This document shows, in pieces, positions 1-64,000 of a DNA stretch of 64,000 nucleotides. The stretch comes from Megamerina dolium. Lineage: Eukaryota; Arthropoda; Insecta; Diptera; Megamerinidae. How positions within the stretch are numbered: position 1 is the first letter of the stretch; every line of letters starts with the position of its first letter. The stretch lies in contig OY978525.1 in NCBI GenBank assembly GCA_963854835.1, positions 93,400,136 through 93,464,135 on the forward strand, given 5' to 3'. A program made the translations under genes and the position numbers. The notes under the pieces were generated by a model. That model saw nothing but the letters and a program-made list of their open reading frames with translations. It ran no database searches and was not told where the DNA came from.

Positions 1-214
1 AGATGAGTCAATGTGAGGTTTTTCGCTAAGTTCGCTGAACGGTATCTTTCCAACTGTAAAACGTTAAATCTTCAATGTTATTTTAATATTCTATCTTTTA
101 CATGAACACACCCAAAATTTGATCACAGTATGTCTAATTTTTTGTTGTTTTTAATAAGGGAAGAATTAAACATCGAACTGTGATTAAATTTTTTGTAAAA
201 AAAAAAACGTTTAA

Positions 215-985
215 AATCAATCGAAATTCAGACCGAAATGTAAATGCATTGGGTGGATCCAGTTCTTCCAAAATATTGGTTTGTAAGTAAGCTGGTTTTT
301 TTTAAGTGGTCGCATAATCATTGAAGACGATCCAAGTGAAGGACGTCCAAAAACTGTTTCAGTGATTTTTGGGGGTTTCACAAAGTTAGGCGCACATTCG
401 CACATATTTTGAGCATTTTAGAAAGGATAAAAGTATTTCGTGTGATGTTTCATCACTATAGATGAAGCTTGGGTTTAACACCATGATTATAAATGAAAAG
501 AAGAGGCTAAAGAGTGACGTGAAACTGGTTCTTCGGACCCAAAACGAGTTAATGTCCAGAAATCGACTAAGAAGGTCTTAGTCAGTTTTTTATGATGCAA
601 ATAGAATAATATTTTTGAATAATGTTAAAACTGATAAAATATTTAACTCAAATTATTATGTTAGCATCAATTGGATGCAAAAGTTCATAAAAAACAAAGT
701 CCTGCTTCACAGAAGAAAATTATTATTTCCATCAAGGCAATGGCATCTACATCTAGCTTATCCGTAATATTTAGCTCCCATTGACTTTGGATGCTTCTCA
801 ACCACAAAAAATTATTTCGTTGTAAACGATATTCATCAAACCCAGATCTGAAGCCGTTGAAGAGTATTTTGCAGACCATCCAGAATATTTCTTCAGGGAA
901 AGAAATGGTTAAGTTTAATGGTTAAGTTTGTCGGTGACTACTTTAAAAGAGATGAAATTGATTTAGAAGAATAAATAAAGATTTT
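215..985 (+). mobile_element. Decayed mariner transposase (pseudogene)
   Basis: Translation of the + strand in broken frames gives mariner-like pieces in the right order: an EDDPSEGRPKT block (about 325-360), a TIDEAW catalytic-like block near 460, a block resembling the KKVL region near 565, and a C-terminal stretch resembling the LKKFV..RF region (about 800-985). Stops and frameshifts are frequent, so it is inactive. I did not find clear terminal repeats. Confidence 0.55.
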
Positions 986-2419
986 TTGAAGTTATAACTA
1001 AGATCACCCCAATTTTTGCCCATAGAGTATATTATAAAAGTCCAAAATTGCAATAATTGTTGTTGTTGTTTCTTGTTGCTTCTTGTCGTTTACCACGAAT
1101 TAATGAGATGTGACATTATCGTGGTGCTGCCATATTTTGGCGTGTTTAAATTATGTGTGCGGATATTACTAGACTTTTTTTAAAGCAATTGTTGTGCGAA
1201 GTTAAATGAAATTTGTTAATACACTGTCATTTATATATAATTTTAAACAATAAGTAATTGTTTTGAATTATGCACTTACACATTTAATGTGTCATCTTCG
1301 ATTTGGTGTGTAAATTCTAAGGAAAATTACACTGATTTTTGTAGTTATTTTACAAACACTTTTTACAGTGTACTACATATACAACTCAAACACTAATTTT
1401 TACTTTTCTTTTATGGAAAGTCTATTTGTATACGTACGATATGCATAGTCACAACTAATGATGGATATGATAATTTCATCTATGAAATGTCAATCATATC
1501 AAATCAAAGCCAATCATTATGACAATAATAATAAAAGAAAAAGTATTGTATTGATCATAGTGATAGCGTACGAAGTATACAATAGCACCGTTAATCTCTT
1601 GTATTCATTCATACACAAACTAGTATAGGCTGTATGTATTCATGTTATTACTAGTATCAATAAATGGAAATAATAATTTCGAAATAGATATATTTAATAT
1701 AATAATAATTTGATTTTTATTTTTGGTATATATATTACATGCAAGGTGATCATTGAACATGCATTTAGTATAAATATTCAAATTATTGTTTTTGTATTAT
1801 GGATATATGTGTATTTTGAAGTGGTATATAATTTTTCAAAATTATCAAAAAATCATATATATGTATTTACATATATATAATGCATTACATAAATTAAATA
1901 ATAATATTTGAATGCATCCATATTGACATAATTCATGGTTCGTTAAGAAAAAAAAGCAATTAACCTTCACATATATTACATATGATTGTAGCTTAATTTT
2001 TATTATCACTTTGAATCTACAAAAAAAATATTTCGTGAGAAAACTTTTCCGTTTGATCAAATTCAGAAAAATAAATGTCCGAATTTTCGAACAGTGGCAG
2101 TAACGCAACATTGAAGCATACTACATAGAGTGATAAGCCTTAGAGCCAACAAAGAATAAAAATGTTTTTAAACAGTATTTTTTTTGTATTCTTCAAATTA
2201 TGTGGTTCATACATACATTTTTCAGTGAATTTAAATTTTCCTAATGCCATCATGAATAATATCATTTCAAAATAGGCGTAATAATGTTCATATTTGAGCC
2301 AAATCTTTTTCTTTTAATCCATATTTTTAGGTTTGGAAATAACATTAGTGGCATGATGCTTAATCTGGTAAATACGGTGAATGTAGGACTAATTCTTTTA
2401 ATAATTCAAGTAGTTAAAC
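986..2419. other. A+T-rich non-coding stretch
   Basis: No exon, RNA gene or repeat boundary could be recognised. The short open frames here look like chance frames in A+T-rich DNA. It lies upstream of the first RhoGEF exon seen in the window, so it may be intron or intergenic DNA. Confidence 0.5.
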
Positions 2420-2650
2420 CTTTGAAATCAATGATTTCTATGCAGATGGAGTTTTACTCTAATATATTTTTTCCAATGGTCCAATGATGAATAATATTGT
2501 CCTGTTATTATTTTTCCTTTTTCAAGATAGTCAATTATTGTGACATTACCCTTCCAAAAAAATGTACCCAAAAATTTTTCCAGTCGATTATTGTCACTTT
2601 GAACGTCGAATGAATATTTTATAATTTTATCCAATGGAACATATTCATTA
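2420..2650 (-). mobile_element. Mariner transposase fragment
   Basis: The - strand reads through a block with the motif IDYLEKGKIITGQYYSSL (roughly 2480-2540), a hallmark of the middle of mariner transposases that follows the first catalytic aspartate region. Only about 70 residues survive and no terminal repeats were seen. It is a fossil fragment. Confidence 0.6.
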
Positions 2651-5580
2651 TAATATTCTACAAGCTATTCTTTTATTATCACAGGAATTTTTCCCTTTAA
2701 AAAGCAATATGTAATGAACATACTAAATTCACTTGTTTCCATATTAAATGTTAAAATCTAAAAGTTGTTTGTTTGATTTGATCTATAGCATCAACTAATG
2801 AATGAATTAATGTCAAATTTTGACAGTAGTCGAATGAAAGATGAGTTTATATTACACATTTCAGTTAACTGTGTTTTGCCATCTCTGTTTTAGATTATCG
2901 CCAGCCTTATAGCAATATGTAGTGTCACAAAAAGTCGTAAAAAAATCTCATTACAATACGAAATTTACGAAATATTTCAATTTTTCACAAATCCGATTTT
3001 TCTGAAGTGCTATTCAAATGATACCAAGTAAGACCCATTGTGACAAAAAATTAAATTAACATTAAATTAGTCAACGAAATTGGCATCGGTCAATTGTGTT
3101 TACCATATTAAGTGTGAATTTCTACGAAAATCATATTGACACACTTTGTAAACGCCATATAGTGGTTGAAAACTATAACCTTTACCAACGTATTTTAATT
3201 GTATGGTACATCTGAACTAGTTGGATATTGGTTTGGTACATAATTTTTTTATACTCAATCTTTAGCAATAATATTCAATAAATATCATTACATTTTGTTT
3301 TTATAAAATAACATTGAACTTGCATGAAAATTTATCCAATAAGTTATTTATTATTTACCATGCCTCCCAGATAAACGTACAAAGTAACTAAAAACATTTA
3401 AATTTGCAAGATAACGAAAAAACACGCTATTTTTTCCAAAAATAGATAGCTTGCAGGTGTATCATTATTTTAAATTATTTTAAAAATAATTTTCAAAAAC
3501 ATATAGCTATAGAAAATGGATTAAAAAAAAATTACATGTCCACTTATATATAATATAGATATATATTTTATACATTTTAAATTTTTTAATTTTATTATTG
3601 TAATCATAATTTTTTAAAATCCAATTTTCATACAAACTTCCTGTTCGAATTAACATGAAATATCACCATCACCATCATCACTTTCCTTTAAAAATACATA
3701 TCTATCTACATATGAGTATTATCTACAATGTATTAACGAAAAGAGATATCTAATACAGCGATAGTAATTACCACAGAAAAAAGTAAATTAATATATATAT
3801 GTGTGTGTGTGTGTAATTATTTGATTAAGCATATACCATATATATGTTTTACTTTTATTTTCATGCTCATTAACAATTCGACAGATACGCTCCCATGACA
3901 TGCACATATTAGTCTCCTTTTTTTTTTTGCCACTGACCAATTACTATTACCTACCTAAATATGGGATATACAATTTGTTATTTTATTTGTGATGGTTTTT
4001 AATATATTAATGAATTTTATTTTCGCCAAAAAATTATCTAAGCGTTACTGATTTTTGTTTTTATCTGTTTACGCTGCACCGGCATTTTACTAATGATGGC
4101 CACGATTTCGTAATGTTTATTTTCGATTTTTTCGCTATTAATTCACCCGCTATAAATTAAAAATTTGTATATAGTTTCTTCTTTTTTCAAACTTTTGTTT
4201 TCATTTCATTTTGGAATTGTTATTTAGTCTTTTCTCGCTTTGGGTTTTGAATACACATTTGATGTTATTATTTTCCATTCGGTTTTTATAATATACTCAT
4301 ATCTGATCAGACTATTTTTTTTTTATCATACACATATACCTATGTATGAGCAGATTTGTGTATATGTACGTCGTATACTATATATTCGAATAGTATGCAT
4401 GATAATGATCTGCTGCTGTTTATGTTGCTGTTGTTTTTATTAGTGCTGCCGTTGTTACTACTGAAGTCAGCTGTGATGATTGTTTTATTGATGTGAGGAG
4501 ACATTTGTATGGGATTTTTTTACTTTTTATTGTTTACTATAAACATTATAAACTCGTATCACAAATTTTTAATTATTCAAATCTAATATTCATTAAATAA
4601 AATTTCCTTTCACATGGTGTATTAAGCCAAGGGTTTTCTGTTTTAATATTGAGTAGAAGGAGTTTGCTTTTTAAAATAATTCAGAATATATATTTATTTT
4701 ACTATTTTTATTAAAACATACAAAGATTACAAATGGCTATAATAATCGTAATAATTTAATAATAATAATATCACATTTTGTTTGTTAATCTATATTAATG
4801 TATAATGCAATAATGCTTCTGCTAAAATATAAGTTCATATTTTAAGAAGAATATGCATAAACATGAACCTAAAAAACAAATTTAATTAATTCAGCTCCAA
4901 AGAAGATCACAATTATCACCATCAAAACCATTATAAGCATCATCATGGCCATAAAAATAATATTCATGAATTGAAAACAACAGCAACATTATATAATAAA
5001 ATGTGAACTTATGACAATGACAACACCCACATGGAAAATACCTACATACTTTGCTCTTAAACTTCAATATTACTTCAATATTGTTTGTACAATGAATAAA
5101 TCATTTTTAATTAATTAAAATAAACATCTAAATGTTTAATACAATTTTGGAAAAACACCTACCAGCATTAGTCATTAAAAATTGTTCCATTACAAAAATT
5201 TAAATATCTCAGTAACAATTTTGTTTATTTTCAATTAGTTACTCTTATAAGAAATATTAATTTTTTTAGGTAAATTTGCAGACTTTCTTCAGAACTGCTC
5301 TCATAATAGTTACCTCTCCTTCTAAATTGTTGATGTAGCATACTATTTGTGTCGGAAATCTTTAGATTTCTTTAGAGCACCCATTTCATTGCTTTCATTT
5401 CTTTTTCACCAATTTCATAAGCCAAAATTTTGGATAATTCGAGAATCTTAGCAATTTTTGACTTGCATTTGTTGTTTGGCAATCATTTGAATAAGGTGTG
5501 AGATGTGCGTTTCTTTCTGTGAAAGTGAACAAAATCGCGTAGTGAGTTATCATTAAATGTTTTTTTTTTTCGAAATTAAA
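2651..5580. other. A+T-rich non-coding stretch with simple repeats
   Basis: No gene recognised. It holds short simple repeats, such as a TATA/TG run near 3792-3816 and a CTG/TTG-rich run near 4411-4460. Nothing else is supported. Confidence 0.5.
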
Positions 5581-5582
5581 TA

Positions 5583-6115
5583 TTTGTTTTATGTTTTACG
5601 GTAAAAGAGAGCAAGACGAAGTACCGAATGACAACAAGCAAAGAGTACCGGCGTTTTGGACAACATGGCACTGTTGAAAACTATCCTTTTAATATAGTAA
5701 AGGGCTTTGTCTATCAGTCTGTAGATATTGCGAAGGATTAATTTTGCAATTAGGCACTGCTTTGGGCTGAGTAGACAATTGAGAAGTCGAGCCCTTTTTC
5801 GGAAAACGAAAACCACGGTTTACAAGTCTCTCATTATCTGACCGTCCTTACATATGACGCTGAAGCCTGGTTAATTTCCACCTCAGATGAGAGAATGCTT
5901 GGAGTTTTCAAGAGAATAAGAACACGCACCAGCTGAAAGGTTGTTATATTGGGAACCCGCTTGTGGATGAGACAGAAGGGGCAGACGTAACCTCCGGTGG
6001 AACGATCAAGTACTGGAGAACTTGACGACGCTTGGAATTTACAACTAGCGTCAGCCAGCGAAGTTAAATCCTTTCGACCTAATTCGTTATTCGGTTGTAT
6101 GCCCTCATAAGTGAG
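5583..6115 (+). mobile_element. RTE-like LINE fragment (C-terminal reverse transcriptase)
   Basis: Decayed copy of the sequence better preserved at 14815-15470: the blocks for a leucine-serine rich segment, YKSL, LTY, EAW and TSDERMLGVF are recognisable in broken frames, followed by a block matching the arginine-rich tail and LGISNW-like end. It is 5'-truncated and carries stops. The 3' end runs directly into a SINE fragment in opposite orientation. Confidence 0.6.
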
Positions 6116-6126
6116 TAGAACTATAT

Positions 6127-6275
6127 AAAAAATAAATAATAAATATGTGGCACTTATAAGCCCCGAAGGGCTCTTTGGCCAAGCTTCTCTTCCATTACTG
6201 TTGTGCGTGTTAATTTTGGACAGTATTAGAAGGGACCTACTTATTTTAGCCGGTTCCGAACTAAAGAACTATATA
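6127..6275 (-). repeat. SINE fragment, 3' part
   Basis: Matches the 3' half of the SINE whose best copy is at 33177-33540: the A/T-rich tail (AAATAAATAATAAATATG), the AGCCCCGAAGGGCT hairpin, the block TTGGACAGTATTAGAAGGGA and the CCGGTTCCGAA block. It is on the - strand and lacks the tRNA-like head. Confidence 0.75.
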
Positions 6276-8532
6276 CGATTACGTAATTCAGAATTCTTCT
6301 ATGCGTATTAGGACTCTGCACCATCATTTTATACCGCGAAATTTTGACCAACTGAAGTTAAATATTATATCAAACTTTACAAACAACGTACGTTCGCGAA
6401 GTCTAAAAACTGCAACAACTGAAGTTAACATCACTCAATTTGATCATTTGATCGTCGAATTAAAATGCGAAAAGTAGTAGAGGCTATGCTTATATGAAAA
6501 TAACGTATTTGGCACATGTTGAATCAAGGTTTCGACATGAAATAGCTATTCACGCGTTGCCAACTATTTATTTTCGTTTATTAGTTGTTTATATTTAATT
6601 CTATACTCTTAATAATTACCATAAAAAACAGTATAAAGGGATCATTGAAATTAGTCCAAATTCAAAATGCAACCCAAATTATGAGTATTTTCTATTCTTT
6701 AACTTGTCCACATAATCAAGGAGATATTCTGAGAATTTTTTGTACAATTTGAAATAACTGCTACTACAAATCATATACTTACCAGTGGCCATTTCCTGAT
6801 GTTCGAAAGAACTAAATTTTTTTATAGACTTTATAGACTTTCGTATTTAATTATAGGATTTTGATCAAAGAAAAATATATGTTTGGCTCCGAGATGCCTC
6901 CACATCTATTAAATATCAAAATCACTTGCCTCATTATAAGCCATACTATGTAAGAGCTAATGATATACATTGCACATAGTACACGCATTAAAATTACAAA
7001 TAAAGATGTCACATTATTTAATTATAAATCACTTGAATTACATGCGTTCACACATGAAGTGTACGTAACTTGGTACTAATGTTACAAGCATCACGTTGCT
7101 GTTAAATTTTGTTACCATGACAAAATTGCACACAAAAACCACATTAGGAAAAAATCACTGCATAACAAGCAACATACTATAATTTTACTTAGGTGCTTGT
7201 ATGCAAAAATATTTTCAATTACAAACAATATGAAATAGGAAAAACAGCTAAGTAGAAAAGAGAAAAAAAAAGTGGAAGCAGTCATTTTCATTTTCACTTC
7301 ATGGGAGATGTCAAATTACATGCTTTTTATTCGTTTGTTTGTCATTTTTTAATTAATTACGTTGCTGATTAAAATCATTGTACGCCTTCCTTTTTTCTTT
7401 TCTAAGAAAATAAAAATAATCATAAAACAAAGTGTAATAAACATTTGAAACGGCCCGCTGACCTGACTTGACCTGATTGTTGCCTGCCACCATAAATATA
7501 TGTAACTAAGTAGAAAATCAAATTAGAGAAATACGTTAGACTCTGTAGCTAAATGTCTCTGCGTCAATATCATGCCAACATCCGAAATGCGGGAAAATGA
7601 TCAAGTAGTGTGTAATGTCGAGTAGCTCAAATAGTATGTACTTACTGCTGCTTTTACACATATTTTTTATGTCAACTGAACAACATTACAGCAAAGTAAT
7701 TTCGATGTTGTGGAAAAACCATGCAAAACTAAACCATCAGCATATTGTTGTGGAAATATTCCTTATAGCGATTACTTAAGGAAAGAAACCAAAATAAATA
7801 CTACAAAAAAAAAAGAAAAAATACATAATAATGATCATCAAGAACGTCTATCAACTTCAATTTAAACTAGATTATTCCATTTTGAAATAAAACAAAAAGT
7901 GACAATGAACTAAATACGGAAAAAGAGTAAAGATTAAAAAGAAAATACAATACAATACATAATACAAACATATCTAAAAATAAAGAATCATAAAATATAA
8001 TAAGTATTAAAATAACAAACCAGCAACAACTTTGTACTCGTACATTAATTAAAATATGCACAATACGAGTGAAGCGAGTAAGCACCGGAGGAGATTGCAC
8101 TTTGAAGCATATGTGTGTATGTGTGTTAGTGAGTGTGTAGGTCAAAAAGCGCAAGTACACCGTAGAAAATGTTCCACAATTATATGATCACAATTAATTG
8201 TAGAAAAAAAAGTAACTACTTTAATTAATTTTACACTCAGAAAAAAGAATTATATTATGTTTTGAATTTTTTTTGTTTTTGCTTCGAAATAATAATAATC
8301 ATTTCCTAATGAAAAACTTAAAAGCTCATACAGTTTTGTGTTTGTGTTTCTATCATTACGCCTTCGTCTACGAATGAGCTGAAAAAAATTAATATAAATA
8401 TTTTTTATATGAAAAAAATATTTTAAAAAGTTATAATCAGAGATTTACTTTGACGATCAGCTTCTAACACTGAATCTCCTCTATGGTCCCTTTGGCCTTC
8501 GAGAATAGCCAGATGTTACACGATGCTAATTG
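6276..8532. other. A+T-rich non-coding stretch
   Basis: Nothing coding recognised. A longer open frame on the - strand at 7867-8160 has low complexity (hydrophobic, TNTHTH) and no family resemblance, so I treat it as chance. Confidence 0.45.
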
Positions 8533-8563
8533 ACACTCGCTTATTAAACTAATAAGCGAGTGT
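8533..8563. repeat. Perfect 14-bp hairpin
   Basis: ACACTCGCTTATTA is followed by AAC and then its exact reverse complement, so the whole 31-bp segment is a perfect inverted repeat with a 3-nt loop. It sits in a less A+T-rich stretch (8460-9600) that may be an old transposon, but no family was recognised. Confidence 0.8.
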
Positions 8564-11245
8564 GAATATATGTCGATTTCTTGGCGAAATGGTCCTGAAT
8601 AATCAAAGCTGTGAGAGACGTCGAGTTACCATGAGGCAAAATACAGAAGTTATCACGAATTCCCCCACTTAAAGTATTTTAGAAAAATCGTTACATTCTT
8701 AGCAATAGTATTTTCTTTACCTCTGTCGTAATATCCATTGGCATCAATAGTGCCTGCTTTAAATTGTGTCGATTTTTCGATTTTAGAGGCCGTTTGACTT
8801 GATTCACAATGGATCGCCGATGTCCAAAATTCACAGAATCTCTAAGGTGGTTTTCCCAAAAAATTTAGTGGGTCTGAATCCAAGCTTCTGTTCGCAATAC
8901 TCTTATCAGTTTGACATGTCCCTTTCCAGTTTTGTATTCTAATCCTAATTAAGGAGTGGTTCAGTTGAGCCGTTTGCGTTGTTTGGGATATATTTCTCGG
9001 ATTAAAAATCAACGATAACCACTCATCAAACATTCGTCCTAAAATTCATAGTATTCACTTTCAAATTTTGGCCAAATGTTTGTTTAACCAATCTCTTTGC
9101 CAGCCCAAGTTCTCAGAGCGAAATCAAAATGGGTATGCAGGAAATTCATATCGTAGCAACATTACGATAATTATTCAACAAATTTCCGATTATGTGCTTG
9201 AAACTCAGAAGTTGTGGTTACCAAAACCACTATGAGCTAACCATTTCAGCTCACAGAAGATTTTCCTACGATCTTTTCACATAAAACTTGGGCATCTTAC
9301 GAGCTTCATCTTTAAGTACCTAATCAAGTTGTTACCCAATTTGGGAGTACCTAAAATCTAGTACTTTGGCCTAAAAGGGTCCTCGCAAGGATTGAGTTTT
9401 CTCAACATAGCCAACATTAGAAGGTTCTTGGGACACACACGCCATAAGAATTGGATTGAGCTTTCCAGCATACGGCTTCTACAAAAGTTGCAGTAACGGA
9501 AATAAACAGATGATGATATTGCATTTAATCTGCTTGTAGGTTCTTGCAGGTCATATAGTTAGAGGGACCTATTTTTGGTAAAAGTAAAAAACATCATATG
9601 CTTCATATTGAGTTTTTTTGAGATTTAGAAAAGGCTTGGAATCACACTTTCGACTCCGCAAAATTTCGCTAGACTTTGCTGACAGACTATAAACTTAGCA
9701 ACAAGTATAAGTAAATTAAAAATAGCATTATAGGCTTGTCTGAGCTGCTCTTTTAGTATTGTTGTATGCTTTAAATTTAAATTGTGGAGACCATTTACCG
9801 ATTAAATACATAATATTTTCTCAACAAATTCCCCATTAAAACTTCTATAAAAATTCACCATTAAAACTTCTATAAAAATTCACTTTTCTTCCTGAAAGCA
9901 ATTATAAACTAGAAGAAAAAAATATTAGATAGAGCAAAACATAGAAAACTAAATAGTAGATAATATATAGATGCTATAAAAATACTAAAACCACAATAAC
10001 AACAAAGAATAAGGTATATTAACACTAGACTAGTGGAAAGTATCTAAGTAGCCATCAACACAATACAACAATTTCAACTCTAATAATACTATATACTTAA
10101 TAATAATAATGTATATCGTAGTATGTACTCATACATACACATATACATAGGTGTATGTTAGTATGGATGTATGTAGATAAATGAGCATCAAGATTATTTA
10201 AATGCGTGTATTTAGTGCTATTAAGCGAAAGTGGTACTAAATTCAAGCCACGCTCAACACACATCTAAAGTAACCATTGTAGTATAACAACAAAATGCGC
10301 TGCTGAACAAAACAAAAAAAAAAAAGCATTTTAACCTACTCTTATATATGTATGTACGTTCATACAGAAATACATCCATACAAAGACATAAGTACAAGTA
10401 CGAATATAATGAAAAAATAACCGTTTCTTCTTCATTATTCGTATTTAAATATAAAAATTGTATGATGAATATGTAGAAAACGTTTTTCAGAAATTAGCCA
10501 CGACTTTTATTTTTATTTTTATTGTCTGTTTTCTTTTGATACAATATTATTTATAAACAAATGTCTTCTTCTGTAGTTGGTGCTTCGTTTACTACATCAT
10601 CTTCATGTGTCGATTGTTGATTGCTTTTACTGCATTTTCTTCCTTCCGCTCCCCTCATTTGGTCATTTAACATGTATACGTATTATTTATTGTTTACGAA
10701 GCAAAAGATGTTAAACAAGAAGCTAACAAAATCGCCAATTTAAGCAAAAAACAAAATAAGAAAAGATAGGGAATTCATGTCAACCGTTTTTATACATTAT
10801 ATATATTCTTTTGTTCCCTTCGATATTTAATAATAAATTGGAAAAATTCAAGTGAAAAAAAACCCAAAGAATGAAAAAATGAATGCTTTAAAAAGCACAG
10901 AATATACTCACAAAAGTTGAATGACAGCAATTTGTCGGAGGAAGAGTATGAGTGTATAGAAGTAATTTAAGAAACAAAAAAATCACATTTGATATGAAAA
11001 ATGTTTGAGAAAGAAATCCATACGGTGATACCAACTTATACATACTTTAATGTTGACCAAATTGTGTGAATTTGTTATAAAATTTATTCTGACACAATTT
11101 TATTATGCTGATTATCTAATCGCTTCCTAATTCTACCATTATACGGGTACAATCCGAGAATGTAGTATGTAACAGAGTTGTATATATTATAATTTATTTA
11201 TTTATTTTTACATGTTCTTCTTTCTCTCTCTCTCTCCGTTTTTAG
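8564..11245. other. Non-coding stretch before the first visible RhoGEF exon
   Basis: About 8600-9700 has a more balanced base composition than its surroundings and looks like an old unidentified repeat. At 9831-9885 a segment of about 25 bp (CCATTAAAACTTCTATAAAA plus flank) is duplicated in tandem. From 11205 to 11245 a pyrimidine-rich run (CTTTCTCTCTCTCTC) ending in TTTTTAG is the 3' splice site of the next exon. Confidence 0.5.
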
Positions 11246-11365
11246 ACTGATGTGATCCATGAATTACGACCTAGATCCATGGACTGTGTCGCTGACTCCG
11301 GTGTCTCATTAAATGGCGATGCTGGCTCTAGTCCAGATAGCAGTGAACATATGCAAAATCAACAG
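11246..11365 (+). CDS. RhoGEF64C: RhoGEF exon a (linker before DH)
   Basis: TTTTTAG precedes and GTATGT follows. The 120 bases encode 40 residues in phase 0 with no stop, including HELRPRSMDCVADSGVSLNG and a serine/aspartate-rich end (SSPDSSEHMQNQQ). No domain; it leads into the DH exon. It is the most upstream exon I can identify. Confidence 0.75.
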
Positions 11366-14300
11366 GTATGTTTAGTATCTAGTTAATTTAAAATTAATTG
11401 TTTTGAGTTGGCAACTAAGTAATTGCCGATTTCACACATATGCGTCTTTGGCTATCTTCTTTAATGGCTAATGTCAATTATGGCTTTAATTTGATCATCG
11501 TCAAACACATCTGGTCGACCTGATCCTTGGTCATCTTTCTCACTATACACATGACGTAACTTGTTAGCAGCAGGAAAAACATATATCATTGACAGAACCC
11601 GTTAAAAATTATGGCAAAAGACATCTATGTGTGAAATCGGCAATTACTTAGTTTGCCAACCCAATAATTTAAATTTAAATATAGTAAATACATATAGGTA
11701 GTATGTTCGTAGAAAACAACATATTTAATTGTAAGCATTTACGTGCTAAGCAATTAGTAAATATGAATTAATTACTTTATCAACGTTTACACTGGGCCGG
11801 ATTAAAGGGTATTCATAGTTTTCAAAGTAACAGAGCACCAAGGTTAGGGTTAGGTCATTGTGGCTGCCCTCTCACTGTGAGGACACACTTAGGCCATAAA
11901 CTCTTTGTGATACCACCGAGCTACTCTTCCAGCACTGATGTGCATGTTAAATAAATAAACAGTACTAGAAGGGACCTACTTATATTAGCCGGTTCCGAAC
12001 CCTTGTGACATTTTTAATCTTTATCACAGAGCTCTTTAAGAAGCCTTTCTTGGCAATGAGTTACTGTTGGAAGAGTTGCCAATTGCTTGCCGACCGATGA
12101 GAAAGAAAAATCCTTTTCGATATTAAAAATGTCGCGATCGGGGATTGAACCCACGACCTACGGATCACAATGCCAACGCACTAACCGCTAATCTACGGCA
12201 CCCACCGAGGGCGCCAAGCAACCATAGGTTTTAGGATGGCTGGGATGTCATTTGAGATTACAAGGTGCCGATAGACGCAAATATGTAGATAAAACACACA
12301 AAATTTAGTTCATTGAAATAAAATGTTATAAATACAAAAGTAAAAATGTTTAATATTGTTAATTCCACTGTAATTGCAATTGTGGAATATGGAGATGAAG
12401 CAGATAGAATGAAAGATCTGGCGCTGCTCATGAGCAATTAATTATTAAGCGTCGTGAATTGTACAAATTGCCACATTTTCTAGTTTGCTTGATTGAAATT
12501 GCAAAAAAAATACACTCGAGCAAAGCTCCTAAACTCCTCAGTCCATCCATGGATTTAAGTCTTTGCTTTTCTTCAGTCTACGAATGTTGAAGCAAATTAC
12601 CATTTATTAAGTTAAGCGGGGTTATACGTATATTAATAAAGCTGAAAGCTAACTGAAGCAGTGCCAAGAGAAAAAATAGATTATTGCCACAAGTTAACTT
12701 AACCCGGGATCAGAGTAGGAATATCCGAGTGATATCACAATTGGCCTTCTTGGCATAAGTATGTCCTATCAAAGAGACGGTTGCCACAATAACCAAACCT
12801 AACCTATCTAACTTTTCCGCCTTAGTTAGATCAAACGGAATTATTCTATGAATACAACAATATTCATTATGTTTCTTAACGAAAGCTTTGTAGTATCTGC
12901 AAAGAAGAATGTCCCCTATATTGAGTTGCAAAACTTTTTAAATTTTAATTTTGTATGTTTTCCAACACATCGACGCGAGGAAGGTCGGATAAGTTTCCTA
13001 TTTCAATATGAAGTTGGCAACACTCATCAATAAAAATTAGATGTTTGCATATCTTTTGAATATCTCACCAAATATTCAGCCATTTTGGATCCGTAGTTTT
13101 TGCTTGACAATCATGTGAGCGAGTTGGTGTGAGTGTTTTTATGAATATTTGTTTTTAAAAGGTTATGAATATGTCCACTTAATGTGATTGTCAATATTCA
13201 ATCAAGATTTTGCCACGTGTTGGGTGCCACTTTTATTAGGTCTCACGTGAACATTTCGAATGCTCTGTTTGGGCTGATGAAATGGATGGGAGTATCGCTG
13301 GAAAAAGTTTGTAGACTCAAGAGGATACTATCTACAAATTTTAAAATAAATGTTCAATTTTTGTTTATACCTTAGCATATATTATACCTTAGCAAACTCG
13401 GAAACTTTTCATACTTAGTAGTATACGGTAAAATTTTTGAATAAGTATGGTCCAATGATGTTGGGTGCCGTAGCTCAGTGGGTAGTGCTTTGGCCTTCTG
13501 ATCTGTAGGTCGTGATCCGCGGCTGAAGAATAACAAAATTTAATGTCGAAAAGATTTTTCTTTCTAACGGTACCCACCTGCCGACAAGAATTGGCAATTT
13601 TTCCGGCAGTAACAATTTGCCAAAAATGCTTCTTAAAAGAGCTCTGTGACAAAACTAAGTTAAAGTGGTGTCGCAAAAGTTCTGCCGTTCGGATTCGACT
13701 AATATAAGTAGCCTAAGAGTGTGGACAAAATTCTTCCGATTTTTACAACAGAGCTTAATATTTTAAAACTTTTCCATTAAATTTATTAAAGAATATGCTT
13801 CTGCATAACCGATGTTAGTCTTATTGGGGAATGCGAAAATATTGAAGATTATTTTTTGGTTATTTTAATTGGAGGTTTTTTTTTCTTATTTCGTAGAGTA
13901 GCTCTGGGAAGTATCAAATCTTCTGCGGTAGTATCATTTTCATTTTTGGATTGTCTTCCTCAAAAGAGACAGAACTCCATTTCCCATTTGCTTACTTAGC
14001 CCAAAGCTCGCATATCCTCCATGCTGACGTCATTGTAAGCAAAGTCTATTACTGCTGCAAAAAATACTGCGAATGAGGTTGTTGTAGAATTTTTTACAGC
14101 TATTTATAATTTCAAAAAATATAACCACTTCCTACTACATATGTGCTATGGCTACTTAGCATGTAACCGGTACGACAGCAACACAATGCAATTTAGTCCA
14201 ACATTGATATCTGAGAATACATATATTCGTTTTTTAGCACGACAAACAGTGCAAAAATATTTCTTAAAACAAAAGATAAATCTAGTGAGTAAAACAAGTT

Positions 14301-17300
14301 TTGTGAATACGATAATCATCGACTACTGTGCATGTTTGTACGTGGTATGGAAACAATTTCATGTGCTCAAATAGTTGCTCATTATTATTCCATTATTTAA
14401 AGGAAATATTTCCAATTACGAGATATTTCTATTTCCTTTGGAAGTGTATGTCTACATTTTAAGAATTTAAGTATGTTATTACATATTCCCACGATCAAAT
14501 AAATCTATATTTGTTAATGTTTTCTTTTTTCTTCATTTCTTAGGACTCAGAGGCACGACGTTTAAAACGTGGTCATGTACTCACCGAACTCTTGGAAACG
14601 GAACGTATATACGTAACCGAAATGAGCTCAATATTGAGGGTAAGTACTTGTAGTGCATATTAATTTGGGGAGAAAGTATGGGTTATTTTCACAGCAAATG
14701 AGAAAACTATCGACTACAATGCTGTATTTAACAGTTGACAGAAACATTTATATATTGAAATTTGTTTTGAGTTGCAATAATTAGCAAAATTAAGTAAAAA
14801 GCTGAACGAGGTACGTTGAACGAGGGCAAGACGAAATACCTAGTGTCAACAAAATAAAGAGTCCCAGCATCTTGGACAGCACGTCACTGTTGATAACTAC
14901 GCCATTGAAATAGTGAAGATCTTTATCTATCTTAGAACCAGCATCAACAACTGTAATGACGTCAGCCTCGAGATCATGAGTAGGATAACTCCTGCTAACA
15001 GGTGTTACTTTGGGCTGAGTAAGCTATTGAGTAGTCGAGCCCTCACTCGAAGAACGAAAACTACACTCTACAAGTCTCTCATCATGCCTGTTCTCACATA
15101 TGGCTCAGAAGCCTGGCAAATTTCCACCACGGATGAGAGGATGCTTGGAGTTTTCGAGAGAAAATTCCTACGTAAGATCTTCGAACCTATTTGCAATGAT
15201 GGCGAGTAATGACTAAGGTACAACCATGATCTGTACGCTGACATTTACATAGTCAGGCGAATCAAAATCCAGCAGCTGCTCTGGCTAGGTCATGCCGAGC
15301 GAATGAAAGAAGACGCTCCAGCGAAGAGGGTATTTAATTCCGCACCCGCTGGAGGACGCAGAAGAAGAAGAAGACCAAACCTTCGTTGGAAGGACCAAGT
15401 GTTGGGTAACCTGGCGACGCTTGGAATATCCAACTGGCGCCAGCAAGGCGAAGGCCTTGATAACAGGTGATGTAAAATATACCACATATTCTGCGAAAAA
15501 ATTGTGGATTCTCCGAGAGAAAGCTACAAAGACAATAGCAAAACCAAGACTGACAAATAGCATGGATGCTTGGAGTGGAAGTGATGGAATCATAAATCAT
15601 GAGATTGCCAAATCATTGATTCTGCAAACAGCTAACTGCAATTGAGACGAAGAATTGAAAAAACACGATGACTGGGCAAACATTTTGGGAGCTCATGTGA
15701 GTTTTTCGACCAAAAATGTTCTATTCTACAATACAATATATAGTAAAATCGTTGCCAACACATCATCTCCGCAATTTGACGGAAAAAATTTCGATACTAT
15801 TGCCCAACCCAATATATACAATATATATACAATATACATGAAATTTAGCACACGTTTTCATATAATTACTCATATTACCTCCTGTAATTATTAAATTGCA
15901 TTATAGTTAGTTCATTTACGATGCTTAATTCATCGGAAATTAGAGCAGAATAGCCACGACCATGAAATGCAATAATAATGTGCATGTAGGTGATGGTTGT
16001 GGTTGCGGTGAGGATTGTGTAAATGTTGATGGTCACTGAACTACTTATTTAACTTTTCTTTATTGTAATTTGTCTATTTTTTAATTTAATCAAGAAATAA
16101 TTTCTTATGGCGCTAGCGGTATTCTATACGATAACGTTGCTTGCAAAAAAGATGCGCCAACAAAAAATTTCATTAGAAATGTAATAGTTATTAAAGAGAG
16201 TTTCCAAAGAGTATCAAATATTTATTTATATAGTTAGGTATGTTTATCTATGTCGCACTTGAATGCTTACAATTTTAATCAGTGCATTAAACTTTACAAC
16301 AATTGCACTTATAATTTGCCAACGTCTCACATATATAAATATACATACATATATGAGTGTTAGAAGCGATGTATAAGTAAATCAAAATATTATACCATAT
16401 ACTACTGTTTTGGTATCGCCATTACAATACGATCAGCCAAGAGACACGATCATTTTGTAACAAGTGCTTACGGCAGACAGAAGTGAAAAACTTTCGAGTG
16501 TGAATTGTGAAGAAAAGAAAAAAAAACATTTTCAAAAATAAATAAATAAACAAAGCCATTGTTGTCGCCAATAGTCATTCAATAATAATCTTATTCATCG
16601 AATATCGTTCACTTATTTGCATACATTTGCATTATGCGTTACGGTGGCTATGATTTACGTAAGGCCTCGAAATCGAAATCACCATCATCGCATGGTTCTT
16701 TTCGCATGAAAAATGTACAAAATACAGCTAGTAATATTGTTGGTAAATTTAATATGAAAATTAGCGATTCAGTGCGCCGTTTAAAATCACATCGATCCAG
16801 TCGAGAATCACCATTATCATTTCAAGGATCACTCTTTGAGGATGAACTTTTACTCTCTGGTGATACGAATGTACGCTATAATCCTGATGATTTTCGTCCG
16901 AATTTCCGTTTTAAATTCACCAGCGATGATAAATGCAATTATGTATTCGGTCCGAGTTTGTGTAATTTTTCCGCACAAAATGTACTCAATGGAAAGTCAA
17001 CAATCAAAATCATCAACACCTTCAAAGAGATCGAACAAAGTAACAGCACTGCTAGTAGTAGTAATGATGACAATGCAGCGCCAAATAGTCTACAGTTGTT
17101 AAGGGATGAACGAAAGACGATTTTCAAGGAACTTATCGAACTTTCAAGTTGTGATGAATCGCTCGAATATCGTTTGGTTAAGGATTATTTGGAAAGTAAT
17201 TCCTATTCGGAAATTGAGAATGATTTGGAATTTAAAAATTATCTACAACGTAAAAACTATACTGATATACTTGAATATCTAAATGATACAGAGCCAAAAA

Positions 17301-20300
17301 GTCTAACATCGATATCATCCTCGATTGCAAGGGCACAATCGGTATTGGGTAAAAGTTCATTGAACAATGCCAAAGTATTGTCAACGCCAAAGTTGTTAAA
17401 ATTTAGCAAAACCATGCCAGAATTCTATCGGCATATGTGTAATTCATGTCGTTCGAATGTTTATAAGACAAAATCGAATTGCATTGAAAACAATCTGAAT
17501 TCACCACCATCATCATCATCATCATCATCATTATTGTCGTCGTCGTCGTCGTCATCGGCATTATCGGCATCATCGTCACCATCAAATGTAACAACAAAAC
17601 CAAACGAAAAAACCAACCGACCGAAAACAAATATTTTTACTAGTTCATATCGTGAAATTATGAAATTCTGTAATGATTTTTTCGAACAGAGTTTCAAAGG
17701 TGAAAGTTTTGATTTGCCCAAATTTACATATGCGAAATTTAAAGAGCATAAATATGAGCGTGTCATAAAAGACTTTATTGGCACGCAAGGTTACAGCAAT
17801 GTGGAAGAATATATTGAGGATAAATTTGGACAATTTATAACACATGAACTGTCAACATATTGCCGCGAGAGCAACAACGATTCGAATCAAGCAGCATATG
17901 TAATTTGTTTTTTTCATTTGTTTCTACTTTTTTCGATTTTATCCATTTATTGGAGATTGTATAATTTCAATAATCGATTAATCGATTAAAAATTATCGTT
18001 ACGATTTTTATCATAATAGAATAATCGTTAGCATAATAGCATCGGTTATTAAAATAACCGAATACAACATTAATCGGTACATATATTTATTCATACTAAT
18101 GCTTTTCTTCTTACAGGGATATTTCGATCAAATGCAATCAGAGGAAATGATGCATCTGGTACCAGCCAGTCTGCAAGGCAAAGAGGATATATTATTTGGA
18201 AATCTGCATGAATTATACAGCTTTCACAATGAAGTCTTCCTTAAAGATTTAGAAAATTGCATTTCTACAACAGAATTAGTTGCACTTTGTTTTGTACAAC
18301 GGGTAAGGCAATTTGATAGATATTGTATGCATACTGATTACTTTTATTTATTAACTATACATTTCTTTTTTCTCTTTTCTTCTCCTTCTTCTTTTTCATT
18401 CTTCATCATTATCTAGCGCGATACATTCTATCGCTTATACTCATTCTACTGCCAAAATATACCACGTTCTGAACGTTTACGTGAGACACTCGTGGATACA
18501 CATCTATTCTTGCAAGAATGCCAAAAACGATTGGGACATAAATTACCCTTGGCTGCATATCTATTGAAACCTGTACAGCGTATTACAAAATATCAACTAT
18601 TGCTGAAAGATCTATTACGCTTTAGCGATAGTGGCAGTTGTACAAAAGAATTACAAAAAGCTTTAGATTGTATGCTGATCGTATTGAAATGTGTAAATGA
18701 TTCAATGCATCAAGTGGCAATCACTGGATTTCCGGTAATTTTCAATAGAAATAAGACTGAGTGTCAATACAAATATCAACTTTGAATGAGATATTGTATA
18801 GATTACAAATTAAAAATCATGGCCCATTCGAAATTTACGATCAAAATAAAACAATAAATAGTTTGATCAATAGATTCCAAAGACAACTTATCCCGAATTT
18901 CAATTGCTTACCTAAGATATTGCATCGCCTGATAAAATAAATAGTTGTCATTCAAAGAAATTCTTTTGGATTAGCTGCACCGGTTTGGAATCCACAATAT
19001 TGTTACGTTTTTATTCTGTGAACGTTTAATTCTATTTGAATTACCTTGTTCGATCACTGGATTCTGTTAATGATAACTGCAACACTTATTTTATACAACT
19101 ATATACAGCAACAATTTATTTAATAATCTCTATTTACAATCAACACTGTTTACAATCAACTATTTACTATAACACTTAAATGTACTTGCAACTTTTGCCT
19201 CTGTATCAATGTTTTCGCAATCACGTTCTGAATTAGATTGATTGTCAATTCTCAACACTGGCTCTATTTATACTCTGTTGGCAACACCCCAGAATCTTCC
19301 TTTATCGAGATTCTTCTCTTCCTTTCTCGTTGGCTTGTTCTGGTTATCGTTTATTTCTTTTTGTTGACATTCGTTTCGATGCTGCCAATAGTGTCAGTCA
19401 CAATAGTGATGAGTAACCAACTATCGATACTCGTTACACTGCCCTCCTCTTAACCTTGTTCGTCCCGAACAAGCTTTTATACTTCCCCTCGATATGGCGC
19501 AAGTCGCTCCAAGTGCACTACTTTAAACTTTGCTCTTTTATTCCAGGCACGTTGAATACGATACACTACGTCATTTATCTTTGCTATAATCTCATATGGT
19601 CCTTCCCAATGAGTCTGTAGTTTAGGGGACAGGCCTTTCTTTCGTTGTGGATTATGAAGCATTACAAGCTCTCCTTCATAGAATCCTTTTGAATTTGCTT
19701 TCAAGTCATACCTGGCCTTCATCTTATCGCTTATCATCTGCGACCGCTCTCTGATGAACCGATGTACTTCATCCAACTGTTCCCGCTTTTCGCTAGTATA
19801 ATTACCTTCGGTTGATCTCGTTGGTGTTACGACTCCAAATTTTAAATCAGCTGGCAGTCTTAACTCGTTTCCAAAAATTGCCATTGCCGGTGTAGTAGCC
19901 GTCGTATCATGTTGTGCGCATCGATATGCCATGAGGAACATTGGTATATGTACATCCCAGTCTCTTTGGTATTTATCTACGACTTTTCTCAAATATTCCT
20001 CCAAGGTACGGTTAAATCGTTCTACCATGCCATCAGATTGTGGATGCAAAGGTGTTGTACGAGTTTTGTATATACCCAGCATACGGCATATCTCTTGGAA
20101 TACAACTGATTCGAAATTTCGACCTTGGTCTGAGTGTAACTCCATCGGTACACCAAAACGAGTAACCCATTGGTTGACGAATACATCCGCAACTGTACTA
20201 GCTTCCTGATTTGGAATGGGGTATACTTCAGGCCATTTACTGAAGTAATCTATAACCACCAGAACATACTTGTTTCCTGCGTTGCTTATTGGAAATGGCC

Positions 20301-23300
20301 CAGCTATGTCCATAGCAATTCGCTCAAATGGAGCACCCACGGTGTATTGGTGCATCTTACCTCGACTTTTCTTAGTGGGACCTTTGGCCATTGCACATTG
20401 CTTACATTTCCGAATCCAATCAGCGACATGGTCATGACATCCAACCCAATAAAATCGGTTCTTTATTTTCTCGACGGTTTTGGTGATTCCCAAATGCCCT
20501 CCACTGGAGGCATTGTGATACTCAGCTATCACTTCATTTATTCTCGCCTTGGGTACCACTAGAAGATCATTAGTGATTTTTCCATCCACACTTTCCCATG
20601 CTCGGAATAAACATCCGTCTCGTAAGTGCAGGCTTTGCCACTGCGCCCAGTATGCCTTTGCTATTGGACTCTCATTAGCCATTTCTTGCCAATCTGGACG
20701 TATGCCCTGCTCCTTGTATTCCATAATCTTTACGAGATCTGGGTCGTTCCGCTGATCTTCTTGCACTCGTTCGGTGGTCCATGACTCCTCCGGCAATATA
20801 TTTGTAAGTCGTACGTCGACAATGTGCTCCTTGCTTTCCACTCGAGAACAATGTTTACATTCCATTTTGCAAGGACGACGAGATAGAGCATCCGCGTTGC
20901 CGTGATGTCCTCCTTTACGATGTTCGATGGTAAAATGATAACTCTGCAGCCTTTCAATCCAGCGCGCCAATTGTCCTTCTGGGTTTTTAAATTGCAATAA
21001 CCACCTTAGCGCTGAGTGGTCAGTTCGTAGATGAAATGACTGACCGTACAAGTATTTATGGAAATACTTTACACATTCCAGTATTGCGAGCAACTCTCTT
21101 CGTGTGACACAGTAATTTCTTTCTGGCTTCGACAGGATTTTACTGTAGTAAGCTATTACTTTTTCTTGCCCATCTATGATCTGAGAGAGCACACCACCTA
21201 TTCCATAGCCACTCGCATCTGTGTCCAACACAAACTTTTGACCAGGTACTGGATACGCTAATATTGGTGCTGAACAGAGTTTTTCTTTCAGCTGTTCGAA
21301 TGCTTTCTGTTGGTCCTCGCCCCACACAAATGGTTTGTTCTTTCTTGTCAACTCATGCAGACTGCTGGCGATGTTTGCAAATCCAGGAACAAATCGTCTA
21401 TAGTAGGTGCATAAGCCTAGGAAGCTTCTTAGCTCGTGAAGATTCGACGGAATAGGCCATTCTTGAACTGCTGCTACTTTCTCCTCGTCGGTACGTACCC
21501 CTTCTGTTGTTACTTTATGACCAAGATATTTAACTTCTTGCCTGAAGAGTGAACACTTTTTCATATTCAGTTTAAGCCCTGCTGATTGTATACGCTCAAA
21601 TACTTCTTTCAACTTTTCCAGGTGGTCGTTAAAATCTTTTCCCATCACAATAATGTCATCGAGATACACCAAGCACGTTTTCCAGTGTAGTCCTCTGAGT
21701 ACACGCTCCATCAAACGTTCGAAAGTAGCTGGCGCATTGCATAAACCAAATGGCATGACTGTAAATTGCCATAGACCATCGCCAATACTGAAAGCTGTTT
21801 TCTCTTTGTCTTCCTTACCAAGTTCCACTTGCCAGTAGCCACTTTGCAAATCAAGAGTTGAGAACCACTTCGCACCAGATAGTGTGTCCAGAGTGTCATC
21901 GATTCTTGGCAGTGGATAGCTGTCTTTTTTCGTAATATCATTTAGCTTTCTGTAATCCACACAGAATCGAGTACTTCCATCCTTCTTCTTTACCAGCACA
22001 ACTGGTGAACTCCATGGACTCGCTGATGGTTGAATAACACCTTGTTTCTGCATATCGGAAATCAGCTTAATGGCTTCGTCTCTTTTGGCCAATGGAACTC
22101 GTCGTGGTGCTTGACGAATTGGTCTAGAATCACCGGTGTCAATGTGATGCTTCACGATGGTTGTTCGTCCTCCAGTTTTTCCATTTGAAGAAAATATTGA
22201 ACAGTACTTCTCCAATACTTGTAAAGCCTTTTCTTTTTGCTGTTTGGTAAGCACACCTGCCCATTCCTCCATCTGTGCTTTTATTTCCGCCTTGCCAGTT
22301 CCTGATCTTCCACTTTTTATCGACGAACCCTTTTCGCAGTCTACTACGGCAGTAACTTCCTGGCAATGACCAATCACCATTCCTTTCTTTACAACTGTAG
22401 ATGTATTAGTTGGATTTAAAATTCGCACCGGTACTATTCCATTTTCTTTAGGTTCTACTAACGTCCTACCAAGTATGATGTTTTTATTCGTTATTTCTTT
22501 ATCTGCTTCCACCAGCCACAACTTGCCTGTCCCATCATCCACATTCATCTGTGCCCATATCACCGCTTCTGATTTTGCTGGAACCTCTTGGCGTTGACAT
22601 GCCAGTACTCGTTTGATGTTCCCACTACGCTTGTAACCGATGTTCAATGGTAGTTCGACATTTGCATAGCGCAGTATCCGTTGATTTAAATCTAACGTAA
22701 ATCCGTTGTCAATCATAAAATCAACACCAATTATTACGTCATCGATGATGTCAGCCACAATGAATTCATGTTCCCACGTGTAATTTCCAATAGATACTCG
22801 TTTCTTTATCTTACCCAGAATTTGTGCATCCTCACCCGTTGCTGTACGCAATTTTATTCCCATTAAAGGCTCAAACCTCTTTACCAAATCGCTCTTGATT
22901 ATAGAATGTGATGCACCAGTGTCCAGGGTTAACATGAATTCCATATTGTCCAATTTTCCATCAATAGTCAAGCTGCTTGGCACACGCTGTAGTTGTGAAA
23001 TGTGAATGATGGGGCAACCCACTGTTGGAGTCAGTTCACGCCCCGCTGAACTGACTCGATTTAGTTTAACGATGGATTTGTGTTAGTGGAGCGATCGCTA
23101 TCCACCTTATTCTCCTTCTTTTGTCTTCCTGGAGAATTGGATCTTGATCGCTTTCGTCGTAGACGGCAGTCACGCGCCATGTGTCCTGGTTTGTCGCAAA
23201 TAAAGCACTTACCAGTAAATTTGTTTTCGCGTCGACCTGTTGTTCTTCCTTCAGGCTGCACTACAGATTTGAATGCTTGACACACTGCTTCAACCAGATC

Positions 23301-26300
23301 TGCTGTTTCTGTTTCTAGTTGGCGTACCCGTGGCATTGGTCGACACATCAAACTGGCGGCTTCAAACGTCAAGGCACTACTGACTGTTTCGGCATAAGTA
23401 TTCCTTGGTGACATGACTAGGGCACGCTTTGTCTCTCCATCACGTATGCCATCTATGAAAGCCTCTATTTTGATTTTTTCGACAAACTCTTCCGAATTAC
23501 CGGAGAACGCTAGATGACATAAGCGCTCAATATCGGAAGCGAATTCCTGAAGGCTCTCATTACTCCGTTGCACTCGCGATCTCAATTCAACTCGATGTAA
23601 TTGCCTCTTGTATTCATTTCCATATTTTCGCTGGAGTGTGTCCATCAGTGACTGATAGCTACCACGATCTTTTTCTGGAACCATCTGTAACACTTCGGAA
23701 GCATTACCTTTTAATGCGACTATTAAAGCAGCAGTCTTGTCGCTATCATCCCATTGATTCTTCGAAGCTGTTGTCTCGAATTGAAGCTTGAAGATATTGA
23801 ATGGCGTGCTTCCGTCAAATGTTGGTGGCTTTAGTTTGATTGTGCTTGAATCTCGAATCACTGATGTGGCTGGTCCATTTATTTTTAGTTGGTTGAGATC
23901 GTGCTGTAATTTCTCGAACTTATCTTCCAAATCATCTACATGTTCCTTTAAATCCGTGACCTTTTCATTAATGGTTCCGGAAATTTCCTGAAATCTAAGT
24001 TCAATTCCTTTTTGTAGATTTTCGATGACGTGTTCTTGGCGAGCCGAATGTTCTTGAAGCTTGGAGTCAATGCGAGATGCATTTTCTTGTAGCTGTTGTT
24101 GCTGCTGTTGCATCATGGTTTTCATGAATTCCATGAGTTGACCACTCGAATCTATTTTGCTCTCTTCCTCAGCGTGCACAACTGCTTGTATATCGGCTTC
24201 CTCGAAGAACTCATGTTCTTCTACATTAATTCCCTTAGCCTCCATAGCTTGCCTCAGCCTCACCAGCAGTTCCGCCTTTGCACCTGATGACGATAGATTC
24301 ATCTCTACCAACAGCTTTTTAAGCTGGTCCACTTTTAGTTGGTCAATTTTCACCATCTTTACAGAATCCCACTTCTGACACCAATTGTTACGTTTTTATT
24401 CTGTGAACGTTTAATTCTATTTGAATTACCTTGTTCGATCACTGGATTCTGTTAATGATAACTGCAACACTTATTTTATACAACTATATACAGCAACAAT
24501 TTATTTAATAATCTCTATTTACAATCAACACTGTTTACAATCAACTATTTACTATAACACTTAAATGTACTTGCAACTTTTGCCTCTGTATCAATGTTTT
24601 CGCAATCACGTTCTGAATTAGATTGATTGTCAATTCTCAACACTGGCTCTATTTATACTCTGTTGGCGACACCCCAGAATCTTCCTTTATCGAGATTCTT
24701 CTCTTCCTTTCTCGTTGGCTTGTTCTGGTTATCGTTTATTTCTTTTTGTTGACATTCGTTTCGATGCTGCCAATAGTGTCAGTCACAATAGTGATGAGTA
24801 ACCAACTATCGATACTCGTTACAATATTATGCCCAGAGAGACAAACTAATAAATAGTGAGCTACGGTATTCTCTGAACAGAATCCAGGTCCATCCATTAG
24901 TCGATTATAGTCAGTAAGAGCTCTTTCAAGGACAATAAAATGAATTTTTATAAAAAAAAATATGCAGCACAAAACGAAGTTATAGAGAATTATAATTTTC
25001 GAGATATTTTGTTTTTTTTTTTTTTAATTTTCAACTTAAATTAATATCAAATCACTTGTCGGCATAAAATAACGATCTTTCTCACTCGAATATGATCCAA
25101 ATAATCGTATGTGCCGAGTTTCAGTCCTATAACTTTATATATTCCTGTACAAAGTACAGTTGAGAATATACTTTTGTATGAGAGGCAAGTATGGTTTTTA
25201 TCCGATTCAGCCCATTTTCGAGTATGCCAATTAGTTGGCAAATATAATTGTGTAGACTAAGTTTCAGCTTGATAAAATTATATTTTTGCGCTCAAAGTGT
25301 GATTAAACACATTGGACAACATACTTTTGTATGGGAGGTAGGTGTAGTTTTCATGCGATTCCGCCCATTTTCTAATATATCAATTTCGTGATAAGTGAAA
25401 TATTAAATACCAACTTTTAGTTTTGATATATTTTATATTTTCGTCCTTAAAGTGTGAAAACACACATTTAGCAAAATAGTTTTGCATCGGTACTTTTTAT
25501 TTTTGTCGTTAAAAAAGTCAGGCGAAATTTTGATTTATTGAAAAATCTGAAAATTTTCATACGAACCTGGTTATAAATTTCGCATAGTGTGCCATTATTT
25601 TTAAATATACAACCAGTGGTTTGAAAAAAAAAAAACAATTTTTTATTTTTCATTTTAGATATTTTGCTCAGTGTACTCATTGTGAACATTTGTTCTCATT
25701 TATATTTTTTCTACTTCTTCTTATATAGAGTGATCTCTCACAACAAGGTGAACTACTGCTGCAGGACTCATTTCAAGTTTGGTCTGAATCAAAGAAAGAT
25801 ATACGCTTACGTAAAAAACCACAACAACGTCATATATTTCTGTACCAAAAATCAATGCTGTTCTGTAAGCAAACTTCAAAACCAGGTCACAATAAAAGCA
25901 CCTATCAATTTAAGCATTACTTAAAGGTGAGTAAATCAATATGAAAAAGAACTACAAAATAAAACTCAAAAGAAATTGAATTAAAAATAATATACCAAGT
26001 AGGAAGAAAATGTATGACGTCACGATGAGAATGAGAGTTTTTTCTCATCCTTTTCATCTAAACATCGTTGAGCAATGGGATTAACTATTTGCCTATATAG
26101 ACTTGACAATTCTCACACTAAAATGGTGACATTCTCACGTTAATGCATTTGAATTGCATTTTCTACCATTGGTATATCTTTATCTGATGATGGTCTTTAG
26201 CAAATACAATACAATAGAAATTAATTCGAACGATCTCCTTTTCGCCCACAGATGTCACAAATTGGTCTCACCGAATCAGTGCGTGGTGATACAAAACGAT

Positions 26301-29300
26301 TCGAAGTTTGGCTGCAGGGACGTCAAGAGGTGCACACACTGCAGGCACCCACCATTGAGATTAAAAATAAATGGGTAGCCGAAATTAAGCGTGTGCTACT
26401 CAATCAATTGGAAGAGCTGAAAGGTGAAAAAATCAAACAATACGGTTTAAATCATCGTGGCTTAAGGCAGACAACATCATGGGATACACCAAATATACTA
26501 TTGGGTACACCACAACGTACAATCAGTTGTGATGCCTCATCCGAATCATCGAATCGTAATTCGAATTGTAGCAGCAGTGGTGATGATAATTGTATAACAT
26601 CGGGTGCCACTATTATAGCCAATACCAGCACCAGCATTAATAATAGCAACAATGCCAGTACTACCAATACCAGCAGCATTGGTAACATATCCAATGTATC
26701 AGTGGATAAAGAGCAATCTGAAGCATGTGGATGGAGTTCCGATTACTCAAATAGTGAAGATGAAATGTCAATGATTGAAGACAATAACACACCGGTGAGT
26801 GAGTTTGTTATTGTTGTGAATATATTTGCTGTTATTTACAATTTTCACATTTTAATTTTGATTTGATTTGATTTTTTGTATTTTTTATTCAATTTCTTTT
26901 ATTGTAATCATACATCATATAATACAATATGTTGTTGTGTGGGGAAAGTATAAGAAATGCGTACAAAATGTGTACGACAGTAGTAAATTAAATTTAATTT
27001 TCATATAGGAAATTATTTGAATCTTTTCTTCTTTCAAATTACATTTTCACATTTATTTCTTGTGGTTCATGGGTTCATGGATTATTGCAATATTTTTTCT
27101 CATATTAAATTTGATTCAAAAATAATATATTTTTAATATTAGATTAATTTATTGCGCAATTTATTTCATTTCATTTCATTATCATTATTATTTTATTTAT
27201 TTCACTTTTTTTATCTTTTCCCCCTCACATAAATACATACGTCATCTGTTCTTCTTCTATCTATATAGTATCTGATTTTATATGTTTTATATTATTTGTC
27301 TTATTTGATTTTTTTGGGTTCTCTTTTTTACTTTCATGCACAAAACACAAAAATTTCTTAAAACAAACAACTATCAACAAAAAAATATATATATATAATG
27401 TATATCTCACCTTGTATAAAAAAAACAACAACTAAATTGAACATAACCTTTGCAAATCGCAATGCAAAATGCAACAAAATGGTGTCGTGTGATTCATAAA
27501 ATGTATGCGAATATGTTGTATAAATATTGTAAAATACAATACAATCAATTAATCAATCAATCAATCAATCAATCGATCGATCAATATCAACATATACTAC
27601 ATATGAATTGTAGAGATTCATGAATTTTCTGGCACAATGGGCATACAATCATGATGGTGGCTCATATCCGCGTAACAGCAAATCGAATTCGAAATTTTAT
27701 GTTTCGGTTGAGCATTGAAATGATGTTTGAAATTCAAACTATACATGGCAATTCGAATTTACAAAAAAAACAATAAAATGAATTCATAAAAAAAAGAGGA
27801 AAAAATATGTAGTTAAATAAATTGTTAGTACAAAGTTAGTTACATACATTTATTTATGTATACTTACGATATGTAATAAAATGAAATTATAATAGAACAG
27901 TATTTATATGTATGTATGTATGTATGTATAATTCATTAAAGGCGCTATAGATTGGACAATAATGAAGAGACTACTTATTTATCATCTTTTCATTAATACA
28001 TCAATTATTCGTCGTCCATCATAAATATGTTATTGAAAAAGATGTATGTACATTACAATAGTGATAATTTATTATCATTTCATATCGAAATGTCATACAA
28101 TTGTCGTACATTGGTACTAGCAAGATCATTTGTTTGAGCTATTGTATGTAAAAGTAGCATGATCATCTCTTTCGACCACCATTGATTACACTCGACAATC
28201 ATTCGAATATATTGATAAAGTCAAAACCAGCTAACCAATTAGATAGGTCTTAGATTAATGAACCACAAAAATATCTTCATTTTATATTGACTCAGGCTTT
28301 TTTTTTTTTAAATTGGTACAATATATTTTACTGGAGGTATACTTCCCTTTGTGCCGTCGAAGCATTATTTCATACATACAAAATCGTCTTTCCCCTAGTC
28401 TCTTAGTTTCAGTTCATATGGAACCCAATTTCCATTTTTTTTTTATCATAACTATTGTTCTAACTAGAGTACTCCCAATGTTTCAGTAAGCTCTTTCTGA
28501 GTTTGACATGGGTCTTCGTTCAATAAACTCTCCAATTCAGCGTCTTCAAATGTTGCTGACCTTCCCCCACATAGCTTTCCACTGCACTTTTCTTTAGATG
28601 AAAACAAAAGAGCAAAGCTTCCCACGAATGAGATAGGCACCTACTAATTTCAATAGCATAATGCTGTCGCTACGACATGAAGGTTGTTCCCACATTATCC
28701 GATGAAATTTAGTACTACTAATGAACCCTCGAAAATCCTTCAAAAGACCTCTCCTTTATATTTCACATATTTTTCATAATTTTTGGATCTTAACTATAAT
28801 TAATAATTTTCTTGATACCAATTTCTAACCGCTAAGGAAGTTTCACAAAAATAAAAAATTCTGATGAAATAATGGTGATCGATTGGTCCCATGTCCAAAT
28901 TATAAAGCGGATGGATCAAATATTTTCGCACAAGCTCCCGAAATTTCTCTTGGGTCTCTTGACTCTATCTATATGTGGCCTAACATTGTCGGAATGGAAG
29001 ACAAAGACACTCGTGTCGGCCACTTCTGGTCACTCAAATAGATCAATTGTTGATGGTAGATGTTCCCTTTCCAATCTCACCAAATAATCAAAAATATCTT
29101 CCCGGCCGTTAGCTCTGGTTTAGCGACTGTTTGAGTCACTATACCGCACTTTGTCACATTCAAAAAATGAGTCCATTTCATTCCATTTGGCCAATGCTTC
29201 AAATGTGGAAATTTAATCCATCATGATATTTTGGAGGCAGCCAAATATTGTGCGTCTGTTTGGGTCTAACTTTATGCACATAATTTAGAAATATATTGTG

Positions 29301-29416
29301 GTCGATCTATAGCTCCTTGACGATGCTGGAACTACTAGCATTTCGATCTACTTCAATCATTTCCATAACTGACAGCACCGGAACCATGAAGACGATTCAC
29401 AATTTTAACCGCCTGG

Positions 29417-29490
<74 letters not shown>

Positions 29491-32400
29491 ACACTTAAAG
29501 CCCCAAAGGGCTCATTGGCCGAGCTTTCTCTTCCATTACTGTTGTACGTCTTAAATTTGGACAGTATTAGAAGGGCCTACTTATTTTAGCCGGTTCCGAA
29601 TGGCAGAACACTTGTGACATCACTTTCTCTGAGCTTTGTCACAGAGCTCAGAAAAAGCTGGATTATATTGTTGTATAAACTAAACAAAAAAGCTGCCAAT
29701 TTAAAATCTTCTTGTCAAAAATACGAAATATTATCATTCAAAAGGTTTATTTTTCTCAAATGGTTAAAAAACCGGGAAGAAATTGACTGAGTTGTCTAAA
29801 TAGCGCAAGTAACCCAAGAACGTAAATCCAAATTTTAAGGATTTTCAAAACATGATAAACATGAATTTATATTGTACTCGATATGATCTACAACCTATGT
29901 TTAATCTGACACTGCAAAGAGAAACACTCAAATGGTTAGCTGGATAGTACTTTTATATTATTATTATATAGCATCAATACACATACATATTTCAACAATT
30001 TTCAACACACATAAATTCACTCAAATACAACCAACATATGCAATTTTACTATCAAATTTTAATTTATGATGTCTGCATGTGTGTGTGTTTTTATGTGTGA
30101 ATACAATCAATTTGTTAAATAATTGTTAGCAATTGTTATATTTGATTTTTTTTTTTTATAAAATGTTGTGTATTTAATATTGTTACTCTTACAGTACTAT
30201 TTTTTTTTCCTTATTGTTGTTATCATTTATGTATTGTTATGTACATATATTTTCTTATGAATGATTCGGTACTTTAAGGTATTAATGGCCGATAGTCTGA
30301 CAAAGGCATACATTTAGGGTAAAAAATATCAAAAATTTCGTTTTAAAAAATTCTCTTCTCCGATTCAAAAACTTCGTTTGATTATCCAAATGATATAATA
30401 GCGAATAGTATAAAGAATAGTATCCATACTATTTACTAGTACCGAATCATCTTTATTTAGTTAAGTACATTTGTGTACTTGTTTTGTTTGTATGTGTATG
30501 ATTAGGTAATGATAATTGAATTAATTGACCCGAAAGCATAATATAACATTTTCATTCAATCGCTCTACAACGAATCGATTGCTCGTTCGCTCGTTCGCAT
30601 TCATTCATCACTTGATCAATCGCTCCATCGATCGCCCGTGCGCTCGCTAGCTCTTTTAAGCGCTCATAGTGTGCGTTCATCGTATGGTTCGCTTCCTTAA
30701 TTTCAAAACATCATCTTATCATCTTCATTCATAATTTATTCAATCACTATCTACCACCTTTACATGCTATCAGCTATAACTAAAGTACTACTACAAAAAT
30801 GCCTTCAACGTAAAACGGTCTATGCTACAAAATACGTTTTATACTATATATTTGTTATCGACTCCATAAATCGTACCTAAATACTACTATGTACTACTAC
30901 TACTACCACTACTACTACTACTGCTACCGATCGTCATTCAACACATTTCGTTTCGTTTATTCGTATCACAAACGTATCAATAACAATGATATAATAATAC
31001 TATAAATTGTTATTGTTGTTGTGTTGTTTTTAAAATGGATCCAGACAAGTCAATCAATCATTTTACTTTAACGTAAGTTGTTACCCGAAAAATATAAATA
31101 TATTTGTATGTATGTAATATATAGATATACTAAGATTATCTATTAGTTAATAATCAATAGAACGCTTACTAAAATCCAACTAACTACAACAATATTCAAT
31201 TAATAACAATTTCGCTTCTAACGAATACATAATAAATATATAGTTGATATCAATGCAGTATTTTCAAAACTTATGATGCACAATAAATTTCACTACAATA
31301 CATAAAATAATATCAAAAATGGCTAGCATTATCCTTCCAGCAAGTCCAAAGTTCAGAATATTGCACAACCCAAAAAAAAAAGAAACATATAATGTCCGAT
31401 GGACCAATACAATCACATTCTGTGGATTTTATGTCGCTGAATCCAAAGACAAAAAATCCAAAAAATAGTAAAAAAAAAATCTATGAATTTTAAGTCACTG
31501 AACTCAAATCCGTGATCAGATTTGCGTCTCAGTTTTCTTTCTAAATTTAAAAACTAGCAGAAATAACCGAAAAGAAAGAAACAAGAGGGTGATGACAGAG
31601 ATTAGACCACAATTCTAACATAATTCAACGAACTAGAAAGCCTATTAGAACTTTAAGATGATTTTAACTGTGACAAGCTGTGAGATTAGGTTTGGGCAAC
31701 CACACTCATGACTTCTGCAGAAGCTGCAGAGATGAAGAAGAACTTGAAACGATCTTACATCTACTATGTACCAGGTACATACATAGGTACACAACCAGCT
31801 GAGTGACCTAGCCCAACTATCCCAGATCGATATTGTCAATCTCCTAAAATTTATTCAATGTTTCGGGTGGTTCAGCGAGTAGCTAGGTGAAGGAAAAATC
31901 CACGTGACGGTAACACAACGGACTAAATTCTGGCCTATGTGCGCTCTTTCCCATTAGAGAGGGCGGCCGCTCTAACCGAACCTAACCTAACTGTGACTAT
32001 AACTACGGCCCATTCGGTTTGATATATTTTTGATGACTTCATGACTCATGCGGCTTCACAACCTTCATCCAAAACGACAGATTCGTAGTCTTTCGCCGAA
32101 TTTATGGACTTAATTTTTTTTAAAAATATGACAGAACCGAGACAATGAGGACTCCGCACGACATGTATCCACGTTTGAAAATACTGACACTTGTCGAAAT
32201 GACAGGGTAAACATTTCATAGTTCACTCGATTACAATATTTTCTCGACGTTGACAATTTCCTCATAAACAAACAAAGTTCGTCATTTGATGACGCGGTTA
32301 GAGGGAAATCTCTACCATATCCGAACATTCTTATGCTTTATCTTATGATCGGGTGAAGATTTTATCGTTCTGTAAATTAACCGATTATATACGTAGATTT

Positions 32401-35400
32401 CATCATTTCCGAAAGAGATCACCATTTCGCATGCCACATTCTTTAGACCAACCACGATTATAAGACTTTCAATAACTTTTTATTAAAAAGTACTGATTAG
32501 GGTGGTCATAATTAAAATGGGGGAAAAAAAGTCTAGAATGTGAAATTATCAACCAAAAAAAAAAAAAACGACTGAATATGGAATTAACGTTGTTCGAAGT
32601 TGGTTTAGAGGTTTCGACTAGAGGCGCAAGTTTGAAAAATGCTGAAAAAAAAACACAACGACCACTAGCTCTCCATAACCCATCCAAAACCGCGTCAGTA
32701 GAATTCATCGTAAATCGCCAACTTTGATATCACGAGTTGCTAAATTTGAATTGCTTTTCAAAAATTTTAAACAAAGAAATATTTTTTGAATTAATTTTAT
32801 AGAATTTTGACTTTTCAAATACTTTCAAATCGCTATTTTTCTGTCGATTCTGGCCATCAAGAGAGTTTTAAAAACATAATGATCTAACACATTAACTGTA
32901 ATGCTGTTTGGAAAATAAAGAAAAGTCATAACTCAGTCTTTTTTTACATTATATGGGCTTACTTTTAGAAAAAGACTAATTTTTCGAACTTCGGGCATCA
33001 GACGAAACCTCTAAATCTTTTTCGAGTGGCTTGAAATTTCATATTTAGTCGTTTTTCTGGGTAACCTCATATTTCTAAATGGTGTCCCGAACAATATCGA
33101 CAATTTCAAAAATAGCGGTCGCCTTAGTACTGACGCCAAAAACTTGTTACATGCAAATAAATGCATTTAGTTGTTTGTGGGTGCCGTAGCTCAGTGGTTA
33201 GTGTGTTCGCCTTCTGATCTGTAGGTCGTGGTTCAATACCCGGCTGATGCATAACAAATTTTATATCGGAAAAGATTTTTCTTTCGAATGGTACCCACCT
33301 GTCGGCAAGCAATTGGCAATTCTTCCGACAGTAACAACTTGCCATGAAAAAGCTTCTAAAAAGAACTCTGTGACAAAGCTCAGAAAAAGTGATGTCACAA
33401 GTGTTCTGCCATTCGGAACCGGCTAAAATAAGTAGGTCCATTCTAATACTGTCCAAAATTTAAGACGCACAACAGTAATAGAAGAGAAGCTCGGCCAATG
33501 AGCCCTTTGGGGCTTTAAGTGCCACATATTTATTTATTTATAGTTGTTTTCCCACAACGAATACGTTTAATAGTGTATCAGAAATTTTGAAACTACTGTA
33601 TATTTATACTATATACTATCTATGCATCAGCACTTAAAGTATTTAATAAGAATATGTTACGAAATTTGACATTGGCAATCACGCATTCATTCCGGCTACA
33701 TATAGAACACATACCCCCTTAATTGTAATGTATTCCAACCAAATATGTACTACGATAATCAACGATATGAAAAACGACAAATGAATATTGTTATTCATAC
33801 AAATGCACTCGGAAACCCACACACTCTGAACACTGCCATTGAAATTGCACAAGAAATTGCAAGAAAAATGCACTTTACTTAATAAATCACTTCATTATCA
33901 TCGGCATAAGTTTTGCAATCAAAGATTCATAAATTATTTCATATGTAGATTTTGATCTTGTATGTAAACAATAAAATTTGACCGCACATACCATCAGCAC
34001 TGTGAAAGTAATTATTATGCCAATGTGTGCACAATCGAATGGATATTTTAGTTAAATACACTCAAATGCTAATTTTTCAAATTTGACATTTATATTTCTA
34101 TGTCTTTATTTTCTTTTTGAATATATATTATTAAGTTTTGCTGATATTAATTAAAATTGATTTTTTTTTTAATGAAATTTGTGCTTTTTTCTTCATTTTC
34201 ATACACTCGTATTACAAATTCTTCTTTTCGTGTCATATAATTATTCGAATTTATCACTGAAAACGATACATTTAAAATTACAAATTTCAAATACACAATG
34301 CTTGCAAATAAAAAAAATATATATATATTTATATGATATGAACACAATAATTTTAAAATTAGAATATTTATAACTCACATGTGTGTATTAAAAAATAAAA
34401 ATACAAATAACAACAAAAATCAACATGCTTACGAGTAAAAAATAAATAAAAATAGTGAAATAGTATCGTCCATGCAAGTCATGTCTAACTGAAACTGCGG
34501 GTATAACAAGTAATAACAAACATTTTCAAATGAAAACGACTTTATTATTTTTCAAAATATTCACCACGCAGTTTACCTTTGATATTCGGGAACAATTAGA
34601 AGTCATTGGGTACTAAATCGGGACTGTACGGAGGATGAGTCATCAATTCGATGTTTCAATGACTGCTCGAAAATTCACCTGTTTGACGAGATGTGTGAGA
34701 GCTCGCATTGTCATGATGGAGAATGATTCATCTTTGGCGATTGGTTTTGCGAATTTCTCTGAATACTTCCGGCAAACAAATGGTCGTGTACCACTCAGAA
34801 TTGACCGTCAGTGGCCACATGATCCATTCGGCGGAAGAAACAGGCGACCATTTGCTTCGAAGTGCTGCGGACCTGAACAACCATTGTTGCATTTGGCTCG
34901 TCTTGGAACACCCACACGGTCGATTATTGTTTTGTTTCCGGTTCATACGCATATATCCATGATTCGCCACCTGTCACGATTTTATACACCTCTTTTGAAG
35001 CACCACGGTGGAACTTTTTAAGCATTTCCTTACACCAGTCGACGCGAGCCTTTTTTTGAGCTATTGATAAATTATGGGGTATCCAACGACTGCAAATTTT
35101 TTTTACAACGAACTATTCATGCAAAATCGAACGTATTGAAGTGGAACTAATGTGCAAGGATGCCTCTGTCACATGTCACATGAAGATCTTGCATTATCAG
35201 TTCATGCCCCACATCGATGTTTTGTCGTACAACAACCAATTTTGGACGCCCTTCACGGAATTCGTCGTCGACCGAACTACGACCACGATTGAATCCACAA
35301 TACCAGCGATATACTGTGGTTTTTGATGGTGCTTTATCGCCATACAAAGAACTGAGTTTATCGACATATTTTTGTTGAGATAATCCACATCGAAAGTTGT

Positions 35401-38400
35401 ACTCAGGGTACCCACCTGTGAGTAAGCCATAATTTGCAATAAAAAAGCTTCTAAAAAATCTCTGGAACATAGCTCAGAAAAAGTGATGTCACATAGTTCT
35501 GACATTCGGAACCGGCTAATATAAGTAGGTCCCTTCTAACAATGTCCAAAATTTTAAATGCACAATAGTACTGGAAGAGAAACTCTGCCAAACTTCGGGG
35601 CCTTTATTATTTATTCAGGCTATTCAATGCAATGAGAGAAGCTCGGCCAATGATCCCTTCGGGGCTTTAAGTGCCACATATGTATGTATGTATGTATTCA
35701 ATGCACTGCGACCTAAAAGATCTTTTGTGCGCCTATTACCCAACTAATACAATTATAGACTATTTATAAATCTCATAATTGATGTGGGCTCAATTTTACC
35801 TATGTGGTTTGGAGTCAAGATTCCATTACCTAGGTAACCAAGTCTACGTCTTGCCACCGTTAGGCAATTGCAATTGCAATTGCAATTGCACCTATTTTCT
35901 TCATATGGTAATTGAGTCTACATTGCGCAGTGAGCAGCTCTGTGTAGAGTTTTATGTCATTTCTGCTGAGGTTAAGAACAGCGTTCACCCTAACATGTGC
36001 GGGATCAAAAAGACCCTTCGCATGCCGCATGCCCGTTTGGGCTCTGCAGTAGTCGAGTAAATCCCGTTTCTCCATTTCACACATCAAGTTGTTTATGAAA
36101 CTGTTTATAACCCCGCAGAAGGGCTCTGGTCCACTGAAAGGAATGCTTGCGCCCTCATTTTCAAGGGAGTCGCCAATTTTGTTTCCCTCGTGTCCCGGCA
36201 CCCACATGAGGGTAACAGTATTCTTTGCTGCCAGGGCATGAAAACATTTCCAAACCAGCCTCGATTGAAACAAGAATTTTGGGAGGGACTTTAGAGCCGC
36301 CTGGCTGTCCGAGAGGATGCATATTATGGTACCACGGGTGCTCCCACATATGCATTCTCTCGCACATACCTCTAAAGCATGGACCTCCGTTTGAAAGATG
36401 GAAACTATTTTCCCATTGCTTCGGGGCTTGTCTCTGCCACATATTATATTAATTTTCTCTCGACTACGATTTTAAGTAGTACTGTCGTTTTTGTTGTTAT
36501 TTCTATTTTAAATTACTGCAATTATGTATTATTCACAAATGTCTGTATGTATGTATTTCATATTATAATATTGTATTTAGCTTTAACTAATCAAATTGCA
36601 AAAATTATTGTTGTTTCTTCGTCTACGTTTTTTTTTTATCGTCATCGTCCATCGTCGTCGTCATCTAAACTACAAAATATGTGTTTATATGTGTTCCTTC
36701 TACAAACTTACGTACATGTAATCTAGGGACGTAAATTTATTACTTTGGCAGATTATACTGCCATGGGCCATTCTGAGGTCTCGATGCGCGAAGGCGATAT
36801 AATCGAGTTACTTAAAGTTGGCTGTGCAGGATGGTGGTTTGTACGTGTTTTAGGTAAAAAAAAAACAAAAACTCTATCTTTCTTTTAACTTTTTAATATA
36901 TTGGTCCAAAGTTATAGTCCAAGTTAGAATCGACTTGTTTGACATAATTCCTTCTAACATTAAGATGCCTCTAACTTTAACTATAACTACGAGCCATTCA
37001 ATTTCTTTATTATTACTGGGGTTTTTAGTAGTAACTATACGGAATGTATTTCTTATGAAATAATATTTTAAAAATGAATATATAAAATTTGTGTTGTATT
37101 CATGTTGTATTCAGATTACTAAGAGCCCTTCTAATTATTACATGTATGTAGTTTTTGTATATACTTAGCAAATGCATGTGTAAAAATGCTTAACTAATTA
37201 ATTCATTGTCACTTTTGCTTCTTGTGCCATTTATGCTTTGCCTTTTGTATTTTGCTAAAATGTTCATAAAATTCATGTAATTATTTAATTTAAAAAGAAA
37301 AAACTAATTTTTACAAAAATATTAGAACAATAATAGTAATAATTAGTGGTGTAAAATTAGGCTTAGAAAAGGGCATTCAATAACACTTGCTTAAACCCTA
37401 ATTAATCATAATAATCTCATCTACTTGATATCGTTAATTCGAAACTCTAAAAGCGATCTGCTAATCTAAAATGTATTGTGGATCGATCATCATACATTCA
37501 TTCACCGCTCTTAGTGTGATTTTCTAGTGTTTTTAAGTTTGTTTTGTAGGTGAGCCTCCCTAAGGAATAAAGATAGGGATTTAGTTCTAGGTGCAATTCT
37601 TCAGCAGTTCATAGCGTTATTGATCATTTTTCAAGTACTTTAAAGTTTATTTTGTAAGGAAGCCTCCCTACGAAGTAACAATAGGGAATAAGTGTGCTCA
37701 AGATTCATGCTGGGAGACAAAAATAAATAGAGGTAGAACATATATTTTACCCCGTTTCATCTCTTTCACACTAAAATACAAGTTAGTTAAAAAAATGTTG
37801 AGAAGAAAAAAATTAATTGGGTACCTCTAGGTATTTTAGATGAAGTGTACTTTTTCATTCGCTTGACATGACCTAGCCAGCGCAGCCACGAAATTTTGAT
37901 GCGCTTTACTCGATCGGTGTCGGCATACAGCTCATGCTGCTTATGGTTATATCTTATGCAATACTCACCACTAACGCAAATAGCTCCAAAGATCTTGCTT
38001 AGGACTTTTCTCATAAAAACGCCGAGGATTCACTCATCTAAAGTTGAAATCGTCCAAGCTTTGGTGCATTTGTACTTAGCTTATACTCACTTAACCAAAA
38101 GTAGCACCTGTTAGCAAGAGTGATCCTTCGCAATATCTCCAGGCTTACTTCATTACTGGTGTGGTGGCATACCGTAAGAATAGCATGACACTTTTCTTAG
38201 CAGCTCATATTTTCTCCATAATAAGATCGAAGAAGTCGCCCGACAACGAATCACCTTTTCTGAAACCCCATTCGGTATTAAACGGCGGGGAGAGGTCGTT
38301 TCCAATTTTCACTGTACAATGGGAGCAATATACAGTATCATTCTGTAAAAATATATGACATTCGTAGGAATATCGAACTCAGACCATGTTGTGTAGAGTG

Positions 38401-39092
38401 AATCCTTTACCGGACTGTCGAAAACGGCTTTATAATAAACAAATAGATAGTGTATGTCGAGCTGTTTCGATTGGGTCTTCTCCAGGATTTCGTGCAGTGT
38501 GAAAACCTGGTCGATGGTAGATTTGCCAGGTCTGAAGCCACGGTAGTTGGCGATATACGGTTATATACGGGACGGAAAGCTCTGAGCCTGCAATCAGTTT
38601 CTAGCACTGGTTTTGGCAATATTTTTAGATCGAAATCATAAGCCAACATTGTCCCCAGACATCTTAATTTTTGAGGTTATTGAATGCTAAGTTAAATTTT
38701 GCACTACGTAATATTTCTATTATTTTCTACTATAATATCTAGTATACTTTTTTTAGAAGAGTTATGATAGTGTTGATTTTTTAAAATATGTAATTGTTTG
38801 ATTTTAAAAAATTATACCTATTAATACCATTTTTAATAGTAGTTTTTCCTATAAATTGTTAAAAAAACCAATTCTTTTCCGCATAGAGTTTTTAAAGAAT
38901 TCGATATTTTAATTAAATTTATATATACAATTTATTTGTTAAATCTCATCTAAAATATCTTCTCTCTTTCCATTAGATACCAATACAGAAGGTTGGGCCC
39001 CAGCAGCGTACTTGGAATCGATCAATCGAAAATCTTCTCGCAGTTCGAGCCGTAATCAAGAACGATTGAGTATGAATATGAATATGAATTAA
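11246..39092 (+). CDS. RhoGEF64C: Dbl-family Rho guanine-nucleotide exchange factor, MCF2/MCF2L (Dbs) type; 3' part of gene
   Basis: Eight exons joined in phase give a DH-PH-SH3 protein end: 11246-11365, 14544-14639, 18117-18302, 18417-18734, 25729-25926, 26252-26794, 36727-36853, 38977-39092. All junctions are phase 0 except the SH3 split (phase 1). DH domains catalyse GDP release from Rho-type GTPases; the PH domain aids membrane placement and catalysis; the SH3 binds partners. The order DH, PH, a GWSS acidic motif, SH3, short tail matches vertebrate Dbs/MCF2L. Among fly genes this best fits RhoGEF64C, known for Rho-dependent axon guidance, but that symbol rests on memory of the family. No Sec14 or spectrin-repeat exons were seen, so the N-terminus probably lies upstream of the window. 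Introns hold a gypsy element, mariners, SINEs and LINE pieces. Confidence 0.85.
11403..11665. mobile_element. Mariner-derived MITE
   Basis: About 260 bp bounded by inverted repeats of some 40 bp: the left end reads GTTGGCAACTAAGTAATTGC and the right end is the near-perfect reverse complement (one extra A). On the - strand the interior keeps a trace of mariner transposase (motifs like GSGRPDV and DDDQIKAIID). It is a deletion derivative of a mariner lying in a RhoGEF intron. Confidence 0.75.
11835..11884. repeat. Short repeat related to LINE 3' end
   Basis: GGTTAGGGTTAGG followed by a CTGCCCTCTCACTG block resembles the reverse complement of the 3' tail of the LINE fragment at 31920-31995 (CCCTCTCT, AGGCC and CCTAACC blocks). 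Too short for a firm call. Confidence 0.35.
11885..12206 (-). repeat. tRNA-derived SINE, nearly full length
   Basis: Reverse-strand copy of the SINE described at 33177. From right to left it has the tRNA-like head (CGTAGATTAGCGGTTAG, then a GGGTTCAATCCC B-box-like block), the CGATATT and GTCGGCAAGCAATTGGCAA blocks, the CAGAGCTC block, CCGGTTCCGAA, and the AGAAGGGACC block. The tail end is diverged. Confidence 0.75.
12207..13461. other. RhoGEF intron, no recognised feature
   Basis: Intron between the exons at 11246 and 14544. A short CCTAACCTA-containing block near 12795-12806 again resembles a LINE tail. No exon supported. Confidence 0.5.
13462..13735 (+). repeat. tRNA-derived SINE, 3'-truncated
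   Basis: Begins GGGTGCCGTAGCTCAGTGGG, with the A box TAGCTCAGTGG at 13471-13481; the B box is decayed. It continues through the ATTGGCAATT and GAGCTCTGTGACAA blocks and fades near 13735, lacking the hairpin and tail. Confidence 0.75.
13736..14543. other. RhoGEF intron, no recognised feature
   Basis: Intron DNA up to the acceptor TTTCTTAG at 14536-14543. The 77-codon open frame at 14141 shows no family features. Confidence 0.5.
14544..14639 (+). CDS. RhoGEF64C: RhoGEF exon b (start of DH domain, conserved region 1)
   Basis: Acceptor TTTCTTAG, donor GTAAGT; 96 bases, phase 0. It encodes the first DH helix: HVLTELLETERIYVTEM is the classic conserved region 1, in which the glutamate of the TER motif contacts the GTPase switch region. 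It joins to GYFDQM of the next exon as in Dbs. Confidence 0.9.
14815..15470 (+). mobile_element. RTE-like LINE fragment (C-terminal reverse transcriptase)
   Basis: The best frame (14913-15209, 98 codons) contains YLRTSINNCNDVSLEI, LTYGSEAW and DERMLGVFERKFLRKIF, typical of the thumb and C-terminus of RTE-like LINE reverse transcriptases. After a stop and a frameshift it continues with IKIQQLLWLGHAERMKED and an RRRRRPNLRWKDQVL tail to about 15440. It is 5'-truncated and dead. Same family as 5583-6115 and 37790-38650. Confidence 0.75.
15471..16330. other. RhoGEF intron upstream of an alternative exon
   Basis: No exon recognised. It ends where the possible promoter of the 16634 exon begins. Confidence 0.45.
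16331..16633 (+). promoter_or_regulatory. Possible promoter and 5' leader of the 16634 coding exon
   Basis: A TATATAAAT motif at 16332-16340 lies about 300 bases before the ATG. The 16480-16633 stretch (GAAGAAAAG, A-rich, no early ATG in a good context) looks like a fly 5' leader. Core promoter motifs are weak evidence in A+T-rich DNA. Confidence 0.25.
16634..17899 (+). CDS. RhoGEF64C: Probable alternative first coding exon of the RhoGEF (422 codons; open frame continues to 17989, 451 codons)
   Basis: A long open frame with non-repetitive, coding-like sequence starts at an ATG (MRYGGYDLRK). Residues 1-60 are basic and serine-rich, 291-316 are nearly all serine, and two related helical blocks occur at about 178-216 (RLVKDYLESNSYSEI) and 373-408 (ERVIKDFIGTQGYSNVEEY). 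At 17900 GTAATTT could serve as a donor; splicing to the acceptor at 18117 keeps phase (AAY then GYFDQM) and would replace DH conserved region 1 with this N-terminus. If unspliced, the frame adds about 29 residues with a hydrophobic stretch (ICFFHLFLLFSILSIYW), a possible C-terminal membrane anchor. I do not recognise the repeated motif. It could also be a separate nested gene. Confidence 0.7.
17900..18116 (+). other. Short putative intron / 3' extension of the 16634 frame
   Basis: 217 bases from a weak donor (GTAATTTG) to a strong acceptor (TTCTTCTTACAG). The first 90 bases keep the upstream frame open to TAA at 17987-17989. Confidence 0.5.
18117..18302 (+). CDS. RhoGEF64C: RhoGEF exon c (DH domain, middle)
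   Basis: 186 bases, phase 0, flanked by TTACAG and GTAAGG. It encodes GYFDQM, then QGKEDILFGNLHELYSFHN, the conserved region 2 area, and ELVALCFVQR. It matches the DH of Dbs/MCF2L closely in order and motifs. Confidence 0.92.
18417..18734 (+). CDS. RhoGEF64C: RhoGEF exon d (DH conserved region 3 and end)
   Basis: 318 bases, phase 0, flanked by TTATCTAG and GTAATT. It holds YCQNIPRSE, FLQECQKRL and the diagnostic CR3 motif AYLLKPVQRITKYQLLLKDL, then CVNDSMHQVAITGFP, the DH-PH joint. The upstream intron is only 114 bases; the downstream one is about 7 kb and carries the gypsy element. Confidence 0.95.
18735..19000. other. RhoGEF intron, left flank of gypsy element
   Basis: Intron sequence; its last four bases ATAT (18997-19000) form one copy of the target-site duplication. 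Confidence 0.6.
19001..19438 (-). repeat. 3' LTR of gypsy element
   Basis: 438 bp, near-identical to 24386-24823, with 6-bp inverted ends TGTTAC/GTAACA. It directly follows the purine tract when read on the - strand. Confidence 0.95.
19439..19452 (-). promoter_or_regulatory. Polypurine tract
   Basis: On the - strand TAAGAGGAGGGCAG touches the 3' LTR start. This is the expected plus-strand DNA primer position; one C interrupts the purines. Confidence 0.75.
19477..23022 (-). CDS. pol: Pol polyprotein of gypsy element (protease, RT, RNase H, integrase)
   Basis: Intact frame; numbered from the GTG at 23022 it has about 1181 residues, but no ATG is expected because the frame stays open past the gag stop and is probably entered by -1 frameshifting. 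Protease active site LDTGASHS at about 33-40; reverse transcriptase about 290-470 with FSTLDLQSGYWQ, MPFGLCNAPATF and YLDD (453-456); RNase H about 585-715 with LDTDASGYG, RTDHSAL and NADALSR; integrase with an HX-HHCC type zinc finger (about 835-876), then D905, D965 and E1001, a DX35E spacing; C-terminal GPYEI segment. All key catalytic residues are present, so the element may be competent. Confidence 0.95.
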   Translation of the reverse strand: MGCPIIHISQLQRVPSSLTIDGKLDNMEFMLTLDTGASHSIIKSDLVKRFEPLMGIKLRTATGEDAQILGKIKKRVSIGNYTWEHEFIVADIIDDVIIGVDFMIDNGFTLDLNQRILRYANVELPLNIGYKRSGNIKRVLACQRQEVPAKSEAVIWAQMNVDDGTGKLWLVEADKEITNKNIILGRTLVEPKENGIVPVRILNPTNTSTVVKKGMVIGHCQEVTAVVDCEKGSSIKSGRSGTGKAEIKAQMEEWAGVLTKQQKEKALQVLEKYCSIFSSNGKTGGRTTIVKHHIDTGDSRPIRQAPRRVPLAKRDEAIKLISDMQKQGVIQPSASPWSSPVVLVKKKDGSTRFCVDYRKLNDITKKDSYPLPRIDDTLDTLSGAKWFSTLDLQSGYWQVELGKEDKEKTAFSIGDGLWQFTVMPFGLCNAPATFERLMERVLRGLHWKTCLVYLDDIIVMGKDFNDHLEKLKEVFERIQSAGLKLNMKKCSLFRQEVKYLGHKVTTEGVRTDEEKVAAVQEWPIPSNLHELRSFLGLCTYYRRFVPGFANIASSLHELTRKNKPFVWGEDQQKAFEQLKEKLCSAPILAYPVPGQKFVLDTDASGYGIGGVLSQIIDGQEKVIAYYSKILSKPERNYCVTRRELLAILECVKYFHKYLYGQSFHLRTDHSALRWLLQFKNPEGQLARWIERLQSYHFTIEHRKGGHHGNADALSRRPCKMECKHCSRVESKEHIVDVRLTNILPEESWTTERVQEDQRNDPDLVKIMEYKEQGIRPDWQEMANESPIAKAYWAQWQSLHLRDGCLFRAWESVDGKITNDLLVVPKARINEVIAEYHNASSGGHLGITKTVEKIKNRFYWVGCHDHVADWIRKCKQCAMAKGPTKKSRGKMHQYTVGAPFERIAMDIAGPFPISNAGNKYVLVVIDYFSKWPEVYPIPNQEASTVADVFVNQWVTRFGVPMELHSDQGRNFESVVFQEICRMLGIYKTRTTPLHPQSDGMVERFNRTLEEYLRKVVDKYQRDWDVHIPMFLMAYRCAQHDTTATTPAMAIFGNELRLPADLKFGVVTPTRSTEGNYTSEKREQLDEVHRFIRERSQMISDKMKARYDLKANSKGFYEGELVMLHNPQRKKGLSPKLQTHWEGPYEIIAKINDVVYRIQRAWNKRAKFKVVHLERLAPYRGEV
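23011..23070 (-). promoter_or_regulatory. Programmed -1 frameshift signal between gag and pol
   Basis: On the - strand the zero-frame codons TTA AAC, preceded by G, make the heptamer GTTAAAC (23070-23064). The gag stop TAA follows at once (23063-23061). After a 6-nt spacer (TAAATC) there is an 11-bp perfect stem, GAGTCAGTTCA (23057-23047) with TGAACTGACTC (23038-23028), around the loop GCGGGGCG. The loop GGGGC can pair with GCCCC at 23015-23011, giving an H-type pseudoknot. Pol is open in the -1 frame across the site. Confidence 0.8.
23061..24356 (-). CDS. gag: Gag of gypsy element
   Basis: 431 codons from an ATG seven bases after the primer-binding site. Residues about 8-40 resemble a SAP-type DNA-binding helix pair (LKKLLVEMNLSSSGAKAELL). 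A glutamine-rich and coiled-coil-like section spans about 75-155, a retrotransposon capsid domain about 175-340 (LKPPTFDGS, ALKGNASEVL), and a CCHC zinc knuckle lies at C384-C387-H392-C397. The C-terminus is basic and serine-rich. Gag forms the particle and packages the RNA. The frame is intact and ends at TAA 23063-23061 within the frameshift signal. Confidence 0.93.
   Translation of the reverse strand: MVKIDQLKVDQLKKLLVEMNLSSSGAKAELLVRLRQAMEAKGINVEEHEFFEEADIQAVVHAEEESKIDSSGQLMEFMKTMMQQQQQQLQENASRIDSKLQEHSARQEHVIENLQKGIELRFQEISGTINEKVTDLKEHVDDLEDKFEKLQHDLNQLKINGPATSVIRDSSTIKLKPPTFDGSTPFNIFKLQFETTASKNQWDDSDKTAALIVALKGNASEVLQMVPEKDRGSYQSLMDTLQRKYGNEYKRQLHRVELRSRVQRSNESLQEFASDIERLCHLAFSGNSEEFVEKIKIEAFIDGIRDGETKRALVMSPRNTYAETVSSALTFEAASLMCRPMPRVRQLETETADLVEAVCQAFKSVVQPEGRTTGRRENKFTGKCFICDKPGHMARDCRLRRKRSRSNSPGRQKKENKVDSDRSTNTNPSLN
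24364..24383 (-). promoter_or_regulatory. Primer-binding site for tRNA-Leu
   Basis: Two bases inside the 5' LTR the - strand reads TGGTGTCAGAAGTGGGATTC, complementary for 20 bases to the 3' end of fly tRNA-Leu (CAA type) including CCA, as I remember that tRNA. Confidence 0.85.
24386..24823 (-). repeat. 5' LTR of gypsy element
   Basis: 438 bp, begins TGTAACGAGTATCGATAGTT on the - strand and ends GTAACA. It contains the promoter for the element by position; I did not place a TATA box with confidence. Confidence 0.95.
24828..25728. repeat. Intron with DINE/Helentron-like internal repeats
   Basis: Between about 25050 and 25500 similar units recur at roughly 155-190 bp: each has TTTTGTATG(A/G)GAGG, then a GATTC(A/C)GCCCATTTTC block, then TAAAGTGTGA-like sequence. 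The style resembles the core repeats of the element at 58395-59735. No ends were found. The acceptor TTATATAG lies at 25721-25728. Confidence 0.45.
25729..25926 (+). CDS. RhoGEF64C: RhoGEF exon e (PH domain, N-terminal half)
   Basis: 198 bases, phase 0, ending AAG before GTGAGT. It encodes LSQQGELLLQDSFQVW, then RHIFLYQKSMLFCKQ, the central PH strands, and YQFKHYLK, in the Dbs arrangement. Confidence 0.92.
26252..26794 (+). CDS. RhoGEF64C: RhoGEF exon f (PH end and low-complexity linker)
   Basis: 543 bases, phase 0, from CACAG to GTGAGT. The first part completes the PH domain: IGLTESVRGDTKRFEVW, then IKNKWVAEIKRVLLNQ, the C-terminal PH helix. After that come a serine/asparagine/threonine-rich linker (about residues 85-155 of the exon) and the acidic GWSSDYSNSEDEMSM motif, whose GWSS core also precedes the SH3 in vertebrate Dbs. 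Retaining the next intron would add 23 residues and a stop. Confidence 0.92.
26795..28479. other. RhoGEF intron, A+T-rich
   Basis: Very A/T-rich with homopolymer runs, an ATCA tetranucleotide run near 27543-27585 and a TATG run near 27907-27930. No exon recognised. Confidence 0.5.
28480..29415 (-). mobile_element. Decayed mariner transposase
   Basis: Reading the - strand in broken frames gives VDRNASSSSIVKEL and HNIFLNYVHK (the mariner helix-turn-helix end), then HSDNVRPHI (second catalytic aspartate region) and a much altered YSPDL-like region. Many stops. It appears to be a different mariner subfamily from 34520-35400. Ends were not resolved. Confidence 0.65.
29419..29655 (-). repeat. 5'-truncated SINE with long (TA)n tail
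   Basis: A pure AT dinucleotide run of about 68 bases (29419-29487) leads into the SINE 3' region on the - strand: the AGCCCCAAAGGGCT hairpin block, CCGGTTCCGAATGGCAGAAC, and GAGCTTTGTCACAGAGCTC. The head is missing. The dinucleotide run is where other copies have TTTA or TATG tails. Confidence 0.75.
29656..31654. other. RhoGEF intron with an odd CG-rich patch
   Basis: Mostly A/T-rich. At 30560-30690 there is a patch with many CG dinucleotides (CGCTCGTTCGCATTC, CGATCGCCCGTGCGCTCGC). At 30890-30930 there is a TAC repeat. An ATG frame at 31035 ends in a donor-like site but does not fit the next exon (see rejected items). Confidence 0.45.
31655..31995 (+). mobile_element. LINE C-terminal fragment with zinc-binding motif
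   Basis: The + strand reads CRSCRDEEELETILHLLC, a CCHC motif found after RNase H in Jockey/I/LOA-type LINEs, then IDIVNLLKFI..FGWF, the usual end of such proteins, in shifted frames. The 3' tail to 31995 contains CCCATTAGAGAGGGCGGCCG and CCTAACCTAAC. Confidence 0.65.
31996..32489. other. RhoGEF intron, no recognised feature
   Basis: No exon or repeat family recognised. Confidence 0.4.
32490..33090. mobile_element. Foldback / MITE-like element
   Basis: Arms of about 75 bp at 32567-32645 and 32968-33050 are inverted copies: both contain CGACTRAATATG, then CGAAGTT- or CGAAAAA-type blocks, TTTAGAGGTTTCG, and TTCGAAAAAT/TTTGAAAAAT, with some substitutions. The outer 60 bp may extend the match weakly. 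No transposase frame inside. Exact ends and target duplication are unclear. Confidence 0.5.
33177..33540 (+). repeat. Full-length tRNA-derived SINE with target-site duplication
   Basis: 364 bp flanked by the 9-bp direct repeat TAGTTGTTT (33168-33176 and 33541-33549). The head is tRNA-like with A box TAGCTCAGTGG (33187-33197) and B box GGTTCAATACC (33230-33240), 32 bases apart, as for a polymerase III internal promoter. A unique body follows (ATTGGCAATTCTTCCGACAG, CCGGCTAAAATAAGTAGGTC). Near the 3' end is a hairpin AGCCCTTTGGGGCT and a TTTA-repeat tail. This is the reference copy for the family here. Confidence 0.9.
33550..34519. other. RhoGEF intron, A+T-rich
   Basis: No exon, repeat boundary or RNA recognised. 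Confidence 0.45.
34520..35400 (-). mobile_element. Mariner (DD34D-type) transposase pseudogene
   Basis: Reading leftward on the - strand: TTVYRWYCGFNRGRSS and DEFREGRPKLV (DNA-binding end), RVDWCKEMLKKF, IVTGGESWIYAYEPE, STVWVFQDEPN, KQMVACFF, then the YSPDLVPNDF block near 34600-34625. In functional mariners the first block has aspartate (GDESW); here glycine replaces it. Several frameshifts. The N-terminal end abuts a SINE at about 35400, so the 5' end is lost or overlain. Confidence 0.8.
35406..35610 (+). repeat. SINE fragment, 3' part
   Basis: Carries GGTACCCACCTGTG, the AAAGTGATGTCACA block, CCGGCTAATATAAGTAGGTC and a decayed hairpin/tail. The tRNA-like head is missing; the mariner remnant lies in its place. 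Confidence 0.75.
35632..35694 (+). repeat. Very short 5'-truncated SINE with target-site duplication
   Basis: Only about 63 bp: GAGAAGCTCGGCCAATGATC, the hairpin and a TATG-repeat tail. It is flanked by the 11-bp direct repeat TATTCAATGCA (35621-35631 and 35695-35705), showing a separate insertion by a LINE-type mechanism. Confidence 0.8.
35860..36400 (-). mobile_element. LINE fragment with RNase H domain
   Basis: An open stretch on the - strand reads IFQTEVHALEVCARE, IICILSDSQAALKSL, and VTLMWVPGHEGNKIGDSLEN, the three RNase H active-site blocks in order (E, D, D). It continues to LYTELLTAQCRLNYHMKKIG. RNase H after the reverse transcriptase is typical of I/LOA-like LINEs. Upstream parts are missing. 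The (TTGCAA)n-like run at 35866-35890 is at its downstream side. Confidence 0.75.
36401..36726. other. RhoGEF intron end
   Basis: Contains a TCG/TCA-rich run (36638-36668) and ends in the acceptor AATCTAG at 36720-36726. Confidence 0.5.
36727..36853 (+). CDS. RhoGEF64C: RhoGEF exon g (SH3 domain, most)
   Basis: 127 bases, entered in phase 0 and left in phase 1 (donor GTAAAA). It encodes ITLADYTAMGHSEVSMREGD, the ALYDY-like and acidic SH3 blocks, and GCAGWWFVRVL, the WW block. Confidence 0.92.
36854..37789. other. RhoGEF last intron, first part
   Basis: Holds two short related segments with GAGCCTCCCTAAGGAATAAA-type sequence (about 37551-37580 and 37660-37690), 110 bases apart. No exon. Confidence 0.4.
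37790..38650 (-). mobile_element. RTE-like LINE fragment (RT core to C-terminus)
   Basis: On the - strand the right end has a frame reading QVFTLHEILEKTQSKQLDIHY..YKAVFDS (about 38640-38405), the RT palm block of RTE-like elements. Then come degraded pieces, and at 38014-37787 MRKVLSKIFGAICV, HELYADTDRVKRIKISWLRW and LGHVKRMKK. Stops and frameshifts make it dead. Same family as the copies at 5583 and 14815 but covers more of the RT. Confidence 0.75.
38977..39092 (+). CDS. RhoGEF64C: RhoGEF last coding exon (SH3 end, tail, stop)
   Basis: Acceptor TTTCCATTAG; the first two bases complete an aspartate codon (phase 1). It encodes DTNTEGWAPAAYLESI, the last SH3 strand and 3-10 helix, a serine/arginine-rich tail (NRKSSRSSSRNQERL) and MNMNMN before TAA (39090-39092). 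Confidence 0.92.
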
Positions 39093-39510
39093 TGTAATGA
39101 ATGAATAATTGCAATGCAAAATGTTGTAACTGATATTGATGCACTAAAATGTTGGCCTTTGATCAATCAATCAATCAATTAATTGAAAATGTATGTGTAT
39201 AGCAAATTATGTAGCAAAATACAAGCATTTTCTAGACAAGAGTCTAGACTCTTCTTTCAACAAAATAATTTATAATTTATTTTCTACTAAAATAATGTAT
39301 TAAATACTTGAAAAAAAATTTCTACTCGAAACTCTTTATACTCTCCATAATAAGTAACATATAATTGAATATGTAAATATATATTTGCAATACTTTCTTT
39401 ATTATATTGTTGTATAGATGTATGTCTAAAAAATCTTACAAATTGTAATTATAAATCATAGATTGCAAAATATGTACACAAAAAACCAGCAAACATTTAA
39501 TAAAAAAAAA
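39093..39510 (+). terminator. RhoGEF64C: RhoGEF 3' untranslated region with poly(A) signal
   Basis: AATAAA at 39499-39504 lies about 410 bases after the stop; another possible signal is at about 39855. In such A/T-rich DNA either could be chance. Confidence 0.45.
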
Positions 39511-42500
39511 ATTGAAATTTTGTGAATATCGAAAGCAATATTTTGTAATATTTCTAGTCTAAATATGTATTTGTATATTTATTATTTATTTAGTTCTATT
39601 ATTTTTATTTACCTTACATTTAGTTGCAATTGTGGATTTATTCTAGATTAAAGCGTAGTGTTTTTTTGTTCCCCTTTTTTTAATTTATAACAATATGAAT
39701 ATTTAATTTAAGTATTTATTGATTATGTTGAAAAAAAGCTGCTTCAAACCTAACTCTTTTCTCTTCTATTATCCTAAGAAACAACAGTTGTGGATATTTT
39801 TCAATATTAAGTACAATAATTAATTAACAATTTTACAAAATACAGAAAAAATCAATAAAATTGATTTGCAATATTATTTAAATACTATACAACTATGAAT
39901 ATATGCATAGTTAAGTAGCCTGTAGCAGTAATATTTCTATGTGCAAATGTAGTCATAATATGTTGTATGTATGTAGTACACGGCTATCAAAGTAATAATA
40001 ATAATAATAATAATAATATTAGAATTTATTGTATATTGTTAATATCTATGTATATACATATGTACATGCCTACGTGCAAAAATATAATACTAAAAGTAAT
40101 ATTGCTAATGTATAAATTGTTAGTTTCCTTCAGTTTAGTTGCATTCTTTTATAAAGACAATTTGTTCTTTGTCTATGTTATAAATAATAAATAATGTTAT
40201 TACATACTTATATACTAAATGAATAAATTTTCAATGGTTATAAGAATGGTTTGTATACACAAATACTAAATCTACTAATTCTCATGTATAAGTATTCATA
40301 TTGAAGTTATTACATTTCATACTAAACGTTGATGACCATCTTAGTGGTAATAAACAAAGTGGTAGTGAAATTGACATTTCACTCTGTAGAGAAAAATATT
40401 CTCCAAATAATTCTTTACATATTTCGGCAATTATAACTAATGATTTACTTAATATTTGTATCTAAGGTACCGAGAAAGAATAAAGTAAATATTTAATATT
40501 CAAATTGTTTCATACTTACCATGCGGCCACACTAATACTCCACAAACAATTCCTTAATGCTGTAAGGTTCACCTCTCGCTCGAAGATCGATCGATCGCCA
40601 TAGATCGTGACATTCCATGGCATATTTTCCTTTCATAAATCGGATTTATATTTAAATTTGAATTTATTTTACATATGATGCAATTAGCATTGATAAAATT
40701 CCCATGAATATTTTTATAATAAAAAATAATAATTTAATATTATAATTAATTAGAAATAAATAAAAATAAATAATTTCACACTCAGAGTAACCTGCACAGA
40801 AGTTATAATTTTGGGGTCAACTAGGGACCCTGAGATTTGCTATTTAAATCATAACTCAAACAAGAAACTATCAATCTAATTGTTAAACGAAACAAAATGT
40901 AGATAATCCAACCAATACAATCAAGTATTACTAATAATATTTTCAATTGAACCAGTGGTTTAAGCACAATGACCCAAAATATGCAAAAGCGTTCGGTTTT
41001 TTTGGATTAAAGTTGACATGGAACTCCAGCAGAAAAAAAATCGGAAAAATATATATTGTAAAATATATTTATATCTCTTATACAGTCTCGTTCTTTAAAA
41101 AAAAAATGAAAGTATGGATGACAAAAATCCATGGAGAAATACCCAAGTTATGAGCATTTATCTTGTTATATGTGGAAAAAAAAAAAAGAAGAAGGAATGT
41201 ATGTGGCTAATGAATATTTGGATTGTTTTGTTTGCAATGACGATGATATTTGCCATCATGAAACAGATGCAACGTAAAATGTCAGTGCCAGCATCACCAT
41301 GTGCAACAACAGAAAAAAAAACGCTACAGTAGACAATAACGTACACAACATGACCAGTCGACATTTGTTTTAATTGGGCGCCATTATTGTCCATCCACAT
41401 ACCGTGATTGTCATGAATGCCTCGGCTAGCAAAAGGGGATTGGGTCGTGTTTCTCAACCCGCCATGACACCACAATGGATGGACAATAACGTCGACCGAG
41501 GCCAACGCTACCACACACATTTTCACCAATACCATATACAAAACTCATGACCTCACGCACCTGGCAGATGACATGCCTCCGTGTGCTCCTGGGTGTACCC
41601 GCCCAGCCTGGACCGTCTTGCACACCTCTTCTGGGAACGATCCCCACTAACAAACAAATTAAACGCCTGCAAGAATCACTCCACTTTCATCCACATCCCC
41701 CTATATCCCCCCCACTAAAGAAAACTTTTATCCGCACATACTAATAAACATCATATCAAAATTATTTATTATATATTAAACCAAAAAAAAAAAATAACCA
41801 ATGAAAGAAATATTGTTAATATATAAAAATAATATAAAAAAAAAGAAATTGTAACATATAAATAAATGTATAAATAAATATAAATAAATGTATAATAAAT
41901 GTGACTAGTTTCTAGAAAAATTAAGTAAATAGAGGTATAAATATACAAAGGTAACATATAAGGTATAATATATAATATATATACATATAAAACAAATAAT
42001 TTGTATGCATATAACGAAAAAAAATGTAATTACAAACACAAATAAAAAGGTATTATATATGTGCATACATTAATATACATTAGATATATATGTTGGTTAT
42101 ATACGTCTATCCACATGTATGCACCTATCAGTATATAACCGGAAATATTCTTTTGTTTGATTTTGTTTTCACTAAATGTATCGATTTGGGCAATGTATGT
42201 AAGGTATTTTCGTAAGTATTGGTATATGTGATTCAACATATACACATGTCCTTAACGGGCCGATATATATATATACATTCTATATAAATACATATATCTA
42301 TGTAAATTCGCCAATATGACAATATAGGGAAGACGAAAAAAATGGGGGAATTCCAACACGACGATGACGACACACACGCATCAGATTTCTTGTATTTACT
42401 AAAATATAGGGCTCCCTAAACCTATTGAGCTCAATGGGGTGGGAATCACCTAGGCACGTATATATGTATGTGCCACAAGAACCTGCAAATAAAAACGAGA

Positions 42501-43910
42501 CGATTCCACCACTTGATTACCGTTTCCCTTATGACGACTATCTTTTTACTTCTCTATTTACGATAGCACCCAAATTCAAATACCATATGATGCATACATA
42601 TACCTTCCTCCCATATCAGGTACATATGCACACCATACAAAATTAGATCTCAAAATATTATTTTAAATAATAGATAATCAACACAAAAAAACAACAAATT
42701 AGGACGACATTTATACTGATTCTTAGACTGGGATATAAAAAGTAAAATCTCCAAGTCTCCATAAAAGAAAACTGATTTGCTGGAACATTTTTTTCTATGG
42801 TGTCGCCTACACGAAACGTACAGCCAATCTAATCGTATTATCTATACGTTCCTCTGCATACGTAGCACAGAAACAAAATTATGGTACCGTGTGTTGAGTA
42901 TAAGTGGTGAGTTTGTCAGTATGGTGGTCTACTCGTTTATATCGTGTGCAACTACCACGCTGCCGCTAGCTGACTCAGCAAGGGTAATTAAGGCGCCTGA
43001 TCAATTATTTACGGGATTAACAGTATACCCGTTAATATTATAGGGCGGAATAGTTATATGGGGCCCCCACTAATGATAAAAAAATAAAAAATAAAAATAA
43101 AAGAACAAACATCACTTATCTTTCTTCAAAAAAAACAGGATACCAGGATTGCAACAAAAATAACCGCACCTCTGGTTCATCAGGCCTCTGGTGTGACATC
43201 CGTCCTCTAGTACCTCCAGATATGCATATGTGCGCACTTTATATTTCATAAATAACAATCGTATTAGACGGATTTTATATCGCCACTACGTTCTTTTACT
43301 AGTTATAGCATTGTCAACACATGCATACACTTCAATGTTACAAACACCAGCTAATATTATTACTCTTAAACAAAACTTCACCACAATATACCGACCAAAT
43401 AACACCGACACTGCACGTTTCAAATCTTTCAACCAACTAACTCTTTTCCAAATTAGCAGATGCAAATGAAAACAATAAATGACGGTAACTTCTAACGGGG
43501 CAGAATAGACCGGAATGCGGCCAACAAAAAATGTGTTCAGCTAACGTTAACCAAAAAAAGAAGGTTAACGAACCACAATATACCGTCCTTATGTACATAC
43601 CAATACAAGTATCCCTGACAGTTACGGTCATATACACAATATCGTATATGTACTGGCTTAGTCAATAACAGAACCAAATATCACGTACGGCGGGAAATCC
43701 ACCATTCTGGCATCCGGCATAATAAGTGACACAACCTCAAGACACAGTTGACAGCTGTAGATATTGGAGTCATATCTGACATGACAAGCTCAGCTTGACA
43801 GTCCACACGCAACAATCTGAAAGAACTGAAATTAAAAAATTTCAAAATGCTTAACAGTGTAAAAATCAAACACAAACTAAGTTTATGTTGGACTACTAGG
43901 TATGCAATAG
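39511..43910. other. Intergenic stretch of unassigned sequence
   Basis: No gene recognised. There are an AAT repeat near 39991-40018, CGATCGATCGCC at 40583-40600, and much A/T-rich DNA. From about 41340 to 43650 the + strand is unusually C-rich and G-poor (for example near 41690-41740), with short open frames that match nothing I know. It may be an old retroelement, but I saw no diagnostic motif. Confidence 0.4.
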
Positions 43911-43912
43911 TA

Positions 43913-44582
43913 CAGGGCAATTTTTTGGCTACACTGTTTTTGACAGCTCAGCTGTTTTCATGTATCATGTTACTCTCAAACATGTTCAGTTTGGTCTATA
44001 ATTTAACCATGAATCGACTTACAAACGAACAACGCTTGCAGATTATTGAATTTTATTATCAAAAATCATGCTCGGTTAAGAAAGTTACATTACTGTTAAT
44101 GGCGAGCGCTATCGTGCGATGATTACAAACTTTTTTTTCGCCCAAAATGGAAGAGCTGGACTTGGCTGACATGTGGTTTCAACAAGACGGTGCCACATGC
44201 CACACAGCACCCGAAACAATGGCTCAATTTATTTCACGTTAGGGCCACCTAGATCGTGCGATTTAACGCCTTTAGACTATTTTTTGTGGAGTTATATTAA
44301 GGCTAAAGTCTATAGCGACAAAGTCGCAACGGTTGACTCACTGGAAGCCAATATTGAAGAATTTATTCGTGACATACCGGCCGATATGCTAGAGAGAGTA
44401 TGCCAAAATTGGACCCAGCGTATGAAACATTTGAGGCGCAGCCGCGGTCAACATTTACATGAAATCATCTTTAAACATTGAATCATATAGATCGTTCTAT
44501 TGATAAAGATTTCATACATTTCTCTAAATTTTATGTGTTTTCTTTTTTAATCAAATCCATAGGCTCTTAACAAATCACCCTG
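43913..44582 (+). mobile_element. Tc1/mariner-superfamily remnant with terminal repeats
   Basis: Flanked by TA (43911-43912 and 44583-44584). The ends are inverted: CAGGGCAATTTTTT at the left and a CAGGGTGATTTGTT complement at the right. The interior keeps LTNEQRLQIIEFYYQKSCSV (helix-turn-helix start), MWFQQDGATCHTA (second catalytic aspartate) and PPRSCDLTPLDYFLW (third), then a C-terminus RRSRGQHLHEIIFKH. Large internal deletions and a stop between the second and third catalytic blocks. Nonautonomous. Confidence 0.8.
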
Positions 44583-44783
44583 TACATGCTATTTTGTGAG
44601 CTTACAAAAAATTATACGTAAGCAAAACAAAAAATTGGTGCGATTGGTGGTGAAGCGGCATCAAGTTCAAAAAGTTGTAGAAAAACGGATAAATAATTCT
44701 ACTGTAGTGCTGAAATAAATGTTTGACCGTCGCCGATTTATTTTCCTATCCAACATTTTTCCAGAATATACTTACCGCATATA

Positions 44784-46086
44784 CACGGTGTCCAATAAGT
44801 TTTAATAAATATGTTTTCCGTTAATTTTAAATAACAGAAAGTAGGCGTATGTTTTTATTTTGACATATATGAAATCCCGTTAGATTTCTGAGCAGCGTGT
44901 CATAGAATTCATTTCATTTCAGCTGTAGTTGAGTTAAATAAAAACGATGAAGAACGTGCGCGAAGTAATTATTAATCAATTTTCGCGAGGCATAAAGCCA
45001 TATGCAATTTTCAAATCATTGAAACAAGGTGGAATCAAGTGCGATTTTGTTTATAAGACCATAAAACGATTTAAGGAAACTGGGTCTACTGAAAATCGAC
45101 CGAAAAGTGGCCGTCCACGCACTGCCCGGACGAAGAGCAATATCAAAATTGTAAGAGAGCAAATTCGACGAAAAAGGTGCCGCTCCGTGAGAAAAATCGC
45201 TGCCTCTTTAAAAATAAGCAAGTCATCTGCTCATTTGCTTTTAAAAAAGATGTTGGACTTAAGCCATACAAAAAAAAAAAATTCACGGCGTTTCCATTTC
45301 TTCGAAGGACAAGAGAGCTGAAAGAGTCAGCAGTATTCAGGCTTGGCACGGTGGCGACGAGTTCGTATTTTCTGATGAAAAACTTTTCGTGTTGCAGCAA
45401 TCGCATAATGCACAGAACGACCGAGTATGGGCTGTTTCATTGGAGGATGTTCCTGAATCAGAATTATTTGTCCCCAGATATCAGAGTGCTCTCTCGATCA
45501 TGGTTTGGGGCGGATTTTGCAAGAGGGGTAAATTGCCGCTTGTTTTTATTGAAAAAGGGGTCAAAGTAAATGCTGTGTACTACAAAGAGCACGTTTTGAA
45601 GTCAGTAGTCCTCCCTGCTTGCAAACACTTGTTTGGTGACGACTACTATTGTTTTCAACAAGACGGAGCGCCATCACATACTGCAAAAATTTGTCAAGAC
45701 TGGTGCGAAGAGAATTTGGCTGATTTTTTGAGGAAGGATGAGTGGCCACCAAGCAGCCCTGATCATAATCCTATGGATTCCTTCGCATGGGGATATATAA
45801 CAGCAAAGCTCAACGACTATAAAATAAGAAATTTGGGGCAGCTACGTAAAACTTTACAAAAGATATGGGAGGAAATGCCCATGAATCATGTACGTGCCGC
45901 ATGCGACTCTTTTGAAAAGAGATTGGGCTTAGTAAAAAAAGCAAAGGGGGGCGTAATAAATAAAAACCTTTTATAATTTTTCAAAATGTATAAGACAACT
46001 CATTTGAATAAAATTTTTCCATTCATTTTGTCAACTTGCCTTAATATAGCGAAAAACATTTTTATTAAAACTTATTGGACACCGTG
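44784..46086 (+). mobile_element. maT-type (DD37D) Tc1/mariner transposon
   Basis: 1303 bp flanked by TA (44782-44783, 46087-46088) with perfect 26-bp inverted ends beginning CACGGTGTCCAATAAGTTTT. It contains a transposase gene that is nearly complete but frameshifted (see next entry). The perfect ends suggest a fairly recent copy. Confidence 0.88.
44947..45976 (+). pseudogene. maT-type transposase, frameshifted
   Basis: The first frame (44947-45321, MKNVREVIINQF) has the paired-type DNA-binding region with GSTENRPKSGRPRT (a GRPR-like hook). Near 45250-45330 the frame breaks close to a run of ten A, and the protein resumes in another frame at about 45340. Catalytic blocks are EFVFSDEKLF (first D), CFQQDGAPSHTA (second) and SSPDHNPMDSFAW (third), with 37 residues between the second and third aspartates, the DD37D spacing of maT elements. 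The C-terminus ends KKAKGGVINKNLL at 45976. One or two small indels appear to be the only damage. Confidence 0.82.
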
Positions 46087-46088
46087 TA

Positions 46089-46742
46089 CATATTACCTCT
46101 TCGGGTAGCTAAGGAAAATGAAACGTTTTTATAAAATTCACTCTCACCGCACCCAGGTTAGCGAAAGAGGTAAAGTATATTTCTAACCACTATTCGTTTT
46201 CGTTATTCAACATATCTCTCGAACAATTTTGTCCCCTATCTCCGCCTAAAAACAACTGCAAATCAACAAGTAACCCCATCGTTGCAAAGGAATCGATTCC
46301 AGAGCGGTGTAATGTAGGACTGACCCATTCATATTTTCTCTTCAACATTTCACGGAAACATACTTACATCTTACCCAAATTGCCTTCTGCAAAATTGAAA
46401 TGTTTAAAAGAAATTTAATTCCACCATTTTAAATCACGGTTGCCCGGCCGGCAGAGCTCTTATCACAACATTACGTTTTTTGTAACGCAATAAACACTGC
46501 AGTTTAAAAAGCACATTTAAATCCATCTGCTACACTGGCACTATCATATTGGGAGAAAAGAAGAAACTGTCGTGAATTTTTGCAGTGATGGACGTCGGAT
46601 AACTAGTCGGATACTAGTCTCTGGAAGAACCATCAAGTGCTAGATGATTATCCAAGTGATTTTCCTACACGATCCTTTGTTGTGATGGCCAAACGAATTA
46701 GATTATAGAAGTGATTCTAAAGTATGCCCTTATTAAACTATT
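46089..46742. other. Non-coding stretch between two transposons
   Basis: No feature recognised. Confidence 0.4.
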
Positions 46743-47917
46743 GCCCCTATTGCGGTTCACAACTTTTGTAACAGTTTGGTCGCCGTCGAGAAATTCATAT
46801 TGCCGTTCTCAACTCGACTGGCGGCTGATTTTTTTGATTGTGTTCATTATTTTTGTGGTATTGCCGTTTGCAACTCTGTTTCAGTTTGGTCGACAAGCAC
46901 GTTAAATATACACCACTGCTCATAAGCAGTTGTGTTTGCATCAGTTGCAGTTTACTTTAAACTAATAAAGCCAAAAATAATGGAGAGATCGTAAGTAATA
47001 ATTAGCTTGGCTTCATATTGTAATTTCTCAACATTTTATACATTTTCAGAAGTTTAAAAATTACAACCAAAGCTCAATTTGAGAGGCTTGTTCAACTAAT
47101 GGTCCAGAATCCAAGCTAACAAAGTAGACGTGAATCTAAGAAAATAAGATTTTTTTTTAAATAATTAAAGTTATCTTCCATTTCCATTTAGACTGAAATG
47201 AATTTAAAAAATAAATAAGAGATAAATTTATTGAGCTTGGAAAGAACGCATTATATTATTTCTGATACTCCTTGCAGCGTCTGTTTCGTCTCCAATACAT
47301 CTAATACTTCTTTTAAAACAAGTGACATTGTAGATTGAGCCACTCCTATATTGAAGTCATTGCCGCTGCTCTTCTGGTAGCTTCCATCAGCGAAAAATCT
47401 AAGAGCAGCACACAATTTCAATATTGGTGGTATAGATACGACACGCACAGATTTCTTGAAATGGTGTTTTACGTCATCTAGCAAAAAGCAAAATGCCTCT
47501 TTGCTCAGTCGAAAATAGCTAATAAATCTATAAAAAAATTTATTATTTGCTTTTATTTATTTTGAACAATATTTATACTTTTCGCTAGGTAGTTCAAGAG
47601 GGTTAGAGTCATCACGAATTTTTCTCCGTAAGCGTAGCAAATCAATTTTCGCGTCTTCGTTTTCATCTTCATAAAACAAATCTACACTAATATCCATTTT
47701 AAATAATTTTCACAGCAAAACACAATTGTATATTTCCTTAATTTTTACTTAATCGACCGCTTTTCTGTCATAGGTGATATTTTAAGCTGGTAACGCCATA
47801 ACAATTTCAACCGAAAACAGTGGTGTACCACAATACCAAAAAATAGTTTGGTCTTGTTGAAGTCGGGTCGACTCTAAGACGACCAAACTGGGTTGAGTGG
47901 TGAACAGCAATAGGGGC
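46743..47917 (-). mobile_element. PIF/Harbinger deletion derivative
   Basis: The ends are inverted: GCCCCTATTGCGGTTCACAA at the left and the near-complement (GCCCCTATTGCTGTTCACCA) at the right, each followed by an AGTTTGGTCG block. Inside, the - strand holds the N-terminal third of a Harbinger transposase. About 1.2 kb in all; the catalytic part is gone. A 3-bp target duplication could not be confirmed. Confidence 0.75.
47251..47698 (-). pseudogene. PIF/Harbinger transposase, N-terminal part only
   Basis: ATG at 47698 starts MDISVDLFYEDENEDAKIDL with LRLRRKIRDDSN; a donor-like GTATAA (about 47580) and acceptor TTTTTATAG (about 47530) allow splicing to ISYFRLSKEAFCFLLDDV. The next frame has LKLCAALRFFADGSYQ and NIGVAQSTMSLVLKEV, the helix-turn-helix region of HARBI1-type proteins, then stops at 47251. 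No DDE residues remain. Confidence 0.72.
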
Positions 47918-49006
47918 ATATATTTCTCGAAAATATCCAATTATAAAATAATATTGCCATTGATTGTTTATTTTTTATTTAATGTTTATTACATAGTTTA
48001 CATAAAATTTTCATAATTATTACCATTATTGAATCAAGCACGATAAATAAGAAACAAATGACTACACAATAACAAATATAGCGATTCACACACAGAGAGC
48101 AAAGTATTCACCGCCATATACCATATCATTTTATTGTTATCATTATGTGATTTGAATCATGTTTATCATGAGTACGTATGTATATACAAATTTATTATTA
48201 GTTTACAAAAATTAATATATGCATTTGTGGTTTGTAATCGAATTTCCAAACATTTGATAATAATCATGTAATGTATTTACATTACAGAAACAGTTTGTTC
48301 CTTGATTTTGTTTTTAAGTATTGTGGTATTAATAACACCTAAGTGCTAAAACAATATTTCTTTTGATCAAGAGCAAATTCAATGCACCTTGGCATACACA
48401 AATTACGCATATGACGCTTTACTGGTTTCCCAATAAAAATAGCTGCATGAAAAATCCTCCAAAAATAAGTTAACATTATAACAACGCATGGAAGATGAAA
48501 AAAGAAGATGCAATTGGTTAAAGCAACGAAATTAATTGTAAAAAGTATAAAATAAAATAAAATAAAATTGCAATAATAATAGAGGAATACTTTCTTTTCT
48601 TTTGTATTATTTTACACCAAAATATTTAATTAGAACATTGATATAATTGAAGTAAATTAACGGAGAAAACAAGTGGCGACCTTGGAATGTTGTTGATGCT
48701 GCTATTTAGTAGCTACAAAGTTTAACAAGATGAAAAAAAAAACGCTTACGTTTGGCTTAAAATATAGCATTTACTAAATGTTTGAAAAAAATTCAGTGAT
48801 AATGTTGCTCATTACATCATAGTTAATTTACAAATGTATGATGTGGTCGCCATGATTATAGTGTACAATTCTACATATTACCAGTATTGATGAGGAGAAT
48901 ATGTATGTTGGTGTGACCTGATTGTAAGTAGGATTTATCCTTTTCTGAACTATGATTATACTATTAACCATAAATCTTTAATTTAATACGTGCACTTCTA
49001 CCATGA
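47918..49006. other. Intergenic, 3' of RNASEK
   Basis: A+T-rich. The part next to 49006 is presumably the RNASEK 3' untranslated region. No further gene. Confidence 0.5.
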
Positions 49007-49496
49007 TTAATTTGCAGTCACTCGACTATTAACATAGAACTGTTGTGCTGATAACAATAGTGTGAGAACATAAATACAGGCAGCTATCCAACAATTGTAA
49101 GCATTCTGTAAGAGCAAAACAAAAAAGTATGACACATTCGAAGGTAACATTTTATATATATTTTATGAATAATCATACCTGATTATATGCTGCATTGGCA
49201 GCCGTATAAAATTCTTCAGGACTTGCATATTCCTCACCCAAAGGTAGATCTTCAACTAGTGCAACACTATGCACATAAAAGAATAAACCCATCAACACCT
49301 AAGTGATAAAAAAATATAAAGTAAACTGATTATTCACAACGAAAATACATATGTGCATAGAAAAGCAAATCTCCTAATCGCTGCCTTCAATTAATTTTTT
49401 TTTTCTGTTCTCCATTTACACACTCACCAATTGTACGATACCCCAAACCGAGATGATTAAACCGCAGAGCGACAACTTTGGGCCACAAATTTTCAT
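49007..49496 (-). CDS. RNASEK: Ribonuclease kappa
   Basis: Three exons on the - strand: 49496-49428 (23 codons), 49298-49179 (40 codons), 49105-49007 (32 codons plus TAA), all phase 0, with donors GTGAGT and GTATGA and acceptors TTAG and TTACAG. The 95-residue product starts MKICGPKLSLCGLIISVWGI and ends SRVTAN; this length and start are the family signature. It has two membrane spans (about residues 9-32 and 64-87) with an acidic loop (VEDLPLGEEYASPEEF) between. The family was described first from medfly as an endoribonuclease; in vertebrates it is a V-ATPase-associated membrane protein needed for endocytosis. Nothing is broken. No co-oriented neighbour suggests shared regulation. Confidence 0.95.
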
Positions 49497-50239
49497 TATG
49501 TTATTTGTTTTTTGTTTTATATATGCTATGAAAAACAAATATTTTCGCTGGTTAACTTCACCGATGAAAATTTCAAGACCACACAAACTCCTGATGAAAA
49601 AATTTCACTCTGAAAAATGTCAGTCAGGTGAAGATCATGTGACAGCTGTTTTCATGCCAAATGCAATGAAGTTGGTTGTACTTCTCATATCATATGTGGA
49701 TTGTATGTAAATTTAATTCACGGATGTTTATATCGCATTATATTGCAAATGGTTGGAATTTTTTAAATATCGTAGTGTATAAGAATATTCTGATAACAAC
49801 GCGATATAGCAAACAAAAAAAATTTTGAAATGAAGCAAAAAAAAATTGATACAGATTGACTAATATTTCTTATATTTTACTATCAATATATCGCGCCTTT
49901 AATAATCTGAAGAATTAATTCAAAATTGGGAAAACGCAATCAAAGTTTTATTTATTAATTTATATTATTTGTTAAAAGAGATTCAGAGTTATTCATCTCC
50001 GCTAATTTTGTCAGTTGACTGAAGTTAATCTCTTCACTAAGTTTCTTCATTTTATGATAAAATCTGCAAAATTAAAGATTTTGAATTACATGTCTTTATT
50101 ATGAGATATGCGATATGTTCTTTTATTTTTTTGTCACAATTCAAAATCAAATTTTTGCTGTAATGTATATATATCATGTGCTCTGCTCAAGTAAATTGAT
50201 GCTAGTTCGTTTTGTCAGCAAACAATTTAAAACGAATAT

Positions 50240-50275
<36 letters not shown>

Positions 50276-51105
50276 TAAGTTTCAAAACTGTACATAAAGA
50301 ATACATTCTTATACAGTACATTGCTATTTACACCAGCATCAGAGTCTTGTCATCTGGCGCTGTCGATACGTACGACGGCACGTCACGCACGTTATGGGTT
50401 GCCTTGCCTGGCATCGATAGTGGTAGACAGGAAGTACGATGATATTCAGGCTTCGTTCAATTCTTTCCCTCTCATCTGTTTATCTCATTATCCCACATTT
50501 GCAATTTGCGTTAATTGAGACCAAAGAAAGAAGCCAAGAAAAGTGCTGTGAATTATTAATTGATGGTATTTAATTGTATTTTTTTATGAAATAAAATAAG
50601 TAAAAGTGCTTGAAAATCAGTAAAGAATGTTTATAAAATATATTTTGAATAAATTACACATTTATTATTTAAACGTTTGTTATTGAAATATACGTATTTT
50701 TATTTTCTATTTACACGTTTACACGTTTAAGTTGAATTAATACACTGTATGTATATACGTTTATACGTTTAAGTTAAATTAGTACACTGTCAGTATATCT
50801 ATAAAAAATTGTTCGAATTTGGATTTATTAAATAAGAATGAAAACGGCGCGGAATGGCACGATCTCGCTGGAAAAATCTTCAAGGACCGAATGTAAATAT
50901 GATAACATCGGTCAATCATAACGGGAACCGCGAAAACCCAAAAACATAAAAGGGGAATTTATGTGGAGAGTTGGGTTGCCATATGGTAAGTATGCAAGGT
51001 AAGGTAAAAAAAAAATGGTATCATTAATTCATAAAAAAATTTTTTATGAATTTTTTTTTTTATCATTAATTCATTTTACAAATACTATGTCATTATTTTT
51101 ACTTC
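49497..51105. other. Upstream of RNASEK; promoter region and unassigned DNA
   Basis: 49497-49720 should hold the RNASEK 5' leader and promoter; on the - strand ACAGCTGTCACATG (49634-49647) is an E-box-like pair. A TTA repeat is at 50237-50275. About 50320-50430 is more CG-rich and contains TATCGAT on the - strand, a DRE-like motif. Near 50713-50800 a segment of about 43 bp with ACGTTTAAGTT and ACACTGT is duplicated in tandem. No coding exon supported. Confidence 0.4.
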
Positions 51106-51780
51106 CTTCTTTCAGGGACTGACCATATGGCTTGTCTAAAGGGATTTAGACATCGCGGCCCGCATGCACTCGTGCATTAATTGAGTGCATCTCGTAGACG
51201 GGACAGTGAACCGATCGCGTCCTCGATCGCTCGAGCTGTCCTCCGACGGACATCGGGAGTCGGTCGTTGTCTCGGCTGGGAACATCTCGGGGTGGAAGCT
51301 ACATGTGGTTGCTCGACGCGACGAGAGCGCGGAGGGTTTCGCTGCAATCCGTGGCGGAGATCCTCAGGTCTGCGCCGATGCCGGGGTTCAGGACGATGCC
51401 TCGTGCGTCCGCCTTCAGGTTGTCCACGTGGCGCACGTCGTCGACGCTGTTGGGTGGTGCGGCGATTCGGCGGCCCATGCCCAGTAGGGGACCGGACCGG
51501 ATGGAGGAGCGTGTGATGCGCCAATCTGCATTTTTTGTATGAGTTTGGCGAATCACACGATCCGCTCCCGTGCGACCGAGCCAGGCAGTTGCGGCAGTAT
51601 CGATGCGCGCGCACCACATCCTCCCTCTGGCTTGTGTTCATCGCCAAAAACCCGCGGCAATACCGCAGAGCGTGGAGCCGATGACATAGTTGGCACCGAT
51701 GATGATCGCTATGGGCGGAACTGGAAAGATAAAATTTGAAAACGGAAAGCTTAAGGGCTTGAGCCAAAGTCTGATAGCGA
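51106..51780 (-). mobile_element. GC-rich orphan zinc-knuckle (BEL/Pao gag-like) segment
   Basis: About 51150-51720 is much more G+C-rich than anything around it. On the - strand (51767 down) a frame reads CQLCHRLHALRYC, CRNCLARSHGSGSC and KKCRLAHHTLLHP, the double zinc-knuckle block of BEL/Pao gag. Beyond about residue 90 the frame becomes arginine-rich and looks frameshifted. It lies just past the 3' end of the BEL/Pao element and is not the same copy, since that element has its own zinc knuckles at 54.5 kb. Confidence 0.55.
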
Positions 51781-51812
51781 AGAAAAGAGATTTTTTTTTT
51801 GATATTATGATT

Positions 51813-52178
51813 TTACGCGAGCGGCAAAATACATAATTTTACTATGGGCCGCTTGAGAACGGCTGATTTTGTCCGAATATCTGCGACACGGATGTGGCCG
51901 TCAGATCCTCGATACAAATGAGTGACGCGCCCGAGACTCCATTCGTTGGGGGGCAGCAGCTCATCCTTGATGACCACCAGTTGACCTACTTCCAGCTCCT
52001 TTTGAGGGTGTTGCCATTTGTAGCGTTTGTGCAGATCTTGTAGGTACTCAGTTTTCCATCTGCGGCTGAACTGGTGGTGAAGCGCCTTGAGTTTTTCCCA
52101 TCGGTTTATCAGGGATATATTTTCCGAGTTCGCGAAAGGTACCGACAAGGTACACCGTTCAGGCGGCAGAGCTGCCAT
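51813..52178 (-). pseudogene. BEL/Pao integrase C-terminal domain
   Basis: 121 codons. RRWKTEYLQDLHKRYKW, ELEVGQLVVIKDELLPPNEW, LGRVTHLYRGSDGHIRVADI and LKRPIVKLCIL match the conserved C-terminal (DUF5641) part of BEL/Pao integrases. The catalytic core that should precede it is absent. Confidence 0.8.
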
Positions 52179-52731
52179 AATCTGTGATCAAACCTTTTGT
52201 TTGTGGATGGTACAAACTTTGCATAGAAATATTTTTTTTGCATAGAAATATGCATTTCCTTATTTGGGGCTTAAGACGAGGAATATAGAATTCTTGTCGA
52301 GCCATTCGGAACATGAGCCTTTGTTCTGCGTGTAGGAGCAGTGTATGGAGAAACTCGAGGTACAAAACGCAAAATCGGGATTTTTCAGGAAGAATTATGG
52401 GGTGGCGCTCACTATAACTAAGACCAGAATGAGCTAATCGACCATTTACTCTCATGAGATTTTCCTTGTCGAGAAAAGGATTTAAAGTCAGCAAAGAGCT
52501 TTTATTGCTGACTGCGGTTGAGCTGAGAAGAGCCTTCAGCTCTTTGGGAAAATATTGCCATTGGGCTAACGAGATTAGCCGGCTTTTTGCGAAACGAATT
52601 TCGTCCTGCGAGAGTGAGGAATTCGAAATTGGAGAAGATTTTCGCAATTTAGAGAGTCCGTTATGGACAAAACGGAAGACGTAGTGCCCTTGAAAATGAT
52701 GAGAACCGATCGAGAATGTCGGTATGGTCAT
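52159..52731 (-). pseudogene. BEL/Pao segment ahead of integrase, with zinc-binding region
   Basis: 190 codons overlapping the flanking frames. FLDKENLMRVNGRLAHSGLS and HPIILPEKSRF precede LLHAEQRLMFRMARQEFYI, then LKPQIRKCIFLCKK, the H2C2 zinc-binding region of BEL/Pao integrase. It then jumps to LYHPQTKGLI and a short end, marking the deletion of the DDE core. Confidence 0.78.
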
Positions 52732-53644
52732 CTAACGTGAGAAGAACCTCTACTTTCCTTTGCTCGGGGGGCAAAGTACTGGAAAGTGTTGGTTTTGGCC
52801 AGGCTTCTTCGGGGTGATGAAGCCATGCAGGGCCATTCCACCAAAGAGTATTGGACACAAGATCTTGGGGCTTGCATCCGCGTGTACCCAAATCAGCTGG
52901 ATTTTCGCTGCTGATGACATGGCGCCAGATAGCATTTCCAACGTTTTGGAGTATCTGGGCTGTACGATTAGCGACGTACGTTTTCCATGTGTGAGGTGGT
53001 TTTTCCAGCCATGCGAGAACGATTTGAGAGTCGGACCAGAAAAATATGTCTGAGAATTCGACATCTAAAGTTTCTTTAACTGACTTGGCTAGATGCGAAA
53101 GTAAAACGGCGCCACACAATTCCAAACGTGGTAAGCTGACCGTCTGCAGAGGTGCAACTTTTCCTTTAGCCACCAGTAAATGACAGGATATTTGATTATT
53201 CATGTCCATTGATCGTATGTACAGGGCTGCACAATACGCTTTCTCTGAAGCGTCACAAAATCCATGAAGCTGGATTCGCTTCTTGGGAGAGAATTGTACC
53301 CATCGAGGGATTTCGATGAGACCAATGGACGAAATGTTCTCCAGAAATACATTCCATTTGATGAGCGATCTGGGTTTCACGCATTCATCCCAGTCGGTGC
53401 CTTCTAACCAGAGCTCTTGGAGAAGCAGCTTGGCTTGAGTCATGATGGGCGAGAGCCATCCTGCCGGGTCAAAAAGTTTCGCAACGGCAGATAAAATTTG
53501 ACGCTTGGTAGCAGCGGATGTTGTTTCGATGGGCGATACTGAGTACGAGAATGTGTCAGTCAATGCATTCCATCGTATTCCAAGGGTTTTTGTGGCACTG
53601 GCACTTTCAAATTTTAGAAAATCAGAATCGAGAAGTTCTTCCAC
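52661..53644 (-). pseudogene. BEL/Pao A17/RNase H region
   Basis: 327 codons. [55 protein letters not shown] (RNase H-like), [12 protein letters not shown] and [13 protein letters not shown] are the standard order downstream of a BEL/Pao reverse transcriptase. The RT palm that should come first is missing. It begins [20 protein letters not shown]. Confidence 0.85.
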
Positions 53645-53654
53645 AGATATTATG

Positions 53655-54599
53655 GCGGATTCCGGTTAGGAGGATTTGAGGAATCAAATCACTACCTATG
53701 ACCATGTCAATTTGCGCCTACACGAAGCAATTCGGGTCAGCCAAATCTAACATTTCGAATTGCTGCCAATCGAGCTTAGAAATTTTAAATGTGGGTAGAA
53801 ATTTGGTCAATTGTGAGAGTACAATTGCCCGTGTCTGTAACTTTTTATTAGCCTTTGGGGCGACTCACGTAACGGTACAAGTCTGGTTAGAGTTTTGGAT
53901 GGTTTTGCCACCCATTCCAGAAATTTCGACGTGAGTTGCTTGCGAAGGAAGCCTCAGCCGATTTTGTACCTTGGTAGAGATGAATGTTCGTTGAGAACCT
54001 TGGTCGATGAGTGCTCGAACCTTGTGAAGTTCTCCAAGATGCTCTATAGAGACAAGAGCTGTGGGCAAAAGAGTTCTTTCTTCATTTGAGGTGAACAATG
54101 CTTGCACCTTTGAAGAAGATTTGGAGCATGATGAGCAGGGTTGCTCATCTTTGGATGATCGGTCCTGAGATCTCCGGCTTCTCGAGTTTCTTGAGGGGGT
54201 TATTGTCTGCTGTGTGCTCTTTTTCTTATTATGCGGCTGAAGCGTGGAGGTTTGCGCCAAAACCATGGTGTTCCTACTGGGAATATTGCCTGCGGGTATG
54301 TGAAGCATCGTGTGATGCCTTCGCTGACATTGCAAACAGGAATGTTTGCTCTTGCAGTCCCGCTTATGGTGAGTGAAGGCCAAACAGTTCTCACAGAGAT
54401 TGTGTTCTCGAACTAGCCTCACTCTATCACGAACAACTAACTTTTTAAACCGCTCACAGGATTTAAGCGAATGTGCGGCTTCGCAGATTGGACAAGAGAA
54501 TGTCCGATTGCGTTCTGCAAAAAAGTTTTGGGTTTTGTTCTGGGATCTGTTTTGTGGAAATCCTGATTTATTTGGCTTGACGCTGTTGAGCCTCTCCAC
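53655..54599 (-). pseudogene. BEL/Pao zinc knuckles and aspartic protease
   Basis: The open frame (54599-53865) has CPICEAAHSLKSC, CENCLAFTHHKRDC, CLQCQRRHHTMLH (three knuckle-like blocks), a serine/glutamine-rich spacer, then VRALIDQGSQRTFISTKV, the protease active-site block. The protease continues past two in-frame stops to IDMVIGSDLIPQIL at about 53685, where the deletion of the reverse transcriptase begins. Confidence 0.8.
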
Positions 54600-55640
54600 G
54601 ACTTCGTACCTTAGTCAGGAATTCGTCCATTTGCTGCCATGTTGGGAGATCCTTGCGGGCACTTAGGGATTGTTCCCAGAGAGCCAAGGAATCTTCAGGC
54701 AGTTTTGAACAGCAGATATGCACCAGGATCGGGTCCCAATTCTCTGTCGGGACGCCTTGAGAGGATAAGACGGACAGAGAATTATTGATCGTGGTTTGCA
54801 ATTTCTGAATTGCCTCGCTGTTCTCGTAACTCACTTGAGGGAGGTTCAAGAGAGTTTTTATCTGCTTATCGACCAGAATTCGCTTGTTTTCGAAGCGGGC
54901 CTTTAGCGCATTCCATGCCAACTCGAAATTTTCGTTGTTGAGCGCGTACTGCTTCACAATAGCTTCAGCTTTTCCTGCAGTTTTGTATCGGAGATGATAC
55001 AGTTTTTGGGCAGAAGAGAGTTTAGGGTGGTTTATGTAAACCGACGTAAACATGTCGCGAAAGGACGTCCATTCTTCGTACCCGCCGGAAAATGTTTCGG
55101 TATCACAAGTAGGAACAGTCAGGCAAATCGCGGAATTATTTGCCTGCTCTATTGCAGAAATAGAGGTAATTTCTGCTTGTGATGGAAGTTCCAATCTGGA
55201 GGATGATTGAACTTCTAAGAGATCCGAAATCTGTGCTTTTATGGTGTGCACGCGCTCTTGGCAGAGTTCCATTTTATTTCTCACTGCCATTTTGAAATTA
55301 CTGGGCAGCTCGTCCTCATCCGTTAACCCTACTCTTCTAAACGTGGACTTGACTTGATCGTAATAGCAGCTCAAGTCCTCGAGCTTAGCCTTCAGGAGAG
55401 AAGGTGTTAAGTCTTCAACCGGAATTGTTGAAAACTTCGTGCAGAAATGCACCAGGTTGTCCGCCTCGAAAATGAACTCATTCATGGAGGGGTCATAAGC
55501 TCTTTTTCTAGGAGTTTTCTTTGTTTCGGATGGAACTTTTGGCATTTTTCTTCTGCGCCTTTTGGAATAGCGCCAGCTGACTCTGCCCTACGACCTTCAG
55601 AGGCTACTTCCTGCTTTACTGGTGATTTCGTCACTGGCAT
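54568..55640 (-). pseudogene. BEL/Pao gag
   Basis: Open frame 55545-54568 (325 codons) carries FSGGYEEWTSFRDMFTSVYI, LSSAQKLYHLRYK and LVHICCSKLPEDSLALWEQS, the DUF1759-type gag of BEL/Pao. An earlier ATG (about 55640, MPVTKSPVKQEVASEGRRAE) is in a different frame and joins near the run GAAGAAAAATG, so a single-base indel probably broke the start. It overlaps the next frame by 32 bases. Confidence 0.78.
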
Positions 55641-56578
55641 ATTTGACCGAATCTATTAAGGTTTGTGGAGTGACGAGAGTATCAAAAAATGCACCAAAAA
55701 GCACTGATCGATTAAGCGACGATATCGATATAGAGAAATTTATCGATTGATAACAGAAATGTTATCGATATAATTGTGTAAATTAGATTTTTTTCCAAAT
55801 ATGCTGCTGCAAGGAAATTGCAGACTGAAAGTGTGAATTCCACAAAAAAAAATTATATATATATATACAATATATATATATATGGGAATATATATAAAGA
55901 GAAATGTGTATATACGTATATATGAGAATATATAACGGTGTAGCATTTTTCTTCTGTTGCCAACCATTTTGCAACAACGACCCGTTGGGCGAAATATTAC
56001 CAACGAGTGCTCTATTGAAGCAGAACCATATACGGTGCGCGACAATACGAGTTCTTGCCCTAAAGTGATCCCATATACGGGAGCTTCGGGTAGTCAACTG
56101 CGAGCCTTCTGCTCTGCCAAAGTAGTCACTCGACCACTTCAAATCCAAGAGCCACCAGCTCGAGCGCTGGTTCCTCCTGCATTCCCCTCCTTGTCTCCCT
56201 CTTACTTGCGTAGGATACGAATAGAGTAGGATAGTTTCATAAATTTGTAGCCTTAGTGGAATAATTCAATTGTAGCATATTTTTCATTAATTTGTTAATT
56301 CAATTTGCCAATTCTTCTGTACTTCTAAGCCTCTTTTCTTTTTGTAAATACTTATTTCTTGTAAAGCCAAATAAACGAAAAGAATAATAAAAGTAGGAAT
56401 TGTACCGCGAGAGGTATATCATCCGAGCCGAACACTCTAGTGTCGGTAATATTACTGTCAATTTGACAGTAAGTGTGTAATTCGGTTTTCCTCCTACAAC
56501 AAGAGTTTTTCGCTGCCCTCTTGTTTACCCTGGCTGGCTGAGCGTTACCCCAGCTGGAAAACAAAGGCACGCGTTACA
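55641..56578 (-). repeat. Possible 5' LTR and leader of the BEL/Pao element
   Basis: Read on the - strand, a TGTAACGCGTGCC block at 56578 could be an LTR start. TGGTGCATT near 55700 could be a decayed tRNA-Gly primer site just before the gag leader. A TA-rich run lies at 55853-55885. With no second copy to compare, this is a weak inference. Confidence 0.3.
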
Positions 56579-57421
56579 GTCCCTAAAAGTGACTTGAAAT
56601 GGCACAATCCCTATACATATTTCCCTGCAATGTCGGCAGGTCTCATTGTGATATTTAAACTTCAAATTTCAAGCTTTAATTTCAAACATATGTGTTATAT
56701 TTTCAAATATATAAGCCATAAGAAAATTAAAACAAAAAACTAACTTTTTAAATTAATTTTTTTTTTTAAAGCTATGTAGGATGATAGAGTGCATTGTAAA
56801 ATTCATAAAATTATTCATAATACATGAGAATTAAACACACGCTTGTAAATTAAGTTAAACTGTATCTGCAGGAAGGTACAAAAGTATAATATAACATTTA
56901 CATTCATCTAAATAAAACAAGAATTCATGTGTAAAACTTGCAAAATATGATTCATTTAAAACAATGTTGCATTTAACGCTGCTACTTACTTCTTATGTGA
57001 ATATGGTGGTGTAGCGTAGACTTTTCGTTTCTTTAGAGTGCTCTTTAATGGTGTTGTTCATTCGGAAACATTTTCAGTTATTCTTATTTAAGTTAATCAT
57101 TCGACAAATCAAAAGGCTGGTAATCAATTTACTTCATGGTACTTCATGGTACTTCATTTTTACTATGAATATGCGTCAACGTATTTTATATTTGTTGAAG
57201 AACATGGAATAGATTTATTTAACAATCTATTAATTATTTCAGATAATTATTACTCATGTTATTTTAAATTTAATCTTAAATTCCCAGATATCCCGTAAAT
57301 GGCAGTTAACATAACACATTTTCATTTATGAATAAATGTATATGTTTGGTTTAAATGTTATCATACCAATCAATCAAATTAAATTATATAATATAGGTAT
57401 ACATATATATAGACTACTTAC
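56579..57421. other. A+T-rich non-coding stretch
   Basis: A short - strand segment at about 57050-56985 could encode TLKKRKVYATPPYSHK before a donor-like GTAAGTAG, and its phase would fit the exon at 57498-57422, but its acceptor is poor. ACTTCATGGT is repeated in tandem at 57134-57163. Confidence 0.3.
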
Positions 57422-57498
57422 CCAGATTTAATATTGATACCGTGTCTTTTTTTGGACGCCTTCTGTTCCTTAAACCATCCTCGAAATGTTGGCTGCAT
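57422..57498 (-). CDS. Possible first coding exon of an unknown gene
   Basis: ATG at 57498 begins MQPTFRGWFKEQKASKKRHG and runs 77 bases to a strong donor (GTAAGTAG). The peptide is basic and not low-complexity. I do not recognise it. Downstream exons would lie to the left; only a doubtful one near 57.0 kb was seen. It could also be a chance ATG frame before a chance donor. Confidence 0.3.
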
Positions 57499-57896
57499 TC
57501 TTTGGTTTTCGTATTAATATGATCACTAGTGATTTGGAGGTATGCACACCACTTTTCTACAATGTTCTTTTTTTTGTGGAAAACTATAGAGCACTACAGA
57601 TTGTTCACTGCCTTTTCCACTACAGCCTCTAACAATGCACTTATTTTGTAGCACTCATTTTTTACCACTGTCCATGTTTTTCTGTGAATATCTAATTTTT
57701 ACCTTTAACACTGTATTTCTATTTTATATATATTTCTTTAATTATGTACTTTTTGAATTTAACACTATTTCTATAATTACATTTCTTTCTTAAATTAAGT
57801 GCTTTTTGAATTTAACACTATTTCTATAATTATATTTATTTTTTATGTACTTTTTGAATCTAGCACTATTTTGTAATTTTTGTCTCTAGCACTGTA
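57499..57896. repeat. Short tandem array
   Basis: From about 57690 to 57896 a unit of about 50-60 bp recurs three to four times: TTTAACACTATTTCTATAAT, a T-rich part, then AAGTGCTTTTTGAA or TATGTACTTTTTGAA. The last unit ends TTTTGTCTCTAGCACTGTA, the sequence that reappears at 61161. Confidence 0.65.
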
Positions 57897-58109
57897 CAGT
57901 CAACGCTTGGTATAACAATTGATATATTGTCAGGCCCATTCGTTAAAGTGAAAAATTCGTTATATCGCGAAGTTTTTTCAAGTTGAAATTTTATTAAAAA
58001 AAAAAAGAATAACAGCTAATTCACATTTCTATGCATTTTTAACAAAAAATAAAATAATAATTAACATAATAACGTAAAACATTTATGTACATTTAAAATT
58101 AATTTTGTC

Positions 58110-61100
58110 TAAAATAATCATTAATAGATGTTTGTTTTGGTATGATTTTTTAAATAGCTTCTTCTTGTAATTCTCTTAAAGTTAAAGATTTTGAAATGGA
58201 TATATTGTTTTGCTGTCTCCATGTTATACACGTTTCTAGGCACTTTATTGCTTCTGAATGTTTGATTTTGGTTTCGCAAATAGGTGGTTGCTGTTCCAAA
58301 TTTTCATCACTTTCTTCATCGGAGTCAAACTCATTAATGTCTACCTCGTTCCAATTATTGTAATCATCTGAAGAAAATGGAATCTAAAAAATCTCCTTAC
58401 AGTCGGCTGGGGCCGACCAAATTATACCCTGCATATGTAGAGGTATATATAAAAAGTTTGCTCGTATATCCATCCTTTTCTTCCACTACTTTGTATAGGA
58501 CCTACATTAAGAAGCAGGCGTACCTCACCAATTTTGGAGGATCAATTTCTGCCTATAATACTAAACTACATAGGTTGCAATGGGTTGACCTAGGCGTATT
58601 AATTAGTAAGTTATGGGTGTTTTAATGTTTAAGATAAATCCGAGACTTTGTACGGAAGCTATATAAAAAGTGGGCGTGACGTATCTCTTTCTGGTATATC
58701 TAATTAATTTTTCAATATCAATCCACACCTTAAATTTGGTTGTCCTACGCTAAATGGTTTGTAAGTTATCGAGCTTAAAAGTTTTAGTTTAATTCCCTCG
58801 ACTTTGTATGGGAGACTCATGAAGGAGTGGGCGTGGCACACTGATTTTCTGCCAGCTATTTGCCGACTATGATATTAATTTAAGTGTCAATTGTGGTTAT
58901 TCTATACAAAAGATTGCCGAAGTTACAGCTGTTTCAATTTAAAATTTGTATGGGGGCTACGTTAAACACTGGGCGTGGTGCGCCCATTTTCTGTGAGCCT
59001 AGTTGCTCGTACAATACTAATCCACACCTTAAATTTCGTTATTCTACGCTGAATAGTTTGCAAGTTATAACCCGTAACATTTTTTTAAATTCCGCAACTT
59101 TGTATGGGAGACCCAAAAAAGACTGGGCGTGGCATACTGATTTTCTGCCATATTATTTCCGACTACCATGTTAATCTAAGTGTCAATTATGGTTATTCTG
59201 GACAGAAGATTGTAGAAGTTACAGCTGTTTGAATTTAAAAGAAGTACAGACACTTTGTATGAGAGCTACGCTAAAAAGTAGGCGTGGCTCAACCACTTTT
59301 GGCGAGGTTATATAGTAGTATAATATAACTCTATGTGCAAAATATTGTTGTCCCAAGTGGTATATTATGTGAGTTATAGCAATTTAAAGATTTTGAAAAT
59401 TTCGAGGTTAGTCGCTTTGAATGCTTGGTGTGGGCGTGGTTATTGACCGATCATACCCAATATCAATCCCCTCCGTACCCTTGGATCATAGATTACTTAT
59501 GCCAAATTTCATCGAAATGGCTCAATATTTACTCAAGTTATCGTGCGAACCAGCCAGGTGACAGACAGACGGACGGACGGACATCGTTAAATCGAAAATT
59601 TAATCGACGCTGATCACGAATATATATCTATGTCTATATCTCCGGAGATTCCTTCAAGTGGACACAAACATCTGACCGAAATGAATATACTTACCATGCA
59701 TATTGCATTATGCAGGGTATAAAAATGTACGACGTACATAAAAGCATCAATACGATTAAATAAAAATCAAGATTAACTTACATTTGGAAAAACGTTACTT
59801 AACACTCCACGTCTAATGCACATAATTTCCTCATTCTGCATAAGTCGTGATAGGGGAATTTCGTCTTCTTCGTCAAATTCCATATTCTCAGAAATTAAAA
59901 TTTTATTCCAGCAATTTTTTAAAGCATCTGTCGTTACTTTATTCCATGCAAGAGCAATCATACATCATTTTTAAAAAAATTACGACGTTATCTGGAGCAG
60001 ATGTCACAATTTTGGAAAGAAGACTGTTCCTATAATGCAATTTTACAAGCCGAATTGCATTTTGATCCATGGGCTGAATAGGAGGCATAACATTTGGTGG
60101 CATTTATATTACCCATATTTTACCATCTTCAGTCTGTTTTACGAGATCTTATGCATTTGGGTGACTTGGGGCGTTGTCGAGAATCAATACAGCTTTCATT
60201 GGTAAATTATTTGATTTTAAGTAAGAGAAAATACATTTTTGTTAAAAAAGTTCTGTCAAAATTATGCTCATAAATCTTACCTCTGGGACAAACATTTGGA
60301 AAAACCACACTTTAAAGATTCCCAAATTCATCCAGGCATTTTTGGAGTGAAGATAATTTATGGGCAAAATTTTGTTTCGAAATGAACGTGGCTTTTTAGC
60401 ATTTCCAATAAGAAGTGGCTTCACCTTTATTGTTCCAGACGCATTTGCACGCACAAAGAAGAGCAGTTATTCTCTCCTTTGATAATTTTCTGCCTGGAGC
60501 TGTTACTTCTCCAGCATGAACATATGTCTTATCGGGTAGCATCTTCCAACATAAACCAGATGCATCAGCATTAAATACTGCGTCATGCGTCAAGCCCTCG
60601 TTTATTATGATTTCGTTAAGCTTTCTCTTAAAGGGTTCTACCAAATCGTCTCTCGATGATAACTTTTCACCAGATTCTTTTAAAAGTCTTATGCCAAACC
60701 TTTTTTTAAATCTGGTCAACCAACCATCACTAGCATTAAACCCAACATCATAGATCTTTTTTTGGATTTCCATTGCTTTTGTTTTCAGTCCTATTCCCCT
60801 TCACAGGAACAAACAATTTTCTTTGATTAAGGAACCATTCGTACAACTTCTCTTCCATCACAGGATATTCTCCCATTCTCAGAGATCAGCGGTTTTTTGA
60901 ACCATTATTGGTGTTTTCAAGATTACTAAAAATTTTGCTTTTCATTGTTTTTAAAGTGCATATTGAAGACTTCGATATTCCATATTTCTGTGAAATCACT
61001 GATAGGGATAAACCACTTTTACAGTCTTCTAAAATTTTAACTTTTTCACTTAAACCAATTCGTTTTCTATTTCCCATGATATTTTTTAAACCATCAAGCT

Positions 61101-61110
61101 CAGAAGACAC
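58110..61110 (-). pseudogene. Tigger-like (CENP-B/jerky type) transposase
   Basis: On the - strand: GLSEKVKILEDCKSGLSLSV and YGISKSSICTLK (psq-type helix-turn-helix, from 61110); a stop; then MGEYPVMEEKLYEWFLNQRK and NASDGWLTRFKKRFGI (CENP-B HTH); FNADASGLCWKMLPDKTYV with the first catalytic aspartate; VLILDNAPSHP with the second (about 60190); and MPPNVMPPIQPMDQNA with the third (about 60090). A donor after VFPN (about 59780) and an acceptor TTCTTCAG (about 58366) bracket an intron that now holds another transposon. The C-terminus (58365-58110) ends IKKIIPKQTSINDYF. A few stops and shifts are present, so it is probably inactive though all three aspartates remain. Confidence 0.78.
58395..59735 (-). 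mobile_element. DINE/Helentron-like element inside the Tigger intron
   Basis: Subterminal inverted repeats TTATACCCTGCATA face each other at 58422 and 59722. Just outside the left one is a hairpin GTCGGC-TGGG-GCCGAC (58402-58417), as at Helentron 3' ends. The core has two copies of a unit of roughly 300 bp (about 58780-58940 and 59090-59240), both with TTTGTATGGGAGAC, GGGCGTGGCA, CTGATTTTCTGCCA and GAAGTTACAGCTGTTT blocks, and a GACAGACGGACGGACGG run near 59560-59582. No protein-coding frame. Exact outer ends are uncertain. Confidence 0.55.
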
Positions 61111-61160
61111 AAAAACACTGCGTTTTTATGCTCAAGAGAACAAGTGTGTAGAATGTAAAC

Positions 61161-61593
61161 TTTTGTCTCTAGCACTGTATATCTTTTTGTATTCACACTG
61201 TATTTATTGAATTATATAATTTGTAAAAAAATTTTCCGCTTTCGTTTATGTCACTCGAACGAATAATAAAACTACTACAACTAGCCACTGGTCTTGTATT
61301 GTACATACAGAATATAGTGTATGTATAAGTGTTACAAAGCATACTTTCTTAAGAAAATATTTGAATTTTTGAATTTCCATGTAAATAGGCTGGTCGAAAT
61401 TTCAAATTTAGAATTTGCCAATTGGTTGGCTAATCCGTACTCCATATCCATATATACTTAGACACACACACACATACACATTGTGTTGAACTTTTTGAAT
61501 TTTCAGATAATTTTAAGGCAAAGTTTGCTTAGTCCTTTATTTATTAACATATACGTTTGTATGACATTAATAGGATATATATTTACATATATA
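61161..61593. other. Flank of the Tigger element, unassigned
   Basis: It starts with the 19-bp TTTTGTCTCTAGCACTGTA direct repeat, continuing with an array-like AACTGTATTTATTGAATTAT type sequence. A CA dinucleotide run is at 61463-61478. Nothing else seen. Confidence 0.45.
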
Positions 61594-61888
61594 TGTGGTA
61601 AAACTCAGTAACCGCTTAAGTCAATTTTATGAATTTTATGGGAGGGTGTTTTACATTTCTTAGTATAATCTCAAGAATTATCAGCTACTAAAAATGGCTC
61701 TTCCTCGAAGGAAATGAGCTTAAGTGAAAACATGTGTTATGAATTTTCTTGATTTTTAATTTTTAAACTTTTAATGTGAACTTTACGAAAAATTTTATAC
61801 AATATGTAATAACATCCAGCCCTCTCGGTAGTGAATGTAATTCAATTTTCTCTTAACTCGATTTAAGCGGTTACTGATATTTGCCACA
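61594..61888. mobile_element. MITE with about 30-bp inverted ends
   Basis: The left end TGTGGTAAAACTCAGTAACC GCTTAAGTC matches the complement of the right end (TGTGGCAAATATCAGTAACC GCTTAAATC) at all but four positions. 295 bp, A/T-rich, no coding frame. The superfamily is unknown and a target duplication is not obvious. Confidence 0.75.
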
Positions 61889-63022
61889 GATATACACACA
61901 ACACTCAACATTTCATATATGACTTTCATATTAACAACAACAAGTGATGGGATAATGTTATATAATCAATATATATTGTATACTTATATACACAACATCC
62001 ATATTATACGGTATTTTTGAATTTTTTGAGTTTCGAATTTATATGTACAATTTTAAGTTTTCGGTACCATCGTTCAATTTTCGAAGTTAAGGAACAAAAC
62101 AAAAAGAGGAAGAAGTTAACAAAACAGAACACCAAGATTTTGACAGCTCTTTATCATGACGATACCATTGCGTGGTAAAATAACGAAAATGTCAAATTGT
62201 AAAAGATTTCTCTTGGCTGCGCCATATAATGTATTGTACCATGATAACATGATTATATATGAATAGAGGTAAGGCAACTACCGACAATCGTAAGCAAAAA
62301 TACGTGCATACTCCATAAAGCATTTGAAAGATTTCGTTGAAAATTTCTCAAAAACAATTAAAATTTTCAATGTAAATTTTCGAATCATTTCCATGCAAAT
62401 TTTATGAATGAAAATTCTACATACGTATATACATATAGAATTTACAATTGAATTTTTTACGTTGTCATGGCTACATGTGTACATGATTGTATGATGTAGC
62501 CAAGTTTTGTATTTCATATTTTAAAAAAATATAAATTGAAAAATTGCTTATTGTTTTCCATGGGGGCCTGATAAATGCAATTTCGTTTGGTACAAAATCG
62601 TGAAAATTAAAAACTTTTCGTTTCAAAATATTCAAAATCATTCAAATATATATTTTCATTTTTCATATAAACCTTCAACGTAGCATTTTCCATATAAATA
62701 ATATTTTTTCATAAATAAATAAATATTAAATTTGCATAAAGAAATATAATACTTTCAAAAGAGTAGGTAACTCAAGCACCACTCAAAATATTTCGACATT
62801 AGTCAACATTTTCATATGTAGCTGCCGTTTGAGTAGGACGGCTTTTTAGTCTCGCCTGAAATTGACGTGCGGTCGGTTACGCACCTTCTTTAGTTTAATG
62901 TTCTTTGGTCATATGTCAAACGCAGCAAACACTATTTTTTAGTAAATTACTTTTATAGAACATCATCATTCCCGGGGTTCTGGTGGCAACTGAATATTTT
63001 CAAAGGAATACATTTACAGAAA
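61889..63022. other. Upstream region and 5' leader of the Josephin gene
   Basis: A+T-rich up to about 62800. From about 62820 to 63022 composition is more balanced (GAGTAGGACGGC, GACGTGCGGTCGG), as expected for a fly promoter and leader, but no specific core motif was identified. Confidence 0.4.
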
Positions 63023-63757
63023 ATGCCAGCAACCAAAATATATCACGAAAGACAAACACGGCAATTATGCGCTTTGCACGCATTGAACAATTTATTTCAA
63101 GGTAAAGATGTTTGTCATCTGTGTAAATTGAACTTGTCCAATGATTGCCTTTTCGTAAGCAGCACAACGCACATATACCAAAGAGCAACTTGATCAAATA
63201 TGCAATAATCTCAGTCCGGATGTTTGGATAAATCCACATCGTTCCATGCTGGGGTTGGGCAACTACGATATTAATGTTATTATGACAGCATTGCAGCTAC
63301 AGGATTGTGAAGCTGCATGGTTTGACAAACGAAAGTACATACAAAATCATGTGCATATACATTTGCATAATTATAGTAATTTAATAATGTCATTTTTTCC
63401 ATTTGCAGAGATCCAGCTTGCATAAATCTTGATGCTATTGTTGGTTTTATTCTCAATGTGCCTTCAGATTATAAATTTGGTTTCGTTACACTGCCCCTGA
63501 AAAAAAGGCATTGGATTGCGATACGTCAGATCAATGGACAATTTTATAATTTAGATTCGAAATTGCATACACCAGAATGCATAGGCAATGAGGAAGAGCT
63601 GCTTACATTTTTACGCTCACAATTGGAGACAAATGAACGTGAACTGTTTGTTATTGTAAAAAAACAAAGCGATCATGATGATCGGCAACAGCTAGAACCA
63701 AGTTGGCTGAAAGAAGAGAAAACCAAACAAGTAGAATCTAATGGGCAATTATCATGA
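63023..63757 (+). CDS. Josephin-domain deubiquitinase (JOSD1/2 type)
   Basis: Three exons, 63023-63101, 63163-63334 and 63409-63757, joined in phases 1 and 2, give 199 residues and a TGA. Introns are tiny (61 and 74 bases) with donors GTAAAG and GTACAT and acceptors AGCAG and TTGCAG. The protein begins MPATKIYHERQTRQLCALHA; the cysteine of QLCALHALNN is the catalytic nucleophile, HWIAIRQ holds the catalytic histidine and YNLDSK the third residue. SMLGLGNYDINVIMTAL is a further family block. Josephins are small cysteine proteases that remove ubiquitin. Length and order match JOSD1/JOSD2 and the fly gene I remember as CG3781, not ataxin-3, which has extra C-terminal motifs. All catalytic residues are intact. 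Confidence 0.95.
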
Positions 63758-64000
63758 GTAAGCACGAAAGAAGAATTTTGGAAATAAAGTACATACATAT
63801 ATCTAATTAATTCATAAACTTCTAGTCGTGATTGTTGCAATTAAATCTAATGCATATATATACTTAGTATAGTACACAAATATTTGTAATTCGGATTTGA
63901 TATTTGGTTTTTGTATTGCCATCTAACTTTGAAACAATTTGAAAATTTCGTACTTATTTATTTATTAGATAATTGATATAATTGTATATTGGAGCTTGGT
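63758..64000 (+). terminator. Josephin 3' untranslated region
   Basis: AATAAA at 63783-63788 lies 26 bases after the stop codon, a plausible poly(A) signal although close. The rest to the window end is A+T-rich without a recognised feature. Confidence 0.5.

What the first reader, a model, noticed from the sequence alone, without database searches (positions are those of the whole stretch)
23011..23070. Arterivirus/coronavirus-style -1 frameshift signal in an insect gypsy element
Seen: heptamer GTTAAAC read as G TTA AAC in the gag frame, the gag stop straight after it, a 6-nt spacer, an 11-bp perfect stem with an 8-nt loop, and GGGGC in the loop complementary to GCCCC 12 nt past the stem. Pol is open in exactly the -1 frame through the site. 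Known: GUUAAAC is a working slippery heptamer in equine arteritis virus, and a 6-nt spacer with 11-bp stem 1 and a short loop 1 is the classic coronavirus-type pseudoknot geometry. Inference: gag-pol is made by -1 frameshifting here with an unusually well-formed stimulator.
Basis: partly seen in the sequence, partly recalled or inferred. Interest (0 to 1): 0.85.

Follow-up and report, generated by a model that had tools for sequence, protein, structure and literature searches.

The report
Frameshift pseudoknot in a fly retrotransposon
A young fly retrotransposon carries a slippery GUUAAAC site followed by a strong RNA knot that most likely makes some ribosomes slip back one base to produce its enzymes; distant retrotransposons show a similar layout, so it looks like an old trick of the group rather than an oddity.

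Summary
On the minus strand gag ends ...TCG TTA AAC TAA, pol is open in the -1 frame through the site, and GTTAAAC is followed by a 6-nt spacer, a perfect 11-bp stem with 8-nt loop, and a second helix GGGGC(G)/(U)GCCCC: an H-type pseudoknot. The element is a young Ty3/gypsy LTR retrotransposon, antisense in a RhoGEF intron. Chance is unlikely: 0 of 60,000 synonymous recodings reach the stability. Of 51 gag relatives 22 end in Leu-Asn-stop, and Bactrocera proteins imply the same heptamer. Of 23 distant gypsy-like loci, 10 have an ORF overlapping pol in the -1 frame; all 10 hold a heptamer there, 1.7 hits expected. One (L052, 32% identical pol) repeats GTTAAAC, the 6-nt spacer and the pseudoknot with other stem letters. 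A pseudoknot was detected in 7 of the 10, and a four-member group shows compensatory changes. Programmed -1 frameshifting is well supported; pseudoknot over plain hairpin is likely, not proven. The kind is known: GTTAAAC is also reported at the pro-pol overlap of PTLV-3 retroviruses. Divergent siblings in the host genome could not be searched.

The parts
18997..24827 (-). Ty3/gypsy LTR retrotransposon including its 4-bp target duplications ATAT; antisense inside an intron of a RhoGEF gene
   Evidence: LTR repeat and flanks; RhoGEF exon 18417-18785 and PH exon from 26225 on the + strand
24386..24823 (-). 5' LTR, 438 bp, TG...CA
   Evidence: one mismatch (at 19283) to the 3' LTR
19001..19438 (-). 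3' LTR, 438 bp
24367..24383 (-). primer binding site TGGTGTCAGAAGTGGGA (complementary to tRNA-Leu by recall)
   Evidence: sequence; tRNA assignment recalled, not tested
23061..24356 (-). gag, 431 aa: SAP domain, Retrotrans_gag, one CCHC knuckle; ends ...PSLN stop
23064..23070 (-). slippery heptamer G UUA AAC
   Evidence: implied in Bactrocera by P0121/P0145; identical in L052
23058..23063 (-). 6-nt spacer UAAAUC, begins with the gag stop
23047..23057 (-). stem 1, 5' arm (11 nt)
23045..23046 (-). loop 1 (GC, 2 nt)
23039..23044 (-). stem 2, 5' arm GGGGCG
23028..23038 (-). stem 1, 3' arm (11 nt)
23017..23027 (-). 11-nt loop crossing stem 1 (CAACAGUGGGU)
23011..23016 (-). stem 2, 3' arm UGCCCC
19477..23082 (-). 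pol open frame (-1 to gag), 1201 codons: protease, RT, RNase H, integrase; first Met is codon 47

Best explanation
This is the gag/pol junction of a young Ty3/gypsy LTR retrotransposon. Most ribosomes stop at the gag UAA and make Gag. A minority, held back by the downstream RNA structure while UUA and AAC sit in the P and A sites, slip back one base so that the tRNAs re-pair with GUU and AAA, pass the stop and make Gag-Pol. The stimulator is most likely an H-type pseudoknot (11-bp stem 1, 2-nt loop 1, 5-6-bp stem 2, 11-nt loop across stem 1) 6 nt downstream. Shown: the sequence elements, the frames, their statistical improbability, and recurrence of the layout in distant elements. Inferred: that slippage happens, its efficiency, and that stem 2 forms in the cell.
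For: Frames and 22-nt overlap. 0 of 60,000 synonymous recodings match the pseudoknot; in the coding part of this copy 0 of 1563 other codon-phase positions match it, though 49 of them form some weaker one. Gag homologues: 22 of 51 end in LN, 8 in EN, 1 in GN; 20 end otherwise, several of them fused, spliced or partial gene models. B. dorsalis gag ends KSLN-stop (P0121) and another B. dorsalis model (P0145) reads VVKLK in the pol frame; the two together fix the DNA as GTTAAAC (inference by codon table, two different gene models). Distant loci: of 23 gypsy-like loci, 10 were picked from the ORF list because an upstream ORF overlaps the pol ORF in the -1 frame; 10 of 10 carry a heptamer of the tested pattern there in gag phase, 1.71 hits expected from their own gag frames. 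The pattern (X XXY YYZ types plus any NNNAAAC) was widened after seeing relatives; the expectation uses the same pattern. L052 (pol 32% identical) has GTTAAAC, stop at once, 6-nt spacer, 10-bp stem 1, 2-nt loop 1 and 6-bp stem 2; 0 of 8000 synonymous recodings match its stem 1 or its pseudoknot. A pseudoknot was detected at the site in 7 of the 10 (strict: L033, L034, L036, L052; relaxed: L033-L036, L038, L043); relaxed control 0 of 120 sampled positions in each of the 11 elements; strict control 0 positions as good as native in each of the five elements with a strict hit, and any strict pseudoknot at about 1-5% of positions. In L033-L036, 7 of 16 pairs change on both sides against 2.8 in shuffles (0 of 500 reach it) and 0-2 when slid.
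Against: No frameshift assay. The 40 copies read (the window's own included) are near-identical at the junction and were chosen by similarity to it, so they give no covariation. A local hairpin competes for the stem 2 strand and the pseudoknot-free fold already scores -24.0 kcal/mol, which a usual pseudoknot penalty (about 9-10 kcal/mol, recalled) makes close to the knotted form. Three of the 10 distant loci (L045, L046, L051) give no pseudoknot in either search, and the relaxed search recovers neither the window's own nor that of L052. In L033-L036 the structure counted was taken from L033, there are only four sequences, the measure 'further pair types' is not exceptional (53 of 500 shuffles), and L034 fits partly; L034's stem 1 score is reached by 1004 of 8000 recodings. 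L036's pol is itself split by a second -1 overlap further on. The first triplet GUU is not homopolymeric, so P-site re-pairing is imperfect. The Bactrocera peptide allows only 7 consecutive Watson-Crick pairs in stem 1.
Confidence: 0.87

Rival explanations
1. -1 frameshifting is real, but the stimulator is the plain 11-bp hairpin; GGGGC/GCCCC is incidental or only transient because GCCCC pairs locally.
For: RNAfold prefers stem 1 extended into its loop plus the GUGGG/CCCAU hairpin. Stem 1 alone is strong (-17.2 kcal/mol, z -4.85). Three of 10 distant loci show no pseudoknot.
Against: In the synonymous null 91 of 60,000 reach stem 1 but none reaches the full pseudoknot. L052 keeps loop 1 = GC, GGGC in the loop and GCCC downstream with different stem letters. 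In L033-L036 the second helix also has 2 of 7 pairs with changes on both sides and 82% of cells paired.
Confidence: 0.2
2. Pol is made by termination and re-initiation, or from a spliced or separate mRNA, not by frameshifting.
For: The pol frame has a Met (codon 47) just before the DTGA protease motif; many database proteins begin near there; a Bactrocera gene model joins the two frames (P0145).
Against: The pol frame upstream of that Met resembles relatives as protein (GREL.PT and so on in P0145). Of 27 pol relatives with at least 45 residues before the protease motif, 12 have K-L followed after six residues by Gly, as in the window; six other K-L in the same stretches do not, 13 have no K-L. 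A heptamer in 10 of 10 distant -1 overlaps would be unexplained.
Confidence: 0.05
3. The resemblance is chance in a dead repeat.
For: Another stretch of the window (29657, minus strand) scores as high in the pseudoknot scan with no heptamer seen just before it.
Against: LTRs differ by one base in 438; both ORFs are open; 39 other near-identical copies at the junction; synonymous and positional nulls.
Confidence: 0.02

Closest known systems
-1 frameshifting of animal LTR retrotransposons (2003 survey cited in PMC5009743, passage read)
   Same: LTR element with pol in the -1 frame (28 of 51 animal elements in that survey), many with a heptamer suitably placed
   Different: That passage names no pseudoknot for these elements and does not mention GUUAAAC
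PEG10 and Ma3, domesticated Ty3/gypsy genes (PMC2800197 and PMC5009743, passages read)
   Same: PEG10: GGGAAAC heptamer, 5-nt spacer, pseudoknot, G-K-L after the shift; Ma3: heptamer with H-type pseudoknot
   Different: Host genes of mammals; a different heptamer in PEG10; not mobile elements
Pro-pol overlap of PTLV-3 retroviruses (PMC2647524 and PMC2777865, passages read)
   Same: Slippage sequence GTTAAAC, -1 frameshift, in a retroelement
   Different: Deltaretrovirus, pro-pol not gag-pol; structure not described in the passages read
Equine arteritis virus ORF1a/1b signal (Table 1 of PMC3835772)
   Same: Identical heptamer GUUAAAC; spacer 5, stem 1 of 10, stem 2 of 7, loop 1 of 2
   Different: Second loop 58 nt there, 11 nt here; other genes
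Equine (Berne) torovirus signal (Table 1 of PMC3835772)
   Same: Nearly identical geometry: spacer 5, stem 1 11, stem 2 6, loop 1 2, loop 10, no gap; here 6, 11, 6, 2, 11, no gap
   Different: UUUAAAC heptamer; RNA virus, other genes
L052: gypsy-like element in a Limnohabitans MAG contig (JASGCW010000115.1)
   Same: GTTAAAC, gag stop at once, 6-nt spacer (TARATC in both), stem 1 of 10, loop 1 of 2, stem 2 of 6 with GGGC/GCCC
   Different: Pol 32% identical; stem 1 letters unrelated; second loop 20 nt; true host unknown

Membership tests
Programmed -1 frameshift signal with H-type pseudoknot | Slippery heptamer in the 0 frame, downstream ORF in the -1 frame | tested here: met
   heptamer is of the GUUAAAC kind, not strict X XXY YYZ
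Programmed -1 frameshift signal with H-type pseudoknot | Stimulatory structure 5-9 nt downstream | tested here: met
   6-nt spacer; nulls
Programmed -1 frameshift signal with H-type pseudoknot | Second helix between loop and downstream strand | tested here: inconclusive
   Complementarity present and improbable; competing hairpin; not probed
Programmed -1 frameshift signal with H-type pseudoknot | Compensatory change in relatives | tested here: inconclusive
   Seen in a distant four-member group and by layout in L052; divergent siblings of this very family not obtained
Programmed -1 frameshift signal with H-type pseudoknot | Measured frameshifting above background | not testable with these tools
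   needs a reporter
Ty3/gypsy (Metaviridae) LTR retrotransposon | LTRs, TSD, PBS, gag then pol with PR-RT-RH-INT order | tested here: met
Errantivirus (env-bearing gypsy) | env ORF after pol | tested here: not met
   only 38 nt lie between the end of the pol ORF (19477) and the 3' LTR (19438); one search printed 178 nt because it still used the shorter repeat edge
mdg3-like clade of Ty3/gypsy | Position in a pol tree with named references | not tested
   no tree was built; the tRNA-Leu primer hint is recalled
Arterivirus/coronavirus (Nidovirales) signal | Lies between ORF1a and ORF1b of a nidovirus | tested here: not met
   flanking genes are gag and pol of a retrotransposon; resemblance is of shape only

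The most novel reading that the evidence does not exclude
Ty3/gypsy elements of animals share an ancient, structurally conserved -1 frameshift module: an NNNAAAC heptamer at or near the gag stop, a 6-9-nt spacer, and a compact H-type pseudoknot whose second helix uses the conserved pol-frame Gly codon. Its letters have been rewritten several times while its shape stayed, GUUAAAC being used in at least two distant lineages, and the PEG10/Ma3 signals of mammals are domesticated descendants of it.
Probability: 0.4. Interest if true: 0.6.

Novelty: new member of a known kind. Interest (0 to 1): 0.4.

Why it matters
It gives a clean insect case in which both the heptamer and a full candidate pseudoknot can be named, in a recently active multi-copy element. 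With the distant loci it suggests that pseudoknot-stimulated frameshifting may be a shared, old feature of animal Ty3/gypsy elements, which would explain why mammalian genes derived from them (PEG10, Ma3) still frameshift. Annotation that expects one ORF can miscall such elements: gene models in Bactrocera appear to join the two frames (inference from P0145).

Tried and rejected
Considered and rejected: stop-codon readthrough (pol is in the -1 frame, so readthrough cannot reach it); a frameshift elsewhere in gag (the pol frame is open only for the last 22 nt of gag; the one other pattern match in the gag frame, CGAAAAC, lies upstream of that); kinship with nidoviruses (shape only).

Led nowhere: two scans of viral contigs gave no relative. 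Codon-compatibility of stem 1 across 12 relatives known only as protein: total possible pairs 108 against 96 in permutations, 193 of 5000 as high: weak, and on 12 peptides picked for having K-L (three further ones, P0050, P0088 and P0118, were left out as near duplicates). Rfam at its gathering thresholds: no match in the window. Papers: the ten searches, judged by titles and starts of abstracts, listed none on a GUUAAAC signal in an LTR retrotransposon; three of the papers were then looked into, and two of them report GTTAAAC in PTLV-3 retroviruses. The 2003 survey itself was not searched for by name; I know it through the passage in PMC5009743. From papers I saw: PMC3835772 passages and its figures-and-tables section; passages only of PMC5009743, PMC2800197, PMC12992720, PMC2647524, PMC2777865, PMC9370808; the rest as search listings.

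Not achieved: an unbiased or divergent set of sibling copies from the host genome. The genome search answered once and was busy at every other try.

Full report
What is there. The features lie on the minus strand exactly as described. Gag reads ...AAT CCA TCG TTA AAC TAA; pol is open in the -1 frame from 23082, so the frames overlap by 22 nt. After GTTAAAC come six nucleotides (TAAATC, which hold the gag stop), an 11-bp perfect stem, an 8-nt loop, and a downstream strand that pairs with the loop by 5 Watson-Crick pairs, or 6 with a G-U. In pseudoknot terms: spacer 6, stem 1 11, loop 1 2, stem 2 6, no gap, second loop 11.

The element. Gag has SAP, Retrotrans_gag and CCHC domains; pol has protease, RT, RNase H and integrase in Ty3/gypsy order. 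The LTRs are 438 bp (24386-24823 and 19001-19438; the first repeat scan had reported 300), differ by one base (19283), are flanked by ATAT target duplications and followed by a primer site TGGTGTCAGAAGTGGGA. One difference in 438 bp means a recent insertion (roughly 0.4 million generations at a recalled Drosophila rate of 3e-9 per site and generation). There is no room for env: 38 nt between the pol ORF and the 3' LTR. The element lies antisense in an intron of a RhoGEF gene, between exons for the RhoGEF domain (18417-18785) and the PH domain (from 26225). The host genome is 500 Mb in 8 contigs; a 401-nt junction query met 2308 candidates, of which only 40 were scored, all printed as 100% identical after rounding, the window's own copy among them. 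The best gag relatives are chiefly tephritid flies, so the host is probably a tephritid or a near relative; no species is claimed.

More than chance. A scan for H-type pseudoknots on both strands of the window ranks this one second of 64 clusters. With the pol peptide fixed and codons drawn from the element's own usage, 91 of 60,000 sequences reach stem 1, 842 form any pseudoknot and none reaches the native one. Among 1563 other codon-phase positions of the coding region none reaches it, while 49 form some weaker pseudoknot. Of 1420 heptamers in the window 8 have a perfect 11-bp hairpin at 4-10 nt, the other 7 being all-A or A6T runs.

Sibling copies. Over up to 2884 nt, the 39 other copies fetched show three substitutions in the 60-nt signal, all in loops (index 25 in loop 1 in L027; 43 and 50 in the second loop in L057 and L023), and none in the heptamer, spacer or stems, while the flanks vary at 0.0108 per base (the divisor includes the window's own copy L017). 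This is biased, since copies were taken by similarity to the junction. Several copies are mosaics with 200-nt stretches up to about 20% different elsewhere, so divergent subfamilies probably exist, but the search that would have brought their junctions did not complete again.

Relatives known as protein. Of 51 gag homologues, 22 end in LN, 8 in EN, 1 in GN and 20 otherwise. LN-stop is what TTA AAC stop encodes; the gag tail before it is otherwise very variable. In Bactrocera dorsalis the gag tail KSLN-stop (P0121) and the pol-frame VVKLK of another model (P0145) together force AAG TCG TTA AAC TAR, hence GTTAAAC (inference from the codon table). Of 120 pol relatives listed, 27 have at least 45 residues before the protease motif; 12 of the 27 have K-L followed after six residues by Gly (10 preceded by Gly, one by Phe, one by Glu), as the window and P0145 do with Val before; six other K-L in those stretches lack the Gly, 13 proteins have no K-L and two have K-L only elsewhere. 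GKL and FKL in the pol frame mean NNNAAAC heptamers with other first triplets (inference). In the window that Gly codon is part of the stem 2 strand.

Relatives known as DNA. A scan of prokaryote genome assemblies gave 23 loci encoding gypsy-like pol, presumably stray eukaryotic DNA. I picked ten from the ORF list because an upstream ORF overlaps the pol ORF in the -1 frame; the other 13 have a single ORF or other arrangements and were not used. In L036 the ORF after the overlap ends early and the RT lies in a third ORF. All ten have a matching heptamer in gag phase within the overlap (GGGAAAC 4, GGAAAAC 2, GTTAAAC, TTTAAAC, AAAAAAC and TTTTTTC 1 each), against 1.71 hits expected from their own gag frames; nine lie 0-3 nt before the stop and that of L043 48 nt before it. 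The pattern allowed any NNNAAAC and had been widened after seeing the protein relatives. L052 is the telling case: pol 32% identical to the window's, yet GTTAAAC, immediate gag stop, 6-nt spacer, 10-bp stem 1, GC loop 1, 6-bp stem 2 with GGGC/GCCC, and none of 8000 synonymous recodings as good. Counting both searches, a pseudoknot is found at the site in 7 of 10 loci (strict L033, L034, L036, L052; relaxed L033-L036, L038, L043); elsewhere in the same elements the relaxed search found 0 of 120 positions each, the strict search some weaker pseudoknot at about 1-5% of positions. L045, L046 and L051 gave none. Synonymous nulls for the pseudoknots of L033, L034 and L036 gave 0, 6 and 2 of 8000. 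The four related loci L033-L036 show 7 of 16 pairs with changes on both sides, against 2.8 in shuffles and 0-2 in slid versions; but four sequences are few, the structure was taken from L033, one measure (further pair types) is unremarkable (53 of 500), and L034 fits only partly.

How it works. The best reading is tandem slippage of tRNA-Leu (UUA to GUU) and tRNA-Asn (AAC to AAA) under tension from a pseudoknot at the mRNA entry site, giving Gag plus a minor share of Gag-Pol. Re-initiation at the pol Met is unlikely because the pol frame upstream of it resembles relatives as protein. The open point is whether stem 2 forms: the unknotted fold is good (-24.0 kcal/mol) and a usual pseudoknot penalty (recalled) would make both forms similar in energy. 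I put -1 frameshifting at about 0.93 and a pseudoknot stimulator, given frameshifting, at about 0.75-0.8.

Comparison. EAV is listed with GUUAAAC, and the equine (Berne) torovirus with 5/11/6/2/10/0, the nearest geometry (Table 1 of PMC3835772). PTLV-3 retroviruses have GTTAAAC at their pro-pol overlap, with the remark that the AAC codon is the crucial part (PMC2647524 and PMC2777865, passages), so the heptamer is not new to retroelements. -1 frameshifting in animal LTR elements is known (28 of 51 in a 2003 survey, through PMC5009743), and PEG10 and Ma3 are Ty3/gypsy-derived genes with heptamer and pseudoknot. So this is a new member of a known kind. What may be new is the depth and structural constancy of the module across animal Ty3/gypsy elements, which is stated as the novel case.

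Noticed in passing
window 29657-29600, minus strand: A second very strong H-type pseudoknot candidate (13-bp stem 1, 7-bp stem 2, -34.2 kcal/mol in my scan) next to a long TA repeat; no slippery heptamer seen just before it; no Rfam match in the window at gathering thresholds.
   Followed up: partly
window 18417-18785 and 26225-26866, plus strand: RhoGEF and PH domain exons, probably of one host gene, flank the element, which lies antisense in the intron.
   Followed up: partly
window 51177-55587, minus strand: Pieces of a Bel/Pao-type element (Peptidase_A17, DUF1759, a sub-threshold DUF1758) in several ORFs.
   Followed up: no
window 45263-45976, plus strand: DDE_3 (mariner-like) transposase fragment, below the Pfam cut-off.
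   Followed up: no
L005, L058, L014, L016, L062, L025: Copies are mosaics: 200-nt stretches with roughly 5-20% difference beside near-identical ones, and in many copies a break in similarity at -988 in gag, pointing to recombination between subfamilies.
   Followed up: partly
host genome C3:36210256 and C3:36215740 (L013, L012): Two copies 5484 bp apart, about one element minus one LTR, which suggests a tandem LTR-internal-LTR-internal-LTR array.
   Followed up: no
L031-L053: Gypsy-like elements in bacterial MAG and genome records (e.g. Trichormus, Limnohabitans, Solirubrobacter, Mycobacterium), most likely eukaryotic contamination of those assemblies.
   Followed up: partly
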